Both the position numbers and the translations under genes were made by a program. A DNA stretch of 64,000 bases from Bradyrhizobium betae. Its GTDB lineage: Bacteria > Pseudomonadota > Alphaproteobacteria > Rhizobiales > Xanthobacteraceae. Under the pieces are notes generated by a model. That model had not been told where the DNA came from and made no database searches. It saw only the letters and a list, made by a program, of their open reading frames with translations. Numbering within the stretch: position 1 is the first letter of the stretch; every line of letters starts with the position of its first letter. The stretch spans positions 992,001 to 1,056,000 of the forward strand of contig NZ_CP044543.1 of NCBI RefSeq assembly GCF_008932115.1. The letters run 5' to 3'. Below, piece after piece: positions 1 through 64,000 of this stretch.

Positions 1-387
1 CGCAAGAAGGTCTACGTCACCAATGCGGTGAAACACTTCAAATTCGTGCCGCGTGGAAAAGTCCGCCTGCACCAGAAGCCGTCGACGCCGGAGATCAAGG
101 CGTGCCGGCAATGGTATGAGCGGGAGCTTGCGGTGGTTCAACCCGATCTTGTCGTCGCGATGGGTGCGACCGCCGCGCAAAGCGTGTTCGGCAAGATCAC
201 GCCTGTCGGCAAGACCCGCGGCCGGCTGATCGATCTTCCCGACGGCCGCAAGGCACTCGTGACAGTGCATCCGTCCTACCTGCTGCGACTGCCTGATCCG
301 GAAGCGAAGGCGCTGGAATATCAGCGCTTTGTCGAAGACCTGAAGATCGCGGCCGGCTTGCAGAAGAAGGCCGCACGCGCCGCATAA
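1..387 (+). CDS. UdgX-type uracil-DNA glycosylase family protein (C-terminal part)
   Basis: The reading frame is open from base 1, so the N-terminus lies outside the window; 128 codons are visible. The visible part matches the second half of the UdgX branch of family 4/5 uracil-DNA glycosylases. It has VYVTNAVKHFKF, then a K-V-R-L-H loop (His at visible codon 24) in the position of the KRRIH loop whose His bonds covalently to the abasic site in UdgX, and a late HPSYLLR motif near the C-terminus that belongs to the glycosylase active site. The role is uracil recognition and removal or tight binding in DNA repair. The iron-sulfur cysteines expected in the N-terminal half cannot be checked. Family assignment is strong; the covalent chemistry is inferred from the family. 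Confidence 0.85.
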   Translation, partial: RKKVYVTNAVKHFKFVPRGKVRLHQKPSTPEIKACRQWYERELAVVQPDLVVAMGATAAQSVFGKITPVGKTRGRLIDLPDGRKALVTVHPSYLLRLPDPEAKALEYQRFVEDLKIAAGLQKKAARAA

Positions 388-485
388 ATACCGGTGAGAA
401 AGCGACAATACGACGCAGCTGTCATCCAGCCTTTCAAATCCATCGCGGACAATAGCCCTTCAAAAAAGCCAAGGGGCGTCCAAAA

Positions 486-2158
486 ATGACAGATGTTGCA
501 TTCGACCGTGCGGTAGGCGATCCGACGCCTGTCCAGCCGGCTTCCCGGCCCAATCTCGACAAGGGTTTCAACCCGCTGACGATGATCCTGTTCTTCGGCA
601 TCCTCGCCGCGGGCCTGCTGTTCGTCGCCTACAGCATCTATGTCGACGTCAACGCGACCGGAACGAAGGTCACGACCTATCTGCCCTACATGCTGTTGTT
701 CGTCGCGCTGCTGATCGCGCTCGGCTTCGAGTTCGTCAACGGCTTCCACGACACCGCCAATGCGGTGGCGACCGTGATCTATACCCATTCGCTGCCGGCC
801 GAATTCGCGGTGATGTGGTCGGGCTTCTTCAATTTCCTCGGCGTGCTGCTCTCCTCCGGTGCGGTCGCCTTCGGCATCGTCTCGCTGCTGCCGGTCGAGC
901 TGATCCTCCAGGTCGGCTCCAGCGCCGGCTTCGCGATGGTGTTCGCGCTGCTGATCGCCGCGATCCTGTGGAATCTCGGCACCTGGTATTTCGGCCTGCC
1001 CGCCTCCTCCTCGCACACGCTGATCGGATCGATCATCGGCGTCGGCATTGCCAACGCCGTGATGCGCGGCCGCGACGGCACCTCGGGCGTCGACTGGAGC
1101 AAGGCCACCGAGATCGGCTACGCGCTCCTGCTGTCGCCGCTGTTCGGCTTCGTCTGCGCCGCCGCGCTGCTGTTGCTGCTCAAGTTCGTGGTGCGCAACC
1201 CCGCCCTGTATGCGGCACCTGAAGGCAACAAGGCGCCGCCGCTCTGGATCCGCGGCCTGCTGATTGCGACCTGCACCGGCGTCAGCTTTGCCCACGGCTC
1301 CAATGACGGCCAGAAGGGCATGGGCCTGATCATGCTGATCCTGATCGGCACCGTGCCGACCGCCTACGCGCTTAACCGCGCGCTGCCGGAATCCCAGGTC
1401 GCCCAGTTCCAGAAGGCCTCGGAGTCCGCCGCCAAGGTGATCGCGGCCAAGGGTGCCGGCCACAGCATCATCGGCGATCCCCGTCCGGCGGTGACGCAGT
1501 ACATCGCCCTGCATAAGCTCAACGAGGGCACCTATCCCTCGCTCGCCGTGCTGGTAAAGGACGTCGGCGACCAGGTCGCCAAGTATGGCTCGCTCAACAA
1601 GGTGCCGGCGGAAGCCGTCGGCAACACCCGCAATGACATGTACCTGACCTCGGAAGCGATCCGCTTCCTGATGAAGGACAAGGAAAACGACCTCAGCAAG
1701 GACGATGTCGCGGTGCTCACTGCCTACAAGGGCTCGCTCGACGCCGCCACGAAGTTCATCCCGAACTGGGTGAAGATCGCGGTCGCCACGCGCTCGGCCT
1801 CGGCACCATGATCGGCTGGAAGCGTATCGTGGTCACGGTCGGCGAGAAGATCGGCAAGACCCATCTCACCTATGCGCAGGGCGCCTCCGCCGAGCTCGTC
1901 GCCGCCGCCACGATCGGCGCGGCCGACGTTTTCGGCCTGCCGGTCTCGACCACCCACGTGCTGTCGTCCGGCGTCGCCGGCACCATGGCCGCGAATGGTT
2001 CGGGTCTGCAAATGGCGACCATCCGCAACCTGCTGATGGCCTGGGTGCTGACGCTGCCCTGCGCGATCGCGCTGTCGGCCACGCTCTACGTGATCTTCTC
2101 GCGGATCTTCGGATCTTCCTTCCCTCTCCCCGTTCTTACGGGGAGAGGGTTAGGGTGA
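486..2158 (+). pseudogene. pit: PiT-family inorganic phosphate transporter, split by a one-base frameshift
   Basis: A sodium- or proton-coupled phosphate permease of the inner membrane. The first part (486-1811, 441 codons) carries the N-terminal PiT signature NGFHDTANAVAT and the second FAHGSNDGQKGMG, separated by several hydrophobic segments. It ends with an aberrant tail. The next frame, from about 1790 to 2158, continues the family sequence ([12 protein letters not shown], then [20 protein letters not shown]). Inserting one base after 1788 (GCC-A?C-GCG) restores GCC ATC GCG and one continuous protein of about 557 residues. The last residues ([14 protein letters not shown]) are encoded by the adjacent hairpin repeat. 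The frameshift may be a true mutation or a sequencing error. No DUF47 partner gene is adjacent. A single CTGTCAT, part of a Pho-box half site, lies at 419-425 but has no good second half. Confidence 0.85.
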
Positions 2159-2263
2159 GGGGCTGCATCCGCAATCGCGGTGAGAGACGGACTCGCGGAG
2201 AGTCCCCCTCACCCAAATTCGATCTTCGATCGAGTTGACCTCTCCCACAAGCGGGGCGAGGTG
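2121..2263. repeat. Intergenic long inverted repeat, copy A (diverged)
   Basis: The stretch begins with a ccctctcccc / ggggagaggg hairpin and continues to gtgagggg. It then runs through ccccctcaccc to cctctcccacaagcgggg, so the two ends pair in the same way as the copies at 39491-39645 and 63653-63796. It lies between two convergent genes and supplies the last codons of the phosphate transporter. It is more diverged than the other two copies. Confidence 0.6.
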
Positions 2264-2274
2264 AACAACAAGCC

Positions 2275-3447
2275 TTACGACGCCGCGAGCTGTTCCTCGA
2301 CCAGCTTGACCCAGTAGGACGTGCCGAACACGATCGCCTCGTCGTTGAAATTATAGGCGGGGTGATGCAGGCCAGCGCTGTCGCCGTTGCCGCAGAAGAT
2401 GAAGGCGCCGGGCCGCGCTTCCAGCATGTAGGCGAAATCCTCGGCGCCCATCAGCGGCGGCATCTCGTGCACATTGCCATCGCCCGCGACCTGCTTGGCG
2501 ATGCGCTTGGCCACCTCGGTCTCCGCGGCGTGATTGATCACGACGGGATAGTTGTTCTTGTAGTGCAGATCGATCCTGGCACCGGTGATCTGCGCGACGC
2601 CCGCCACCACTTCGCGCACGCGCTTCTCGACCAGCTTGCGCACCTCCGGCGACAGCGTGCGGATGGTGCCCCTCAAGGTCGCGGTCTGCGGAATGACGTT
2701 GCGGGCGTTGCCGGCGTGAAACTCACAGATCGAGATCACGGCCGATTCCAGCGGATCGACGCTGCGCGCGACGATCGACTGCAAGGCAGTGATCACTTGC
2801 GCGCCGACCAGCACGGAATCGACGCATTTGTGCGGACGCGCGGCATGGCCACCGACGCCTTCGATGTTGATGTCGACCTCGTCGGTCGCCGCCATGATCG
2901 CGCCCGGCCGGATCGCAAACGAGCCGACCGGAATGCCCGGACCGTTGTGCATGCCGTAGACCTGCTCGATGCCGAAGCGCTCCATCAGGCCGTCCTTGAC
3001 CATGGCCGCGCCGCCGGCGCCACCCTCCTCGGCCGGCTGGAAGATCACTACCGCGTCGCCGGCGAAGTTGCGGGTCTCGGCGAGATAGCGGGCTGCACCG
3101 AGCAGCATCGCGGTGTGGCCGTCGTGGCCGCAGGCGTGCATCTTGCCGGGCGTCTTGGAGGCGTAAGGCAGGTTGGTCTGCTCGTCGATCGGCAGCGCGT
3201 CCATGTCGGCACGCATGCCGATCACCTTGAGCCCCTCACCGGCCGGCTTGCTGCCCTTGATCACGCCGACCACGCCGGTCTGGCCGAGCCCGGTCACGAC
3301 CTGATCGCAGCCGAACTCGCGCAGCCGGTCCGCCACGAATGCTGCGGTGCGGTGAACGTCATACAGCAGCTCGGGATGCTCATGGATGTCCCGGCGCCAG
3401 GCCTGAATATCGGGTTGAAGGTCGGCGACGCGGTTCACGATGGGCAT
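2275..3447 (-). CDS. M20-family amidohydrolase (hippurate hydrolase / aminoacylase type)
   Basis: A 390-residue zinc- or manganese-dependent amidohydrolase of subfamily M20D, expected to cleave N-acyl amino acids or similar amides in the cytoplasm. Visible landmarks are HEHPELLYD near the N-terminus, MRADMDALPI, MHACGHDGHTAMLLGAA (metal ligands Cys and His about residues 106 and 108), the AEEGGAGG glutamate pair around residues 140-141, MHNGPGIPVGS and MGAEDFAYM near the end. Length is normal for the family. The ATG at 3447 is preferred over an in-frame TTG 12 bases upstream. It converges on the phosphate transporter, with a hairpin repeat between. The exact substrate cannot be told from sequence. 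Confidence 0.88.
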   Translation of the reverse strand: MPIVNRVADLQPDIQAWRRDIHEHPELLYDVHRTAAFVADRLREFGCDQVVTGLGQTGVVGVIKGSKPAGEGLKVIGMRADMDALPIDEQTNLPYASKTPGKMHACGHDGHTAMLLGAARYLAETRNFAGDAVVIFQPAEEGGAGGAAMVKDGLMERFGIEQVYGMHNGPGIPVGSFAIRPGAIMAATDEVDINIEGVGGHAARPHKCVDSVLVGAQVITALQSIVARSVDPLESAVISICEFHAGNARNVIPQTATLRGTIRTLSPEVRKLVEKRVREVVAGVAQITGARIDLHYKNNYPVVINHAAETEVAKRIAKQVAGDGNVHEMPPLMGAEDFAYMLEARPGAFIFCGNGDSAGLHHPAYNFNDEAIVFGTSYWVKLVEEQLAAS

Positions 3448-3621
3448 GAAGGATCTCAAACTTTGTTGAAAATACAGGACTGTCTACCATGCAAGGGCGA
3501 GTCCACCCAACCTGCCCAGCTGAGGCCTAGCCCTGCCCGCCCGGCATGGCCGGACTTGTCCCGCTCGGCCACGTCTGCCTATTAGGAGGGAACGTTAAGT
3601 GACCATCCGGGTGGAAGTAGA

Positions 3622-5241
3622 ATGCCAAGGCGGCTCGAAGGTGAGTTTGATTATATCGTCGTCGGAGCCGGCACGGCCGGCTGCATCCTCGCCAACCGGC
3701 TGTCGGCCGTACCAGGGAACCGCGTCCTCATCCTCGAGGCCGGAGGCGACGACAACTGGATCTGGTTTCACATCCCGGTCGGCTATCTCTTCGCGATCGG
3801 CAATCCACGCTCGGACTGGATGTTCAAGACCGAGGCCGAGCCGGGCCTGAACGGCCGCGCGCTCGCCTATCCCCGCGGCAAGGTCATCGGCGGCTGCTCC
3901 GCGATCAACGCCATGATCTCGATGCGCGGACAGGCCGCCGACTACGACCACTGGCGCCAGCTCGGCATGACCGGCTGGGGCTATGACGATGTGCTGCCGC
4001 TGTTCAAGCGGCTGGAAGATCATTTCCTCGGCGCGAGCGAGCACCACGGCGCCGGCGGTGGCTGGCGCATCGAGGCGCCGCGGCTGTCGTGGGATGTCCT
4101 CGATGCCGTCGGCGATGCCGCGGAAGAGATGGGCATCAAGCGCATTCCGGATTTCAACACCGGCGACAACGAAGGCACCAGCTATTTCCACGTCAACCAG
4201 AAGCGCGGCCGGCGCTGGTCGTCGGCGCGCGGCTTCCTCAAGCCGGCGCTGAACCGGGCGAACCTGCGGCTCGAGAAGCACGTGATGGTCGACCGCCTCA
4301 TCATCGAGCAGGGCCGCGCCGTCGGCGTGCGCTTCATCCAGAACGGCGAAATCGTCGAGGCGCGCGCCAAACGCGAGGTGGTGCTCTCGGCAGGCTCGAT
4401 CGGCTCGGTGCAGGTGCTGCACCGCTCCGGCATCGGGCCCGCCGACTGGCTGTCGCCGCTCGGCATCGATATCGTGATGGACAAGCCCGGCGTCGGACGC
4501 AATCTGCAGGACCATCTGCAGCAGCGGGCGATCTACAAGGTCGAGGGCGTGCGCACGCTGAACGAGACCTATTACAATCTGTTCCGCCGCGGCATGATGG
4601 GGCTCGACTATGCGTTCCGCCGCCGTGGGCCGCTGACGATGGCGCCGTCGCAGCTCGGCATCTTCACGCGCTCCGATGCGACGCGCGCACGCGCCAACAT
4701 CCAGTTCCACGTGCAGCCGCTGTCGCTCGACAAGTTCGGCGATCCGCTGCACCGCTTCCCCGCGATCACGGTGAGCGCCTGCAATCTCCAGCCGACCTCG
4801 CGCGGCACCGTGCGGCTGCGTTCGGCGACGCCTGATGAAAAGCCGATCATCGCGCCGAACTATCTGTCGACCGATGACGACCGCCAGGTCGGCGCCGACG
4901 CCATCCGCACCACGCGCCGCCTCATGCAGCAGAAGGCGCTGGCAAAATATCGCCCGAGCGAATATCTGCCCGGCCCCACCGTCGGCAACGACGATGCCTC
5001 GCTCGCCAAGGCCGCCGGCGATATCGGCACCACCATCTTCCATCCCGTCGGCACAGCGAAGATGGGCGCGGCGAACGATCCGATGGCGGTGGTCGACGAG
5101 CGCCTGCGCTTCTATGGCCTCGGCGGCCTTCGCATCGTCGACGCGTCCATCATGCCGACGATCACCTCGGGCAACACCAACACACCGACCGCGATGATCG
5201 CCGAGAAGGGCGCGACCATGATCCTGGAGGATGCGAAGTAG
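3622..5241 (+). CDS. GMC-family FAD-dependent oxidoreductase (alcohol/choline dehydrogenase-like)
   Basis: A 539-residue flavoprotein of the glucose-methanol-choline family that oxidises an alcohol or polyol. The Rossmann FAD motif GAGTAG is at residues 15-20, GMC signature 1 around RGKVIGGCSAINAMISMRG, and signature 2 around LSAGSIGSVQVLHRSG. The catalytic His lies in FHPVGTAKMG (H474), and the C-terminal SGNTNTPTAMIAE supplies the second active-site position, Asn instead of His. The start has a short GGAA upstream. An alpha/beta hydrolase begins 12 bases after the stop, so the two are probably co-transcribed and may act on the same compound. Substrate unknown. Confidence 0.9.
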   Translation: MPRRLEGEFDYIVVGAGTAGCILANRLSAVPGNRVLILEAGGDDNWIWFHIPVGYLFAIGNPRSDWMFKTEAEPGLNGRALAYPRGKVIGGCSAINAMISMRGQAADYDHWRQLGMTGWGYDDVLPLFKRLEDHFLGASEHHGAGGGWRIEAPRLSWDVLDAVGDAAEEMGIKRIPDFNTGDNEGTSYFHVNQKRGRRWSSARGFLKPALNRANLRLEKHVMVDRLIIEQGRAVGVRFIQNGEIVEARAKREVVLSAGSIGSVQVLHRSGIGPADWLSPLGIDIVMDKPGVGRNLQDHLQQRAIYKVEGVRTLNETYYNLFRRGMMGLDYAFRRRGPLTMAPSQLGIFTRSDATRARANIQFHVQPLSLDKFGDPLHRFPAITVSACNLQPTSRGTVRLRSATPDEKPIIAPNYLSTDDDRQVGADAIRTTRRLMQQKALAKYRPSEYLPGPTVGNDDASLAKAAGDIGTTIFHPVGTAKMGAANDPMAVVDERLRFYGLGGLRIVDASIMPTITSGNTNTPTAMIAEKGATMILEDAK

Positions 5242-5253
5242 CGTCGCACTACC

Positions 5254-6135
5254 ATGATCAATCCGCGCCGCTTTTCAATCGGGGCCGCCGACGCAGAGAT
5301 CGCCATGCTGCAATGGGGCGAGAGCGGCAAACCGGCTGCGCTCCTCGTGCACGGCACCGGGTTCGTCGCCGATGTCTGGGACGAGGTCGCGCGCGATCTC
5401 GCCTCGACCTACACCGTCTATGCACTGGACCGCCGCGGCCACGGCGCCAGCCACAAGCCCGGCGCCTATCAGTTCCTCGACTATGCCGAGGATGTTCGCC
5501 GGGTGGTCGATGCGCTTGAGCTGCGCGAGGTCTACGGCATCGGCCACAGCGCGGGCGCGACCGATCTTCTGCTTGCGGCACAACTTCGGCCGGGACGTTT
5601 CACAGGCCTGTTCGTGATGGAGCCGACGGTCATGGACCCGCGCGCGGCACGTTGCGGAGGATTGAACGACGAATCTCTCGCCCGCGTCGAGGGCACGCTG
5701 CGCCGACGCGCCGAGTTTGACAGTGCCGACGCCGTGTTCGAGCGCTACCGCACCGCTCCGGCATTTGCGGATTGGACCGAGACGTCGCTGCGCGCCTATG
5801 TACGCCACGGCTTCGTCCCGCTCGACGATGGCCGCGTTCGGCTCCGCTGCACGCCCGAGATCGAGTCGGCGATCCTGCGTCCGATCTACGAGGCGATGGA
5901 GCAGGTCTATGTCGGTGATACCCGCGGCAACCCGTTCATGGGGCTCGCCGAGATCAATTGCCCGGTGTGCGTCACGACCGCTGCGAAATCGGGGCCGATC
6001 TACAAGGAGATGGCGCGACGCGCCGTGTCGCTAATTCCGCGCGTCAGCACGCTGGTCTTTGAGGGAGCCGGGCACTGCGTGGCGCAGGAGGTCCCGGAGC
6101 GCGTGGTGGAAGCCGTGAGAGAGTTCGCGAAGTAA
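5254..6135 (+). CDS. Alpha/beta hydrolase
   Basis: A 293-residue alpha/beta-hydrolase fold enzyme. The oxyanion-loop motif VHGTGF is near residue 31, the strand motif YALDRRGHGAS follows, the nucleophile elbow G-H-S-A-G has Ser at residue 99, and the catalytic His is in EGAGHCVAQE (H274). No signal peptide, so cytoplasmic. It starts 12 bases downstream of the GMC oxidoreductase, which suggests a two-gene operon; a lactone or ester product of the oxidoreductase could be its substrate, but that is only inference. The stop is followed by a nested inverted-repeat element. Confidence 0.85.
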   Translation: MINPRRFSIGAADAEIAMLQWGESGKPAALLVHGTGFVADVWDEVARDLASTYTVYALDRRGHGASHKPGAYQFLDYAEDVRRVVDALELREVYGIGHSAGATDLLLAAQLRPGRFTGLFVMEPTVMDPRAARCGGLNDESLARVEGTLRRRAEFDSADAVFERYRTAPAFADWTETSLRAYVRHGFVPLDDGRVRLRCTPEIESAILRPIYEAMEQVYVGDTRGNPFMGLAEINCPVCVTTAAKSGPIYKEMARRAVSLIPRVSTLVFEGAGHCVAQEVPERVVEAVREFAK

Positions 6136-6140
6136 GTCTC

Positions 6141-6260
6141 GTGCCCCGGACGCGCTGCAGCGTGAAACGCTCCTGCGCAGAGCCGGGGCCAGAGCGCTCG
6201 AGTGTCGTGGGTCCCGGCTCTGCGGCGCACCGCCAAGAGCTGCACCGCGTCCGGGACACA
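6141..6260. repeat. Nested inverted-repeat element (REP/BIME-like)
   Basis: The outer arms gtgccccggacgcgctgcag (from 6141) and gctgcaccgcgtccgggacac (to 6260) are inverted copies with a few mismatches. Inside them a second pair, tgcgcagagccggggcc and ggtcccggctctgcggcgca, is also inverted. The whole can fold as a cruciform or long hairpin. It lies between two genes on the same strand and has no coding potential of its own. Only one copy was noticed in the window. Confidence 0.55.
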
Positions 6261-6364
6261 AGGGCGAACTCCCCCTCACGAAAACGTCATCGCAACCGGG
6301 AATAAGTCCCTCCCTCCTCCAATCACCTCCCCGAAGCCCAATTCCGGGCGAGAGGAGCTGCGCG

Positions 6365-7309
6365 ATGAGCGGACACGATCACGGCGACGACGGCGTCAGC
6401 CGCCGCAAGGTGCTGGAGTGCATGACCTGGGCCGGCACCGGGGTGCTCTGGACCATCACGGGCGGCGTGCCGCGCTCGCTCGGCATCATCGATTCCGCGC
6501 AAGCCGCGACCGCGGCCGCATCAGGCATGACCTTCCTCCAGATCAGCGACAGCCATGTCGGCTTCGACAAGCCGGCCAATCCCAACGCGCTCGGCACGCT
6601 GGAGGAAGCGGTCAACAAGATCAACGCCATGCCGGCCAAGCCGTCCTTCATGATCCACACCGGCGACATCACCCATCTGTCGAAAGCCGCCGAGTTCGAC
6701 AATGCCGAGCGCATCATCTCGCAGAGCAAGCTCGATGTGCACTACGTGCCCGGCGAACATGACTTCCTCGACGAGGACGTGAAGTTCTATCGCGAACGCT
6801 ACGGCCGCGGCACCAGGGGGGCGGGCTGGTATTCCTTCGACGCCGGCGGGGTGCACTTCATCGGCCTCGTCAACGTCGTCGATCTCAAGGCCGGCGGCCT
6901 CGGCAATCTCGGCGCCGAGCAGCTCGCCTGGCTCGAGGACGATCTCCGCGGCAAGTCGAAATCGACACCGATCGTGCTGTTCGCCCACATCCCGCTCTGG
7001 ACCGTCTATCCCGAATGGGGCTGGGGCACCGAGGACGGCGGCCGCGCGCTCGAATACGTCAAGGGCTTCGGCTCGGTCACCGTGCTGAACGGCCACATCC
7101 ACCAGGTGATGCAGAAGGTCGAGGGCAACGTCACCTTCCACACCGCGCGCTCGACCGCGTTCCCGCAGCCGGCACCGGGGACCGCCCCGTCGCCCGGACC
7201 GATGAAGGTCGAGGACGCCAGGCTCCGCGCCATGCTCGGCGTTGCCAGCGTCAACTTCAAGCAAAACGAGCAGCGGCTCGCGATCATCGACACGCCGCTG
7301 CAAGGCTGA
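6365..7309 (+). CDS. Twin-arginine-exported metallophosphoesterase
   Basis: A 314-residue calcineurin-like phosphoesterase with an N-terminal twin-arginine signal (SRRKVL at about residues 12-17, then a hydrophobic stretch and a cleavage-like AQAA), so it should be exported folded to the periplasm. Metal-binding motifs appear in order: ISDSHVG (D-x-H), HTGDIT (GD), PGEHDF in place of GNHD, FAHIPLW and NGHIHQ. The ribosome site GAGGAG lies 8 bases before the ATG. The cupredoxin gene starts 13 bases after the stop, so the two form an operon. The use of E in the GEHD motif is unusual but the other ligands are intact. Substrate unknown. Confidence 0.88.
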   Translation: MSGHDHGDDGVSRRKVLECMTWAGTGVLWTITGGVPRSLGIIDSAQAATAAASGMTFLQISDSHVGFDKPANPNALGTLEEAVNKINAMPAKPSFMIHTGDITHLSKAAEFDNAERIISQSKLDVHYVPGEHDFLDEDVKFYRERYGRGTRGAGWYSFDAGGVHFIGLVNVVDLKAGGLGNLGAEQLAWLEDDLRGKSKSTPIVLFAHIPLWTVYPEWGWGTEDGGRALEYVKGFGSVTVLNGHIHQVMQKVEGNVTFHTARSTAFPQPAPGTAPSPGPMKVEDARLRAMLGVASVNFKQNEQRLAIIDTPLQG

Positions 7310-7322
7310 ACGGAAATTGACA

Positions 7323-7646
7323 ATGAAGATACTCAATCGCCGCGACTTCGGTGTCGCTGTGGCCGCGGCCATCCTGCTGCCCGCAACAACTGCCCGTGCC
7401 GACGACATGGACGTGCACATCGACAATTTCGTTTTCCAGCCGGCCGAGCTCACCGTCAAGGTCGGCACCACCGTGACCTGGACCAACCGGGACGACATCC
7501 CGCACACCGTGGTGTCGGCCGGCAAGTTCAGGTCCAAGACCCTGGACACCGACGACAAGTTCTCGTTCACCTTCACCAATGCGGGCGACTACAAATATTT
7601 TTGTTCGTTGCACCCGCACATGACGGGGATGATCAAGGTTGAGTAA
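7323..7646 (+). CDS. Exported cupredoxin (plastocyanin/amicyanin-like copper protein)
   Basis: A 107-residue periplasmic single-domain copper protein. The N-terminus NRRDFGVAVAAAILLP, ending TARA, is a twin-arginine-like signal. The mature part is a cupredoxin fold (VGTTVTWTNRDDIPHTV) with the type-1 copper ligands visible: His in DIPHTV and Cys, His and Met in YFCSLHPHMTGM. It should carry electrons or hold copper in the periplasm. The ATG at 7323 is chosen because the signal peptide begins there. It follows the phosphoesterase by 13 bases and is separated from the downstream sigma factor by a strong hairpin. Confidence 0.9.
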   Translation: MKILNRRDFGVAVAAAILLPATTARADDMDVHIDNFVFQPAELTVKVGTTVTWTNRDDIPHTVVSAGKFRSKTLDTDDKFSFTFTNAGDYKYFCSLHPHMTGMIKVE

Positions 7647-7673
7647 CGCATCCAACCAAGGCATCAACGTCTT

Positions 7674-7703
7674 GCCCGGCCGGTGGTCCCACGCCGGCCG
7701 GGC
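7674..7703 (+). terminator. Hairpin between cupredoxin and ECF sigma genes
   Basis: Perfect 10-base arms gcccggccgg / ccggccgggc around a 10-base loop, 27 bases after the cupredoxin stop. No T run follows, so it is either a Rho-type or processing hairpin or a partial terminator allowing some read-through into the sigma factor. Confidence 0.5.
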
Positions 7704-7788
7704 TCGTGTGCCCTCGGTCACACATGCCGACCAAACGAGCCTGGACGAAACGACGCGACGCGCAGAACAAGAGGCAAAGCGAGGAGCG

Positions 7789-8337
7789 ATGCCCGCTATC
7801 GACGATCTGCAGAAGGCACAGCGCTTCCGCGAGGCGGCGCTGCCCTATCTCGACGACGTCTACACGCTCGCGCGCTATCTGCTGCGCGACGCCTCCGACG
7901 CCGAGGATGCGGTGCAGGAATGCTATCTGCGCGCGCTGAAGCATTTCGACAGCTATCGCGGGCCGGCGATGAAGCCCTGGCTGTTCGCGATCCTGCGCAA
8001 CGTCTGCAACGCCGAATATACCCGGCGCGCGCACAGGCATAGCGCGATCGAGGACACGCCCGGCGCCGCCGAGCAGACGCCGATCTGGCAGGAGAGCGAG
8101 GCGAGCCCGGAAACCGAGGTGCTGCGCAGCGGCGATGCCGGCGCGATCCGCAAGTTGATCGACGCACTCGCCGAACCGTTCAAGGAAACATTCGTGCTGC
8201 GGGAGATCAACAGCCTGTCCTATCGTGAAATCGCCGAGGCCGCCGGCGTGCCCGTCGGCACCGTGATGTCCCGCCTCGCCCGTGCCCGCGCCATGCTGCG
8301 TGCGGCCTGGACGGCGGAAGAGGAGCAAGCAAGATGA
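7789..8337 (+). CDS. ECF-family RNA polymerase sigma factor
   Basis: A 182-residue group-4 sigma factor. The sigma-2 region has YTLARYLLRDASDAEDAVQE and then WLFAILRNVCNAEYTRR; the sigma-4 helix-turn-helix has LSYREIAEAAGVPVGTVMSRLARARAML. The ATG at 7789 has a GAGGAG site directly upstream and gives the usual length; an earlier in-frame TTG at 7639 is rejected. Its stop overlaps the next start (ATGA), so it is coupled to its zinc-finger anti-sigma factor. The upstream phosphoesterase and cupredoxin genes are plausible targets. The signal is unknown. Confidence 0.92.
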   Translation: MPAIDDLQKAQRFREAALPYLDDVYTLARYLLRDASDAEDAVQECYLRALKHFDSYRGPAMKPWLFAILRNVCNAEYTRRAHRHSAIEDTPGAAEQTPIWQESEASPETEVLRSGDAGAIRKLIDALAEPFKETFVLREINSLSYREIAEAAGVPVGTVMSRLARARAMLRAAWTAEEEQAR

Positions 8338-9098
8338 CCTGCGACGAAGCAAAAATCCTGCTTCACGCGCTGCTCGACAACGAGCTCGATGCCGGCCACG
8401 CGCGCGAGGTCGAATCCCATATCGCCGGCTGCCCGGCCTGCGCCGCGGAGCTTGCCGCTCAGCGCGAGATGCAGCGTGTGCTCTCCGACACCAATCTGCG
8501 CTACAGCGCGCCGGCAGGCCTGCGTAGCCGGATCGAGGCCTCGCTGCCGCAGCCGCAACGCCAGCCGACCCGCCGCTCCGTGCTACGTGGCTTTGCGATG
8601 GGCTCGGCGGTCTCCGCGCTCGCCGCAACCGGCATCGTCGCATTGGTGCTGCGCCAGGACGACCAGCAGCGCATTCTCTCGGAAGTCGTGTCCGCGCATC
8701 TGCGCTCGCTCCAGGCCGGCCACCTCATCGACGTGGTTTCCACCGACCAGCACACCGTCAAGCCGTGGTTCAACGGCAAGCTCGACGTCGCTCCGCCCGT
8801 GATCGATCTCACCGCGCAGGGCTTTACGCTGGTCGGCGGCCGCCTCGACTATATCGACGCCCGCGCCATCGGCGCCGTCGTCTACAAGCGCCGGCAGCAC
8901 GTGATCAATTTGTTCGTGTCGCAGACCACGAGCACCGAACACCGGCCGCCGAAGACCCAGACCATGCAGGGCTTCAACTGTCGCCGCTGGGGCGAGCGCG
9001 GCCTGAACTTCTGGGCCGTCAGTGATATCGGGGGCGACGAGCTCGCCGAATTCGTCGACAAGTTCGAGGCGGCGATGAAGGCGAATGTGGAGGGGTAG
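8334..9098 (+). CDS. Membrane anti-sigma factor with zinc-finger (zf-HC2) domain
   Basis: A 254-residue single-pass inner-membrane protein. The cytoplasmic N-terminal anti-sigma domain has the zinc motif H29-x3-C33-x2-C36 (SHIAGCPAC). A transmembrane helix is at about residues 86-106 (FAMGSAVSALAATGIVALVL), followed by a periplasmic domain of about 145 residues ending near VDKFEAAMKANVEG. It should hold the ECF sigma factor inactive until a periplasmic signal is sensed. The gene starts inside the sigma stop codon (4-base overlap). Confidence 0.9.
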   Translation: MTCDEAKILLHALLDNELDAGHAREVESHIAGCPACAAELAAQREMQRVLSDTNLRYSAPAGLRSRIEASLPQPQRQPTRRSVLRGFAMGSAVSALAATGIVALVLRQDDQQRILSEVVSAHLRSLQAGHLIDVVSTDQHTVKPWFNGKLDVAPPVIDLTAQGFTLVGGRLDYIDARAIGAVVYKRRQHVINLFVSQTTSTEHRPPKTQTMQGFNCRRWGERGLNFWAVSDIGGDELAEFVDKFEAAMKANVEG

Positions 9099-9202
9099 CA
9101 AATCCGCGCCACGCCTGCGCGGCGGTCGCTCCGCCATCGTGACGCGTCTCACGGTTCTCCCGACAGCTTTGCGGCAGATTGGAGCCGTCGAGGAGAACGA
9201 AA

Positions 9203-9388
9203 ATGATTGCGTTGATGATCACCTGCGCCGGCTTGCCGTCGATGTTCGCTGTCGCATGCGCTACTTTGCTGGCGTTGAAGGACCGCAAGCAGTGGGTCTG
9301 GTTCGCCGGCCTCGCCATACTCGCTGGCTTCGCCGGTCTGACGGTCCTGAACATGCTGGAGCTCTGGCGGTATAGCGTGCATTCCTGA
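9203..9388 (+). CDS. Small two-helix membrane protein, unknown function
   Basis: A 61-residue protein that is nearly all hydrophobic: one segment around MIALMITCAGLPSMFAVACA and a second around WFAGLAILAGFAGLTVL, with a short charged loop (LKDRKQ) between and a WRYSVHS tail. The ATG at 9203 has a clear GGAG site (cgaggagaacg) upstream, which is the main reason to accept it. It follows the anti-sigma gene by 104 bases on the same strand. No family recognised. Confidence 0.6.
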   Translation: MIALMITCAGLPSMFAVACATLLALKDRKQWVWFAGLAILAGFAGLTVLNMLELWRYSVHS

Positions 9389-9430
9389 GCGGCCAGCGCA
9401 GCCCCTCAGTGCAGTGTCGTCAACGAACCA

Positions 9431-10822
9431 TTACGCCGACCGCCGCACCGCGTTGTCCACCAGCGTCTTGCCGAGCGACCAGATCGCGCCGGGGACCTTG
9501 TGGCTGCCGGCGATGACGTCGTCGAACGCCTTCTCAATCCAGCTGCAGTCTTCTACGGTGATCGTGAGCGGCGGCAGCAGCTTGATCGTGTGGCTGCCGT
9601 GGCCGGCGACTTGCGTGAGGATCTTGTGATCCTTGAACAGCGGCACGGTGATGAGCTGACAGAACAGACCCTTGTTGGCAGCCTCGAGCACGTTCCAGGA
9701 CGCGCGCAGCCGAAGCGACTTCGGCGGCCCAAACTCGACGCCGATCATCAGGCCCTTGCCGCGCACTTCCTTCATCAGCTCGTAGCCGGGCACCATGCGC
9801 GTCAGCGCGAGCCGCAGCTCGGCGCCACGCTTGGCGGCGGACTCGATCAGCTTCTCGGACTCCATGACGTCGAGCGTGGCGATGCCCGCGGCCATGGCGA
9901 GATCGTTCTTGGAGAAGGTGGAGCCGTGCACCACGGCCCGGTCCATCTGGTTGAATATCTTGTCGAAGATGGCCTTGCGCGTCAGCACCGCGCCAACTGG
10001 CACGTGGCCGCCGGACAGCGACTTCGACAGCAGCACCATGTCGGGCTCGACGTTCCAGTGCTCGACCGCGAGGAAGCGGCCGGTGCGGCCCATGCCGGTC
10101 TGGATCTCGTCGGCGACGAACAGCGTGCCGTATTTCTTGCAGAGCGCGGCCGCGCCGGGCAGGAACTCGTCCGTGGGCATGTTGACGCCCTTGCCCTGGA
10201 TCGGCTCGACGACGAAGGCCGCAACCTCGCGCGAGGCCAGCGCCTTTTCGAGCGCGGCCAGATCGTTGAACGGGATCGAGGTGCAGCCGGGCAGCAGCGG
10301 CTCGAAGCCGGTGCGGAAATTCGAATCACCCGTCAGCGAGAGCGCGCCATAGGTCAGGCCGTGATAGCCATGCGCGCAATAGACGATGCCGGGGCGGCCG
10401 GTCGCGCCTCGCGCGAACTTGATCGCCGCTTCGACGCATTCGGCGCCGGAATTGGCGAAGAACGCCTTGTCGAGATAGGGGACGTACTTCAGGAGTCGCT
10501 CGGCGAGCACGCCGGCGAGCACCGAGACGTCGAACTGGACGAGATTGGGCAGGTCGGCATCGAGCACGCTCTTGAGCGCCTCGCGCATGACGGGGTGATT
10601 GCGCCCGATCGCAAACACGCCAAAGCCGGACAACAGGTCGAGATAGCGGGCGCCGTCGCGATCGTAGAGGTACTGCCCCTGCCCCTTCTGGAAGCCGACG
10701 TCGTAACCGATGGTCTTGAGAACCCGAACGAACTGCTCGTTCAGATACCGGTTATGCAGGGCGCTGCGCTGGGCCTGACGGTCCGCGAATAGCTGAGACA
10801 TGTCTGGATTTTGGCTTTGCAT
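9431..10822 (-). CDS. hpnO: Class III aminotransferase, hopanoid type (HpnO)
   Basis: A 463-residue PLP-dependent class III aminotransferase. Landmarks are the glycine-rich FANSGAECVEAAIKFAR, FVVEPIQGKG, the Asp that holds the PLP ring in VADEIQTGMGRTGRF, and the Schiff-base Lys in LLSKSLSGGHVPVG. HpnO is known to be required for aminobacteriohopanetriol formation, converting the C35 position of a bacteriohopane side chain. Assignment as HpnO rather than an ornithine or acetylornithine aminotransferase rests on its position next to hpnN and the rest of the hopanoid genes. The ATG at 10822 gives normal length. It is divergent from the DUF2147 gene across a region with a tandem repeat. Confidence 0.83.
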   Translation of the reverse strand: MQSQNPDMSQLFADRQAQRSALHNRYLNEQFVRVLKTIGYDVGFQKGQGQYLYDRDGARYLDLLSGFGVFAIGRNHPVMREALKSVLDADLPNLVQFDVSVLAGVLAERLLKYVPYLDKAFFANSGAECVEAAIKFARGATGRPGIVYCAHGYHGLTYGALSLTGDSNFRTGFEPLLPGCTSIPFNDLAALEKALASREVAAFVVEPIQGKGVNMPTDEFLPGAAALCKKYGTLFVADEIQTGMGRTGRFLAVEHWNVEPDMVLLSKSLSGGHVPVGAVLTRKAIFDKIFNQMDRAVVHGSTFSKNDLAMAAGIATLDVMESEKLIESAAKRGAELRLALTRMVPGYELMKEVRGKGLMIGVEFGPPKSLRLRASWNVLEAANKGLFCQLITVPLFKDHKILTQVAGHGSHTIKLLPPLTITVEDCSWIEKAFDDVIAGSHKVPGAIWSLGKTLVDNAVRRSA

Positions 10823-10855
10823 CCGCTACATACTTCGATTGAGGACCGTCTCGTC

Positions 10856-10885
10856 AACTGAAAACGGTGAGTAACTGAAAACGGT
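10856..10885. promoter_or_regulatory. Tandem direct repeat in the hpnO/DUF2147 divergent promoter region
   Basis: The 13-base sequence aactgaaaacggt occurs twice, at 10856-10868 and 10873-10885, 17 bases apart start to start. It lies between two divergent genes, 34 bases before the hpnO start codon on one side and 79 bases before the DUF2147 start on the other. A regulator-binding role is inferred from position only. Confidence 0.4.
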
Positions 10886-10963
10886 CTGTGCGGCCTTTTG
10901 CCCTTTTTCGGACCATCTTCGCAAGCACAGCTTTAGACCATGTTGCACTGCCGAGGAACTATC

Positions 10964-11590
10964 ATGCGTTTGGCCCTTTACACCGGAATATTACTGGCTG
11001 GCGGTTACACCTGCCTGACACCTGCGCTTGCCGCCGATCCCACCGGCGACTGGCGGGTCGCCGACGGCGTCGCCAACATCCGCGTCGCCCAATGTAATGG
11101 CAGCATGTGGGGCGCGGTTTCCTGGGAAAAGCAGCCCGGCGGACGCGACGAATACAATCCAGATGCATCAAAAAAGAACAGGCCGACGCTCGGCATGGCG
11201 ACTCTGATCGACATGAAGAAGAAGCCCGGCGTCGATCAGTGGGAAGGGCAGGTCTACAATGCGAAAGACGGCCAGCTCTACAGCGCGACCATCACGCCGG
11301 CCGGGACCGACCAGCTCGAGATCAAGGGCTGCGTGATGGGCTTTCTCTGCGGCGGCGAGACCTGGACCCGGGTCGCTCCGCCGATTCCCTTGAGCCCCTC
11401 GAACGCGATGGCCAAGGGCGCGCCCAAGTCCGGCGCGGCTCCAAAAGCTGCAGGCACCACGGTTGCCGCAGCGGCGCCTGCCCCCGCGGCCCCGAAGGCC
11501 GCGACCGCGGCCAAGCCCGGTCAGAAGAGCGCCGCCGACCCGGTCGGCGACATCTGCCTACTCCCTGAGATTGCGGGGTTTGCCCATTAG
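10964..11590 (+). CDS. Exported DUF2147-domain protein
   Basis: A 208-residue secreted protein. The signal peptide is MRLALYTGILLAGGYTCL ending at LAADP. The DUF2147 domain follows: GDWRVADGVANIRVAQCNG, SMWGAVSWEK, WEGQVYNAKDGQLYSATI, LEIKGCVMGFLCGGETWTRV. After residue 130 comes an Ala/Pro/Lys-rich low-complexity tail, then a short end with a Cys. The ATG at 10964 has cgaggaac before it. The function of DUF2147 is unknown; it is a small calycin-like envelope domain. The 3' end overlaps the end of hpnN on the other strand by 33 bases. Confidence 0.8.
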   Translation: MRLALYTGILLAGGYTCLTPALAADPTGDWRVADGVANIRVAQCNGSMWGAVSWEKQPGGRDEYNPDASKKNRPTLGMATLIDMKKKPGVDQWEGQVYNAKDGQLYSATITPAGTDQLEIKGCVMGFLCGGETWTRVAPPIPLSPSNAMAKGAPKSGAAPKAAGTTVAAAAPAPAAPKAATAAKPGQKSAADPVGDICLLPEIAGFAH

Positions 11591-14146
11591 GGCCGGCTGA
11601 AACAGCAACACCGCGGCAAGCGTCGTCACCAGCGAGAGCGCGAGCAGCTTGCCCATGCTGGACGTGCCGGGATGGCTCGACAGCCACAGGCTGCCGAACG
11701 CCGTCGCCGTGGTCAGCGCGCTGAAGAAGATCGCTCGCGTCAGGCTGGTCTGAAGCAGGTTTGTTCTGCCCGAGCGCCAAGCCACGACATAATAGATCTT
11801 GAAGGCGACGCCGACGCCGAGCAGCAGCGGGAACGCGACGATGTTGGCGAAGTTGAGCGGCAGGCCGATCAACACGCAGATCTCGAGCGTCACCGCGCCC
11901 GCAACCAGCAGCGGCACCAGCGTCATCAGCACGTCGACGAACCGCCGCAGCGTTACCCACAGCAGAAGGCCGATCACCAGCAGCGCATAGATACCGGCGT
12001 GGATGAATGCCTTCACCACGGTATCGCCGGATTTCAGGATCGAGACCGGCCCGCCGATCGCGGTCGGCTCGGCCGCGAGCACCGCTGCCGCAAACTTGCG
12101 CAGCGTATCGTTGTCGTTGGGATCGCCCTTGGGCAGCGCCTCGACACGGATGACGCCGTCCTTGCTCTTCCAGGCGCTGACGAGATCCGGCGGCAATGAC
12201 TTCAGGGTGACCGGCTCGGCCTGCATCGCATTCCTGAGCTGGTCGAACACGATCTTCATCGGCGTGACGAAGACGTCCTGCGCCTTGTTGCGCGTGGCCT
12301 CGTCGCCATCGGCGAGCTTCTGCAGCGCATCCGCCAGCCGGCGCGAGGCGACCGCGCCCGGGCCCTTCTCCTCACCCGCGGTTCGGCGCAGATTGTCGAC
12401 CGAGGACTTCAGCGAATCGACGTTCTCCTTGTCCGTGGGCGCCGCGTCGATCTGGTCCGGATTGAGCGCGGGATTCAGCACCTTGGCGCCCTGCGCGAGC
12501 AGCTTCAGCTTCGGCGGCTGGTCGGCCGGCACGAAACTGTCGAGCGACATCACCCGAAGTACCTCCGGCACCTTCTCCAGCTTCGCCTCGACCTGCTTTG
12601 CCTGCTCCTCCGACGTCGTCATCACGTTGACGGCATTGGCGCCGGTGTTGGGATCCTTGCGCAAATCGAGGAAGGTCGCGATCGACTCGGCCTTCGGGTT
12701 GCGCAGGTTCATCGGGTTGAAGTCGAATTTCATGAAGTAGAGCAGCGGCAGGCCGGCGACCGCGAGCAGCAGCGTGCCACCGACGACCAGCACGCGGTGC
12801 GTCTCAAGGAAATGGTCGACCGGTGCCAGGAAGGCATAGCCGACCGGCTCCTTCTCGCCGGGCGGATTGAGCAGCTTCAACATCGCCGGGAGTACGGTGA
12901 TGCTGGTGAGGAACGCCACCAGCATGCCGACGCCAGCGATCTGGCCAAGCTCCGAAATGCCCTTGTAGTCGGTCGGCATGAAGCAGAGGAAGCCGGCGGC
13001 GGTCGCCATCGCCGCCAGCGACAGCGGCACCGCTGAGCGCTTGGCGGCCAGCACCAGCGCGCTCGAGAGATCGTTGTGCTTGTAGCGCTCGGAACGGTAG
13101 CGGACGCTGTACTGGATGCCGAAATCGACGCCGAGACCGACGAACAGCACCGCGAACGCGATCGACAGCAAATTGAGCGAGCCGACCATCATCAGACCGG
13201 CAGCGGTCGTGAGCGCAAGGCCGACGAAGAGATTGACGAACACGGCGAAGATGATCTTCGCCGAATGCAGCGCCAGCCACAGGATGAGCAGCACGACGAG
13301 AACCGTGCCGACGCCGTTGACGACGGCGCCCTCCTGCACGGTGGCGTATTCCTCGTTCGCGATCGGCACCGGGCCGGTCAGCCGCACCCGCGCCTGGTAT
13401 TTGCCAGGGAAATCCAGATCGGCCGCGGCCTTGCGGATCGCGTCGGTGGCGCCCTTGCCGGGCTCCAGCGCGTTGTAGTCGAGGATCGGCTTGAACTCGA
13501 TGAAGGCGCGCTTGTCCGAATCCGTCAGCGGCTCGTCGCTGACCAGCTCGCGCCAGGAGAAGCTCGCATTGCCCTTGTTGAGGACGGTCTCGACGGTTTG
13601 AGCGATCTGGTTGAAGGGCCGCGCGGTGTTGTCGAGCTTGACCTGGCCGCGCTTGACGCCGGCAAGTCCCGTCTCCAGCGCGCCGGTCAGGCCGCGGATC
13701 GAGGGATCACCCGCCATGATCTCGATCAGGGGCGCGGCGGATTCGAACTGAGAGGTGATCTTGCCGACTTCCTCGGTCGGCAGGAACAACAGGCCGTTCT
13801 TCTCGAAGAACTCGCCGGTGCCGAGCTGCTGCATCGACTGGAAGTTGGTCTTGTCGTCCTTCAGCTTGGCGAACAGCGCGTCCGCCGCGGCGGTTGCCAT
13901 CTCCGGCGTCCTGGCCTCGACGACCGCCGTGATGGTCGCGTCGCGGTCGAAGGCGCGGTCGAATTGCTGGTCGCGCTGGCGCCAGTCCAGATTTTGGGCA
14001 ATCAGCGAATTGATGTCGGTGTTGATGGCGAAGTGCTGCGATGTGTAATAGCCGGCCCCCACCGACAGCAGGAGCCCGAGAACGACGACGAGGGAGGCAA
14101 ACCGGGTGCAGGCCCTGACGATGGCAACGACGACGCTTTGCAGCAC
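11558..14146 (-). CDS. hpnN: Hopanoid transporter HpnN (RND/MMPL superfamily)
   Basis: An 862-residue inner-membrane RND-type exporter that moves hopanoids to the outer membrane. The first helix (LVVVLGLLLSVGAGYY) is followed by a large periplasmic loop, a bundle with VNGVGTVLVVLLILWLALHS and VLFVGLGVDFGIQYSVRYR (sterol-sensing-like TM4 with acidic residue), a second periplasmic loop, and a C-terminal helix bundle around LLGVGVAFKIYYVVAWR. Length and layout fit HpnN. The start is GTG at 14146. An EcfG-like promoter lies 34-58 bases upstream. The downstream tail overlaps the DUF2147 gene. Context with hpnO, ispH and hpnH supports the name. Confidence 0.9.
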   Translation of the reverse strand: MLQSVVVAIVRACTRFASLVVVLGLLLSVGAGYYTSQHFAINTDINSLIAQNLDWRQRDQQFDRAFDRDATITAVVEARTPEMATAAADALFAKLKDDKTNFQSMQQLGTGEFFEKNGLLFLPTEEVGKITSQFESAAPLIEIMAGDPSIRGLTGALETGLAGVKRGQVKLDNTARPFNQIAQTVETVLNKGNASFSWRELVSDEPLTDSDKRAFIEFKPILDYNALEPGKGATDAIRKAAADLDFPGKYQARVRLTGPVPIANEEYATVQEGAVVNGVGTVLVVLLILWLALHSAKIIFAVFVNLFVGLALTTAAGLMMVGSLNLLSIAFAVLFVGLGVDFGIQYSVRYRSERYKHNDLSSALVLAAKRSAVPLSLAAMATAAGFLCFMPTDYKGISELGQIAGVGMLVAFLTSITVLPAMLKLLNPPGEKEPVGYAFLAPVDHFLETHRVLVVGGTLLLAVAGLPLLYFMKFDFNPMNLRNPKAESIATFLDLRKDPNTGANAVNVMTTSEEQAKQVEAKLEKVPEVLRVMSLDSFVPADQPPKLKLLAQGAKVLNPALNPDQIDAAPTDKENVDSLKSSVDNLRRTAGEEKGPGAVASRRLADALQKLADGDEATRNKAQDVFVTPMKIVFDQLRNAMQAEPVTLKSLPPDLVSAWKSKDGVIRVEALPKGDPNDNDTLRKFAAAVLAAEPTAIGGPVSILKSGDTVVKAFIHAGIYALLVIGLLLWVTLRRFVDVLMTLVPLLVAGAVTLEICVLIGLPLNFANIVAFPLLLGVGVAFKIYYVVAWRSGRTNLLQTSLTRAIFFSALTTATAFGSLWLSSHPGTSSMGKLLALSLVTTLAAVLLFQPALMGKPRNLRE

Positions 14147-14179
14147 TTCTTTTCTTTCTGCTGTTAACAGCTTGCCGGA

Positions 14180-14204
14180 AACGCCCGCTGTTTATCGGAG
14201 TTCC
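14180..14204 (-). promoter_or_regulatory. EcfG-type general-stress promoter upstream of hpnN
   Basis: Read on the minus strand: GGAAC (14204-14200), 16 bases, then CGTT (14183-14180). This matches the alphaproteobacterial EcfG/RpoE2 consensus GGAAC-N16/17-CGTT exactly. It would place the transcript start near 14172, about 26 bases before the hpnN GTG. EcfG control of hopanoid genes is known for hpnP in Rhodopseudomonas; here the motif is at hpnN. Confidence 0.65.
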
Positions 14205-14610
14205 CGGGCGAAACCTATTGATGTTTTGAGTGGCACTCGCCGGAACAAGGTTCGAGGTAAACGGCGGGAGGCCATGAAAAAATCATTGCGGGCGGTCGGT
14301 ATAGCCGGGGAGTTGAGGCGGGAAAGTGGCGAAGGGATGAGCACAAATGTCGCCATTTTCCCCAAGGCGATTCCTGTACTATAACACCGCCAAATTGAGC
14401 CGGAGCGGAACCCGGATTTCATCCCACCTTCCCTTTCTGCCGATTTTTTGACACAAATTGCTGTGCCTCCATGCGCTGGGGCCCAGTTGGAGTGGGCGGT
14501 TACCGCGTGCGCGAAACCAATGGTGCGGTTATTGCAACTCATTGGGCAGTACCGGGGTGCCGCCGGAGACCTGAGAAGCGGATTGGTGCAACTTGCGTGA
14601 TGGGCGTCCT
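14205..14610. other. Non-coding divergent region between hpnN and ispH
   Basis: About 400 bases without a convincing gene. It contains the upstream side of the hpnN promoter and must hold the ispH promoter. A TTGACA at 14448-14453 could be a -35 box but has no good -10 at the usual distance. Short open frames here lack ribosome sites or family features. Confidence 0.5.
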
Positions 14611-15537
14611 ATGGAAGTTTATCTGGCGCAGCCGCGCGGCTTTTGCGCAGGCGTGGTGCGCGCGATCGAGATCGTGGAGCGGGCGCTGGAGAAGTACGGC
14701 CCGCCCGTCTACGTGCGCCATGAGATCGTGCACAACAAATACGTGGTCGAGAGCCTGAAGAACAAAGGCGCGTTCTTCGTCGAGGAGCTGTCCGAGGTTC
14801 CGCCGAAGGCTGTGACCGTTTTCAGCGCCCACGGCGTCGCCCGCAGCGTCGAGGAAGAGGCCGCCGCGCGCGACCTGCCGGTGCTCAATGCCACCTGCCC
14901 CCTGGTCACGAAAGTTCACAATCAGGGGAAGCGCTACATCGCCAGGGGCCGCACCCTGATCCTGATCGGGCATGCCGGCCACCCCGAGGTCGAGGGCACG
15001 ATGGGCCAGGTTCCCGCCCCCGTGCTGCTGGTTCAGAGCGTCGAAGAGGTTAACGCCCTGACCTTGCCTGCGGATACGCCAGTGGCCTACATCACCCAGA
15101 CCACCCTGTCGGTGGACGACACCAAGGACATTATTGCGGCCCTGCAGGCCCGCTTTACAGATATTCAAGGCCCGGACATCCGGGATATCTGCTATGCGAC
15201 ACAGAACCGCCAATCTGCGGTAAGGGACATGAGCAAGCTGGTCGACGTGATCTTGGTGGTGGGCGCTGCCAACAGCTCGAACTCGAACCGGCTCCGCGAA
15301 ATCGGCACCGAGGCCGGCGTTGCGAGTTATTTGATTGCCGACGGCAGCAAGCTCAATCCGGAATGGTTGAAAGATGCCAGGACCGTCGGCGTCACGGCCG
15401 GCGCTTCGGCGCCCGAGGTGCTCGTGGATGACGTGATCGAAGCGATGCGGCGGATCGGACCGGTCAAGGTCCAGGTTTTGCCGGGTCGCGAGGAAAACAT
15501 CGAATTCCGGCTTCCGGCCCAATTGGCTGCGAGCTGA
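14611..15537 (+). CDS. ispH: 4-hydroxy-3-methylbut-2-enyl diphosphate reductase
   Basis: A 308-residue iron-sulfur enzyme, the last step of the MEP isoprenoid pathway, making IPP and DMAPP. The three cluster cysteines are in [23 protein letters not shown] and [10 protein letters not shown]. Active-site His motifs [12 protein letters not shown] and [14 protein letters not shown] are also seen, and SNSNRLREI near the C-terminus. The ATG at 14611 is preferred because it places [14 protein letters not shown] as in other IspH proteins; a TTG at 14593 is the alternative. It lies 36 bases upstream of hpnH on the same strand, linking precursor supply to hopanoid synthesis. Confidence 0.95.
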
Positions 15538-15573
15538 CCCACCCGAATTCCAAGCCCAGAAAGAAACTTTGTA

Positions 15574-16734
<1,161 letters not shown>

Positions 16735-16756
16735 GCGCGCACGCAAGTCACGAACG

Positions 16757-16799
16757 AAAAAGGCCCGGTCGCTCATGGCGACCGGGCCTTTTGCTTTTT
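16757..16799 (+). terminator. Rho-independent terminator after hpnH (copy 1)
   Basis: A stem aaaaggcccggtcgc / gcgaccgggcctttt with a short loop, A-rich before and T-rich after (ttttgcttttt), starting 22 bases after the hpnH stop. It is nearly identical to the hairpin at 19463-19508 next to hpnG. It can act in both directions. Confidence 0.85.
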
Positions 16800-17592
16800 C
16801 GGCGCATGCGCCCTCGGGAGGACGGAGTCATTGCGGAGGCTACGCTCCTTGCCCTCCTTGCTTGTCTGGCCCGGGAGCCCTCCCGCAAAAAGATGAAAAA
16901 CAACCCCATGCACAGTAGAGCCACGACCGCTGCCCGACACGGGACCCGCTCCGTCAAGCCATTGCAGCATCGATCAAATCAGCCGCAAACGGCGAGCATC
17001 GCAGCGCGGGTTGATTTGCGCAGCCAGACACGTCGCGAGCCAACACGATCCAGAGTCGGCAAGAATTCGATTTTTACGAAAACAATTTGACGCGTCGGGC
17101 AAAACAGTGGCATTATGCCATCGTGCCTGCTTGGCGCAGTCCGGGTCAGTTGCCGAGGCCAAATGACCTTGTATGTGTTGATCTGAGGAGCGCCCACGCC
17201 ATCATCGCGCTGGTGACACGTCGCTCAGAGCCACTCCCGCGCCGTATTGCATCCACCGAATAATCACCACAACGCAGTTGTTGGAATGCAGATCAATCCC
17301 GCCATGCATCATCTTCGCTTCCTCGCGGTCAAAAGCGATTCGTTGATTGCGAACTCACTTTAGCTCCACCACCCCGCGGTCGCGGAGGCCGGCTAGATGA
17401 TCTTCAGTGCTGGACTGCATTGGTAATATCGCAATACGTCGCCGTAGTCCCATCCGATGGGCGAACCTGACGCCAGCGACCAACCATAGGCTGCGAGCAC
17501 TGCGCGCCTGTGGCTCAGCAGTGACAGCATTTTTGCGTCTGCCTTGGTCTAGTCGCGGCGATCACGGCGCCAGCCAACCTCAGGATACGAAA
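16800..17592. other. Long non-coding region before the outer-membrane protein gene
   Basis: About 790 bases with no convincing gene. The base use is less GC-biased than around it, with patches such as attcgatttttacgaaaacaatttgacg near 17067. The open frames here have no ribosome sites or family features. An upstream in-frame extension of the barrel-protein gene reaches 17407, but the signal peptide argues for the start at 17593. It may hold remnants of inserted DNA; nothing firm is seen. Confidence 0.5.
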
Positions 17593-18429
17593 TTGAAAAG
17601 AATTGCTTTCGCCGCGCTCGCAGCGCTGGCGGCCACCTCCGCGTCGGCTGCCGACATGGCTGCTTCCAACTACACGAAAGCGCCAGCGATGGCCGCCGTC
17701 GCAAGTTGGACCGGCTTCTATGCCGGCCTCAACGTTGGCTATGGGTTCAATGATCCGGTTGCGACCTTTACGGCGAATGATGTCGTCTCCAATTCGATCA
17801 TTGGAAACGTCGGTACGGCCGCATCGCCGGTCGCCTACGATGTCAAAGGTGTTCTCGGTGGCGCGCAGGCTGGTTACAATTGGCAGGTATCGCCGAACTG
17901 GTTGATCGGCTTTGAGGCGGATTTTCAGGGCAGCGACATCAAGGGATCTGCGGCATCTCCCTACGCGGTTATCGGGCGACCGGGTCAGATCGAAGCGCAA
18001 CAGAATGTCGAATGGTTCGGAACGCTTCGCGCGCGCGCCGGATTGCTCGCGACCAACAAGCTGCTCGTCTACGGCACCGGCGGCTTCGCCTACGGATCGG
18101 TCCGCGAAGATTCCATTCTCAGCAACACGATCGGTTTCACCGCCGTGGCGGGAGGCGGCGGCGTGAGCGCTGTCTGCGCGGCTGCGGCAGCCTGCTACAC
18201 GGGACCAACGACCAAAATCCTGACCGGATACGCGGTGGGTGGCGGATTTGAGTACGCCGCCTGGCGAAATGTTTCCTTGAAGGCCGAGTATCTCTACGTC
18301 AATCTCGGAAGCAGCAACGTCACGTCAACGGCGCCTGCGACTCCCGGTACGACGGCTTCGACCATCGGCACGCACTTCAGTGATCTGGACTTTCATGTCG
18401 TGCGCGTCGGCGCGAACTACCACTTCTGA
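17593..18429 (+). CDS. Outer-membrane beta-barrel protein (Omp25/31-like porin family)
   Basis: A 278-residue outer-membrane protein. The signal peptide (start, then KRIAFAALAALAATSASA with cleavage before ADM) leads to the typical WTGFYAGLNVGYGF. The barrel then has GGAQAGYNWQ, WLIGFEADFQGS, VEWFGTLRARAGLL, LLVYGTGGFAYGSV, LKAEYLYVNLG and the terminal strand FHVVRVGANYHF ending in Phe. The start is TTG at 17593; no ATG fits the signal peptide. A loop is Ala/Gly-rich with two Cys (VCAAAAACY). It is followed by its own terminator and lies in the accessory block inside the hopanoid cluster. Confidence 0.85.
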   Translation: MKRIAFAALAALAATSASAADMAASNYTKAPAMAAVASWTGFYAGLNVGYGFNDPVATFTANDVVSNSIIGNVGTAASPVAYDVKGVLGGAQAGYNWQVSPNWLIGFEADFQGSDIKGSAASPYAVIGRPGQIEAQQNVEWFGTLRARAGLLATNKLLVYGTGGFAYGSVREDSILSNTIGFTAVAGGGGVSAVCAAAAACYTGPTTKILTGYAVGGGFEYAAWRNVSLKAEYLYVNLGSSNVTSTAPATPGTTASTIGTHFSDLDFHVVRVGANYHF

Positions 18430-18448
18430 TGTCTTCATTGATGAATTC

Positions 18449-18476
18449 AAAGCCCGGCCTCAGCGCCGGGCTTTTT
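18449..18476 (+). terminator. Terminator after outer-membrane protein gene
   Basis: Stem aaagcccggc / gccgggcttt with a 6-base loop followed by TTTTT-like sequence (ctttttgttg), 19 bases after the stop codon. Confidence 0.85.
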
Positions 18477-18677
18477 GTTGGCAGCGCGTAGAGCGGATCG
18501 GGTCAGCGTAGTCCGCCCAGTCAAACCGCGCGATAGACGAACACATGTCGCCGGAACTACCGTGTCTTACGTCAGTGGTGCAGTCCAGTGCATTCAATTG
18601 GCCGCGCGCATGCATCGACGACGATTCAAGCGGTCAAGCGCACTTAGGCCCCACTGCGTCAATTGACGTCGCCGCAA

Positions 18678-19070
18678 CTACCACGCGTCGCGCACTCCCT
18701 GATACCCAGCCGCTTTCGCCGCCCTGATGAGCGTGCGATCGAAGGTGACGAAACCGTCGCAATGTCCGGATCTTGTCAGATGCAGTGCGTCCGCGAAATC
18801 CATGCCGGTCTCGGCAAGATCAAGCGCCACCGCAACCATCGCGCCGTCCTCGACCGTGACGGTCGGAAGCCCCGCGAAGACGCGAAGCGCGCGCGCGACG
18901 TCCGCCGCCGGGTACGCGTAGGCGCTTCGCAGCACCCATTCAACTTCGAGTATCACTGTGACGGCGGCGAAGACCGACTCGCCGTCGATCAAGGCGCGTG
19001 CACGAGCGGACTGCTTGGCGTGGTCCCCCGTCAGGTAGCGGACGATCAGGTTGGTATCAATCGCGAGCAT
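18678..19070 (-). CDS. PIN-domain ribonuclease toxin (VapC-like)
   Basis: A 130-residue PIN-domain protein, expected to be a metal-dependent RNase toxin. The acidic residues are in place: MLAIDTNLIVRYL (D5), VILEVEWVLRSAY (Glu), GMDFADALHL (Asp) and GFVTFDRTLI (Asp). The ATG at 19070 overlaps the end of the antitoxin reading frame by 14 bases, the usual translational coupling. The gene looks intact while the antitoxin gene upstream has a frameshift, which would leave a toxin without a full antitoxin if the frameshift is real. Confidence 0.88.
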   Translation of the reverse strand: MLAIDTNLIVRYLTGDHAKQSARARALIDGESVFAAVTVILEVEWVLRSAYAYPAADVARALRVFAGLPTVTVEDGAMVAVALDLAETGMDFADALHLTRSGHCDGFVTFDRTLIRAAKAAGYQGVRDAW

Positions 19071-19331
19071 GGCGCCGCCTGGCTTCGGCAAGCACGCCTG
19101 CGTCCATCTCTTCCAGTGTCTTCGGCTTGCCCTTGTAGGCCAGGACGCCGAACACGTCCTCCGGCCGCGTTTCGGCAAAAGCCGGCGCCGGCTTCAAGAG
19201 CACGCCCTCCGGCGTGTCCTCGACCGTGAGCCGCGTTCCCGCCCCCATTCCCGCCGCTGACGAATGGCGCTGGGCAGGATGACCTGTCCCTTGGTCGAAA
19301 CGGTGGTGGTGAGCTTTTTCGCGCCGGCCAT
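19057..19331 (-). pseudogene. AbrB/SpoVT-type antitoxin (VapB-like), frameshifted
   Basis: The first frame starts at 19331 with MAGAKKLTTTVSTKGQVILP, a SpoVT-AbrB DNA-binding domain, and runs to AIRQRREWG. The family sequence then continues in another frame as GAGTRLTVEDTPEGVLLKP and on to ARRRHARD, ending at 19057. The break is at a C run at 19242-19246 (five bases; six would restore one frame of about 91 residues). So the gene is either broken or the run is miscounted. The N-terminal part would still bind DNA, but the C-terminal toxin-neutralising part is lost in the frame as given. Confidence 0.8.
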
Positions 19332-19368
19332 CGGCCCGCCCTTCCTGAGGTAAGACGAACGTAAGATA

Positions 19369-19394
19369 GGCTTGAATGGGCTCGCATTCAAGCC
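19369..19394. promoter_or_regulatory. Palindromic operator upstream of the vapBC-like pair
   Basis: Perfect 10-base inverted repeat ggcttgaatg / cattcaagcc with a 6-base spacer, 38 bases before the antitoxin start. AbrB-type antitoxins bind such sites to repress their own operon, so this is probably the autoregulatory operator. Confidence 0.6.
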
Positions 19395-19462
19395 ATTAGG
19401 TGACGGTGCCGAGATTGCATTGAGTGAATGCGACCTCACCTGTGATGACGATTGCGCCGCCC

Positions 19463-19508
19463 AAAAGAAAAGGCCCGATCGCCAATGGCGACCGGGCCTT
19501 TTCTTTTG
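19463..19508 (-). terminator. Rho-independent terminator after hpnG (copy 2)
   Basis: Stem aaaaggcccgatcgcc / ggcgaccgggcctttt flanked by A-rich (ccaaaagaaaa) and T-rich (ttttctttt) runs, ending 19 bases from the hpnG stop. It differs from the terminator after hpnH at only about five positions. Confidence 0.85.
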
Positions 19509-19526
19509 TCAGATCGGCGCCCCCGC

Positions 19527-20276
19527 TCAGGCCGCCTTCGACACCAGCGTCTCGCTCTCGATCAGCTCCGTCCCGATCAGATAATCCCGGCAGCCGCGCA
19601 AGGAGCGCAGCGCGCGGTTGAAGTCGATGCCGGTCGAGACCAGCGCATGGAGCGTGGCCGGATTGCGGACGATGCCGCGCAGGACGGCGGCGAGGTCGAT
19701 CTGGCCGTTCGGCTTGATGGCGGCGCGGGCGATCGCCGGCAGCGCGCGGTGGGCGGGATCGCTGATGACGCGGACCGCGGCGAACGGCAAGCCAGCCTCG
19801 GCGGCGTAGGCGGCCGCGATGTGGCTTTCCATGTCGACGGCGGCGGCCCCGGTCTCCGAATGCAGCGCCGCCTTGCCGGAGCGCCCGGTGACCACTTCCT
19901 CGGCGCCGGCGAGGCTGCCGCGCACCACGCGGCGGCGGCCCGAGGTCAAGCTGTCGATGAGGTCGTCGCCGAGCGACAGGCCTGCGGCCCAGCGGGTATC
20001 GCCGGAGAGCACCTCGGTCGCCAGCACGACGTCGCCGGAGCGCAGCGTCGGGTCGAGCCCGCCGGCCACGCCGAACGAGATCACGCCGCGAATCGTTTCG
20101 GGGTCTACCACGGTCAGGAGCGCCCGCAACTGGGTCGGGCTGCTCGACGAGCAGATCACGGCCATTCCGGGCCCGGCCGCGATGCGGGCCTCCTGAACCA
20201 GTCCGGTCACGATCAAGATCGGCCGCGGATCAATGGCATTGCCCGCGGTAAGATAGTCCCCCGTCCCCAAAGTCAC
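19527..20276 (-). CDS. hpnG: Adenosylhopane nucleosidase/phosphorylase HpnG
   Basis: A 249-residue protein of the purine nucleoside phosphorylase / MTA nucleosidase fold. HpnG removes adenine from adenosylhopane to give ribosylhopane (or its phosphate). Features: ILIVTGLVQEARIA at the N-terminus, FGVAGGLDPTLRSGDVVLA, and the substrate-binding Met-Glu in AVDMESHIAAAYA. The GTG at 20276 overlaps the shc stop by 4 bases (GTGA), which decides the start and shows coupling in the hpnCDEFG operon. Longer in-frame extensions would run deep into shc and are rejected. Confidence 0.9.
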   Translation of the reverse strand: MTLGTGDYLTAGNAIDPRPILIVTGLVQEARIAAGPGMAVICSSSSPTQLRALLTVVDPETIRGVISFGVAGGLDPTLRSGDVVLATEVLSGDTRWAAGLSLGDDLIDSLTSGRRRVVRGSLAGAEEVVTGRSGKAALHSETGAAAVDMESHIAAAYAAEAGLPFAAVRVISDPAHRALPAIARAAIKPNGQIDLAAVLRGIVRNPATLHALVSTGIDFNRALRSLRGCRDYLIGTELIESETLVSKAA

Positions 20277-22255
20277 ATTCCGACCCCTACCACCCTGCTG
20301 TTGGTGTTCCGCAAGTTCCGATACCGCGCCAACGCCCACAGCGGGAAGAACTTCGGGTAACCATGATATCGAAGGTAGAATACACGAGGAAAGCCTGTGG
20401 CGGTGTACCGCTGCTCGTCCCACAGTCCTTTTTTGTTCTGTGTTGCAATCAGGTACTCCACCCCCCGGGCGACGGCCGGGTGATCAACCTCGCCAGCTGC
20501 CATCAAGGCAAGCAAGGCCCATGCCGTTTGCGAGGCGGTCGAGGGCGCGGCCTCCCAGCCCTTGTAGTCCAGCCGGTAGCTGACGGCATCCTCGCCCCAG
20601 CCGCCGTCCTCGTTCTGGATCGAGGCCAGCCAGGCGGCGGCCTTGCGCATCATGGGGTCGTCGTGGCGGACGCCAGCCATGTTGAGGGCGCAGAGCACCG
20701 ACCAGGTCCCGTAGATGAAGTTCATGCCCCAGCGGCCGTACCAGGAGCCCTCGGGGTGCTGGGTCTTCCGGAGGTAAGCGATCCCGTCGGCCACGTGCTT
20801 GCTGGTCTTCTCGGTCTCACCGAGCTGGGCCAGCATCGAGATGCAGCGGGCGGTGACGTCCTCGGTCGGCGGGTCGAGCAGCGCGCCGTGGTCGGAGAAC
20901 GGGATGTTGTTCAGATAGTATTCGAGATTGTTGACGTCGAAGGCAGCCCAGCCGCCGTCGTCGCTCTGCATGCCCTCGATCCACTCCCGGCCGCGGTCGA
21001 TCGCAGCGTCATAGCCGGCGACGCCGTGCTCTCGGCGCATGCGGTCCATCGACATCACTACGACAGCGGTGTCGTCGAGATCGGGGTAGTGGGCATTGTT
21101 GTACTGGAAGGCCCAGCCGCCCGGACGCACGTCCGGCCGCTTCACCGCCCAATCGCCCTTCACGCTGAGCTCCTGCTTCGGGATCAGCCAGTCGAGGCCT
21201 TGCCTTGCCGCAGGCACCGCCTTGTCGCCGCCGGCTTCCAGCAGTGCATGGGCGGTCAGCGTCGTGTCCCACACCGGCGAGACGCAGGGCTGGCAGTACG
21301 CCTCGTCGTCGTTGATCACCAGCAGCTTGTCGATGCCCCGGCGCGTGATGGCGCGCGGGGGGAAGTTCTCGTCCTTGCCGAGCGCGTCGTACATCATGAC
21401 GATGTTGGCCATGGGCGGATAGATCGCGCCCATGCCGTCCTCGCCGTTGAGCCGCTCCTCGGTGAAGGCGAGCGCCGCATCGATCGCACGCTTGCGCAGG
21501 CTCTTCGGAAACATCGGCTCGACCACGCGCAAAATGCCGTCGAGCGCGCGGAACAGCACGAACCAGGCCAGGCTCTGGTGCGGCGCCTTCGCAGTCATGC
21601 CGATCGAGCGCGGATCCTGGAGAAACAATTCGTCGATGCCGACGCCCTTCGGATTCTTCGCCCGCGGCTTCAATGCGGCAAGCACCATCAGCGGCACCAT
21701 GGTGGTGCGCGCCCAGTAGGAGATCTTGTTGAGGTGGAACGGCGACCAGAACGGCAGCAGCACGATCTCGATCGGCAGCACCGGCACCGCGCGCCAGGTC
21801 GTGACGCCGAACATCGCCAGCATGAAGCGCGTGAAGACGTTGCTGTGAATGGCGCCGCCCCGCGCGTGCATCGCCTCGCGCGCGCGCACCATGTGCGGCG
21901 CGTCGACGGAATCGCCGATCATCTTCAGCGCGAAATAGGCCTTCACGCTGGCGCTCATGTCGAACTCGCCGTCATGCACCAGCGGCCAGCCACCATGGGC
22001 ACCCTGGACGCGGCGCAGATAGTTGCCGATCTTGGCTTCGAGCACGGTGTCGACGGGCTCGGCGAGGTAATGGCGCAGCAGGATGTACTCGGCCGGAATC
22101 GTGCAGTCGGCCTCGAGCTCGAACACCCAATGGCCGTCCGGCTGCTGGAAGCCGATGACGCCGTCCGTGGCCGACGCAATGCTCGATTCCAGAATCTTCG
22201 ATTCCAAGATCCTGGGTTCTTTGGCTTCGCGGCTGGTCGCGTTCACGGAATCCAT
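20273..22255 (-). CDS. shc: Squalene-hopene cyclase (HpnF)
   Basis: A 660-residue class II terpene cyclase that cyclises squalene to hopene and hopanol. The catalytic DxDD motif is visible as LDDTAVVVM (PDLDD). QW-type repeats recur: DGHWVFEL, AHGGWPLVHDG, SDDGGWAAFDVNN, PEGSWYGRWGMNF, EDGGWGEDAVSY and TASQTAWALLALMAAG. Membrane-associated. Normal length for the family. It follows hpnE with 51 bases between and overlaps hpnG. Confidence 0.97.
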   Translation of the reverse strand: MDSVNATSREAKEPRILESKILESSIASATDGVIGFQQPDGHWVFELEADCTIPAEYILLRHYLAEPVDTVLEAKIGNYLRRVQGAHGGWPLVHDGEFDMSASVKAYFALKMIGDSVDAPHMVRAREAMHARGGAIHSNVFTRFMLAMFGVTTWRAVPVLPIEIVLLPFWSPFHLNKISYWARTTMVPLMVLAALKPRAKNPKGVGIDELFLQDPRSIGMTAKAPHQSLAWFVLFRALDGILRVVEPMFPKSLRKRAIDAALAFTEERLNGEDGMGAIYPPMANIVMMYDALGKDENFPPRAITRRGIDKLLVINDDEAYCQPCVSPVWDTTLTAHALLEAGGDKAVPAARQGLDWLIPKQELSVKGDWAVKRPDVRPGGWAFQYNNAHYPDLDDTAVVVMSMDRMRREHGVAGYDAAIDRGREWIEGMQSDDGGWAAFDVNNLEYYLNNIPFSDHGALLDPPTEDVTARCISMLAQLGETEKTSKHVADGIAYLRKTQHPEGSWYGRWGMNFIYGTWSVLCALNMAGVRHDDPMMRKAAAWLASIQNEDGGWGEDAVSYRLDYKGWEAAPSTASQTAWALLALMAAGEVDHPAVARGVEYLIATQNKKGLWDEQRYTATGFPRVFYLRYHGYPKFFPLWALARYRNLRNTNSRVVGVGM

Positions 22256-22306
22256 CTCGCTCGATTGCTCCGATAGTCGATTGAAATTGACCGGGACCTT
22301 TGCCCG

Positions 22307-23575
22307 TCAGGGCCGCTTTGCGGCCAAAACCAGATCGGCGGCGCGATCACCGGACCGAACCGATCCCTCGATGGTTGCAGGCAATCCCGTAGCAGTCCAA
22401 TCGCCGGCGAGAAACAGGTTTTTCAGCGCGGTGACCGGCCCCGGACGCAGGGCATTCTGGGCCGGCGTGGCGGCGAAAGTGGCCCGGCGCTCGCGCACGA
22501 TCTGCCAGGGCGGCAACGGAGGCGGCACGTCGCCGGACACCCCGCCCGCCTTGCAGACGTCGTTCCAGATCGCCTGCGCGAGTTCCTCGCGCGGCATGTC
22601 GACCAGCCGATCGCCGTTGCTGATGGTGACGGAGAGGCGGTTCGGGAAGGCGAACAGCCATTCGAAGATGCTGCCGATCACGCCGAGGATCGGCGGCGAA
22701 CCCGGCGGCGGCTCGAAGCGGAAATGCGCATTCACGATGGCGCGGAATTCGGTCGGCGTCTTCAGGCCCGGCAGCAGGCTAGCTGCGGCGCGCGGCGGCA
22801 CCGCCATCACGACGACGTCGCCCTCACCGACCTCGATCACATCCTCGCCGCCAAAATTCAGCGCGCCGACCTTGCCGTCGCTGGTCGCAAACGAACGCAG
22901 TTCATGGCCGAGCTGAACGCTGTGGCCTCGCTCCTGCAGGAATTTCACCGCAGGCTCGATCAGCACTGTGCTGAGCCCCTCGCGTGCGATCAGCGGACGG
23001 CAAGCCTGTCCGCCGGCCAGCAATGTCTCGCGCACGATCGCGCCGGCAAGCCCGGCCGAGCCCTCGGGCGGATCGACGTTGAGCGCCGCCAGCAGCAGCG
23101 GCTGCACCAGGCGCTGATAGAGCACGCCTTCGGTCGGAATCGACTTGCCGACCAGCGTCTGCTCCGACGCCCAGATCAGCGGCGCCAGCTTGAGATAATC
23201 GGTGAGCGAGGTGTCGGGAACGCGGCGGCTCTCGTCGAGCACCCAGGTCGGCAGCCGGCCTTTGCCGAGATCGATCTGCCAGCGCTGCCCGGTCGTGAGG
23301 TCGACGAAGGGAAACTGCGCGCTCTCGGGACCGACGAGGCCGGCCTCGGTGCCGATCGAACGGGCATAGGCCCGCGCGTGGCTGTTGCCCGACAGCAGCA
23401 GGTGATTGCCGTTGTCGATGGTGAGACCGGTCGCGCCGTCGAAATAGGAACGGCAGCGGCCGCCGGCCTGTTGCGTCGCCTCGTGCACGGCGACCTTGAA
23501 GCCGGCATTGGCGAGCCGCACGGCGGCGGAGAGGCCGGAAATGCCGGCACCGATGATGTGAGCTGTGTGTTGCAT
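22307..23575 (-). CDS. hpnE: Hydroxysqualene dehydroxylase HpnE
   Basis: A 422-residue FAD-dependent amine-oxidase-like protein. It reduces hydroxysqualene to squalene in the HpnCDE route. The N-terminal dinucleotide fold is AHIIGAGISGLSAAVRLANAG with the downstream acidic residue in VHEA. The C-terminal FAD motif is LFLAGDWTATGLPATIEGSVRSG. Its ATG overlaps the hpnD stop (TGATG), showing tight coupling. Confidence 0.92.
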   Translation of the reverse strand: MQHTAHIIGAGISGLSAAVRLANAGFKVAVHEATQQAGGRCRSYFDGATGLTIDNGNHLLLSGNSHARAYARSIGTEAGLVGPESAQFPFVDLTTGQRWQIDLGKGRLPTWVLDESRRVPDTSLTDYLKLAPLIWASEQTLVGKSIPTEGVLYQRLVQPLLLAALNVDPPEGSAGLAGAIVRETLLAGGQACRPLIAREGLSTVLIEPAVKFLQERGHSVQLGHELRSFATSDGKVGALNFGGEDVIEVGEGDVVVMAVPPRAAASLLPGLKTPTEFRAIVNAHFRFEPPPGSPPILGVIGSIFEWLFAFPNRLSVTISNGDRLVDMPREELAQAIWNDVCKAGGVSGDVPPPLPPWQIVRERRATFAATPAQNALRPGPVTALKNLFLAGDWTATGLPATIEGSVRSGDRAADLVLAAKRP

Positions 23576-24414
23576 CAGATGAAAGCGTAACGAAGCAGGA
23601 TCAGCATGCGTGTGACCTTCGACACACGCACCGGCTCACGCGGCGCGTTGAAGCCGCGCGCGATCAGCAGATCCAGAATGGCGTGATAGTATTTCGACAT
23701 GATCCGCGGCGCGCGCACCGCGCGGCGCTTGTTGCGGTTCATGATCTCGTCCGACTGTTCGAAATGCGTCTTCGCGCGCTGTGCCAGCGGCAGGCAGACC
23801 TTCGCCAGTGCGCGCTCGACGATCACGCGGTTCGGATCGTCGGAGGTGATGCCGGCATGCAGCAGCGCCTCGCGCGGCAGATACAGCCGGCCGAGGCCGG
23901 CGTCCTCGTCGATGTCGCGCAGGATGTTGGTGAGCTGGAGCGCGCGGCCGAGATGATGAGCGAGCAGGATGCCGTCCTCTTCGGGCAGGCCGAACACCCG
24001 CACCGACAATCGTCCCACGGCGCTGGCGACGCGATCGCAGTACAGATCGAGCGTCGCCATGTCGGGCGCGCGGATGTCCTGCGGCACGTCCATCTCCATG
24101 CCGTCGACGATGGCGAGGAAATCCTCCCGCTTCAGCCTGAACGTCTTCACCGAGCCGACGTAGTCGGCAAGGCGCGGCGGCGGATGGTCCTGATAGAGCG
24201 CGTCGATGTCGTTGCGCCATTCCTGAAGCGCGACGAGCCGCTCGTCGCGCGGACCGTCGGAATCGGCGATGTCGTCGACCTGGCGGCAGAAGCTGTAGAT
24301 CTGGAACATCGCCTCGCGCTGGTCGCGCGGCAGGATTCGCATCGCAGCGTAGAAGGAGCTGTTCGATGCGGTCGAGCCATAATTGGCGCCGGGCGAGGTC
24401 GCCTCAAGCGTCAT
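23575..24414 (-). CDS. hpnD: Presqualene diphosphate synthase HpnD
   Basis: A 279-residue trans-isoprenyl diphosphate synthase-like enzyme condensing two farnesyl diphosphates to presqualene diphosphate. The two Asp-rich motifs are CRQVDDIADSDG and, in the second half, LTNILRDIDEDAGLGRLYLP. The N-terminal SNSSFYAAMRILPRDQR is typical. It overlaps hpnC by 11 bases and hpnE by 1 base. Confidence 0.93.
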   Translation of the reverse strand: MTLEATSPGANYGSTASNSSFYAAMRILPRDQREAMFQIYSFCRQVDDIADSDGPRDERLVALQEWRNDIDALYQDHPPPRLADYVGSVKTFRLKREDFLAIVDGMEMDVPQDIRAPDMATLDLYCDRVASAVGRLSVRVFGLPEEDGILLAHHLGRALQLTNILRDIDEDAGLGRLYLPREALLHAGITSDDPNRVIVERALAKVCLPLAQRAKTHFEQSDEIMNRNKRRAVRAPRIMSKYYHAILDLLIARGFNAPREPVRVSKVTRMLILLRYAFI

Positions 24415-25288
24415 GTGCAGTCCCCGGTCTGGAAATGGCCTTGCGTCCGATCGCCCGGCGGCCGACTTCGCCGATCATCCCGGCAAGGCTGAAGATGAGA
24501 AGCTCGAACTTGTTCAGATGCACGCGCTCGCGCAGCGGATCACGCACCTTCAACAGGCGCACGATACGGTCGGCATAGGCCTGGATCACCGCGACGTCGA
24601 TGCCGAGGCGGACGTCCCGGATCTCCGCAGCCAGCGACCTGCCCTCGTCGAGCAGCGCTTCGTTGCGCGCGGCGAGCGCCTGAAGACAGGCCAGCATCGC
24701 CGGCGGCGACTGCGTCAGGCCAAGCTGCTCGACCGAGGCGCCGCTTGCGGACAGCGCATCGCGCGGCAGATAGACGCGGTTGAGCTCGCGGAAATCCTTG
24801 CCGCAATCCTGCAGATGGTTGTTGATCTGGAGGCCTGCGCAGAGCGCGTCCGATGCGGCCCAGGTCGATGTGCTCTCGCCATGGACGTCGAGCATGAAGC
24901 GGCCGACCGGCATTGCCGAATAGCGGCAATAGTGGATGACCTCGTCCCAGTCCTCGTAGCGCAGCTTGGTCACGTCCATGCGGAACGCGATCAGCACGTC
25001 GAGCGCATGGCGCGGCGCCATGCCGCGCTCGGCCAATGCGCGCCGCAGAATGACGGCTTCAGCCTGGGTGTCGCCGTTGCCGAGCAGCTCCGCCTCGAGC
25101 AGGTCGAGATAGGAGAGCTTCTGGTCGGGCGGCAGCGTCGCGTGATCGGCGATGTCGTCGGCGGTGCGGACGAAATTGTAGTACGCCAGGATCAGCGCAC
25201 GATGACGCGGATGAATGATCCAGGACGCGACGGGAAAATTCTCGTCGCGGTCACCCTTGCCGGATCGCAATTCGCTCGCAGAGGTCAT
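24404..25288 (-). CDS. hpnC: Hydroxysqualene synthase HpnC
   Basis: A 294-residue squalene/phytoene synthase family protein that converts presqualene diphosphate to hydroxysqualene. Motifs are FVRTADDIADHATLPP and the second region INNHLQDCGKDFRELNRVYLP. RDENFPVASWIIHPRHRALI near the N-terminus is typical of HpnC. It is the first gene of the hpnCDEFG operon; its promoter must lie in 25289-25436. Confidence 0.93.
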   Translation of the reverse strand: MTSASELRSGKGDRDENFPVASWIIHPRHRALILAYYNFVRTADDIADHATLPPDQKLSYLDLLEAELLGNGDTQAEAVILRRALAERGMAPRHALDVLIAFRMDVTKLRYEDWDEVIHYCRYSAMPVGRFMLDVHGESTSTWAASDALCAGLQINNHLQDCGKDFRELNRVYLPRDALSASGASVEQLGLTQSPPAMLACLQALAARNEALLDEGRSLAAEIRDVRLGIDVAVIQAYADRIVRLLKVRDPLRERVHLNKFELLIFSLAGMIGEVGRRAIGRKAISRPGTAHDA

Positions 25289-25436
25289 CGAGGGCTGGTC
25301 AACAATCGTTTGGACAGGAAGGGCTTTTTCGCTTGCGCAGGCTCATGCCGGCGATGCCGCCGCGGCCCCCATATAGGGGAATACGGCCGCAAAACCAATC
25401 CTGTCTGTCGATGGCAGCCGGCGCCGATCGGCCCCG

Positions 25437-25461
25437 AAAAGGCGGCCCGGGTCCGCCTTTT
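25437..25461 (-). terminator. Terminator after the small Cys-rich protein gene
   Basis: Stem aaaaggcgg / ccgcctttt with a 7-base loop (cccgggt), 18 bases beyond the stop codon of the gene at 25480-25713. Confidence 0.7.
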
Positions 25462-25479
25462 GTAGGCCAGCGGCCGAGC

Positions 25480-25713
25480 TTACTGGTTGTGGCTCTTCAG
25501 AACCTGGTCGCAGGCCTGCGAGATCTTGGGGCGATTTTCCTTGAGGCAGGCCAGGATGGTGAAATCGCCCTGGTCGATGACCGGACGGCAGAACTTCTGC
25601 ACATCGCGCGTGCAGGCCTTCTGTTCGGCGTCCGTGCCGCGTCCTGCCTGGGCGAATGCCGCCGTCGAAAGGGATGCCGACAGCAGGGTGAGAGCGACGA
25701 GAAGCTTACGCAT
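25480..25713 (-). CDS. Small exported cysteine-rich protein (GLG1-repeat-like)
   Basis: A 77-residue protein with a clear signal peptide (MRKLLVALTLLSASLSTAAFA). The mature part is one Cys-rich module: ACTRDVQKFC, then LACLKENRPKISQACDQVL. The pattern resembles the cysteine-rich GLG1 repeat found in many small proteobacterial periplasmic proteins. Four cysteines may form two disulfides. The ATG at 25713 is chosen for the signal peptide. Function unknown. It sits directly upstream of the hpnC promoter region, same strand, behind a terminator. Confidence 0.75.
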   Translation of the reverse strand: MRKLLVALTLLSASLSTAAFAQAGRGTDAEQKACTRDVQKFCRPVIDQGDFTILACLKENRPKISQACDQVLKSHNQ

Positions 25714-26176
25714 TGTATTCCTTCGTTCTGACGGCAGAATCGCACCGATCCCGGGCAGCACAGGGCGGACGGCCGGAACGGATGGTTCTGGTGGCAAGTT
25801 CGCCGCGGAAAGCGCGGCATTCGGAGAAGGCACAAGCGCTGGTAAATGCGGCCAAATTGGCGCCGCGCTCACCAAACCAGGCCTTCGCCCAAGTTTCATT
25901 GGCAGATGTAAGAGATTGATACTACGTCATAATTCAGTAACGCCGCGTTTTGCCGCGCACCTGTTGCAGTGCTGCATCTCTCGACCGGCCTTTTTTGGCG
26001 GAAACACATCGAAACACCGGGCGTTGCAGTATCGGAGCCTGTTGCAAGGGGCGTGGTGAACCGCCATCTCTGGCGGTCAGGCTTTGAACCTGACACAGGC
26101 TCGGAACACTAAACTTTCGATGTGGCGAGACGTTCTAGACAGTCAGCGAACGTCGTTCGAAAACGGGATATTCAAA
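25714..26176. other. Non-coding region between two divergent exported-protein genes
   Basis: About 460 bases with no supported gene. A short hairpin accgcca-tctc-tggcggt sits at 26058-26075, followed by tcagg...cctga. It should hold the promoters of both flanking genes. A GGAAC-N18-GTT at about 25777 was judged too weak for an EcfG promoter. Confidence 0.5.
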
Positions 26177-26674
26177 ATGCAATTCTTTGGACGATCTGGA
26201 CAGGCGATCAAGGCGGCCGGCATCGGGGCTGCGCTGCTCTTTTCAGTCTCGGCAAGCCATGCTCAGTCGTCCGGGCCGTTCGCCGGTTTCGACGGCGCGT
26301 GGACCGGCACCGGCACGGTGTCGCTGTCCGACGGTTCCACCGAGCGTATCCGCTGCAAGGCCGACTACAAGGTCGCCGGCAGCGGCCTCAACCTCAAGCA
26401 GGCGCTGCACTGCGCGTCCGACAGCTACAAGTTCAACCTCACCAGCGACGTGACGAGCCAGGGCGACCGCATCTCCGGCAACTGGAGCGAGTCCAGCCGC
26501 AACATCTTCGGCAATCTGCAGGGCACCGCCGGCGGCGGCCAGATCGAAGTGTTCGTCGAGGCCAACGGCTTCGCCGCCAATCTGTCGCTCCGCACCAACG
26601 GCACCAAGCAGACCGTGCAGATCAGCTCCAAGGGCGAGATTCGCGGCGTCAACATCACGATGACGAAGGGCTGA
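26177..26674 (+). CDS. Exported protein of unknown function
   Basis: A 165-residue protein with an N-terminal signal (about MQFFGRSGQAIKAAGIGAAL through SASHA before QSSG). The mature part is rich in beta-type alternation: GAWTGTGTVSLSDGSTERIR, LHCASDSYKFNL, ISGNWSESSRNIFGNL, FAANLSLRTNGTKQTVQI. It looks like a small lipocalin-like envelope protein with two cysteines. The ATG at 26177 is selected by the signal peptide. It ends in a strong terminator shared with the convergent transporter gene. No family recognised with confidence. Confidence 0.75.
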   Translation: MQFFGRSGQAIKAAGIGAALLFSVSASHAQSSGPFAGFDGAWTGTGTVSLSDGSTERIRCKADYKVAGSGLNLKQALHCASDSYKFNLTSDVTSQGDRISGNWSESSRNIFGNLQGTAGGGQIEVFVEANGFAANLSLRTNGTKQTVQISSKGEIRGVNITMTKG

Positions 26675-26708
26675 TCGCCCGCCGTACTTCAAATCTTCAC
26701 ATCAAGAC

Positions 26709-26742
26709 AAAAACCCCCGGTTCTCGCGAACCGGGGGTTTTT
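26709..26742. terminator. Bidirectional terminator
   Basis: Perfect stem aaaaacccccggttc / gaaccgggggttttt with a 4-base loop, between the convergent exported-protein and transporter genes. A and T runs on each side allow use in both directions. Confidence 0.9.
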
Positions 26743-26774
26743 CCATTGCGGACCGCATCGTCGGCCGCGAGTTC

Positions 26775-29141
26775 TCAGATCGCCGGCTTGTCCGAGCCTT
26801 GCAGCCTGGCGTGCAGGTTGATCAGCCACATCGCCGTCGGCCGCAGGATGAAGAGATCGGCGACGAGGGCCATCACCATCGAGAAGGCACTGAGCCAGCC
26901 GAACAGCCGCAGCGACGGCAGGTCGGAGAACACGGTGACGACGAGGCCGCAGGCCAGCACCAGCGTGGTCAGGATCAACGCCGGCCCGACCAGCACGGTC
27001 GCGCGCTCGACAGCGAGCGCCGAACCGACGCCCGGCTTGCTCTCCAGCCTGAGGCGATTGAGGAAGTGGATGGTGGCGCTCAAGCCCAGACCGAACGAAA
27101 CGGTCAACGCCACGACACTGGCGAATTGCAGCCCCTCCCCCATCGCCCACAGCACCGTTCCCGACATCACCACCGGGAAGATGCCGGGCAGGATGCAGGC
27201 GAGCATCACAACCCAGGAGCGGAAGGCGAGGCCGATGAAGATCGCGACCAGGGCGAATTCGACGGTGAGCCCGCGGTTGAGCTTCTCGATCATGCCGGCC
27301 GAGTTGCGCGCGGCAATCGCGGCAAGACCCGTGACCGCCACTTCGTAGCCGGGATGCTTCTTGCGGACGGCGTCGAGCTCGGAATCGAGCTTGTCAACGA
27401 TCGGCAGCAGCTGGCTGGAATCCTTGTCCGGCACGCGGCCGGCGACCACGACGGCGTCCTGCTCGGCATCGATGAAGCGCCGCACCAGATGCTCCGGAAT
27501 GACGCTGACATATTCCTTCAGCGTCGCGACGTCGGCATTGCCGGCCTTTTCCGCCAGCCAGCGGCGCAAGGTTTCGACCGACCAGACATTGCCGACACCC
27601 GCCGCCTTCTCCACGGTGGCGTGGACGTCCGCGATCGTCTGCAGCGTCTCCGGCGAGTAGAGCGATTCATCCTTGGGGAACTCGATCAGCACGTTCACCG
27701 GGTTGGCGCCGGTGAGCTTGGCGTCGAGCCGGTCGCTGGCGGCAACGGCCTGACGCTTGTCCGGCACCTGGTCGGCGAGCCGGTAGCGCGGCTCCAGATT
27801 GGCGTAGATGACGCCGAGGCCCGCGACGAACAGCACCGCGATCAGGCTGAACAGGCCGGGCCGGCCCACCATGCGCACCGCGATCCAGTAGCAGAAATTG
27901 CGCAGCGCCTGCACGCCGGCATCCGCGCTCTGGAACTTGGTCGCGAAGATCTTCTCGTTGCGCACCAGCAGCACGCCGAACACCGGCACCAGCGACAACA
28001 CCGCGACCAGCGCGATGATGGTGGCGGCGAGCCCCGCCTCGCCGAACTTGCGGATCAGGTCGGAGTCGGAGAACTGGAGCGCGATGAAGGAAATGCCGGC
28101 GGTACCGTGGGTCAGCACGCAGGCCGGGCCCACCACCAGCACCGCGTTCTTGAACGCGGTGAACTTGTCCTGGCCCGCGATCAGCCGGTCGCGCGCGGCG
28201 AAGGTGAGCTGCATCGAGTCCGAGAAGCTGATCACCATGATCAGCGGCGTCATCACGTTCAGGAACATGTTGAGATTGAAATTGGCCCAGCCGAGCGCGC
28301 CGAGCGCCAGCAGGATCGCGATCATCGGCGGGAACGCCGCCGCCACCATGAACGATATCTTCCGGAAGAAGATGATGGCGATGACGCAGCCGGCGAGGAT
28401 GCCGAGGATGTTGTAGGTGAGCCCGTCACGCTCGACCGCGTTGCGGATCTCGAGCTGCATCACCGGGACGCCGGAGAGCTGCACGTTGAGGCCGGTATCG
28501 CTGAGGTCTTCCTTCATCAGCGCGCGGATGTCGCCGACGGTCTTGGTCAGCTTGTTGGAAGCGACCACCTCCGGATCGAGCGACAGCACGATCAGCGCGA
28601 GCGTGCCGTCCTCCGACAACAGCTTGCCGCGGATGATCTCGTTGTTCTTGACGGTCTCGATGAACTTGTCATAGGCCGCGCCCTCGGGCAGCTCGGACGG
28701 GAATAGCGCCGCCGGCAACTTGCCCGGCGCCGGCGCCTGGCGCGCCGAGAACAGCGAGACCAGGCCGCGTGTGCCTTCGACCAGTTGCATGTCGGTGACG
28801 AAGTCGCGCAGCTTTTCGAGGTTGTTCCGCGCCAGCAGGGTCTTGCCCTCGACCACGACGAGCACGTCGAATTCCTCCGCCGGGAACTTCTTCGTCACCT
28901 CTTCGTACTGGCGGAATTCACGGGTGTTGGAGCGGAACAGCTGCGACAGCGAATCGTCGATCTTGATCCGGTGGATGCCGAACACGGCGCCGACGATCAG
29001 CACGAGCAGGACGATGCAGGAAACGATCGGCGCCCGGACGGCGATCAGCCCGATGCGCTCAAGCCCAAAGGCGATCGAGGACGCAGATCCCTGCTCGACC
29101 TTGTCGACATGAACCTCACTCTCGCTGTGCTTTTCGAGCAT
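26775..29141 (-). CDS. RND/MMPL-family transporter (HpnN-like paralogue)
   Basis: A 788-residue inner-membrane exporter. The first helix (IVSCIVLLVLIVGAVFGIH) is followed by IDDSLSQLFRSNTREFRQYEE, a pattern of the MMPL/HpnN branch. Then come a periplasmic loop, a helix bundle with NILGILAGCVIAIIFF and a proton-relay-type region LIMVISFSDSMQLTFAARDR. The second half repeats the layout, with ALTVSFGLGLSATIHFLNRL. Its placement between the hopanoid operon and hpnP suggests a lipid or hopanoid substrate, but this is context only. The true hpnN is at 11558-14146. Confidence 0.82.
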   Translation of the reverse strand: MLEKHSESEVHVDKVEQGSASSIAFGLERIGLIAVRAPIVSCIVLLVLIVGAVFGIHRIKIDDSLSQLFRSNTREFRQYEEVTKKFPAEEFDVLVVVEGKTLLARNNLEKLRDFVTDMQLVEGTRGLVSLFSARQAPAPGKLPAALFPSELPEGAAYDKFIETVKNNEIIRGKLLSEDGTLALIVLSLDPEVVASNKLTKTVGDIRALMKEDLSDTGLNVQLSGVPVMQLEIRNAVERDGLTYNILGILAGCVIAIIFFRKISFMVAAAFPPMIAILLALGALGWANFNLNMFLNVMTPLIMVISFSDSMQLTFAARDRLIAGQDKFTAFKNAVLVVGPACVLTHGTAGISFIALQFSDSDLIRKFGEAGLAATIIALVAVLSLVPVFGVLLVRNEKIFATKFQSADAGVQALRNFCYWIAVRMVGRPGLFSLIAVLFVAGLGVIYANLEPRYRLADQVPDKRQAVAASDRLDAKLTGANPVNVLIEFPKDESLYSPETLQTIADVHATVEKAAGVGNVWSVETLRRWLAEKAGNADVATLKEYVSVIPEHLVRRFIDAEQDAVVVAGRVPDKDSSQLLPIVDKLDSELDAVRKKHPGYEVAVTGLAAIAARNSAGMIEKLNRGLTVEFALVAIFIGLAFRSWVVMLACILPGIFPVVMSGTVLWAMGEGLQFASVVALTVSFGLGLSATIHFLNRLRLESKPGVGSALAVERATVLVGPALILTTLVLACGLVVTVFSDLPSLRLFGWLSAFSMVMALVADLFILRPTAMWLINLHARLQGSDKPAI

Positions 29142-29346
29142 GCCTTGTCCAGTTCCTAAATCGGCTCGGTCTGTGAGCTTATTGCGCCCCGCGAACGGCT
29201 TGAAAATGCCATACCAATGGGAGGCTTGCCCGTTGAAAATGCGCGGAAAATCGCCGCGTGGGGTTTAGCAGGTCAATCACCCTTCTCGCAAGCAGGCGAA
29301 GGGTGGCCAAACCGATCAAGATGCGGCGATTTTGCCGGAATGCCCG

Positions 29347-30132
29347 TCATTCGGGCAAAGCCGTGCCAATTCGACGCGGCGCCCGGTCCGCGCTCTCGTC
29401 TTTCAGCGCCACGCCGGTTGCTTCCCGCGCCAGCCCCTCGCGCACGAGCCAGGCGATCTTGAACGCCGCCTCGTCATAGCTCAACCCGGCCTTGTGGATG
29501 TTCGACACGCAATTGCGCTCGGCATCGGTGCGGCCGGGCCTCGGCGCGAAAGTCAGATAGGCGCCGAGACTGTCCGGTGCGGACAGGCCCGGCCGCTCGC
29601 CGATCAGCGTCACCAGCATCTGCGCGCCGAGAATGGCGCCGATCTCGTCGCCGAGCGCGACGCGCGCGCCTGAGGCGACGACGATTTTGCCGATCGCGAC
29701 GCCATCCGCTTCCGCGAACAGCGGCAGCAGATGCTTCACCAGCTCGACCGCATGGGCATGGACCGCCGCCGCCGACAGGCCGTCGCCGATCACGACCGCG
29801 AGCCGGCACGGCTGCGAGGCACTTCGCGCCAGAAGCTTCGCCGAATCGACATCGAGCTGTCGTCCGAGATCAGGCCGCCGCAGATAGTCCCTGCGGTCGG
29901 CCGCCTGGCTCCGCGCCTCGGTGACGACGAGGCCAAGCGCGCCGAGATCGGATACCAGCCGCGGCGCATCGAAGACCGCATGCACGGCGTCACGGGCGCG
30001 GGCATGGTCCAGCGTGAAATCGAGCAGAGCGTGCGTCGGCACGCTCGCGCCGCTGCGCCCGAGCGCGACGCGAGCGGGCGTGAGGGACCGCAGATCGAGG
30101 GTCGGGCGGCGGGGGACGGCCGGATCAGACAT
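29347..30132 (-). CDS. eutC: Ethanolamine ammonia-lyase small subunit
   Basis: A 261-residue small subunit of the B12-dependent ethanolamine ammonia-lyase, which splits ethanolamine into acetaldehyde and ammonia. Family landmarks are [83 protein letters not shown] and [14 protein letters not shown]. Length is normal. It starts 6 bases after the hpnP stop, so it must share a transcript with hpnP; eutB lies on the other side of hpnP. Confidence 0.95.
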
Positions 30133-30138
30133 GTCGCA

Positions 30139-31725
30139 TCATTCGGCAGGAACGGAGGCCTCGCGCAGCCGAATCGAGTAGTTCGAGGCGTTCTGCTTGC
30201 CGCTGGAGGCGGCGCGCGCAAAGGTGATGAGGTGATGCGCGATCAGGGTGCAGCCGATCAGCCCTTCGAGATCGCCGCGCTTGATGCGCCCCAGCGCGAA
30301 CTTCCAGAACACCCGCTTGTAGTCGCCGAGCACGCCGACCTTCCAGAAGATGTTGCGCAGCATGACGAGGCCGCGCCTGATGTTGCGCCAGGTCTTCATC
30401 TCGTCCGGCACCGGCATCTTGAGGCGGTGGGGATAGGTGTGGTCGCATTGATACTGGAAGCGCGCAAACACCTTCTCGGGCTCGTAGGCGACGCCCATGC
30501 AGTGCTTCCAGGACGCGACGACGTCGTCATAGGGCAGCAGGAAATCGACGTTGGAATCGCGGCCGTCGTCTTCGATGAGGCGGCCTTCCCGCTCCAGCCG
30601 GTCCCACAGCGGCGTCTTCGGCAGCGCCTGGAGCAGGTTGATGGTGAGCAACGGAATCTGGGATTCCTCGACGAAGGCCAGCAGCGCATCGGAGGTCTTC
30701 GGCTTGTCGGTGTCGAGACCCATGATGATGCCGGACACCACCTCCATGCCGTAGGAGTTGATGGTGCGCACGCCCTCCAGGATCGGGACCATCATGTTGT
30801 GGTCCTTCTGCATCGCCTTCAACGCGTCGGGATCCGGCGTCTCGATGCCGCAGAAGATGGTGACGAAATAGGCCTCGCGCATCTTCTCGAGGATCTCGGG
30901 CCGCTTGGCGATGTTGAGCGTCGCCTCGCAGGCGAGCCGCACCACGTAGCCGGTCCGCTTCTGCCATTCGATCAGATGCGGCAACAGGTCCATCGCCGCC
31001 TTGCGGTTGCCGATGAAATTGTCGTCGACGAAATAAACCGTGTCGGTCATGCCGCATTCGCGCAGGCGGTCGAGCTCGGCGATGATCTGCTCCGGCGACT
31101 TGATGCGCGGATTGCGGCCGTAGAGGCCCGGGATATCGCAGAACTCGCACTGATAGGGGCAGCCGCTGGAATACTGGATGCTGCCGAGCATGTATTTCTT
31201 CACATCGGCAAGCTCGTAGGCCGGGATCGGAAACTCCGTCATCGGCACGCGGTCCTTGGTGGTCAGCACCACCTGCTCCTCGGGCCGCGAGACATCGCGC
31301 GACAGGATCTCGATCAGCTGGTCGGTGGCGTCGCCGAGCTCGCCGACATGGAGATAGTCGAACGACGGATAATAGTCCGGGCAGGCGCTGACGGAGGGCC
31401 CGCCGAGCGCGACCGGAAGGTCGAACTCATGGGCGCGGCGGCAGATGTCGTTCATCTGCTGGCGCTGGATGTGCATGCCGCTGACGAAGACGGCCTCGGC
31501 CCACTCGAATTCGTCCCTGGTCGCCGGACGGAGGTTCTCGTCGACGAATTTAACCTGCCACTGCTCGGGCAAGTAGGCCGCGAGCAGCAACAGCCCCTGA
31601 GGCGGCATGAAGGCGCTGACGCCGTCGGTCAGCGGATAGGAGTGCTCGAACGTACCGAACGAAGAGGTGTACCGCGGAAACAAGCAGAGGATCCGCCGGG
31701 ACGTACCGTTGCTTTCAGCTCGCAT
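30139..31725 (-). CDS. hpnP: Hopanoid C-2 methylase HpnP (B12-binding radical SAM)
   Basis: A 528-residue protein with an N-terminal B12-binding-like domain (ILCLFPRYTSSFG to VALGGPSVSACPDYY). The radical SAM core has C189-x3-C193-x2-C196 (SSGCPYQCEFCDIPG), and a DUF4070-like C-terminal part follows. HpnP methylates hopanoids at C-2 to give 2-methylhopanoids, and Bradyrhizobium and Rhodopseudomonas carry it. The ATG at 31725 has GGGGGA just upstream; a GTG 18 bases earlier is less likely. It sits between eutB and eutC, 6 bases before eutC. No clear EcfG box was found in the 156 bases before it. Other class B radical SAM methylases are possible, but the context favours HpnP. Confidence 0.87.
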   Translation of the reverse strand: MRAESNGTSRRILCLFPRYTSSFGTFEHSYPLTDGVSAFMPPQGLLLLAAYLPEQWQVKFVDENLRPATRDEFEWAEAVFVSGMHIQRQQMNDICRRAHEFDLPVALGGPSVSACPDYYPSFDYLHVGELGDATDQLIEILSRDVSRPEEQVVLTTKDRVPMTEFPIPAYELADVKKYMLGSIQYSSGCPYQCEFCDIPGLYGRNPRIKSPEQIIAELDRLRECGMTDTVYFVDDNFIGNRKAAMDLLPHLIEWQKRTGYVVRLACEATLNIAKRPEILEKMREAYFVTIFCGIETPDPDALKAMQKDHNMMVPILEGVRTINSYGMEVVSGIIMGLDTDKPKTSDALLAFVEESQIPLLTINLLQALPKTPLWDRLEREGRLIEDDGRDSNVDFLLPYDDVVASWKHCMGVAYEPEKVFARFQYQCDHTYPHRLKMPVPDEMKTWRNIRRGLVMLRNIFWKVGVLGDYKRVFWKFALGRIKRGDLEGLIGCTLIAHHLITFARAASSGKQNASNYSIRLREASVPAE

Positions 31726-31881
31726 CAAAGTTCCCCCAGCCACGCTCGATATATGGTGCGGAATAGCCGGACATATAACGTAACGCTGCCGCCGAAATTT
31801 CTCAATATTGTGGCATCATCCTAATTCGCGAAGGGCGCCAATGGTTTCCTTGACTTCCGTGGATGGCGCGCGACTGCACGT

Positions 31882-33264
31882 TCACGCGATCAGCCGCGAG
31901 GCAAAATCGGGCAGCAGGCCTGCATCGCCGGCCAGCCGGAAATCGGCACCCGCCAGCCCCGCCTGCACCAGCCAATCGTCGAACTCCGGCGCGCGGCGCA
32001 GGCCGAAGACGTCGCGGACATAGAGCGCGTCGTGAAAAGACGTCGACTGGTAGTTCAGCATGACGTCGTCCGCGCCCGGCACCCCCATGATGAAGGTGAC
32101 GCCGGCGGCAGCGAGCAGCGTCAGCAGATTGTCCATGTCGTCCTGATCCGCCTCGGCATGGTTGGTGTAGCAGATGTCGATCCCGAGCGGCAGGCCGAGC
32201 AACTTGCCGCAAAAATGATCCTCCAGCCCCGCCCGGATGATCTCCTTGCCGTCGTAGAGATATTCCGGGCCGATGAAGCCGACCACGCTGTTGACCAGCA
32301 ATGGCGCATAGGCGCGGGCGACCGCATAGGCGCGCGCCTCGCAGGTCTGCTGGTCGACGCCGTGATGGGCATTGGCCGACAGCGCCGAGCCCTGCCCGGT
32401 CTCGAAATACATCACGTTCTGGCCGACCGTGCCGCGCTTCTGCGACAGCCCGGCCTGCTGCCCTTCCTTCAGAAGCGCCAGGTCGATGCCGAAGCTGCGG
32501 TTGGCGGCCTCGGTGCCGGCGACCGACTGGAACACCAGGTCGACCGGCACGCCCTGCCCGATCAACGACAGCGTCGTGGTGACATGGGTCAGCACGCAGG
32601 CCTGGGTCGGGATCTTCAGCCGCGCGATGACCTCGTTCAGCAGCCGCAGCAATTGCGCTATCACGGCCGGATCGTCGCTCGCCGGATTGATGCCGATGCA
32701 GGCATCGCCGGCGCCTAACAAGAGGCCGTCGAGGATCGAGGCGGTGACGCCCCTGGCATCGTCGAAGGGATGATTGGGCTGGAGCCGCGTGCTCATCCGC
32801 CCCTTCAGGCCGATGGTGTTGCGGAAGGCGGTGACGACCTCGCATTTCCGCGCGGCCAGGATCAAATCCTGGTTGCGCATCAGCTTGGAGACCGCGGCCG
32901 CCATTTCCGGGGTGATGCCGGGCGCCAGCTTGCGCAGGATCTCGGGCGTGGCGGCATCGGACAGCAGCCAGTCGCGGAAGCCGCCGACCGTGAGCGAGGC
33001 CACCGGCGCGAAGGCTTTGGCATCATGGCTGTCGATGACGAGGCGCGTGACCTCGTCGGCTTCGTAGGGAATGACGGCTTCCTGCAGGAACTGCCCAAGC
33101 GGAACGTCGGCCAGCGCCATCCGCGCCGCGATCATCTGCTCGGCGCTCCCGGCGGCAACCCCGGCCAGCCGGTCGCCCGAGCGCGGCGGCGTCGCCTTGG
33201 CGAGGAGGTCGCGCATATCAGGGAATGTATAGGTCGTGGCGTCGATGGTGTGGCGGTAGACCAA
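31882..33264 (-). CDS. eutB: Ethanolamine ammonia-lyase large subunit
   Basis: A 460-residue large, active-site subunit of ethanolamine ammonia-lyase. It begins VYRHTIDATTYTFPDMRDLLAKA and shows ATPPRSGDRLAG, NTIGLKGRMSTRLQPNHP, LLLGAGDACIGINPASD, MYFETGQGSALSANAHHG, NSVVGFIGPEYLYDG and MGVPGADDVMLNYQSTSFHD. The TTG at 33264 has an ideal GGAGGGG site 5 bases before it and matches the usual EutB N-terminus; an ATG at 33300 would add 12 residues. It is the first gene of the eutB-hpnP-eutC set. Confidence 0.95.
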   Translation of the reverse strand: MVYRHTIDATTYTFPDMRDLLAKATPPRSGDRLAGVAAGSAEQMIAARMALADVPLGQFLQEAVIPYEADEVTRLVIDSHDAKAFAPVASLTVGGFRDWLLSDAATPEILRKLAPGITPEMAAAVSKLMRNQDLILAARKCEVVTAFRNTIGLKGRMSTRLQPNHPFDDARGVTASILDGLLLGAGDACIGINPASDDPAVIAQLLRLLNEVIARLKIPTQACVLTHVTTTLSLIGQGVPVDLVFQSVAGTEAANRSFGIDLALLKEGQQAGLSQKRGTVGQNVMYFETGQGSALSANAHHGVDQQTCEARAYAVARAYAPLLVNSVVGFIGPEYLYDGKEIIRAGLEDHFCGKLLGLPLGIDICYTNHAEADQDDMDNLLTLLAAAGVTFIMGVPGADDVMLNYQSTSFHDALYVRDVFGLRRAPEFDDWLVQAGLAGADFRLAGDAGLLPDFASRLIA

Positions 33265-33562
33265 AAGCCCCTCCGGGGTCCGTCGGCAAATCGCCGACAT
33301 GGCACCAGTCTATCGCGCTGGGATACGCGGTTGGCAGCCTTTGCGCATGCCGATGCTTGCAGCATTCCATGTCTTTCGCGCGGCGGAAGCCGCAGCCCCG
33401 GCAAACACCTGATAAAACTTGACTTTTCGACGACTAACGGCTGCATCGCGCGGCCCCCCCCGCGTTAACCGTGCATGCACCTTCCTCCTGCATAGTTTCG
33501 CATCAATTTTCTAAACGACCGCGCGCACCGGCCGCTCCCGGCCATTCGGGCCCCTGAACACC

Positions 33563-35302
33563 ATGACCACCGACCGATCTGGGAATGCCAGCCGCCTGGC
33601 AGGCCGCTTCACGCTCGCGACCAAGCTCTACGCGATCTTCGCGTTGTTCGCGCTGCTCACCGCCGCGATCGCGCTGCTGTCCGACTACAACAGCCGCCGC
33701 GGCGCCGAGCTGACCAGCGCGATCGAAACCGCGAACGCGGCGGCGCTGAACGTCGAGCGCGTCAACTCGCTGGTCTATGCCGTGGTGATGGAGTCGCGCG
33801 GCGTCTACATGTCGGCCGAACCGGCGGTGGTGAAGAAATACGGCGAGGGCCTGCTCAAGTTCAACGAGCAGATCCTGAGCGTCGTGAAGGGTTGGGAGGG
33901 CATCGTCAAAGCCGACGATGCCGAGCAGTTTGCCACCTTCAAGAAGCGCATCGAGCAGTTCGTCGACTTCCGCAAGGAGCTGGTGCGGCGCGGCGTCGAG
34001 ATCAACGCGGCCGCTGGGCGCGAATGGGGCGACAACGACGCCAACCGCGCCGTGCGCTCGGCGCTGAACAAGGATCTCGAGGCGCTGTCCAAGGTCTATG
34101 CCGGGCGCGCCAAACAGATCGCGCAGCAGACCGAGACCAATCGCACGTTGTCCTTCGTGCTGACCTGCCTCGGCGGCGTGGCGCTGGCGCTGGTCGTGAT
34201 CGGCATCGTCATCATCGCCCGCTCGATCGCGCGGCCTCTCTCGGCCATCACGGCAACCATCAAGCAGGTCGCCGACGGCGCAGACAATGTCGTGGTGCCG
34301 CACTCCGACCGCGCCGACGAGATCGGGGCGCTGGCACGCGCCATCCAGATCTTCCAGGACGCGATGGGCCGCAACCGCAACCTCGCCTCGCAGGTCTCGC
34401 TGGACTCGGCGGCGCGCGAGCAGCGCGCCCTTCACATCGAGCAATCGGTCGAAGAATTCCGCGGCGCCATCGGCGCGGTCATGCGCGGCCTCAGCGACAA
34501 CGCCTCCGTCATGCGCGAGACGGCGCAAACCATCACCCGCGTCACCGCGGACGCGAGCAGCCGCGCCGGCATGGCTGCGAAGGCCACCGAGCGGGCCGCG
34601 CGCAACGTCACCGCGGTGGCGAGTGCCGCCGAGGAGCTGTCAGCCTCCGTCGAGGAGATCGATCGCCAGGTGCAGCAATCTGCCGGCGCGGTCGTGCAGA
34701 CCGGACAGCGCACCGAAAAATCGATCACCGAGATCGAAAGTCTCGCGGCCGTCACACAGCGCATTGACGGTGCGCTTGGCCTGATCCAGGCCATCGCCGA
34801 GCAGACCAATCTGCTCGCGCTCAACGCCACCATCGAGGCCGCCCGCGCCGGCGAAGCCGGCCGCGGCTTTGCCGTCGTGGCTCACGAGGTGAAGGCGCTC
34901 GCCGGCCAGACCGCAAAGGCCACCGCCGAGATCAGCGAGAGCATCACCATGATCCAGGCGTCGACGCGCAACGCGGTCGATGCCGTCCGCGGGATCGGCG
35001 GCGCGGTGCACGAGATCAACGAGGTCACCACAGCCATTGCCGGCGCCGTCAGCCAGCAGGACGCGGCCACGCGCGAGATCTCCTCCAACGCGCAATCAGC
35101 CGCGCAGGGCAACGAGACCCTCGTGGCGAACATCGCCTCGCTCCGCGACGCCATCGGCGAGACCGACACGGCGGCATCCTCGGTGCTGACGGCGGCGAGC
35201 AGCCTGACCACGACGGCGGACACGCTGTCGCGCGAGGTGGAAAAGTTCTTCCAGAACCTGCGCTCGGGGTCGGCGGACGGCCGTAGCGCCAAGGCGGGAT
35301 GA
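33563..35302 (+). CDS. Methyl-accepting chemotaxis protein
   Basis: A 579-residue chemoreceptor. TM1 is at about residues 22-41 ([19 protein letters not shown]) and a periplasmic sensor of about 150 residues follows. TM2 is near residues 193-215 ([21 protein letters not shown]), then a HAMP domain ([32 protein letters not shown]). The signalling domain contains the hairpin tip [13 protein letters not shown] through [17 protein letters not shown] and [15 protein letters not shown]. No CheB/CheR-binding pentapeptide is seen at the C-terminus. Ligand unknown. Divergent from eutB. Confidence 0.95.
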
Positions 35303-35340
35303 CGCCACGTCCGCCGCTGCGGAAATAGCAGCCACGCACT

Positions 35341-35388
35341 CCATCCTAATCCTGAGGGCCCGCCGTAGGCGGGCGTCTCGAAGGATGG
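35341..35388. repeat. Short palindromic repeat (ccatcct...aggatgg family)
   Basis: The ends ccatcct and aggatgg are inverted, and inside is a hairpin gcccgcc-gta-ggcgggc, with a cgtctcgaaggatgg tail. This form is familiar from intergenic regions of Bradyrhizobium. It sits 39 bases after the chemoreceptor stop and may also end its transcript. Confidence 0.6.
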
Positions 35389-35555
35389 CCACAGGCGAGC
35401 TCTCTGCCGTGTTTTTCCCCACGTGCGATAGCCCCACACTTCGATTCGCATTTTGCCTCATCCCGCGATACTGATCCATCGCGGCAAGAGATCAACGTGC
35501 GCCGGCGCGACTGAACTTTCGTCAGATTGTACAAGCAAGACCAAGAAGGAATTCC

Positions 35556-37073
35556 ATGAGCCAGACGCGGCGCGTTCTCTCGGCGCAGATTGCCCACGAG
35601 ACCAACACTTTCTCGATCGTTCCAACCACGCTCGAGGACTATCGAAAGCGACTATTTCTCCTCGATGCCGAGATCGCGCCGGCGCTGGCCGACACCCGAA
35701 TGGAGATCGCCGCCCATCTGGCCGCAGCCAAACGTTACGGCTGGACCCTGGTGCAGCCGATCGCCGCCTCGGCCACCCCATCCGGGAAGGTGACGGCCGA
35801 GTGCTGGGCCGAACTGCAGCGCCTGGTCTACGCGGCCTGCGAAACGGGGCCGCTCGACGGCGTCATCCTGGCATTGCATGGCGCGATGGTGACCGAGACA
35901 GACGACGACGCCGAGGGGGCGCTGCTCGAAGGCTTGCGCAAGCGCCTGGGCGATAAGATCCCGATCGCGGTGACGCTCGATCTGCATGCCAACGTCACCG
36001 AACGGATGGGCCGGCTGGCCAACATCATGCTGCCCTACCGAACCTACCCGCATATCGACCAGTATGAAACGGCGTTCCGCGCCGCTGAACTGCTGCAGTC
36101 GGCGATGGACGGCAAGACCCGCCCGAAAGTCTTCCGCCTGCAGGGACCTCTGCTCGAGGGATGCAATCACGGCCGGACCCAGGGCGGCGTGATGAGCGAC
36201 CTGCTGGCGCGCGCCGCGGAGATGCAAACGCAAACGCCCGGCCTTCTGTCCGTCGACGTCTGCGCGGGCTTCAGCCGCTCGGACATTGCCGAGGTCGGCC
36301 CCAGCGTTCAGGTCACCTATGATGCCTCCCACAACGCCGCCGAGGCGGCCGCCCGGCAGGCCGCGACCGCGCTCAACGACGAGATGGTCCGCCGGCGCGC
36401 CGAAGCCACCGTCACGGTGCTCGACTTGCCGACCGCGACGCAACTTGCCGTCTCAGCCGCAGCCGATGCCGCGGATACCCGCCCCCTCGTGATCGCCGAC
36501 TTCAGCGACAACCCGGGTTCGGGCGCCTACGGCGACGGTGTGCGCCTGCTGGAGGCGCTGCTGCAGGCCGAGGTCCGAAGCGTGCTGTTCGGCGTCCTCG
36601 GCGATCCCGAAGCCGCGGCCCGCTGCCATGAAGCGGGCCTCGGGGCCAGCCTCGATGTCGTCGTCGGCGCCAAGCGCGATCCCGCCAGCTATGGACCTCC
36701 GCTGACGCTGACCGGACGGGTGACGGGCCTGTCGGGCGGCGCCTTCGTCTGCGAGGGGCCGATGAATGCCGGTCAGCCCATGACGCTGGGGCCCGCGGCC
36801 TTGCTCGAGGTCAACGGCATCTCCATCGCGATTTCGACCAACACGCTGCAGACCTACGATCAGGAAATGTTCCGCATTCTCGGCGCAGAACCGGCTCAAT
36901 TCCGCATCGTCGCGGTCAAGTCCGCGCACCACTTCCGGGCTGCCTTCGGGCCGATGGCCAAGGAGGTGATCCTGGCCGACAGCGGCGGCCTTGCCACCTT
37001 TGACCACACCAAGCTGTCCTACCGAAAAGTCCGCCGTCCCGTCTGGCCGCTCGACGAGATCCCGGCGGGCTGA
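35556..37073 (+). CDS. M81-family metallopeptidase (MlrC-like)
   Basis: A 505-residue protein of the MlrC/M81 family, zinc peptidases named after microcystin degradation but common in bacteria that do not meet microcystin. Landmarks are AQIAHETNTFS near the N-terminus, VILALHGAMVTE, VTLDLHANVTERM and PYRTYPHIDQYETA, then the C-terminal domain with IADFSDNPGSGAYGDG and VKSAHHFRAAFGPMAKEV. Cytoplasmic, no signal. The start has GGAA 7 bases upstream (aaggaattcc). The substrate is unknown; small peptide or amide turnover is inferred. Confidence 0.9.
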   Translation: MSQTRRVLSAQIAHETNTFSIVPTTLEDYRKRLFLLDAEIAPALADTRMEIAAHLAAAKRYGWTLVQPIAASATPSGKVTAECWAELQRLVYAACETGPLDGVILALHGAMVTETDDDAEGALLEGLRKRLGDKIPIAVTLDLHANVTERMGRLANIMLPYRTYPHIDQYETAFRAAELLQSAMDGKTRPKVFRLQGPLLEGCNHGRTQGGVMSDLLARAAEMQTQTPGLLSVDVCAGFSRSDIAEVGPSVQVTYDASHNAAEAAARQAATALNDEMVRRRAEATVTVLDLPTATQLAVSAAADAADTRPLVIADFSDNPGSGAYGDGVRLLEALLQAEVRSVLFGVLGDPEAAARCHEAGLGASLDVVVGAKRDPASYGPPLTLTGRVTGLSGGAFVCEGPMNAGQPMTLGPAALLEVNGISIAISTNTLQTYDQEMFRILGAEPAQFRIVAVKSAHHFRAAFGPMAKEVILADSGGLATFDHTKLSYRKVRRPVWPLDEIPAG

Positions 37074-37158
37074 TCTGCCGGCCCGGGCTTCTGCTCGACG
37101 GCACGCCGAAGATTCACTTGATCCGGCGCGCCGCCGATGCGGATGAAACGCTTCCCCG

Positions 37159-38121
37159 TCATTTCCCGTCGAGGAAAGCGCGCACCTTGCTCACGGTCTG
37201 CGCCGGCTGCTCTTCCATGATCCAATGTCCGGAGCCGGTGATGATGCCGCCGTCGACCCTGGTGCCGACGTCGCGCATGATCGCAGCTTGCTGATCGCCA
37301 AAGGACTTTTCGGCGCCAAGAGCAAGGATCGGCATGTTCAGCTTGGTCCCGGCAAAAACCTTGTTGTCGGCGGCGTCCTTGCCGAACGCGGCGAACTGCT
37401 CGAAGGCGTAGTGCATGTTGCCGGGCCGGGCGTAGAGCTTCGCATAATGGTTGCGCGTCGCTTCGTCGATGGCCTTGGGATCAGCCGACAGCTCGTTGTA
37501 GAACCGGTCGAGATAGATGCGCTCGCGGCCCTTGACGAGGCGATCGACGTCGGGCCCGCGGAAATTGAAGTGCCACAGCATGGGGCTTTTCAGGATTTCG
37601 TCCCAGGGACCGATACCCGGCAGCGGCGCGTCGATGACGACCCATTTGGTGATGCGATCGGAATATTGCGCCGCCAGCGCATAGCCAACCATGTTGCCGA
37701 TGTCGTGAGTCACCAGATCGGCCTTCTGGACATTGAGCTTGTCCATGAGCATGGCGATGTCGACGCCCTGGTTTTTCTTGTCGTAGCCGCCTGCGGATTG
37801 CGACGACAGCCCCATCCCGCGCAGGTCCGGAACGATCACGGTGTGGTCCTTGTAGAGCGCCTTGGCGAGCGGCGCCCACATGTCGCCGGTGTCGGCAAAT
37901 CCATGCAGGAGCACGACCGCAGGTCCCTTTCCGCCAACGCGGACATGCAGGGTGACGCCGTTGACCGAGACACGCTCGATTCTGAAATCCGCGGGAAAGG
38001 GCTCGACCGCCGCAAGCGCGGATCGGCCGCTACAGATGATCAGGATGGTGAGGATGGAGGCGAAAATGGCCGCGATGGACCGCGCGCCGGAGGTCCGGCT
38101 GCCCGGGACGAAACTGAACAT
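37159..38121 (-). CDS. Exported alpha/beta hydrolase with Asp nucleophile (epoxide hydrolase/dehalogenase-like)
   Basis: A 320-residue alpha/beta hydrolase with a signal peptide (MFSFVPGSRTSGARSIAAIF through SALAAVEP), so probably periplasmic. It has VVLLHGFADTGDMW, VIVPDLRGMGLSS, and a nucleophile elbow THDIGNMVG in which the nucleophile is Asp, as in epoxide hydrolases and haloalkane or haloacetate dehalogenases. The catalytic His is in GSGHWIMEEQP. The ATG at 38121 is selected by the signal peptide; the frame is open 23 codons further upstream. Substrate unknown. Confidence 0.83.
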   Translation of the reverse strand: MFSFVPGSRTSGARSIAAIFASILTILIICSGRSALAAVEPFPADFRIERVSVNGVTLHVRVGGKGPAVVLLHGFADTGDMWAPLAKALYKDHTVIVPDLRGMGLSSQSAGGYDKKNQGVDIAMLMDKLNVQKADLVTHDIGNMVGYALAAQYSDRITKWVVIDAPLPGIGPWDEILKSPMLWHFNFRGPDVDRLVKGRERIYLDRFYNELSADPKAIDEATRNHYAKLYARPGNMHYAFEQFAAFGKDAADNKVFAGTKLNMPILALGAEKSFGDQQAAIMRDVGTRVDGGIITGSGHWIMEEQPAQTVSKVRAFLDGK

Positions 38122-38263
38122 TGTTGACCTGCTCGCAGATGTGCCGAGCGCAACAACGTCGGCAGTGACGCACCAAAGAATCCGGCGCATCAGAGCACAC
38201 CATGCTACCTACTGACCAGATGCGCACACAAATTTTTGCGCGATCGCCCGAAAAGCTGTCTGC

Positions 38264-39478
38264 CTACGCGATCACCCCGCCGCGCTTGATCAGTTCCTTG
38301 CCCACGGCGGCCAGATGCACCTGATCCGGCCCGTCGCCGATGCCGATGAAGCGGGCGTAGACATAGGCGCGGGCCAGGAAAGTATCCTGCGAGACGCCGG
38401 CGGCGCCGTGGATCTGGATGGCGCGGTCGATGACGCGGGCGGCCATGCTGGGCACCACGATCTTGGCGGCGGCGATCAGGTCGCGCGCGGCCTTGTTGCC
38501 TTCGCGGTCCATCCTGTCGGCGGCTTGCAGCGTGAGCAGACGGGCCTGCGCGATCTCGCAGAAGGAATGTGCAATGTCCTCCTTGACCGAGCCCTGCTCG
38601 GCGAGCGGCTTGCCGAAAGCGACGCGGGAGACCGCACGCTGGCACATCAATTCCAGCGCGCGCTGGGCGCAGCCGATCAGGCGCATGCAGTGGTGGATGC
38701 GGCCGGGCCCGAGCCTGCCCTGCGCGATCTCGAAGCCGCGGCCTTCGCCGAGCAGGATGTTCTCAGCGGGCACTCGGACGTTCTCGTAGACGATCTCGGG
38801 GTGACCGACCGGCGCGTCGTCATAGCCGTAGGTGAGCATGTCGCGGACGATGCGCACGCCCGGCGTGTTTTTGGGCACCAGGATCATGGATTGCTGGCGA
38901 TGACGGTCGGGATCGTCGGGCGCGGTCTTGCCCATCACGATCAGGATCTCGCAATCCTCGTTCATCGCACCCGAGGTGAACCATTTGCGTCCGTTGATGA
39001 CGTAGCTGTCACCGTCGCGCTTGATCTTGCACTGGATGTTTGTGGCATCGCTGGAGGCGACCTGCGGCTCCGTCATCGAGAAGCCGGAGCGGATGCGCCC
39101 CTCCAGCAGCGGCTTCAGCCAGCGCTCCTGCTGCGCCGGCGTGCCGTAATTGGCGAGCACCTCCATGTTGCCGACGTCCGGCGCCGAGCAGTTGAACACC
39201 TCGGGCGCCCAGAGGATGCGGCCCATGATCTCTTTCACCGGCGCATATTCGAGATTGGTAAGCCCGGGACCGTGCTCGCCGGAGAGGAACAGGTTCCAGA
39301 GCCCCTGCTCGCGCGCCAGCCGCTTCAGGTCCTGCAGGACCTGCGGCGTCCTGTAACGCGTGGCCTCAGGCTTCACCTGCTCGTAATAGAGCTCCTCCAC
39401 CGGCTCGACATGCGTCCGCATGAACTGGCGGACGCGCTGTTGAAGCTCCAGCGAACGGGCGGAGTGTTGAAAGTCCAT
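38264..39478 (-). CDS. Acyl-CoA dehydrogenase family protein (ACAD10/11-like)
   Basis: A 404-residue FAD flavoenzyme of fatty-acid or related acyl-CoA oxidation. Motifs are the FAD/substrate region [52 protein letters not shown], and the C-terminal [20 protein letters not shown] and [10 protein letters not shown]. These features fit the ACAD10/11-like branch, which uses longer or unusual acyl groups. The ATG at 39478 has GAGGAG upstream. The frame is open into the adjacent hairpin repeat, but that part is not coding. Confidence 0.9.
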
Positions 39479-39490
39479 GGTGTTCTCCTC

Positions 39491-39645
39491 TTCCCTTCTC
39501 CCCTTGTGGGAGAAGGTGGCGCGAAGCGCCGGATGAGGGGTCTCTCTCCGCGAACGCAACAGACAGTTTCGCGCGCGGAGAGAAACCCCTCACCCGGCTC
39601 GCCGCTTCGCGACGATCCACCCTCTCCCACAAGGGGAGAGGGTGC
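39491..39645. repeat. Intergenic long inverted repeat, copy B
   Basis: Left arm from ttcccttctccccttgtggg and right arm to ctctcccacaaggggagagg pair over about 50 bases each, with internal gcgcgaagcgcc and cgcttcgcg segments and a central ctctccgcg / cgcggagag hairpin. It is very similar to copy C at 63653-63796 and related to copy A at 2121-2263. It lies between two minus-strand genes. Confidence 0.8.
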
Positions 39646-39679
39646 ACCGTTCCCGTAGCCCCTCACTCGGCCTTGTGCC

Positions 39680-40891
39680 TCACGTCCCCCGCAGCAGCTC
39701 GCTCGCCACGACCCAGTCGTTGCCGTCGAACTGCAGCATATAGCCGTCCTTGATCGGGCGGAAATCCTGCGGCGTGGTGTTGAGCGTGATGCCCGGCAGC
39801 AGCAGCGACAGCGGCACGTTCTTCAGGTTCGTCGCCTGCGCCATGATGTTCTCGCGCGTCAGATTGTCCTTGCACTGCTTCAGCACCACCACCAGCGCCT
39901 CGGCCACCGTATAGCCGTAGAGCGCGGCGACGTTGTTGATGTCGGCATTGGGCAGCCGCTTCTTGACGAAGTCGATATAGGCCGACATCGCCGGATCGTC
40001 CTTCGGGTGCTCGACGAACGGCTTGAGCGAGCCGAGCGACAGCACGCCCTTGCCGGCATCGAGGCCGGCCGGCACCATCACGGTCGCCTTGTTGGCGCAG
40101 CCGCTTGCCAGGAAGCGCGTCGCCACCCAGCCGACTTCATGAGCTTTCCGGATCGCCTGCGCGCAGGCGCGCGGCGTCACGGAGTAGATCATGAAGACAT
40201 CGGCCTTGGTGCTCGCCAGCGTCAGCACCTGGGAATCGACGGTGGGATCGGTGACCTCGAAGCTCGAGGCCATCGCGATCGCCTTGTCGGCATCGGCGCC
40301 GAGCGCTTCCTTGACGCCGCGAAGATATTCCTTGCCGGCGTCGTCGTTCTGGTAGAGCACCGCGAAGCGCGCATTCGGGTTCTTGGTGCGGGCATAGGCG
40401 ACGTCGATCGCGGCCTCGCTGGTGTAGTTCGGCGCCCAAGGCAGCGCCATCGACCACGGCATGTTGGCGGGGTCGTTCCATTTCGAGGCCGAGCTGATCA
40501 GGAACAGCTGCGGCACCTTGTTGCTGTTGAGATATTTCGCGATCGCCGAGCTCGGCGCGGTGCCCATGGTGGCGAAGATGAAGGCGACGCCATCGCCCTC
40601 GACCAGACGCCGCGCGGCTTCCATGGTCTTGGGCGGCGAGAACGCGTCGTCGAGCGACATGAGATTGAGCTTGCGGCCGTTGACCCCGCCCTTCTCGTTG
40701 ACCTCGTCGAAATAGGCAGCAATCACTCGGCCGGTGATGCCGAGCGGCGACGCCGGGCCGCTATAGGGCATGGTGTTGCCGATCTTGATCTCGGTGTCGC
40801 TGACGCCGGGACCGTAGGATTTCTGCGCGGAGGCGGGCATCGACAAGCAGGCGGCAGCCAGCGCTGCGGCCAGGGCCAAAGCGGCTTTCAT
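39680..40891 (-). CDS. Liv-type ABC transporter substrate-binding protein
   Basis: A 403-residue periplasmic binding protein of the branched-chain amino acid / amide / aromatic-acid class (Peripla_BP_6). The signal peptide (MKAALALAAALAAACLSMPASA) precedes YGPGVSDTEIKIGNTMPYSGPASP. The domain continues with YFDEVNEKGGVNGRKLNLMSLDD, VLYQNDDAGKEYLRGVKEALG and a C-terminal LPGITLNTTPQDFRPIKDGYM. No permease or ATPase gene is adjacent, so it must work with components coded elsewhere. Ligand unknown. Confidence 0.92.
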   Translation of the reverse strand: MKAALALAAALAAACLSMPASAQKSYGPGVSDTEIKIGNTMPYSGPASPLGITGRVIAAYFDEVNEKGGVNGRKLNLMSLDDAFSPPKTMEAARRLVEGDGVAFIFATMGTAPSSAIAKYLNSNKVPQLFLISSASKWNDPANMPWSMALPWAPNYTSEAAIDVAYARTKNPNARFAVLYQNDDAGKEYLRGVKEALGADADKAIAMASSFEVTDPTVDSQVLTLASTKADVFMIYSVTPRACAQAIRKAHEVGWVATRFLASGCANKATVMVPAGLDAGKGVLSLGSLKPFVEHPKDDPAMSAYIDFVKKRLPNADINNVAALYGYTVAEALVVVLKQCKDNLTRENIMAQATNLKNVPLSLLLPGITLNTTPQDFRPIKDGYMLQFDGNDWVVASELLRGT

Positions 40892-40999
40892 GGTTTCTCC
40901 CCAGTGATTATCGTCCGCGCGGCGCGGCGTGCTGCTTTTTGTCAGCGCGTCAGATCAGCGGAGTTCCGCAAGATGGTCTTGCGTCGAGTTGCTGGTAAG

Positions 41000-41575
41000 C
41001 TAGTGGCGCTGCTTCAGGCTGAAGCCGAGACTGATCCAGCCCGCGCCGGCCATGATCAGGTCGATGCCGAGGAACAGGCCGAGGATGTAGACGCTGTTCA
41101 CCGGCCAGCGCGCCAGGATCAACAGACCGAGCAGCAGCGTGATGACGGCGGACAGCGCCACCCAGACCCACGGACTTTCGCGCTTCATGCTGAAGGCGAG
41201 AAACAGCCGCACCGCGCCCGAGGCGATCAGCGACGCGCCGAGGAACAGCGTCAGCAGCACTGCCGCGAATACCGGGTTCTCGAAGGTCAGGAAGCCCGCG
41301 ACGACATAGAGCACGCCGAGCAACGCCCAGATCAGGAACTTGCCCCAGCTCTTCAACTGGAACGCGCCGATGATCTCGGCCGCGCCGGCGACGATCATCA
41401 TGGCGCCGACCACGATCACGCTCGCCACCGTCGCCATCACCACGCTGCCGAGCGCGACGAAGCCGGCGACGAGATAGACCACACCGAGCGCGACGATCCA
41501 GCCCCATTTGGCATGCAGCGCCGCGATGCCGGAGCCGAGGCTTGAATGATGAGATGTATCCGAAGCACTGGTCAT
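41000..41575 (-). CDS. HdeD-family membrane protein (DUF308)
   Basis: A 191-residue inner-membrane protein with six predicted helices, including WIVALGVVYLVAGFVALGSV, VIVVGAMMIVAGAAEIIGAF, WALLGVLYVVAGFLTF and YILGLFLGIDLIMAGAGWIS. This is the duplicated DUF308 pattern of HdeD, a protein linked to acid resistance in E. coli. The ATG at 41575 has gggag upstream. A FixK/FNR-type box lies about 100 bases upstream, suggesting induction at low oxygen. Confidence 0.85.
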   Translation of the reverse strand: MTSASDTSHHSSLGSGIAALHAKWGWIVALGVVYLVAGFVALGSVVMATVASVIVVGAMMIVAGAAEIIGAFQLKSWGKFLIWALLGVLYVVAGFLTFENPVFAAVLLTLFLGASLIASGAVRLFLAFSMKRESPWVWVALSAVITLLLGLLILARWPVNSVYILGLFLGIDLIMAGAGWISLGFSLKQRH

Positions 41576-41672
41576 GACGCCACTCCCGCATGTGAAGCCC
41601 GGAGGCACAATTCAGGATAGCATGGGCCGGACCGGGACGACAGACAGCAAAGCAGCCCGGGCCGGCCGAACA

Positions 41673-41686
41673 TTGACGCAAATCAA
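41673..41686. promoter_or_regulatory. FixK/FNR-type box upstream of the HdeD-family gene
   Basis: The sequence TTGACGCAAATCAA fits TTGA-N6-TCAA, the FixK2/FNR consensus of Bradyrhizobium. With the usual -41.5 position, transcription on the minus strand would start near 41638, about 63 bases before the HdeD-family ATG. The box also lies inside the tail-side spacer of the next minus-strand gene. Confidence 0.55.
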
Positions 41687-41727
41687 GATCGCATGCGGAG
41701 CTTCGCTCGCAGCGCCTCCTTGGAAGC

Positions 41728-42624
41728 TCAGCCGCGCTCCGCCGCCTCGCGCACATCGAGCACCGCCTGCGCCCATTCGGCGGGGCGTTCCTGCGGCAGA
41801 TTGTGGCCGGCCCCGGCGAATACGCGCCGCTCGAAAAATCCCTCGAACTTCCTCGCATGATGGGCGGTGCCGGGATTGACGCCGTCGCTGTCGCCGTCGA
41901 TCGCAATGGTCGGCACGCGCACCGGCGGCTGGCCTGCAAGCTTCGCCTCGATCGCGGCATAGGCGGGATCGCCCGCGACCAGCGCGTAGCGATGGCGATA
42001 GGAATGGATGACGACGTCGACGAAATCGGGGTTGTCGAACGACGCCGCGCTTGTCTCGAAGGTCGCGTCGTCGAACGCCCAGGTCGGTGACCACATTGAC
42101 CAGAGCTGGCGCGCAAAGCCGCGGCGGTTCCGCTCCAGCGCGCGGCGGCCGCGCTCGTTGTGGAAGAGATATTGATACCAGAGCGCCGCTTCCTCCGGCG
42201 GCGAAGCCGGCTCCATCGCGCGGGCGATGTTCTGGATGTTATAGGAATTGCCGGAGACGAGCCCGATCACGCGCTCGGGATACAGCACCGAGACGACGCA
42301 GGCCGCGCGCCCACCCCAGTCATAACCGCCGACGACCGCGCGTTCGATGTCGAGCGCGTCCATGAACGCGAGCAGATCGGCACCCAGCGCCGCCTGCTCG
42401 CCGGAGCGCAAGGTCTCGGCGTAGCGAAATCGCGTCGGCCCGTAGCCGCGCAGCCAGGGCACCAGCACCCGCGCGCCTGCCGCTGCAATGATCGGCGCGG
42501 CCTCGGCATAGGCGTTCACGTCATAGGGAAAACCATGGCCCATGATGCAGGGCCAGCCATCGGGCGCGCCGTAGTCGAGATAGGCGATCTCCAGCACATC
42601 GGTGGTGACGATTTTCGGCTGCAT
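41728..42624 (-). CDS. Alpha/beta hydrolase with Asp nucleophile (epoxide hydrolase-like)
   Basis: A 298-residue cytoplasmic alpha/beta hydrolase. Motifs are MGHGFPYDVNAY, VPWLRGYGPTRF, nucleophile elbow GGYDWGGRAACV (Asp as nucleophile), SGNSYNIQNIA, and the catalytic His in AGAGHNLPQERPAEW. This is the epoxide hydrolase-like branch. The ATG at 42624 has gaggtg upstream. Substrate unknown. Confidence 0.85.
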   Translation of the reverse strand: MQPKIVTTDVLEIAYLDYGAPDGWPCIMGHGFPYDVNAYAEAAPIIAAAGARVLVPWLRGYGPTRFRYAETLRSGEQAALGADLLAFMDALDIERAVVGGYDWGGRAACVVSVLYPERVIGLVSGNSYNIQNIARAMEPASPPEEAALWYQYLFHNERGRRALERNRRGFARQLWSMWSPTWAFDDATFETSAASFDNPDFVDVVIHSYRHRYALVAGDPAYAAIEAKLAGQPPVRVPTIAIDGDSDGVNPGTAHHARKFEGFFERRVFAGAGHNLPQERPAEWAQAVLDVREAAERG

Positions 42625-42729
42625 GCTGCGCACCTCGCTTCGCGGGCAGGATAAATCGGCTGCCACAAACGATCCATCCCCTTTTGGGCATCGTTTCCTC
42701 ATCGAACCCAGGCGATCGAGAGGGGCAGC

Positions 42730-43062
42730 ATGGTCTATGTCTCCATGACCGGCTTTCGTCCCCGGGGCATCGCGCAATTGCCGGTGTTCTGGTGGCGGAC
42801 GATCCGGTCATTCACACAGGCGCAACGCGCACCCGGCAATCTTGTGGCCGCGGGCCGGCTCGTCGACGGGGTCTATCATACCATGACGGTGTGGTCGGAC
42901 CTGGCCAGCATGCGCGCCTTCGTGGCAAGCGGCGCGCATCTGAAGGCGATGAAGAATTTTCGGCAGCTCGGAAGCGGCCGGACCCATGGTTTCGCCTGCG
43001 ACGAAATTCCCGAGTGGAGCACCGTCTACGACCTCTGGAGGCGCGATGGTCGCGATATCTGA
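42730..43062 (+). CDS. Small ABM-like/CrtA-like domain protein, unknown function
   Basis: A 110-residue protein with the look of a dimeric alpha-beta-barrel domain (antibiotic biosynthesis monooxygenase or DUF3291/CrtA-like): YVSMTGFRPRGIAQLPVFWW, VDGVYHTMTVWSDLASMRAFV and HLKAMKNFRQLG. These features match proteins annotated as spheroidene-monooxygenase-like. No catalytic residue can be assigned. The ATG at 42730 has gagaggggcag upstream. It converges on the MHYT-GGDEF-EAL gene, stop to stop 8 bases apart. Confidence 0.7.
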   Translation: MVYVSMTGFRPRGIAQLPVFWWRTIRSFTQAQRAPGNLVAAGRLVDGVYHTMTVWSDLASMRAFVASGAHLKAMKNFRQLGSGRTHGFACDEIPEWSTVYDLWRRDGRDI

Positions 43063-43070
43063 CCGCGACC

Positions 43071-45149
43071 TCAGGCGGCCACGACCTTCGCGCGCTCGTC
43101 CTGTGCCTCCTGCCCGGGTTCCGCGGCTTTCTGCTCGTCGATCATCCGGTTGATGACATCGACCGGCATCGGTCGGCCGAACAGATAGCCCTGCACGCTG
43201 TCACAGCCTTCCTCGCGGAGGAAATCCAGATGACGCGTGGTCTCGACGCCCTCGGCCAGCACGGGAATGTTGAGACTGCGCCCGAGCAGCAGCGTCGCCT
43301 TGACGATCGCGGCCGCATGCACGCTGGTCTCGACCGCCTGGACGAAGCTCTTGTCGACCTTGATCTTGTCGAACGGAAAGGCCTGCAGCGTCGACAGCGA
43401 GGAATAGCCGGTGCCGAAATCGTCCATGGCGACGGTCACGCCAATGCTCTTCAGGGCAAGCACCACCTGGAGCGCATGCTGGCGGTCGGCGATGATGCCG
43501 CTCTCGGTCAGCTCGATCTCCAGCCGCGCCGGCGGCAGTCCCGTTTCCTTCAGAATTTCCGCGACCCGCCGCGACAGGTCGTGGTTCAGCTGCATCGGCG
43601 CGACGTTCACCGCGACCTTGTACGGCAGGCGCCACCGCGCGGCGGTCTGGCAGGCCGTCCGCATCACCCAGTCGCCGATCTCGATGATCAGGCCGGTCTC
43701 TTCCGCGATCGGAATGAAGGCATCCGGCGGGATTCGCCCCTTCTGCGGGTGGTTCCAGCGGATCAGGGCTTCGAAGCCGACGATCCCTCCGGTCTGCGTA
43801 TCGTTCTGGACCTGATAGTACAGTTCCAGCTCGTTGCCGATCAGCGCGCGCTTCAGATCGATCGCAAGCTCGGCGCGGGTGCGGCTGGCCTCGTCCATCG
43901 ACGGCTCATAGGTGCAGATCTTGCCGCGGCCGAGGCTCTTCGCGCGATACATCGCAAGGTCGGCGCGCTGGGTGAGACACTCGCCGGTCTGCCCGTGCTC
44001 GGGAAACAGGGCAACGCCGATGCTGCAACCGACCGCAAGGGTCTGATGCTGCCACTCGACCGGCTCGAGCACGACCTTGCGCAGCCGCTCGGCGAACTTC
44101 ACCGCCTCTCCGCGCGCGAAAATCTCGCTCTTGACGGCGACGAATTCGTCGCCGCCGATCCGGGCCAGGAACTCGCCCTCCCGCAATTCGCCGGAGATGC
44201 GCCGTGCCACCTGCTGCAGCAGATAGTCGCCTCCGATATGGCCGTGGACGTCGTTGATGTCCTTGAAGCGATCGAGATCGATCGCCAGCACGACGACGCG
44301 CGCGGTGTCGTCGCCACGTCCGGCAATCAGATCGTGCAGCCGCTGCGACAGGCCGTTGCGGTTCGGCAGACCGGTGAGCGGGTCGTGCATCGCCAGTTGC
44401 TTGTAACTTTCGGTCGCTTCGTTGGCGGCCTGCAGGTCGATCGCGTAGGCCGAGGCTCCCATCGCCATCATCAGGCTGACCCCGACGATGACACTGGTGA
44501 TCATGAAAGTGTCGGACAGGGTCTGCGGCGGCACGGCCATGTCGAAGACCGGGTATATCGTCACGGCGGCCATGCCGGTGAAATGCAGCGAGACGATCGC
44601 CAGGATCATCGCGAGCGTGCCGCCATATTTGCAGAAGCGGGTGATCGGCCGCGCAATGCGGTTGGCGGCCACGGCGCCGAAGCCGGCCGCGAACACGACG
44701 GAGAGTGCAACGAGCGGGTAGTTCCAGCCGAGCACGCCCGGGATCTCGAAACCCGCCATCCCCGTGTAATGCATCGCGGCGATGCCAAGACCGAAGATCG
44801 CGCCGCCGCCCTCGATCGCGGGTCCGAGCCGCGTGCGGGTCGTCATGAAGAATCCCACCCAGGCCAGGATCACGGCGATCATCAGCGAAGCAAACGACAG
44901 CGCTGGTTCAAAGGCGCGCGCGACCGGCGCATTGTAGCCGAGCATGGCCGCAAAATGGGTGGTCCAGACGGTGCCGCCCGCAACCAGTCCGGACAGGAAC
45001 AGCAGATGCAACCGCCGCATGCCGGTATTGCGACGAACCCGCGCCAGCAGCCGCATCGACAGCAGCGAGCCCAGCACGCAGACGAGCGCCGCAGCTATGA
45101 CGTAGCTGAGGTCATGCTGCGCAGGCAGACAGGTCAGGGCTTGCCACAT
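43071..45149 (-). CDS. MHYT-GGDEF-EAL membrane c-di-GMP protein
   Basis: A 692-residue inner-membrane signalling protein. The N-terminal MHYT sensor has about seven helices with the metal-type His motifs TTHFAAM (near residue 65), AAMHYTGM (126) and SLHFTGM (189); MHYT is thought to sense O2, CO or NO through bound copper. A GGDEF domain follows with intact IGGDEF (residues 331-336). An EAL domain starts GFEALIRW (E460-A461-L462) and includes AMDDFGTGYSSL and AEGVETTRHLDFLREEGCD. Both enzyme motifs are intact, so it could make or degrade c-di-GMP. An ECF-type promoter, like that of the sigma/chrR operon, lies directly upstream. Confidence 0.93.
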   Translation of the reverse strand: MWQALTCLPAQHDLSYVIAAALVCVLGSLLSMRLLARVRRNTGMRRLHLLFLSGLVAGGTVWTTHFAAMLGYNAPVARAFEPALSFASLMIAVILAWVGFFMTTRTRLGPAIEGGGAIFGLGIAAMHYTGMAGFEIPGVLGWNYPLVALSVVFAAGFGAVAANRIARPITRFCKYGGTLAMILAIVSLHFTGMAAVTIYPVFDMAVPPQTLSDTFMITSVIVGVSLMMAMGASAYAIDLQAANEATESYKQLAMHDPLTGLPNRNGLSQRLHDLIAGRGDDTARVVVLAIDLDRFKDINDVHGHIGGDYLLQQVARRISGELREGEFLARIGGDEFVAVKSEIFARGEAVKFAERLRKVVLEPVEWQHQTLAVGCSIGVALFPEHGQTGECLTQRADLAMYRAKSLGRGKICTYEPSMDEASRTRAELAIDLKRALIGNELELYYQVQNDTQTGGIVGFEALIRWNHPQKGRIPPDAFIPIAEETGLIIEIGDWVMRTACQTAARWRLPYKVAVNVAPMQLNHDLSRRVAEILKETGLPPARLEIELTESGIIADRQHALQVVLALKSIGVTVAMDDFGTGYSSLSTLQAFPFDKIKVDKSFVQAVETSVHAAAIVKATLLLGRSLNIPVLAEGVETTRHLDFLREEGCDSVQGYLFGRPMPVDVINRMIDEQKAAEPGQEAQDERAKVVAA

Positions 45150-45174
45150 CGAATGATTTCTCCCGAATGCGAGA

Positions 45175-45200
45175 TACGGGCTTGGCGTGAGAACGGATCA
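45175..45200 (-). promoter_or_regulatory. Predicted ECF (RpoE-ChrR type) promoter of the MHYT-GGDEF-EAL gene
   Basis: On the minus strand TGATCC (45200-45195), 16 bases, then CGTA (45178-45175), which ends 25 bases before the ATG at 45149. It has the same elements and spacing as the sites at 45443, 46820 and 49552. Confidence 0.7.
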
Positions 45201-45442
45201 GAGCAGTTCGAATGTTGGTTAGAAAAGTGCGAATGGCGGCCCGGCGCATGGAAGCGCAGGCAGGCGATCGGGCCATGCCGGGCCTTAAAAGCCGGTTAGG
45301 GCGCCCCTCCCGCACCGGCTTTGAAGGGAACAAAGCGCAAGCAGTATGAAGAAGGGGTGAGCGGCCACTGCGCCACTGACGGCAACTGGAACCCCGCTTG
45401 TCGCAGGCCGGACGAACGCCTAAGACATGACCACCCGGCAGG

Positions 45443-45468
45443 TGATCCAAACGGCGGCGTCCATCGTT
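45443..45468 (+). promoter_or_regulatory. Predicted autoregulatory ECF promoter of the sigma-chrR operon
   Basis: TGATCC (45443-45448), 16 bases, CGTT (45465-45468), 28 bases before the ATG at 45497. The -35 TGATCC is the element reported for RpoE-ChrR (ECF11) promoters in Rhodobacter, and such sigma factors usually activate their own operon. Confidence 0.72.
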
Positions 45469-45496
45469 TCCGAGCGGATATACCAACCGAGGCTTC

Positions 45497-46153
45497 ATGA
45501 ACGCCGGTCTTCCAGCCCTGAGCAGGTCCGTACGGAGCAGGCCCTCCCTGCCCGCTCGTCGCTGGATCCGGTTGCAACGGACACCATTGGAAAGGCCCAA
45601 GGCGACGGTGGAATGGGCTGAATTGATCGGACGTGTCGCGGCCCATGGCGATCGCGATGCCTTCAAGCTTCTGTTCGAGCATTTTGCTCCTCGCGTGAAG
45701 GGTCTCCTGATGAAGATCGGGACGGACGCCGACACCGCGGAGGAAATCGCGCAGAGCACGCTGCTTGCCGTCTGGCGCAAGGCGGCTCAATTCGATCCGT
45801 CGTCCGGCGGCGCAGCCGCGTGGATCTTCACCATCGCGCGGAATCTGCGCATCGACGCGGCCAGGCGCGCGGTGCGACAGGCGCGTGCCGACCAGCCCGG
45901 CTTCATCGATGACGCTGACGACGTCGTCGACTCACCTGAGATCCTCATGACCCGAGGCGAGGACGTCTCGCGCGTTGCGGCCGCGCTGCTTCGCCTGTCG
46001 GAGGAGCAATCCAGGGTGGTCCGGATGTCGTTTATCGAGGAGCGCCCACATGCAGAGATCGCCGAGAGCCTCGGCATTCCCCTTGGAACCGTGAAATCAC
46101 GCATCCGACTGGCCATGAATCGGCTGCGAGACCTGCTGGACGAATCGACATGA
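45497..46153 (+). CDS. rpoE: ECF sigma factor, RpoE of the RpoE-ChrR type
   Basis: A 218-residue group-4 sigma factor. Sigma-2 includes DAFKLLFEHFAPRVKGLLMKIG, DTAEEIAQSTLLAVWRKA and WIFTIARNLRIDAARR. Sigma-4 has MSFIEERPHAEIAESLGIP followed by GTVKSRIRLAMNRLRDLL. It is followed by a ChrR anti-sigma gene with a 4-base overlap. In Rhodobacter and Caulobacter this pair controls the response to singlet oxygen. The ATG at 45497 has GAGG 4 bases upstream and fits the predicted promoter; a GTG at 45608 would give a shorter product nearer the usual length. Confidence 0.9.
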   Translation: MNAGLPALSRSVRSRPSLPARRWIRLQRTPLERPKATVEWAELIGRVAAHGDRDAFKLLFEHFAPRVKGLLMKIGTDADTAEEIAQSTLLAVWRKAAQFDPSSGGAAAWIFTIARNLRIDAARRAVRQARADQPGFIDDADDVVDSPEILMTRGEDVSRVAAALLRLSEEQSRVVRMSFIEERPHAEIAESLGIPLGTVKSRIRLAMNRLRDLLDEST

Positions 46154-46797
46154 CCATCAGTCACCACCCACCGGACGAACTGCTTGCCGATTTCGCAACG
46201 GGCCGACTCGACGAGGCCGATCATCTCGTTGTCGCCGTGCACGTCGCGCAGTGCCCGGCGTGCCGCCGCTTTGCCGGGGCGATGGAGCATCTGGCCGGCG
46301 CCGCGCTCGAGGAGACCGCACCGGTTGCGATGAAGGCCGATGCGTTCGCGGCGATCATGGCGAAGCTCGATGAGCCGCAGCCGGCGCCGCGCGAGGATGC
46401 CCAGCCGCCTGCCGAGCTTCCGGATGAGGATTTGCCGGAGATATTGCGCCGCTGCCGGTTCGGCAAGCAACGCCGCGTGGCGCCCGGCCTGAAGCTTCAA
46501 CCGATCATTCTGCCGAGCGCGAAACAGTCGCGCGCGTTCCTGCTGTGGTCCGCGCCCGGCGCACGCATGCTGCAACACTCTCACAGTGGAACGGAGCTGA
46601 CCTGCGTGTTGAAGGGCAGCTTCAGTCACGAAGCCGGCCGCTACGGCCCGGGCGATTTCGATTTCGGCGACGGCGAGGTCGATCATCAGCCTGTCGTGGG
46701 GCCGGAGGAACCCTGCCTGTGTCTGGTCGCCATGACCGGAGACCTCGAATTGCATGGACTGCTTGGCCGGCTGATTTCGCCCTTCGTCCGGCTTTGA
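46150..46797 (+). CDS. chrR: ChrR-family zinc anti-sigma factor with cupin domain
   Basis: A 215-residue cytoplasmic anti-sigma factor. The N-terminal zinc domain has H5/H6, H31, C35 and C38 (HVAQCPAC), the same numbers as the zinc ligands of Rhodobacter ChrR. The C-terminal cupin has H143, H145 and E149 (QHSHSGTEL) and H179 (EVDHQP), each two positions from the Rhodobacter cupin ligands. In that system singlet oxygen triggers ChrR breakdown and releases RpoE. The gene starts in the sigma stop (ATGA), so the two are coupled. Confidence 0.95.
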   Translation: MTISHHPPDELLADFATGRLDEADHLVVAVHVAQCPACRRFAGAMEHLAGAALEETAPVAMKADAFAAIMAKLDEPQPAPREDAQPPAELPDEDLPEILRRCRFGKQRRVAPGLKLQPIILPSAKQSRAFLLWSAPGARMLQHSHSGTELTCVLKGSFSHEAGRYGPGDFDFGDGEVDHQPVVGPEEPCLCLVAMTGDLELHGLLGRLISPFVRL

Positions 46798-46819
46798 GCG
46801 CGGCCTCCGTTCGCGGAGG

Positions 46820-46845
46820 TGATCCAGCGCCGCGCGGGCATCGTT
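46820..46845 (+). promoter_or_regulatory. Predicted ECF promoter of the second sigma-photolyase operon
   Basis: TGATCC (46820-46825), 16 bases, CGTT (46842-46845), 29 bases before the ATG at 46875. The -10 neighbourhood catcgtttcc is the same as in the site at 45443. It lies just after the chrR stop codon, so the downstream genes can be transcribed on their own. Confidence 0.7.
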
Positions 46846-46874
46846 TCCTTGCTGACTGATGCGGGAGACGAGGC

Positions 46875-47480
46875 ATGAGCTGCGGTCGCGCCGTTCAAAG
46901 GGATTCAAGCATCGAGCGGTTGAGTGCCCTGCTCCGGCGCGCCGGAAACGGCGACCAGCGGGCCTTTGCGGAATTGCACGCGTCGACCCGCAACAGGTTG
47001 CGCAAGACCGCACTGGCGGTGTCGCCATCGATCGTCGATCTCGACGATCTGCTTCAGGAAGCCTATCTGAAGATCTGGAAAAACGCCGCGAGTTTCGATT
47101 CACGACGCGCCTCGCCCATCACGTGGATGTGCACGATCATGCGCAACACCACAATCGACGCGCTCCGGCTGAAGCAGGTGGCCACGACCGATCTGGACGA
47201 AGCCTTGTCCGTGCCCGATGCAGGCGGGCGGGATACCGACCCGTTCGACTACGATCTCGTTCAGCCGATCGCGGCCGGTGTTCTCGACAGACTTCCACGG
47301 GATCGCCGGCATCTGCTCTCGCTCGCCTATCTCGAGGGTGAAAGCCGGCTGAGCCTGTCGCGGCGGTTCGGCGTGCCCGTCGGCACGATCAAGACCTGGC
47401 TGCATCGGACGCTCGCTTCGGTCCGCACCGATTGCCTGGCTTGTGCGTCAGGTGCTGCCGCACCGCAGCCCCATCCGTGA
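46875..47480 (+). CDS. Second ECF sigma factor
   Basis: A 201-residue ECF sigma factor. Sigma-2 has GDQRAFAELHASTRNRLRKTA, VDLDDLLQEAYLKIWKNA and WMCTIMRNTTIDALR. Sigma-4 has LLSLAYLEGESRLSLSRRFG followed by VPVGTIKTWLHRTLASVR. The start has ggagacgagg upstream. No anti-sigma gene of its own is next to it; instead the photolyase start overlaps its stop (GTGA). It sits behind a promoter of the RpoE-ChrR type, so it may form the second step of a sigma cascade. The C-terminal tail ends in CASGAAAPQPHP. Confidence 0.9.
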   Translation: MSCGRAVQRDSSIERLSALLRRAGNGDQRAFAELHASTRNRLRKTALAVSPSIVDLDDLLQEAYLKIWKNAASFDSRRASPITWMCTIMRNTTIDALRLKQVATTDLDEALSVPDAGGRDTDPFDYDLVQPIAAGVLDRLPRDRRHLLSLAYLEGESRLSLSRRFGVPVGTIKTWLHRTLASVRTDCLACASGAAAPQPHP

Positions 47481-49024
47481 GCCTGCCATTGGACCGATCC
47501 AGCGGGCCGGAGGACGTCCGCCATCTCGTCGTCGTGCTCGGAGACCAGCTCGACGCCGACGGCGCCGCATTCGACGGCTTCGACCCCGCCCACGACCTCG
47601 TGCTGCAGATGGAGGTGATCGAAGAGACCTCGTACATCCCGCAGCACAAAAAGCGCATCGCCTATTTCCTCGCCTCGATGCGACACTTCAGGGACGAACT
47701 GATCGCGCGCGGGCGGCGTGTGCACTATGTCTACATCGACGAGCACGACAATACCGGGCGCTTCGAAACCGAGATCGCGCGGGCCCAGCGTGGGTTCAGG
47801 CCCTCCCGGACGATTGTGGTCGAGCCGGGCGACTGGCGCGTCGCCGAGAAGCTGCGCCGCCTGCCGCAGGTGCCGGAGATCCGCAGCGACAGCCACTTCC
47901 TGTGCTCGCGCGAGGAGTTTGCGGCCTTTTCTGAACGACATCCACGCCCGGTGCTTGAAACCTTCTACCGCGCCATGCGCCGGAAGACCGGGCTTCTGAT
48001 GGATATCGCCGGACGACCTGTCGGCGGCGCGTGGAATTTCGACGCGGAGAATCGCAAATCCTTCGGCAGGACCAACCCCTCCATACCGCCGCGACCCGCA
48101 TGTCCGCCCGACGCGATCACGACGGAGGTGCTGCGGCTCGTCGCCGCACGCTTCGCAGGCAGCCCTGGCAAGCTCGACGGCTTCGACCTGCCTGTCACGC
48201 GGACACAGGCGCTCGCGCAGCTGGACGACTTCGTTGCCGAGCGGCTGCCGCAGTTCGGCGACTATCAGGACGCGATGCGATCCGGCCAGCCTTTCCTCTA
48301 CCACTCGGTCTTGTCGGGCCCGTTGAACCTGCACCAATTGCGCCCGCTGGAGGTCGTCCGGTCCGCGCTTCGAAACACCACGGCCCCGCTGAACGCGCTG
48401 GAAGGCTTCACCCGCCAGATCATCGGATGGCGAGAATTCGTCCGCGGCATCTACTGGCAGCGCATGCCGCACTATGCGCAAGCGAACGCGCTCGGCGCCG
48501 AATTGCCGATGCCGAAATTCTACTGGACCGGCGAGACCGACATGCGCTGCCTCGCCGAGGCGATTGGTCACACGATCGACTACGCCTATGCCCACCATAT
48601 CGAGCGGCTGATGGTGCTCGGGCTGTTCGCCATGCTGCTGGGCGTGCGGCCCTACGACGTCCATCGCTGGCACATGTCGATGTTCTGGGATGCGGTCGAT
48701 TGGGTTTCCCTGCCGAACACGCTCGGCATGAGCCAGCATGGCGACGGCGGCATTGTCGGCACGAAGCCCTACGCGGCGTCGGGCAACTACATCCACCGCA
48801 TGAGCGATCATTGCCGGCATTGCCGCTTCGATCCCAAAAAATCGATCGGCGAGGATGCCTGTCCCTTTACCACGCTCTACTGGAATTTCCTGGACAAGCA
48901 CCGCCATCGCTTCGCCGCCAACGGCCGGATGAAGAACCAGTATGCCAATCTGGCCCGCAAGGATGACGGAGAATTGCGCTCGATCCGGCGCCAGGCAGCC
49001 AGCATCGCCGAGGCCTTAACCTGA
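47477..49024 (+). CDS. phrB: Fe-S (6-4)-type photolyase / CryB-PhrB family
   Basis: A 515-residue flavoprotein of the iron-sulfur bacterial cryptochrome/photolyase group, which repairs (6-4) UV lesions in DNA. The N-terminal domain starts RHLVVVLGDQLDADGAAFDGF. The four cluster cysteines are C358, C446, C449 and C462 (MRCLAEA, DHCRHCRF, DACPF), with the same spacing (88, 3, 13) as the cluster cysteines of Agrobacterium PhrB. The FAD region has LNALEGFTRQIIGWREFVRGIY-type sequence. The GTG at 47477 overlaps the sigma stop by 4 bases, which decides the start and shows coupling. Confidence 0.93.
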   Translation: MSLPLDRSSGPEDVRHLVVVLGDQLDADGAAFDGFDPAHDLVLQMEVIEETSYIPQHKKRIAYFLASMRHFRDELIARGRRVHYVYIDEHDNTGRFETEIARAQRGFRPSRTIVVEPGDWRVAEKLRRLPQVPEIRSDSHFLCSREEFAAFSERHPRPVLETFYRAMRRKTGLLMDIAGRPVGGAWNFDAENRKSFGRTNPSIPPRPACPPDAITTEVLRLVAARFAGSPGKLDGFDLPVTRTQALAQLDDFVAERLPQFGDYQDAMRSGQPFLYHSVLSGPLNLHQLRPLEVVRSALRNTTAPLNALEGFTRQIIGWREFVRGIYWQRMPHYAQANALGAELPMPKFYWTGETDMRCLAEAIGHTIDYAYAHHIERLMVLGLFAMLLGVRPYDVHRWHMSMFWDAVDWVSLPNTLGMSQHGDGGIVGTKPYAASGNYIHRMSDHCRHCRFDPKKSIGEDACPFTTLYWNFLDKHRHRFAANGRMKNQYANLARKDDGELRSIRRQAASIAEALT

Positions 49025-49036
49025 GCCGCGGCTCAG
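49021..49036. terminator. Palindrome across the stop codons of photolyase and tspO
   Basis: Perfect 16-base palindrome CTGAGCCGCGGCTCAG that contains the TGA of the photolyase gene and the stop of the convergent tspO gene. There is no T run; it may slow polymerase or protect the two 3' ends. Confidence 0.4.
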
Positions 49037-49485
49037 TTGAGCCAGAAAATGCTGGCGTTGAGCAGGGTGGCAAAAGCCACCCAGGCGAGATAGGGCACGA
49101 ATAGCGCCGCGGCGACCCGGTCGGCCTGCCAACGCTCGACGATGAACCCGATGATGGACAGCAGCATCGCGACAATCACGGCCAGCGCCACGCCGGTGCG
49201 ATGCCAGGTGAAGAAGACCGGCGACCAGGTGAAATTGAGCAGCATCTGCACGGTCCAGAGCAGCATGCCCGCACCGCGCGGCGTCCGCTCCCAGGTCCGT
49301 GCCCCGGCCAGCGCGATCAGCAGGTAGATCACGGACCACGCCGGCGCGAACACCCAGTTCGGCGGGTTGAACGGCGGCTTGGTCAGCCCGGCATACCAGC
49401 CGCCCGGCAGGTTTGTACTACCGATGACAAAGCCGATCCCGACCACGATCAGGATGAACAGTGCCACTCTTGCATAACTTGCCAT
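49033..49485 (-). CDS. tspO: TspO/MBR family protein (tryptophan-rich sensory protein)
   Basis: A 150-residue five-helix membrane protein. The N-terminal family motif is GGWYAGLTKPPFNPPNWVFA followed by PAWSVIYLLIALAG; later LLNFTWSPVFFTWH and FVPYLAWVAFATLLNASIFWLN match the family. TspO binds tetrapyrroles and in Rhodobacter modulates light- and oxygen-dependent gene expression. The ATG at 49485 is chosen over an upstream codon at 49509 because it matches the usual N-terminus. An ECF-type promoter lies 42 bases upstream, tying it to the neighbouring sigma/ChrR system. Confidence 0.93.
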   Translation of the reverse strand: MASYARVALFILIVVGIGFVIGSTNLPGGWYAGLTKPPFNPPNWVFAPAWSVIYLLIALAGARTWERTPRGAGMLLWTVQMLLNFTWSPVFFTWHRTGVALAVIVAMLLSIIGFIVERWQADRVAAALFVPYLAWVAFATLLNASIFWLN

Positions 49486-49526
49486 TAGCCAACGTCGCGC
49501 GTGATACACATAGGGAGTATCGACTT

Positions 49527-49552
49527 AACGCTGCAGCAGCCGCATTGGATCA
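49527..49552 (-). promoter_or_regulatory. Predicted ECF promoter of tspO
   Basis: On the minus strand TGATCC (49552-49547), 16 bases, CGTT followed by AAG (49530-49527). It ends 41 bases before the tspO ATG and shares TGATCCAA with the site at 45443. Confidence 0.7.
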
Positions 49553-49585
49553 CTGACGGGACGCGGCGCAACGCCCTGCTCGGCC

Positions 49586-50413
49586 TTATTTCTGGGGTCC
49601 TGACAGCGAAATCTCGCGCTCGGCGCGGAAGACGTTGCTGTAGAGGTTGGCGATCCACTGCCGGCCGATCTCGGTCTTGTTGAGATAACCGATCTCGGTC
49701 TGGATGTGGGGTGCGACGCTGTTCCAGTAGAACTGCGGATAGCGGTTCACGATGTCTGCGGGCGAGTCGTAGCCGAGTTGGCGGTTCATGCCGACCTCCT
49801 CGAACTCGTAATAGAGCGCGTTGGCCTTGCGCAGATAATTGGGATCACCAAGCTGGCCGATGAAATCGGCGGCGCGCAGGATCGAAGCGTCCTCGTCGTA
49901 GTCCTGGCCCTCGCGGGCCGGAAAACGCGTGCCCTCGATGGCGCGGGCGATGCGCTCGCTGTCGAGCCCCTCGACCGGCCGTAGCCGCTGCTCTACGTAT
50001 AGTTTCGACCGGTCGACGTGATACATCATGAGACTGGCATCCGATGCACCCCGCGGCAGAGAGACCTTGCTCCCCGCCGCGTCGATCACGAAGCCGTCCT
50101 CGTCGTCGTCCTCGAACAGGCCACGGACGTAGCCGATGTCGTGGGCGAGGCAGGCGACGAGGATGTGGGTATAATCCTCCGCCGAGAGGTGCCCATGCAG
50201 ATGCCGGCCCTGGAGGATCGCCTGGCCGGCCAGCGTCACCAGCATGGTATGCTCGATATTGTGGTAGAGGGCGTCACTGTTGCCGATGCACTCCAGTGCC
50301 GTGCGCGTCGCCCCCTCTACGATCCTGGCAGAGTCCTCGTCGTAGCGCCGACGCATGAACGTGCCCAGCAACTTCTCCAGGGATTCGGCCGCCAGTCTTG
50401 GCAACGTGATCAT
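49586..50413 (-). CDS. HD-domain metal-dependent phosphohydrolase
   Basis: A 275-residue cytoplasmic HD-superfamily protein. The metal motif begins with LYHNIEHTMLV (H51 and H55) and continues with CLAHDIGYVRG (H91-D92). The H-N-x-x-H layout resembles the PDEase type, so a cyclic nucleotide or nucleotide phosphate is a possible substrate. The second half includes ILRAADFIGQLGDPNYLRKA, a likely later metal Asp. The ATG at 50413 is chosen for length. Its stop lies about 60 bases from the tspO promoter region, on the same strand as tspO. Substrate unknown. Confidence 0.8.
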   Translation of the reverse strand: MITLPRLAAESLEKLLGTFMRRRYDEDSARIVEGATRTALECIGNSDALYHNIEHTMLVTLAGQAILQGRHLHGHLSAEDYTHILVACLAHDIGYVRGLFEDDDEDGFVIDAAGSKVSLPRGASDASLMMYHVDRSKLYVEQRLRPVEGLDSERIARAIEGTRFPAREGQDYDEDASILRAADFIGQLGDPNYLRKANALYYEFEEVGMNRQLGYDSPADIVNRYPQFYWNSVAPHIQTEIGYLNKTEIGRQWIANLYSNVFRAEREISLSGPQK

Positions 50414-50635
50414 GGATTCAGCCCCGTTTGTCGGTGGTGTCCCACGCGTTCTCCCGACGCCCCGCTCTTGTCCTCGACGCAGGGGCCAGCATAGACCATC
50501 TTGGGCCACCTGACCAAATCCCGGGAACCCAAATTTGGCAATATGTTACAATCCCGCTACGCAACATCCCGGTTGAGGTCACATTTCGTCACACCTTGAG
50601 GGTGGGCAGGGAACGGTCCCGGTCCGACCGCCCCT

Positions 50636-51544
50636 TCAGGGCGCAGCCAGGATGTCGGCGCCCTCGGCCGAGCGCGACAGACTTCTGGCCAGATAGAACA
50701 ATTCGACCAGTTTGCCGCGTCTGCCGGCCAACGAGAAGATGTATTCGGGCGACTCCGCCTTGATTTCTGCGATCGCCACCTTGGCGATACGGTCGACGCG
50801 GCTCGAGCCGTGCTCCCAGACAAACCCGACACCGAGCCGATTGGCGACCGCCTCCAGCATGCCCTCCCGCGTGTTGACGATGATCGCTGGACTTGCGCGC
50901 AGATTGACGGCGCGAAACGCCCTGTCCACGGCGCGCTGGGTCGACGAATCCCGGGTCCGAAACACCAGCGGATACTGCATCAGGCCGGCGACGGACACGC
51001 GCGATTCACGGCTCAGGTCGTGAACGGGATGGCAGATCGCGACGACGCGCTGCTGCACGCAGGGCTCGCGACGGAAGCGATTGTCCTGCGGCACCTCCGG
51101 CAGCACAGCGACGTCGACGCGCTGGTCGACCACCGCCGCCATGATCGCCGACCAGCTTCCGATCTCGATGTTGATCTGGATCTTCGGATAGAGATTGCGA
51201 AAGGCCGCGATCAGCGCCATGCCCGGCATGGCGTTGCCGAGCCCGATCCGAAGCTCTCCCCCCATCAGCTCATCGCGCTGCTCCAGGATGGCCAGCGCGT
51301 CCGCCTCGATCGCCTGCATGCGGTTTGTCGAGGCATAGAGCCGACGGCACAACGACGTCGCGACCAGGTTCTGGCCGTGCCGATCGAACAGCGCAACGGC
51401 GAATTCGGCCTCCAGGTCGCGCACAAGCTGCGCAACCGCAGGTTGCGACACGCCTAGTCGCCTGGCTGCGGCCGCAAAGCTGCCGGTCTCGAACACCGCA
51501 TTGACCGCCCTGACGCGCGACGACGTCAGCGCCACGACACACAT
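50636..51544 (-). CDS. LysR-family transcriptional regulator
   Basis: A 302-residue LysR regulator. The N-terminal winged helix-turn-helix is SSRVRAVNAVFETGSFAAAA, then RRLGVSQPAVAQLVRDLEAEF. The C-terminal effector domain starts GELRIGLGNAMPGMALIAAF. It is divergent from an ABC importer operon, with 143 bases between the two starts, so that operon is its likely target. The ATG at 51544 is used; a GTG three codons later is an alternative. Confidence 0.93.
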   Translation of the reverse strand: MCVVALTSSRVRAVNAVFETGSFAAAARRLGVSQPAVAQLVRDLEAEFAVALFDRHGQNLVATSLCRRLYASTNRMQAIEADALAILEQRDELMGGELRIGLGNAMPGMALIAAFRNLYPKIQINIEIGSWSAIMAAVVDQRVDVAVLPEVPQDNRFRREPCVQQRVVAICHPVHDLSRESRVSVAGLMQYPLVFRTRDSSTQRAVDRAFRAVNLRASPAIIVNTREGMLEAVANRLGVGFVWEHGSSRVDRIAKVAIAEIKAESPEYIFSLAGRRGKLVELFYLARSLSRSAEGADILAAP

Positions 51545-51599
51545 CCCAAGGCCGATATTCCCCGTTCAGGACCACCCAAAAGCAAAACCTGGGATGCCT

Positions 51600-51623
51600 A
51601 TAAGCCAGGCCATTGATCGTTAT
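51600..51623. promoter_or_regulatory. Possible LysR-type dyad in the divergent region
   Basis: ATAA (51600-51603) and TTAT (51620-51623) are inverted, with a 16-base spacer, between the LysR gene and its presumed target operon. LysR proteins bind long, weak dyads in this position. Evidence is positional and the match is short. Confidence 0.3.
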
Positions 51624-51687
51624 GTGAATGTCGCACGCGCTCCCTACTCCTCCGTGCGCCGCAACAGGCAGCAGGGAACCAGCGCGA

Positions 51688-52839
51688 ATGGCGCAAATCG
51701 AGCTTTCCGCAATCCGCAAATCCTTCGACGGTACCGACGTCCTGAAGGGCATCGATTTCCGGATCGAGGACGGCGAGTTCATCTCGCTGGTCGGTCCGTC
51801 CGGCTGCGGGAAATCGACCCTGCTGCGCATCATTGCCGGGCTGGAGCCACAGAATTCGGGCCAGATCCGCATCGACGGCGTCGCGGTGGACGGCATTCGC
51901 CCGAGCGCGCGCAACCTCGCGATGGTGTTCCAGTCCTACGCGCTCTATCCGCATTTGAGTACCTTCGACAACATCGCGGTGCCGTTGCGGATGCGGCGCC
52001 TCTCCACGATCGAACGGCTGCCGCTCCTGGGCGCGCTGCTGCCGAGCCGACGTGCCAAGGAACGGCTCATCAGTGCCGACATTGCCGGGATCGCCGAGCA
52101 ACTCGACATCGCTCCGCTGCTGCGGCGCAAGCCGGGCCAATTGTCCGGCGGACAGCGGCAACGCGTCGCGGTCGGCCGCGCCATGGTGCGCGAGCCCCGG
52201 GCGTTCCTCTTCGATGAACCGCTCTCCAATCTCGACGCGAAACTGCGCGTCCACATGCGCGCAGAACTCGCTGAACTGCACCGCCGTCTCAAGGCAACGT
52301 TCGTCTACGTCACGCACGACCAGGCCGAGGCGATGACCATGTCGAGCCGGATCGCCGTCATGATGGCCGGTGAATTGATCCAGGCCGGGACGCCCGCGGA
52401 GATCTACAACGACCCCGACGATATTCGTGTGGCCGAATTCATCGGCAGTCCCAAGATCAACATTCTCCCCGGCCGGATCCGGAAGGACGGCGGCATCGAC
52501 GTGCTGGGGACGGCCCTGAAGCTTGCGTGCGGTGCGACGGCCGGCGACTGCCGCGTCGGCGTACGTCCGGAGCGGATCGAGCTCGGCGCAGGGCCATTCT
52601 CCGGAACGGTCGTCCATCTGGAAAACCTCGGCGCGGAGGCATTCGTCCATCTCGCGGTCGAAGGCGCCGCCTTGCGCCTGATCGCGCGGCTCGCGGATGT
52701 CAGGCACATGCCTGTGATGGGCAGTCGTGCGGCCTTTGGCTTTGCCCCCGACGCAGTGCGGGTTTTCGATCCCGCCGGAAAGCGGATCGAGCTCAGGCTG
52801 GAGCAGAGCGAGCGCATCCGTGAGCACGCCCATGTCTGA
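51688..52839 (+). CDS. ABC transporter ATP-binding protein (UgpC/MalK type)
   Basis: A 383-residue ATPase of the carbohydrate/glycerol-phosphate importer class. Walker A is GPSGCGKST (residues about 37-45), the Q-loop is in VFQSYALYPH, the signature is LSGGQRQRVAVGRA, Walker B is FLFDEPLSNLD and the switch His is in YVTHDQAEA. An extra stretch STIERLPLLGALLPSRRAKE is inserted in the helical domain. The C-terminal TOBE part has VGVRPERIELG. It is the first gene of a transporter operon and overlaps the permease gene by 8 bases. Confidence 0.92.
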   Translation: MAQIELSAIRKSFDGTDVLKGIDFRIEDGEFISLVGPSGCGKSTLLRIIAGLEPQNSGQIRIDGVAVDGIRPSARNLAMVFQSYALYPHLSTFDNIAVPLRMRRLSTIERLPLLGALLPSRRAKERLISADIAGIAEQLDIAPLLRRKPGQLSGGQRQRVAVGRAMVREPRAFLFDEPLSNLDAKLRVHMRAELAELHRRLKATFVYVTHDQAEAMTMSSRIAVMMAGELIQAGTPAEIYNDPDDIRVAEFIGSPKINILPGRIRKDGGIDVLGTALKLACGATAGDCRVGVRPERIELGAGPFSGTVVHLENLGAEAFVHLAVEGAALRLIARLADVRHMPVMGSRAAFGFAPDAVRVFDPAGKRIELRLEQSERIREHAHV

Positions 52840-53779
52840 CGGCTCCATGACGATCGATGCGGCCATCGTCTCCGCCGATGCGCCAAGGCGCGCGCCGCAA
52901 GCTCACGGCAGCCGGCGTACCTACTCCGCCTACGCCCTGGTGACGCCGGCCGCAACACTCATGCTGGCCATGCTGCTTGGTCCGCTCGCCGGCGTGATCG
53001 CCCTCTCCTTCACCGACTATCAGCTCGGCGCGCCGCATTTCTCCTGGATCGGGCTGGCCAATTACCACGACCTGTTCGCCGACAGGGTATTCTGGATCGC
53101 GCTGCGCAACACGCTGACCTATGTCGTGATCGTGGTGCCCGGCGCCGTGATCGCGGGCCTTGTGATCGCGCTGCTGATCCAGAGCGGGACCAGCCTGCGC
53201 AGCTTCTATCGGACGATCTACTTTCTGCCAGTCATGGCGACCCTGATCGCCATGGCAGTGGTGTGGGAGTTCATGCTGCATCCGCAATTCGGCCTGGTGA
53301 ACGGGCTGTTGCGCAGCGCGGGCCTGCCGGCCTTCGCCTGGCTGCAGGACCGCAGCACCGCCCTCTACGCGCTGTGCGCGATCGGCATCTGGCAGGCCGT
53401 CGGCTTCAACATGGTGCTGTTTCTCGCCGGCCTCGTCTCCATCCCCAAGCAGCTCTACGAAGCGGCCGAGATCGACGGCGCATCGAGCGGCTGGGCCCGC
53501 TTCCGCCTCGTGACCTGGCCGATGCTGGGGCCGGTCACGACCTTCGTCGTGGTGATCTCCGGCATCCGCTCCTTCCAGGTGTTCGACACCGTGCACGTGC
53601 TGACCAAGGGCGGCCCGTCGAAATCCACCGAGGTGCTGATCCACACCATGTACACGGAAGGCTTCGAGTTCTTCCGCTCCGGCTACGCTGCCGCGATCAC
53701 CGTGGTTTTCCTGGTCTTCGTTCTCGCCCTCACGCTCGTCAAATCGAGGCTCGCCGATCGCGGCGTGCATTATACATGA
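52832..53779 (+). CDS. ABC transporter permease (UgpA type)
   Basis: A 315-residue inner-membrane permease of the MalF/UgpA class with about six helices (PAATLMLAMLLGPLAGVIAL, NTLTYVVIVVPGAVIAGLVI and so on). The EAA loop that contacts the ATPase is EAAEIDGASSGWARFRLVTWP. The ATG at 52832 overlaps the ATPase end by 8 bases; another ATG at 52847 is possible. The stop overlaps the second permease start (ATGA). Confidence 0.92.
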   Translation: MSDGSMTIDAAIVSADAPRRAPQAHGSRRTYSAYALVTPAATLMLAMLLGPLAGVIALSFTDYQLGAPHFSWIGLANYHDLFADRVFWIALRNTLTYVVIVVPGAVIAGLVIALLIQSGTSLRSFYRTIYFLPVMATLIAMAVVWEFMLHPQFGLVNGLLRSAGLPAFAWLQDRSTALYALCAIGIWQAVGFNMVLFLAGLVSIPKQLYEAAEIDGASSGWARFRLVTWPMLGPVTTFVVVISGIRSFQVFDTVHVLTKGGPSKSTEVLIHTMYTEGFEFFRSGYAAAITVVFLVFVLALTLVKSRLADRGVHYT

Positions 53780-54612
53780 GCCATTCGCATCCCATCCCGT
53801 ACCGGGCGATACTCCGCCACGTCCTCCTGATCGCGGGTGCCGCGATCATGCTGGCGCCCTTCATCTGGATGATCTCGACCGCATCCAAGCCGCAGACCGA
53901 GGTCTTTTCCAGCGAGCTGCATCTGATCCCGCACCATTTCGCGCTGTGGGAGAACCTGCGCGAGGCCTTCGCCAAGTCCAATCTCCTGCGCTTCCTGATC
54001 AACGGCGTCATCGTCACGGTCTCGATCTTCGTGCTGCAGATCATGGTGGCGCTGCCGGCGGCCTACGCGCTGGCGAAACTTCGCTTCGTCGGCCGCGAGA
54101 CGCTGTTCGCACTCGTGCTGTTCGGGATCCTGATTCCGCCGCAGGCGACCGCGATCCCGATCTTCCTGTTGCTGCACAAGCTCGGCCTGCTCGACAGCTA
54201 TGCCGCGCTCGTCCTGCCTTTCACGATTTCCGTGTTCGGCATCTTCCTGATGCGCCAGTTCTTCAAGACCGTGCCGGACGATCTCGTCGATGCCGCGCGG
54301 ATGGACGGCATCTCCGAGTTCGGCATCGTCTGGCGGGTGATGCTGCCGGCCGCGATCCCGGCCGTCACCGCCTTCGGCATCTTCTCGGTGGTCGCGCACT
54401 GGAACGACTATTTCTGGCCGCTGATCGTGCTCAACAGCGAGCAACTGCGTACCCCGCCGCTCGCCGTTGCGCATTTCCGCAACAACGAGGCCGGCACCAG
54501 CTATGGCCCGCTGATGGCCGCCGCGATGGTGATCATCTCGCCGCTCGTCATCGCGTTCCTCTTTGCCCAGCGCCGCTTCATCGAGGGCATCACCCTCACC
54601 GGCATCAAGTGA
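53776..54612 (+). CDS. ABC transporter permease (UgpE type)
   Basis: A 278-residue inner-membrane permease of the MalG/UgpE class. The first helix is HVLLIAGAAIMLAPFIWMIS, and the EAA loop is VDAARMDGISEFGIVWRVMLP. It starts in the stop of the UgpA-type gene (ATGA), forming a coupled permease pair, and ends with RRFIEGITLTGIK, the usual C-terminus of this type. Confidence 0.93.
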   Translation: MSHSHPIPYRAILRHVLLIAGAAIMLAPFIWMISTASKPQTEVFSSELHLIPHHFALWENLREAFAKSNLLRFLINGVIVTVSIFVLQIMVALPAAYALAKLRFVGRETLFALVLFGILIPPQATAIPIFLLLHKLGLLDSYAALVLPFTISVFGIFLMRQFFKTVPDDLVDAARMDGISEFGIVWRVMLPAAIPAVTAFGIFSVVAHWNDYFWPLIVLNSEQLRTPPLAVAHFRNNEAGTSYGPLMAAAMVIISPLVIAFLFAQRRFIEGITLTGIK

Positions 54613-54641
54613 CCGCGTTACCTCAACCAGGGAGACTATCC

Positions 54642-55922
54642 ATGCTGAAGTCCTTCATCGCCGCCGCGGCTCTGTCGCTTGCGGCCGGCTCTGCGCTCGC
54701 GCAGACCCAAACCGAGATCGTGATGCAGTATCCTTATCCGGAGCTGTTCACCGAGACCCACAAGCGCATCGCCGACGAGTTCGCCAAGGTGCACCCGGAG
54801 ATCAAGGTCACCATGCGTGCGCCTTATGAATCCTACGAGGACGCCACCCAGAAGGTGCTGCGTGAAGCGGTGACCAACCAGATGCCCGACGTGTCCTTCC
54901 AGGGGCTGAACCGCATCCGCGTCCTGGTCGACAAGAACATCCCGGCCGAACTCGGCGGCTACATCGCCGCCGAAAAGGATTTCGACAAGCAAGGCTTCCA
55001 TCAGGCGATGTATGACATCGGCACCGCCGGCGGCAAGGTCTATGCCCTGCCCTTCGCAATCTCCCTGCCCATCGTCTACGTCAATCTCGATCTGGTGAAG
55101 CAGGCTGGCGGGGACATCAACAACCTGCCGAAGAGCTGGGACGAACTGATCGCGCTGGCCAAGAAGGTCAAGGCACTGGGCAACGACACCAACGGCGTCA
55201 CCTATGCCTGGGACATCACAGGCAACTGGTTGTGGCAAGCGCCGGTGTTCGCGCGCGGCGGCACCATGCTCAACGCCGACGAGACCAAAGTCGCGTTCGA
55301 CGGACCGGAGGGCAAGTTCGCGATCAACATGATCGCACGGCTCGTCAATGAAGGCGGCATGCCCAATCTCGACCAGCCCTCGATGCGCGCGGCGTTCGCG
55401 GCCGGCAAGACCGGCTTTCACATCACCTCGACCTCGGACCTCAACAAGGTCACGCAGATGATCGGCGGCAAGTTCGCGCTGAAGACGATACCGTTCCCCG
55501 ACGTCGCCGCTTCCACCGGCCGGCTGCCGGCCGGCGGCAATGTCGTGCTGATCCTCGCCAAGGACAAGGCCAAGCGCGATGCCGCCTGGGAAGCGGTGAA
55601 GTTCTGGACCGGTGCCAAGGGCGCCGCGATCATGGCCGAGACCACCGGTTACATGCCGCCCAACAAGGTTGCCAACGAGGTCTATCTGAAGGACTTCTAT
55701 GTCAAGAACCCCAACAACTTCACCGCCGTCGGCCAGCTCGCGCTGCTCACGAAATGGTACGCCTTCCCCGGCGACAACGGCCTGAAGATCACCGACGTGA
55801 TCAAGGATCACTTGAACTCGATCATCTCCGGCGCCCGCGCGAAGGAACCCGATGCCGTCCTCGCCGACATGACGGCGGACGTGCAGAAACTGCTGCCGAA
55901 GACCACCGGCGCGGCGCGCTGA
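54642..55922 (+). CDS. ABC transporter substrate-binding protein (UgpB type)
   Basis: A 426-residue periplasmic binding protein of family 1. The signal peptide (MLKSFIAAAALSLAAGSALA) precedes QTQTEIVMQYPYPELFTETH. Then FAKVHPEIKVTM and the C-terminal AETTGYMPPNKVANEV fit the UgpB/MalE class. The start has AGGGAGA upstream. A strong hairpin follows the gene, as is common behind binding-protein genes to raise mRNA stability. The ligand is probably a phosphorylated polyol or diester, judged from the phosphodiesterase gene next door. Confidence 0.92.
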   Translation: MLKSFIAAAALSLAAGSALAQTQTEIVMQYPYPELFTETHKRIADEFAKVHPEIKVTMRAPYESYEDATQKVLREAVTNQMPDVSFQGLNRIRVLVDKNIPAELGGYIAAEKDFDKQGFHQAMYDIGTAGGKVYALPFAISLPIVYVNLDLVKQAGGDINNLPKSWDELIALAKKVKALGNDTNGVTYAWDITGNWLWQAPVFARGGTMLNADETKVAFDGPEGKFAINMIARLVNEGGMPNLDQPSMRAAFAAGKTGFHITSTSDLNKVTQMIGGKFALKTIPFPDVAASTGRLPAGGNVVLILAKDKAKRDAAWEAVKFWTGAKGAAIMAETTGYMPPNKVANEVYLKDFYVKNPNNFTAVGQLALLTKWYAFPGDNGLKITDVIKDHLNSIISGARAKEPDAVLADMTADVQKLLPKTTGAAR

Positions 55923-55939
55923 GCGTCCCGACATCCACT

Positions 55940-55968
55940 GGCACAGGGCGCCATCGGCGCCCTGTGCC
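55940..55968 (+). other. Stable intercistronic hairpin behind the binding-protein gene
   Basis: Perfect 13-base stem ggcacagggcgcc / ggcgccctgtgcc with a 3-base loop, 17 bases after the stop. There is no T run, so it more likely stabilises the upstream message or lowers read-through to the phosphodiesterase than stops all transcription. Confidence 0.65.
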
Positions 55969-55987
55969 TCCACAGCCGGAGATGACG

Positions 55988-56812
55988 ATGAAGCTGCTTC
56001 ATCTGAGCGACATTCACCTGACGGCACCGGGCGCCACCATCGGCGGCCGCGATCCACGCGCCAATTTCGAGCGGGCGCTTACGCATGCCCTGCGGGATCA
56101 TCACGACGCCGGGTTGATGGTGATTACCGGCGACCTCTCGGATTGGGGCGATGTTGCCGACTATCAATGGCTCAAGCAGCGCCTCGATGAATATCCGCTG
56201 CCGGTCCGGCTTTGCATCGGCAACCACGACCGGCGCGCTGCCTTCCTGAGCGTCTTCCCCGATCTCGCCGATGAGAACGGCTTTGTCCAGGGCATCCACG
56301 ATACAGCCGCCGGCCGCTGCCTGTTCCTCGACACCGCCCACCCGGAGACGCATGCCGGGCGCTATTGCGAAGATCGTCTTGGCTGGCTCGAGGCACGGCT
56401 TGCCGAGCACGATGGGCCGTTTCTGCTGTTCATGCACCATAACCCGATGCCGGTGCATCTCGCTCCCTTCGACCAGATTCGCCTGCTCGACGAAGCTCCG
56501 TTCCGGCAGCTCGTCGGCCGCCATCGGACAAAAATCCGCCACGTCTTCTTCGGCCATTGTCACCTGCCGCTCGCCGGCTCGGTTGCAGGGATCCCCGCCT
56601 CGTCGCTGCGTGGCACCAACCATGCGAGCTTTCCGCTGTTTTCCGAGACCATGCTGCTGAGCGCGTCCGACCTGCCGCAGGCCTATGGCGTCGTCTTCTT
56701 CGGGGACGACTACGTGACCGTGCATATGGTGGAATTCGGCTACGACGGTCCCATCCGCGTCGAAGGCTCGCCCGACTACCAGGCCTGGGACCGCGAAACC
56801 ATGGTGCGATGA
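55988..56812 (+). CDS. GpdQ-like metallophosphodiesterase
   Basis: A 274-residue cytoplasmic calcineurin-like phosphodiesterase. Metal motifs in order: LSDIHLT (D8, H10), VITGDLSDWG, CIGNHDRR, FMHHNPMP and FFGHCHLP. This order and the DRLGWLEARL helix resemble GpdQ, which cleaves glycerophosphodiesters. The ATG at 55988 has GGAG at proper distance; an ATG six bases earlier is too close to it. As the last gene of the Ugp-like transporter set it probably hydrolyses the imported compound. Confidence 0.87.
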   Translation: MKLLHLSDIHLTAPGATIGGRDPRANFERALTHALRDHHDAGLMVITGDLSDWGDVADYQWLKQRLDEYPLPVRLCIGNHDRRAAFLSVFPDLADENGFVQGIHDTAAGRCLFLDTAHPETHAGRYCEDRLGWLEARLAEHDGPFLLFMHHNPMPVHLAPFDQIRLLDEAPFRQLVGRHRTKIRHVFFGHCHLPLAGSVAGIPASSLRGTNHASFPLFSETMLLSASDLPQAYGVVFFGDDYVTVHMVEFGYDGPIRVEGSPDYQAWDRETMVR

Positions 56813-56833
56813 TCGGCGCGCGCCGATCATCTG

Positions 56834-57712
56834 CTACTCCACCAACAACACGTCGACGGCGACGCCGAGCTTCTGCTTCCGCGAGCCGACGATGATGCCG
56901 TCGACCGGCGAGACGTCGGAAAAGTCGCGTGCGACCGCGAGCACGATATGGTCGTTTGCGACCAGGAGATCGTTGGTCGGATCGAAATCGATCCAGCCAA
57001 GCTCCGCCCCGCACCACAGCGACACCCAGGCGTGGGTGGCATCGGCGCCCTGCAGACGCTGCTGGCCCGCAGGCGGAATGGTGCGTAAGTATCCGCTGAC
57101 ATAGGCGGCGGGCAGACCGAGCCCGCGCAGGCCCGCGATCATCACATGGGCGAAATCCTGGCAGACGCCATGGCGCTTGTCGAACACCTCGTCGAGCGGC
57201 GTCGAGATCACCGTCGCCTTGGGGTCGTAGCGAAACTCGGTGCGGATGCGATGCATGAGATCTGCGGCGCCGGCGAGGATTCCCGCGCCGGGCGCAAAGC
57301 TCAAAGCGGCATAGGCGCTGACCGGACGCAGCACCGGCACCAGCGGACTGGCAAAGACATAGCCGACCGGCGAGGACGGCCCGAGACTGGTCGCCTCAAA
57401 CGCGAGGTCGCGGATGCTCTCCCAGGCCGGGCTCGCGGCATCGCGCGCCGGCGGCTTGCGCGAGACCGACACGCGCGAGCGCGAGTCGATGCGCAGATTG
57501 CGATGCGCCGTCTCGATCACGATGCTCTCGGTCAGCGTGCCGAAGAAATCGCGGCGGACATGCCGCTCGGCGGGCCGCGGACGGATCTCGACACGGTGCG
57601 AGATCAGCTCCTGGCCGTCTCCGTTCTTCGGCTCCAGCCGCAGCGTGCAGCGAGCGAAGCTGACCGCGCTCTCATATTCGTAGGTGGTGACGTGCCGGAT
57701 GTCGTAGATCAC
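56834..57712 (-). CDS. Transglutaminase-like cysteine protein
   Basis: A 292-residue cytoplasmic protein of the bacterial transglutaminase-like family with the N-terminal strand region IYDIRHVTTYEYESAVSFAR. The catalytic triad is seen as Cys in KRHGVCQDFAHVM, His in DATHAWVSLW and Asp in IDFDPTND. It may cut or form amide bonds. Its ATG overlaps the end of the ATP-grasp/Alpha-E gene by 4 bases, so the two are coupled. It converges on the GpdQ-like gene. Confidence 0.9.
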   Translation of the reverse strand: MIYDIRHVTTYEYESAVSFARCTLRLEPKNGDGQELISHRVEIRPRPAERHVRRDFFGTLTESIVIETAHRNLRIDSRSRVSVSRKPPARDAASPAWESIRDLAFEATSLGPSSPVGYVFASPLVPVLRPVSAYAALSFAPGAGILAGAADLMHRIRTEFRYDPKATVISTPLDEVFDKRHGVCQDFAHVMIAGLRGLGLPAAYVSGYLRTIPPAGQQRLQGADATHAWVSLWCGAELGWIDFDPTNDLLVANDHIVLAVARDFSDVSPVDGIIVGSRKQKLGVAVDVLLVE

Positions 57713-60246
57713 GCCAGCCCCGTCAGCTTTTCCGGCCGGCTGGCATTCGGGCCGTGCGGGAAGTAATGCAGCCCGATCGCCTCGGCGAGGCTGAGCAAAT
57801 CCTGCTCCAGCGAGAACAGCGACTTGACCTCCAGCTTCTCGGCTTCGGCCGTGGTCAGCATCGCCTGCACCGCGAGCGCGAGCCGCTGCGGCCGCTCGAT
57901 CAGGCCGTGCTCCTTCAGGCTCGGCAGCGCCGCGATGTGCTCGTTCAGGGTCGCCACCTGGAACGCCACCGACCGCGGATTGTAGCTATCGAGCACGGCG
58001 AGGTCGCGCACCGGGGCCAGGATCGGCGCCAGCAGATAGCGCGAGCGGTAGGTGATCTGGGAATCCACCAGCGTCAGCAGGATGTCGAGATCCTCGTCGC
58101 CGGCCTCGTCATAGGCGAACTGGCGCGCGAAGCGCGCGGTGTTGATGGCGCGCTCGGTGCGGCGGCCGACATCGAGGAAGCGCCAGCCGGCGGCGCGGTT
58201 CATGTTCTCCTGGGCAAGGCCGGCAAAGCTCGCGAGCTCCTGCAAGGTCAGCTCGGCCGCGCTCAGCACGCTGTCATCGTCCTCGACCTCGACGGCGAGC
58301 CGCTCGGCCATCTCGGTGATGACCTGCCAGGCATCGGGCGACAGCCGCTCGCGCAAGGAGGTCGCCGTGCGCTGCGCCGCGCGCACCAGCGACAACGCGG
58401 AGCCGAAACGATCGGCGTTCTGCAGCGCTTCGGCGGTGACGCGTCCCGGCGTCGCGCGCGAGGCTTGCGAGATCGCGCCCCAGGCCACCAGCAGGCGCTG
58501 GATGCGCTCTGCCGATTGCAGCGAGGCCGCGGTGCCCTTGCTTGGCCCGCTCGGCGAGCCCAGCGCCCGCACCAGCCGCAGCGTCGCTTCGGCGCGCTCG
58601 AGATAGCGGCCGAGCCAGAACAGGTTGTCGGCGGCGCGGCTCGGCAGCACGCCGGCGATGCGGCGGATGCGCACCTTGTCGGTCGCCGGCAGCAGCGTCG
58701 CGGTCGCGACCTTCTTCTCCGAGACGACCCAGACGTCGGCGGCGCGGGCACCGTCGCCCATCGACACCGCACGCGCATCGGCCTGCTCGGCGATCCGGCA
58801 GAAGCCGCCGGGCATGATGGCCCAGCCGTCGGGCGTCGCGGCCGCGAACACGCGCAGCACGAAGGGGCGCGGCGTGATCTGGCCATGCTCCCACACCGGC
58901 ATGGTCGAAAGCCGCACCACCTCCTGGCCGACATAGTCCATACCGCGCCCGGTGATGGAATCGATCAGGCGCTGGCGTCCGCTTGCGTCGAGCTCGCTCG
59001 CGAGCACCGGACCGTTGCTGTCGAAACCGGGAACGCCGCGCCCGTAGGCGCCTTCGATCGCGACCTCGTCGAGCCGCGACAGCACCTCGTCGCGCGCGGT
59101 GCGCTGGCCGCACCACCAGGTCGCGATGTGCGGCATCTTCAGCTCTTCGCCGAGCAGGCGGCGGCTCAGCGCCGGCAGGAAACCGAGCATCGCGCGCGCC
59201 TCCAGCACGCCGGAGCCCGGCATGTTGGCGACGACGACGCCATCCTTGCGCAGCACGTCGATCAGACCGGGCACGCCGAGATGCGAGGACGCATCGAGCT
59301 CGAGCGGATCGAGCGAGTTGGAATCGACACGGCGGAGCAGAACGTCGAGCCGCTTCAGGCCGGCGACGGTGCGGATGTGAACGCGGTCGTCACTGACGGC
59401 GAGATCGTCGCCCTCGACCAGCAGAAAGCCGAGATAGCGCGCCAGCGTCGCATGCTCGAAATAGGTCTCGCTGAAGCTGCCCGGTGTGAGCACGCCGATC
59501 CGCGGCTCGTCGCGATCGGCGCGCGCGCGCAGGCTGTCGCGGAACGCCTCGAAGAACGGCGCGACGCGCGGCACGTTCATCGACTTGTAGAGATCGGAGA
59601 AGGCGCGCGAGAGCACCAGGCGGTTCTCCAGCGCGTAGCCCGCGCCCGACGGCGCCTGCGTGCGGTCGCCGAGCACCCACCAGCGGCCGTCGGGGCCGCG
59701 GCCGACGTCGGCGGCGTAGAGCGAAAGGTAGCGCCCGCCCGGCGGCGGCACGCCGCAGACCGGACGGAGATATTCGGGACTGCCGGCGATCGCGGCCGCC
59801 GGCAGCGCGCCTTCCGCGACCAGCCGGCCCTCGCCATAGATGTCGCGCAGGACGAGTTCGAGCAGCTCGGCGCGCTGGGTGATGCCGGCGGACAGCTGCT
59901 TCCAGTCGGCCTCGTCGATCAGCAGCGGCAGATGGCTGAGCGACCAGGGCCGGTCGGCGCCGTCGCCGGGGGCGCGGTAGGTGACGCCGGCCTCGCGGAG
60001 GTGGCGGTCGGCCATGCCGAACCGCCGCTCGATCTCGTCGGGCGCAAGCGCGCCGAAGGCGTCGAAAAAGCGGCCCCAGACCGCGCGCGGGGCGCCGTCG
60101 GGCCCCAAGAACTCGTCGGGGATGCCGGGCAGGCGGCGATAGTCGCGGACCCATTGCGCGAGGCGGCGCTGGCCTTCGCGCTGGCTCTCACGTTGTGTTG
60201 GCGCCTTACCCGCCCTGTCGTCCTCTTCGGCTGCGCCCTCGCCCAT
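57709..60246 (-). CDS. Circularly permuted ATP-grasp plus Alpha-E domain fusion protein
   Basis: An 845-residue fusion. The first half is a circularly permuted ATP-grasp domain (GIPDEFLGPDGAPRAVWGRF, RRFGMADRHLREAGVTY, GSFSETYFEHATLARYLGF, LLVEGDDLAV). The last part is a helical Alpha-E (DUF403) domain: ADNLFWLGRYLERAEATLRL, EENMNRAAGW-like QENMNRAAGWRFLDVGRRTE, and the C-terminal FSLEQDLLSLAEAIGLHYFP. In many bacteria these are two separate genes; here they are fused. ATP-grasp of this type is predicted to ligate a small peptide or amino acid, and a transglutaminase partner is typical. Function not known experimentally. Confidence 0.9.
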   Translation of the reverse strand: MGEGAAEEDDRAGKAPTQRESQREGQRRLAQWVRDYRRLPGIPDEFLGPDGAPRAVWGRFFDAFGALAPDEIERRFGMADRHLREAGVTYRAPGDGADRPWSLSHLPLLIDEADWKQLSAGITQRAELLELVLRDIYGEGRLVAEGALPAAAIAGSPEYLRPVCGVPPPGGRYLSLYAADVGRGPDGRWWVLGDRTQAPSGAGYALENRLVLSRAFSDLYKSMNVPRVAPFFEAFRDSLRARADRDEPRIGVLTPGSFSETYFEHATLARYLGFLLVEGDDLAVSDDRVHIRTVAGLKRLDVLLRRVDSNSLDPLELDASSHLGVPGLIDVLRKDGVVVANMPGSGVLEARAMLGFLPALSRRLLGEELKMPHIATWWCGQRTARDEVLSRLDEVAIEGAYGRGVPGFDSNGPVLASELDASGRQRLIDSITGRGMDYVGQEVVRLSTMPVWEHGQITPRPFVLRVFAAATPDGWAIMPGGFCRIAEQADARAVSMGDGARAADVWVVSEKKVATATLLPATDKVRIRRIAGVLPSRAADNLFWLGRYLERAEATLRLVRALGSPSGPSKGTAASLQSAERIQRLLVAWGAISQASRATPGRVTAEALQNADRFGSALSLVRAAQRTATSLRERLSPDAWQVITEMAERLAVEVEDDDSVLSAAELTLQELASFAGLAQENMNRAAGWRFLDVGRRTERAINTARFARQFAYDEAGDEDLDILLTLVDSQITYRSRYLLAPILAPVRDLAVLDSYNPRSVAFQVATLNEHIAALPSLKEHGLIERPQRLALAVQAMLTTAEAEKLEVKSLFSLEQDLLSLAEAIGLHYFPHGPNASRPEKLTGLA

Positions 60247-60273
60247 GCGCCTCTCCCTGCCCCGCCCTCATAC

Positions 60274-63200
60274 TCATTGCAGGAGCGGGGTCCGCAAGTC
60301 GAGGGTCAGGGGAAACTCATTTGTGCGTTCCTCGGGCGGCGGCTGCATCGGGCCCGGCGTATGGCCGTGGTCCTGGAAGCGCGCCAGCCGCCGCGCCTCG
60401 GCCTCGTAGGTGTTGACCGGCTTGGTATCGTAGCTGCGCCCGCCGGGATGGGCGACGTGATAGACGCAGCCGCCGAGCGAGCGGCCGTTCCAGGTGTCGA
60501 TCAGGTCGAAGGTCAGGGGCGCGTGAACGGGGATGGTCGGGTGCAGGCCGGAGGCCGGCTGCCAGGCCTTGAAGCGGACACCGGCCACGGCTTCCCCGGA
60601 GCGGCCGGTCGAGGTCATCGGCAGGCGGCGGCCGTTGCAGGTGACGATGTGGCGTCCCTCGACGAAGCCCTCTGCCTTGACCTGGAGCCGCTCGACCGAG
60701 CTGTCGACATAGCGCACCGTGCCGCCGGCCGAGCCCTCCTCGCCGAGCACATGCCAGGGCTCCAGCGCCTGCCGCAGCTCCAGCGTGACGCCGCCATGAT
60801 GGATACGGCCGAAGGCGGGGAAACGGAATTCGAGCTGAGCCAGATACCATTCCGCCTCGAACGGGTAGCCGGACTGCTTCAGCTCGGACAGCACGTCCTG
60901 AAAATCTTCCCAGATGAAATGCGGCAGCATGTAGCGGTCATGCAGCGCCGTACCCCAGCGCACGAACTTGCCGGATTGCGGCTCGCGCCAGAATTTTGCG
61001 ATCAGCGCGCGGATCAGCAGCTGCTGCGCCAGCGACATGCGCGGATCGGGCGGCATTTCGAGCGCGCGGAATTCGACGAGGCCGAGCCGCCCCGTGGTCC
61101 CATCCGGCGAATAGAGCTTGTCGATGCAGATCTCGGCGCGATGGGTGTTGCCGGTGATGTCGACGAGCAGGTGCCGGAACAGGCGGTCCACCAGCCAGAG
61201 CGGGGTCTGGTAGCCCGGCGGCGGCACGTGGGAGAGCGCGATCTCGAGCTCGTAGATGCTGTCGTGCCGGGCTTCGTCGATGCGCGGCGCCTGGCTGGTC
61301 GGGCCAATGAACAGGCCGGAGAAGAAGTAGGACAGCGACGGATGCCGCTGCCAGTACAGCACAAGGCTCTTGAGCAGGTCGGGACGGCGCAGGAACGGCG
61401 AGTGCTCCGGACTGGAGCCGCCGATCACGACATGATTGCCGCCGCCGGTGCCGGTGTGGCGGCCGTCGACCAGGAAGCGGTTGGCACCGAGTCGCACCTT
61501 GCCCGCGTCCTCATAGAGACCGGTGGTGATATCGACCGCGTCGCGCCAGCTCTTCGCCGGCTGGATGTTGATCTCGACGACGCCGGGATCGGGCGTCACC
61601 TTGATCACCTCGACGCGCGGATCGAACGGCGGCGGGTAACCCTCGACATGGACCTGGAGCTGCATCTCCTCGGCGGTGGCTTCGAGCGCCGCGATCATCT
61701 CGAGATAATCCTCGATGCGCTCGACCGGCGGCATGAAGGCGCAGAGCACGCCGTCGCGGACTTCGACGGACAGCGCGGTGCGGACCGGGATCGACGTGTT
61801 GAGCTGCTCGAGCGGAGCCCGCGGCGGCGCTTCCGGGCGCGCTTCGAGGGTGAACACCGGCAACTTGCCGCGCGGCTCCATCGGATCGCGCTCGACGATG
61901 TAGGGATATTGGTTGGGTGGAACGTAGCCGAGCGACCCGATCGGCAGGCGCAGGCCGAGAGGGGAATCGCCTGGCATCAGGAACAGATGATTGCGCCGCA
62001 ATTGCCAGCGCTCGCTGCGCCAGCGCGGCGGCGCGTTCCAGCGCTGCACCGGCAGCACGAAGCCGCGCGGCGTGTTGAGGCCCTGCTCGAACACGCGCGC
62101 CATGCGCGCGCGATCCTCCGGATTGGCCAATTTGGAGTCGGACGGATCGACGTTGACGGGAAGCTCGGCCTCCTTCTGGAGCCAGAGCGCGGTGTCCTCA
62201 TAGGCCGGCATGATGTAGCCGGGATCGAGCCCGAGCCGCAGTGCCGCGCCCTCCATGAAGGTCTCGGCGTCCTTTGCCTCGGCGCGGCGGGGCTGCTCGA
62301 TTTTCGCGATGAGATCGGCGTTCTTCCAGATCGGCACGCCGTCCTTGCGCCAGTAGAGGCCGAAGGCCCAGCGCGGCAGGCTCTCGCCCGGATACCATTT
62401 GCCCTGGCCGTAGTGCAGAAGGCCGCCCGGCGCGAAGCGCGTGCGCAGGCGGCGGATCAGATCGTCGCCGAGCGCGCGCTTGGTCGGGCCGACCGCCTCC
62501 GTATTCCACTCCGCCGCTTCGAGATCGTCGACCGAGACGAAGGTCGGCTCGCCGCCCATCGTCAGCCGCACGTCATCGGCGGCGAGATCGCCGTCGACCT
62601 GCTCGCCGAGATCGTTGAGCCGGGCCCAGGCCTCGTCGGAGAACGGCTTGGTGATGCGCGGCGCCTCGCGGATGCGCTTGACGCTCATGTCGAAGGCGAA
62701 CTCGACTTCGGCAAAGCCCGCGCCGCCGGAGATCGGCGCCGCCGAGCGATAATGCGGCGTGGCGGCGACCGGGATGTGCCCCTCGCCCGCGAGCATGCCC
62801 GAGGTCGCGTCGAACCCGATCCAGCCCGCGCCCGGCAGATAGACTTCGGCCCAGGCGTGCAGGTCGGTGAAGTCGTTCTCCACCTCCGGCGGTCCCTCGA
62901 TCGGATCGATGTCGGGACGGATCTGGATCAGGTAGCCGGAGACGAAACGCGCGGCGAGACCGAGATGACGGAAGGTCTGGATCAAGAGCCAGGCGGAGTC
63001 GCGGCAGGATCCGGCGCAGGAGGTGAGCGTCTCCTCCGGCGTCTGCACGCCCGGCTCCATCCGGATGATGTAGCTGATCTTCTTCTGCAGCTCCCTGTTC
63101 ACGTCGACCAGGAAATTGACCGTGTTCGGGGCTTCGTGCGGGATCGTGTCGAGGTATTTCGCGAACAGGCGATCGGGCTTGATGGTCTCCAGATACGGAG

Positions 63201-63543
63201 CCAGCTCCGTTTTCAAGTCCTTCGGATATTCGAACGGAAAACTGTCGGCGTAGGGCTCGACGAAAAAGTCGAACGGATTGACCACGGTCATCTGCGCCGT
63301 GAAATCGACCTCGAATTTCAGCTCCGTCGCTTTCTCCGGAAAGACGTAACGCGCCAGCCAGTTGCCTTGCGGATCCTGCTGCCAGTTCACGAAATGGTTG
63401 GCCGGAGTGACCTTGAGCGAATAGCTCAGGATCGGCGTGCGCGTGTGCGGCGCCGGCCGCAGCCGGATGGTCTGCGGACCGAGATCGATCGGGCGATCGT
63501 ATTTGTAGTGGGTGACGTGGTGTAACGCGACGTGGATCGACAC
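60274..63543 (-). CDS. Large transglutaminase-like protein with DUF2126 C-terminal domain
   Basis: A 1089-residue protein. The N-terminal region is a transglutaminase-like domain ([20 protein letters not shown]) with triad Cys in [14 protein letters not shown], His in [11 protein letters not shown] and Asp in GFDATSGM. The large C-terminal DUF2126 region runs from [14 protein letters not shown] to the end and includes [20 protein letters not shown] and [15 protein letters not shown]. The GTG at 63543 has GGAG 7 bases upstream and gives the usual N-terminus; the frame is open 19 codons further. It is first in a three-gene operon with the ATP-grasp/Alpha-E fusion and the smaller transglutaminase. 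Confidence 0.92.
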
Positions 63544-63652
63544 GGGATGCGATGCTCCAGCAGCTTTTTTGAGCAGAACACCTGAGGTCTGTGCGATCAA
63601 GCACTAACAACGGGCAGACCGTGCCTACGCAAGGTGCGGGCCGCCCGCTTTC

Positions 63653-63796
63653 TTCCTTCCCCCTTGCGGGAGAAGGTGGCGCGAAGCGCCGGATGAGGGG
63701 TTCTCTCCGCTGGCAAGACCGTTCGTGAGGACGGAGACCCCTCACCCGTCTCGCCGCTTTGCGGCGAGCCACCCTCTCCCACAAGGGGAGAGGGGT
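63653..63796. repeat. Intergenic long inverted repeat, copy C
   Basis: Left arm with cccttgcgggagaaggtggc and gcgaagcgccggatgagggg; right arm acccctcacccgtctcgccg to ctctcccacaaggggagagg. The arms pair over about 50 bases each. It is the closest relative of copy B at 39491-39645 and lies between two minus-strand genes. Confidence 0.8.
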
Positions 63797-63820
63797 TGCA
63801 GCGTGCTCTTGGTGAAAACC

Positions 63821-64000
63821 TTACGCCGCCGAGGTCAGCCGCTGCAGGAACTGGGTCACCTCGCGCCGGAGCGTCTCGACTTCGCCATGGACGCGTTCGG
63901 AGGCGCTGTTGACGCGGCTGGCGACGCGTCCCGTATCGGCGGCGGCCTCGCTGATGCCGGTGACGTTGGTCGAGACCTGCGATGTGCCGGACGAGGCCTC
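63821..64000 (-). CDS. Methyl-accepting chemotaxis protein (C-terminal end only)
   Basis: The last 59 codons of a gene that continues past the window. The peptide EASSGTSQVSTNVTGISEA, then GRVASRVNSASERVHGEVET and LRREVTQFLQRLTSAA is the end of a chemoreceptor signalling domain: a long helix and a short tail, similar to the end of the chemoreceptor at 33563-35302. The N-terminus and sensor cannot be seen. Confidence 0.8.
   Translation of the reverse strand, partial: EASSGTSQVSTNVTGISEAAADTGRVASRVNSASERVHGEVETLRREVTQFLQRLTSAA

Follow-up and report, generated by a model that had tools for sequence, protein, structure and literature searches.

The RpoE-ChrR pair of Rhodobacter sphaeroides belongs to a well-studied photo-oxidative stress circuit, of which a core regulon was reportedly predicted over many species by Dufour et al. 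in 2008. The RpoE regulon of this bacterium, as far as the sections of the sources at hand go, includes a photolyase, GTP cyclohydrolase, a flavin amine oxidase of the RSP_1091 type, and a cyclopropane-synthase-like gene (PMC7074977; PMC5507510; PMC6852236), and one regulon list names phrA, cfaS, RSP_1087-1091, and folE2 (PMC7074977). For PSPTO_1043/1042 (ECF11) of Pseudomonas syringae, the consensus TGATCC-N16-CGTA was obtained from ChIP-seq, and the promoters in Table 3 of that report include those of sigma-chrR, phrB, and a diguanylate cyclase, which showed a 21-fold change on sigma overexpression (PMC5507510). In Bradyrhizobium japonicum, singlet oxygen and H2O2 induce the ECF sigma factor genes of EcfQ and EcfF (PMC3420878). 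A search of titles and the beginnings of abstracts found no study of the module described below in Bradyrhizobium; a published prediction for some Bradyrhizobium is possible. The locus analyzed here, from Bradyrhizobium betae, would extend the photo-oxidative stress circuit to the soil and root-nodule bacteria of this genus.

The gene block and its predicted promoters

The window, that is, the whole stretch of 64,000 nucleotides that was analyzed, corresponds to C1:992001-1056000 of the 7.42 Mb assembly. Table 1 lists the gene block together with the predicted promoters in the window and elsewhere in the genome. The gene directly after sigma-1, with a 4-base overlap, encodes a protein that reaches 195.7 bits against the NCBIfam model TIGR02451 (cut-off 124.5); the genome has no other ChrR match. 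The alignment of this protein to 2z2s_B spans the anti-sigma and cupin domains and retains eight of the eight zinc ligands, as these are listed in the available part of PMC6852236. Sigma-1 aligned to RpoE (2q1z) has the region-4 stretch PLGT(V/I)KSRIRLA in common with it. By sequence, sigma-1 and ChrR are relatives of the Rhodobacter RpoE-ChrR pair. A ChrR scan returned 31 named loci, 28 of which carry the label Bradyrhizobium, the closest loci all among them.

Table 1. Genes and predicted promoters of the block (window positions) and motif sites elsewhere in the genome (C1 positions)
Feature	Position	Strand	Motif or basis
Predicted promoter, DUF3291-like gene	42670..42695	+	CGATCC-N16-CGTT, one mismatch
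DUF3291-like 110-aa protein	42730..43062	+	Pfam DUF3291 E 8.6e-4, short of curated cut-off
MHYT-GGDEF-EAL membrane protein	43071..45149	-	Pfam MHYT, GGDEF, EAL; GGDEF and EAL motifs in translation
Predicted promoter, MHYT-GGDEF-EAL gene	45175..45200	-	TGATCC-N16-CGTA
Predicted autoregulatory promoter, sigma-1-chrR	45443..45468	+	TGATCC-N16-CGTT
Sigma-1, ECF sigma factor, RpoE (ECF11) type	45497..46153	+	Best PDB match 2q1z_A RpoE, E 2.2e-39
ChrR-type zinc anti-sigma factor with cupin domain	46150..46797	+	TIGR02451; 2z2s_B E 1.1e-39
Predicted promoter, sigma-2-photolyase	46820..46845	+	TGATCC-N16-CGTT
Sigma-2, second ECF sigma factor	46875..47480	+	Pfam; nearest PDB SigK 4nqw, E 2e-17
PhrB/CryB-type photolyase	47477..49024	+	Pfam DPRP; PDB 5kcm/4dja (6-4) photolyase, E ~5e-149
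TspO	49033..49485	-	Pfam TspO_MBR; PDB 8e7x and 4uc1 TspO
Predicted promoter, tspO	49527..49552	-	TGATCC-N16-CGTT
Cluster 2	C1:5.5577-5.5662 Mb		Four exact sites
Cluster 2 site before membrane-protein-DUF3429 pair			Exact
Cluster 2 site before methyltransferase			Exact; divergent; ~257 bases from likely start
Cluster 2 sites before folE and before fasciclin gene	C1:5.566 Mb		Exact
Site at second folE	C1:5.9618 Mb		One exact site, within long open frame
Cluster 3 sites before amine oxidase-DUF1365, DUF1295-CMAS, and DUF2177	C1:6.512-6.514 Mb		Three exact CGTA sites

An earlier note on this DNA had claimed four TGATCC-N16-CGT(T/A) sites, each read as a promoter, and all four lie exactly at the places it gave (Table 1). 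It also stated correctly that all intergenic TGATCC elements of the block share one spacing; the remaining four (43760, 44603, 44867, and 49842) are intragenic. From the end of the -10 element to the start codon there are 25 bases for the MHYT-GGDEF-EAL gene, 28 for sigma-1, and 29 for sigma-2. For tspO, the distance is 41 bases to the ATG at 49485 and 17 to an alternative GTG at 49509. The photolyase GTG start overlaps the stop of sigma-2, and the photolyase would be transcribed from the promoter upstream as the second gene of a putative operon. The four predicted promoters of the note stand, while its count of six genes was too low: the local total is five predicted promoters and seven genes, the fifth site having one mismatch. 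The DUF3291-like ORF begins 34 bases past this candidate promoter and is probably a regulon member.

We read the sites as ECF11 promoters of the RpoE-ChrR type, recognized by sigma-1, which ChrR would hold inactive until an oxidant inactivates ChrR; we put the probability of this reading, including some eight additional transcription units at other places in the genome, at roughly 0.87. The reading builds on the observed promoter elements, their exact spacing and conservation, the family of sigma-1 and ChrR, and targets common to RpoE regulons. The RpoE-ChrR assignment, already made in the earlier note, is borne out by a sigma/anti-sigma pair of that type and by the P. syringae consensus, which has the same elements and spacing.

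The trigger would be the loss of ChrR, caused, by analogy with Rhodobacter, by singlet oxygen or an organic hydroperoxide. Free sigma-1 would then transcribe its own operon, sigma-2-photolyase, tspO, the MHYT-GGDEF-EAL gene, and the DUF3291-like gene, as well as the units elsewhere. The photolyase, a relative of the (6-4) photolyase PhrB, may repair DNA, TspO may handle tetrapyrroles able to generate singlet oxygen, and sigma-2 could form a second tier of the response. The MHYT-GGDEF-EAL protein is expected to act in c-di-GMP turnover and might thus change c-di-GMP, which suggests that an oxidant sensor is connected directly to this second messenger. The diguanylate cyclase in the P. syringae ECF11 list, as far as that list is at hand, provides a precedent for this gene.

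Conservation and genomic spread of the motif

Conservation of the motif in relatives, whose absence the earlier note had named among the results that would refute it, was examined on distinct 120-base upstream regions by scoring N16 sites as exact or with one mismatch. The 31 named ChrR loci were supplemented with loci from other genomes; sigma-2 loci from the same-genus survey (see below) were the best 30 matches of 34 genomes. Before scoring, we dropped sigma factors below 50% identity, MHYT and TspO proteins below 65%, other genes below 40%, loci with fewer than 120 upstream bases, and repeated upstreams. The motif is kept at N16, contrary to that refuting case. Sites were exact in 33 of 38 sigma-1 upstreams (one mismatch in the other five), in 43/44 for sigma-2 (one mismatch in one), in all nine for tspO, in six of eight for MHYT-GGDEF-EAL (one mismatch in two), and in four of eight for DUF3291 (one mismatch in three); because related genomes supplied these upstreams, the counts are non-independent. 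The control upstreams contained no N16 site (chrR 0/46, photolyase 0/12, HD gene 0/11, hydrolase 0/11; 0/80 altogether), where those of chrR and photolyase consist of coding DNA and the 22 upstreams of the HD gene and hydrolase are the fair intergenic controls. The photolyase gene lacks a motif of its own in all 12 distinct upstreams. Across the window and the 31 ChrR loci, with related loci kept, we counted 102 sites at N16 vs. 0-11 at each other spacing from N10 to N24, the highest off-spacing count being the 11 at N10.

Where the sigma-1 and sigma-2 sites have no more than one mismatch, conservation is 57-59% in the spacer vs. 99-100% in the core, the latter value being raised by the selection of sites. 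In a tspO alignment of three species, the -35 and -10 elements are kept in diverged DNA. Distant tspO genes (54-58% identity, outside the count) lack a site of their own; upstream of such a gene, an exact site precedes a DUF2177 gene in two loci (L050 and L053), not in a third (L049). Of the four promoters, that of the MHYT gene varies most, with AGATCC in one relative and TCATCC in another. The fifth site reads TGATCC in four genomes (G014, G085, G155, and G087), CGATCC in the window and two loci (L032 and L031, the latter identical to G026), and has two mismatches (CAATCC) in G060. Gene order is unchanged in the genome G014, where sites precede the DUF3291-like gene, MHYT, sigma-1 (TGATCT), sigma-2, and tspO.

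The regulon had been described as local, which does not hold: a further eight exact sites lie before genes in three other regions of the chromosome (Table 1). The methyltransferase site of cluster 2 is weaker because of its distance from the likely start. All four cluster 2 sites recur in one relative (G155). The folE and fasciclin sites recur in G008, where the stretch was read without the divergent pair, whereas G159 has the divergent pair and, ahead of its fasciclin gene, two tandem sites without an intervening folE. Other members of the genus have the amine oxidase and DUF2177 genes adjoining sigma-2, where they carry the motif. The amine oxidase, cfa-like, and folE genes under the motif are of the kind known from RpoE regulons. 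Altogether, 12 exact sites and the one-mismatch site make 13 predicted promoters at four chromosomal places, with about 18 genes if neighboring genes form operons. Judged in this way, the earlier reading was right in kind and the predicted regulon is broader than it stated. Such a precise predicted promoter makes regulon members readable by genome comparison.

Of 18 ChrR-positive genomes, 11 have an exact site ahead of the best folE locus, vs. one of 12 ChrR-negative ones (Fisher P 0.007, post hoc, with a window of 320 bases chosen after more distant sites had been seen); the site is missing in the other seven ChrR-positive genomes and present in ChrR-negative G006. Genome-wide, N16 sites occur at a mean of 3.07/Mb in 32 ChrR-positive and 2.49/Mb in 22 ChrR-negative genomes (P 0.0025), a weak separation computed without seven distant-ChrR genomes. 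We compared N16 rates here since N17-18 is a poor control for genome-wide counts, as N18 stays in codon phase, which inflates its count in coding DNA. A single RpoH gene exceeds the cut-off, and its 400 upstream bases contain no N16 site even when two mismatches are allowed. A weaker RpoH-like match (L202) falls below the cut-off and outside this result.

Sigma-2 and alternative readings of the sites

The unusual part of the locus appears to be sigma-2, a conserved second ECF gene behind chrR. Among 146 same-genus genomes, 35 have a close ChrR (at least 58% identity; 37 loci) and 10 a distant ChrR only (46-49%). Sigma-2 was detected at E <1e-60 in 34 of the 146, each time at most 200 bases from a close chrR by coordinates, and it lies directly behind chrR in 34 of the 37 close ChrR loci of this one genus. 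It is missing from three close chrR loci: that of G098, which lies at a contig edge, and a second copy each in G060 and G085. The 10 distant-ChrR genomes yielded no sigma-2 match at E <1e-30, and in the best 120 of 580 database matches every named organism is Bradyrhizobium, a minority of the rows being named. We found no further anti-sigma gene beside sigma-2. Its region-4 stretch, PVGTIKTWLHRTL, is unlike that of sigma-1 and RpoE. An assignment of sigma-2 as a second ECF11 sigma factor was not borne out, given this non-RpoE region 4 and the lone ChrR match in the genome. A paralogue of sigma-2 at C1:5132230 was considered as EcfQ, for which the published ecfQ promoter boxes gave no support.

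The predicted TGATCC-N16 promoter in every sigma-2 upstream examined suggests an ECF-to-ECF cascade. We tentatively propose, at slightly less than even odds, that the singlet-oxygen response of Bradyrhizobium is such a two-step cascade, in which a ChrR-controlled sigma factor would activate an anti-sigma-less ECF sigma factor under transcriptional control alone, in the place of RpoHII, with c-di-GMP (MHYT-GGDEF-EAL) and tetrapyrroles (TspO) coupled directly to the oxidant sensor.

The promoter that sigma-2 carries could also mean that sigma-2, or both sigma factors, read the TGATCC-N16-CGT(T/A) sites, sigma-2 being a positive-feedback amplifier of the same regulon and not a second tier with its own targets. 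We consider this improbable, as three loci in which no sigma-2 was found (L058, L059, and L060) keep the motif before sigma-1, and the RpoE region-4 stretch is common to sigma-1 but replaced in sigma-2.

The general stress sigma factor EcfG has the consensus GGAAC-N16/17-CGTT. Its -10 letters are identical to those of the CGTT sites here and its spacing is similar. EcfG is present in B. japonicum according to the accessible part of PMC3420878. It is nevertheless very unlikely that the sites belong to EcfG: the -35 element reads TGATCC in the majority of conserved copies and deviates by a single base in the others, which does not fit GGAAC, and the folE site tends to accompany ChrR, with exceptions.

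As for chance, TGATCC occurs 56 times in the window, followed by CGTW at N15-19 in four cases only; over spacings 5-40, TGATCC-Nx-CGTW is found four times at N16 and at most once at every other spacing. Dinucleotide shuffles of the window give the N15-19 pattern 0.95 times on average and reach four in 2/100, so the site count alone is moderately unusual and the clustering is the extreme part (four sites within 4.4 kb, Poisson P ~5e-9 for a stretch picked after the fact). The 7.42 Mb genome contains 31 exact TGATCC-N16-CGTW sites (22 CGTT, 9 CGTA), 12 of which we assign to promoters while the other 19 lie in open frames. That a ten-base pattern simply matches by chance in GC-rich sequence, an explanation to which the many sites within long open frames and the shuffles lend some room, can practically be dismissed in view of the clustering and of the upstream counts, which show the exact spacing conserved across diverged intergenic DNA.

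Comparison with known systems

Like sigma-2, EcfQ of B. japonicum has no linked anti-sigma factor, whereas a GTAAC-based motif is given for EcfF and the promoter boxes of ecfQ do not match the sites here; in the part of PMC3420878 at hand, neither is described as a ChrR system.

The sites read by sigma-1 in our preferred reading differ from the P. syringae consensus in the -10 element, which is CGTT at sigma-1, sigma-2, and tspO, and CGTA at MHYT and in cluster 3. A second ECF sigma factor and tspO are absent from the promoter rows listed in the portion of PMC5507510 available.

With regard to R. sphaeroides, sigma-1 and ChrR are homologous to the solved pair of that bacterium, with the zinc ligands kept. 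The DUF1365 gene here we take to be the counterpart of RSP_1090. Photolyase, GTP cyclohydrolase, amine oxidase, and cyclopropane-synthase-like genes, which the regulon lists at hand include, carry or follow the motif in B. betae. However, the tspO promoter of R. sphaeroides is RpoHII-dependent in the available text of PMC8307010, whereas an ECF11-type promoter is predicted here. Likewise, the second tier in R. sphaeroides is RpoHII, as described in the section of PMC6852236 at hand, in contrast to the promoter-bearing second ECF sigma factor of B. betae, whose single RpoH gene above the cut-off is without the motif.

Final base of the -10 element

The -10 element differs among the promoters in its last letter. 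The promoter of the MHYT-GGDEF-EAL gene reads CGTA in all eight distinct sites, and the final -10 base is T in approximately 98% of the sigma-1 and sigma-2 promoters. The three exact sites of cluster 3 (C1:6.512-6.514 Mb) carry CGTA, as at the MHYT promoter.

Further exact sites in the source genome

The 26-mer before the ferrochelatase-like ORF is nearly identical in the compared genome G014. This site falls within a MAPEG-like ORF (both ORFs named by eye) of the opposite strand; it is a candidate for either a regulon target or coding constraint. The L021 site, not counted in the regulon set, precedes a membrane-protein-like ORF.

Coordinates of the promoter, sites and genes discussed
Feature	Position	Strand	Detail
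MHYT promoter	window 45175-45200	-	CGTA
L062 site	G000:C1:2290807	-	TGATCC-N16-CGTT, 94-130 bases upstream of ferrochelatase-like ORF
L021 site	G000:C1:1159867	-	exact site, 86 bases upstream of 428-aa ORF
L162 site	G006:C17		TGATCC-N16-CGTA, 203 bases upstream of a folE
Second ChrR copy	G060:C1:2136588		~1.7 kb from folE
Second ChrR copy	G085:C1:596906		~1.7 kb from folE
ORF in L039	L039:11327-11629		100 aa, immediately after sigma-2
Sigma-2 paralogue (L152)	G000:C1:5132230-5132796	-	42%

ChrR, folE and sigma-2 in other contexts

The second ChrR copies (63-64% identity) have no sigma-2 match. The genome with the L162 site, G006, lacks a ChrR match at E 1e-30. In L039, a Bradyrhizobium locus where the photolyase is absent, the ORF behind sigma-2 could be its regulator. 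Upstream of the sigma-2 paralogue, which adjoins a receiver-domain-like ORF, we found none of the promoter boxes published for ecfQ of Bradyrhizobium japonicum.
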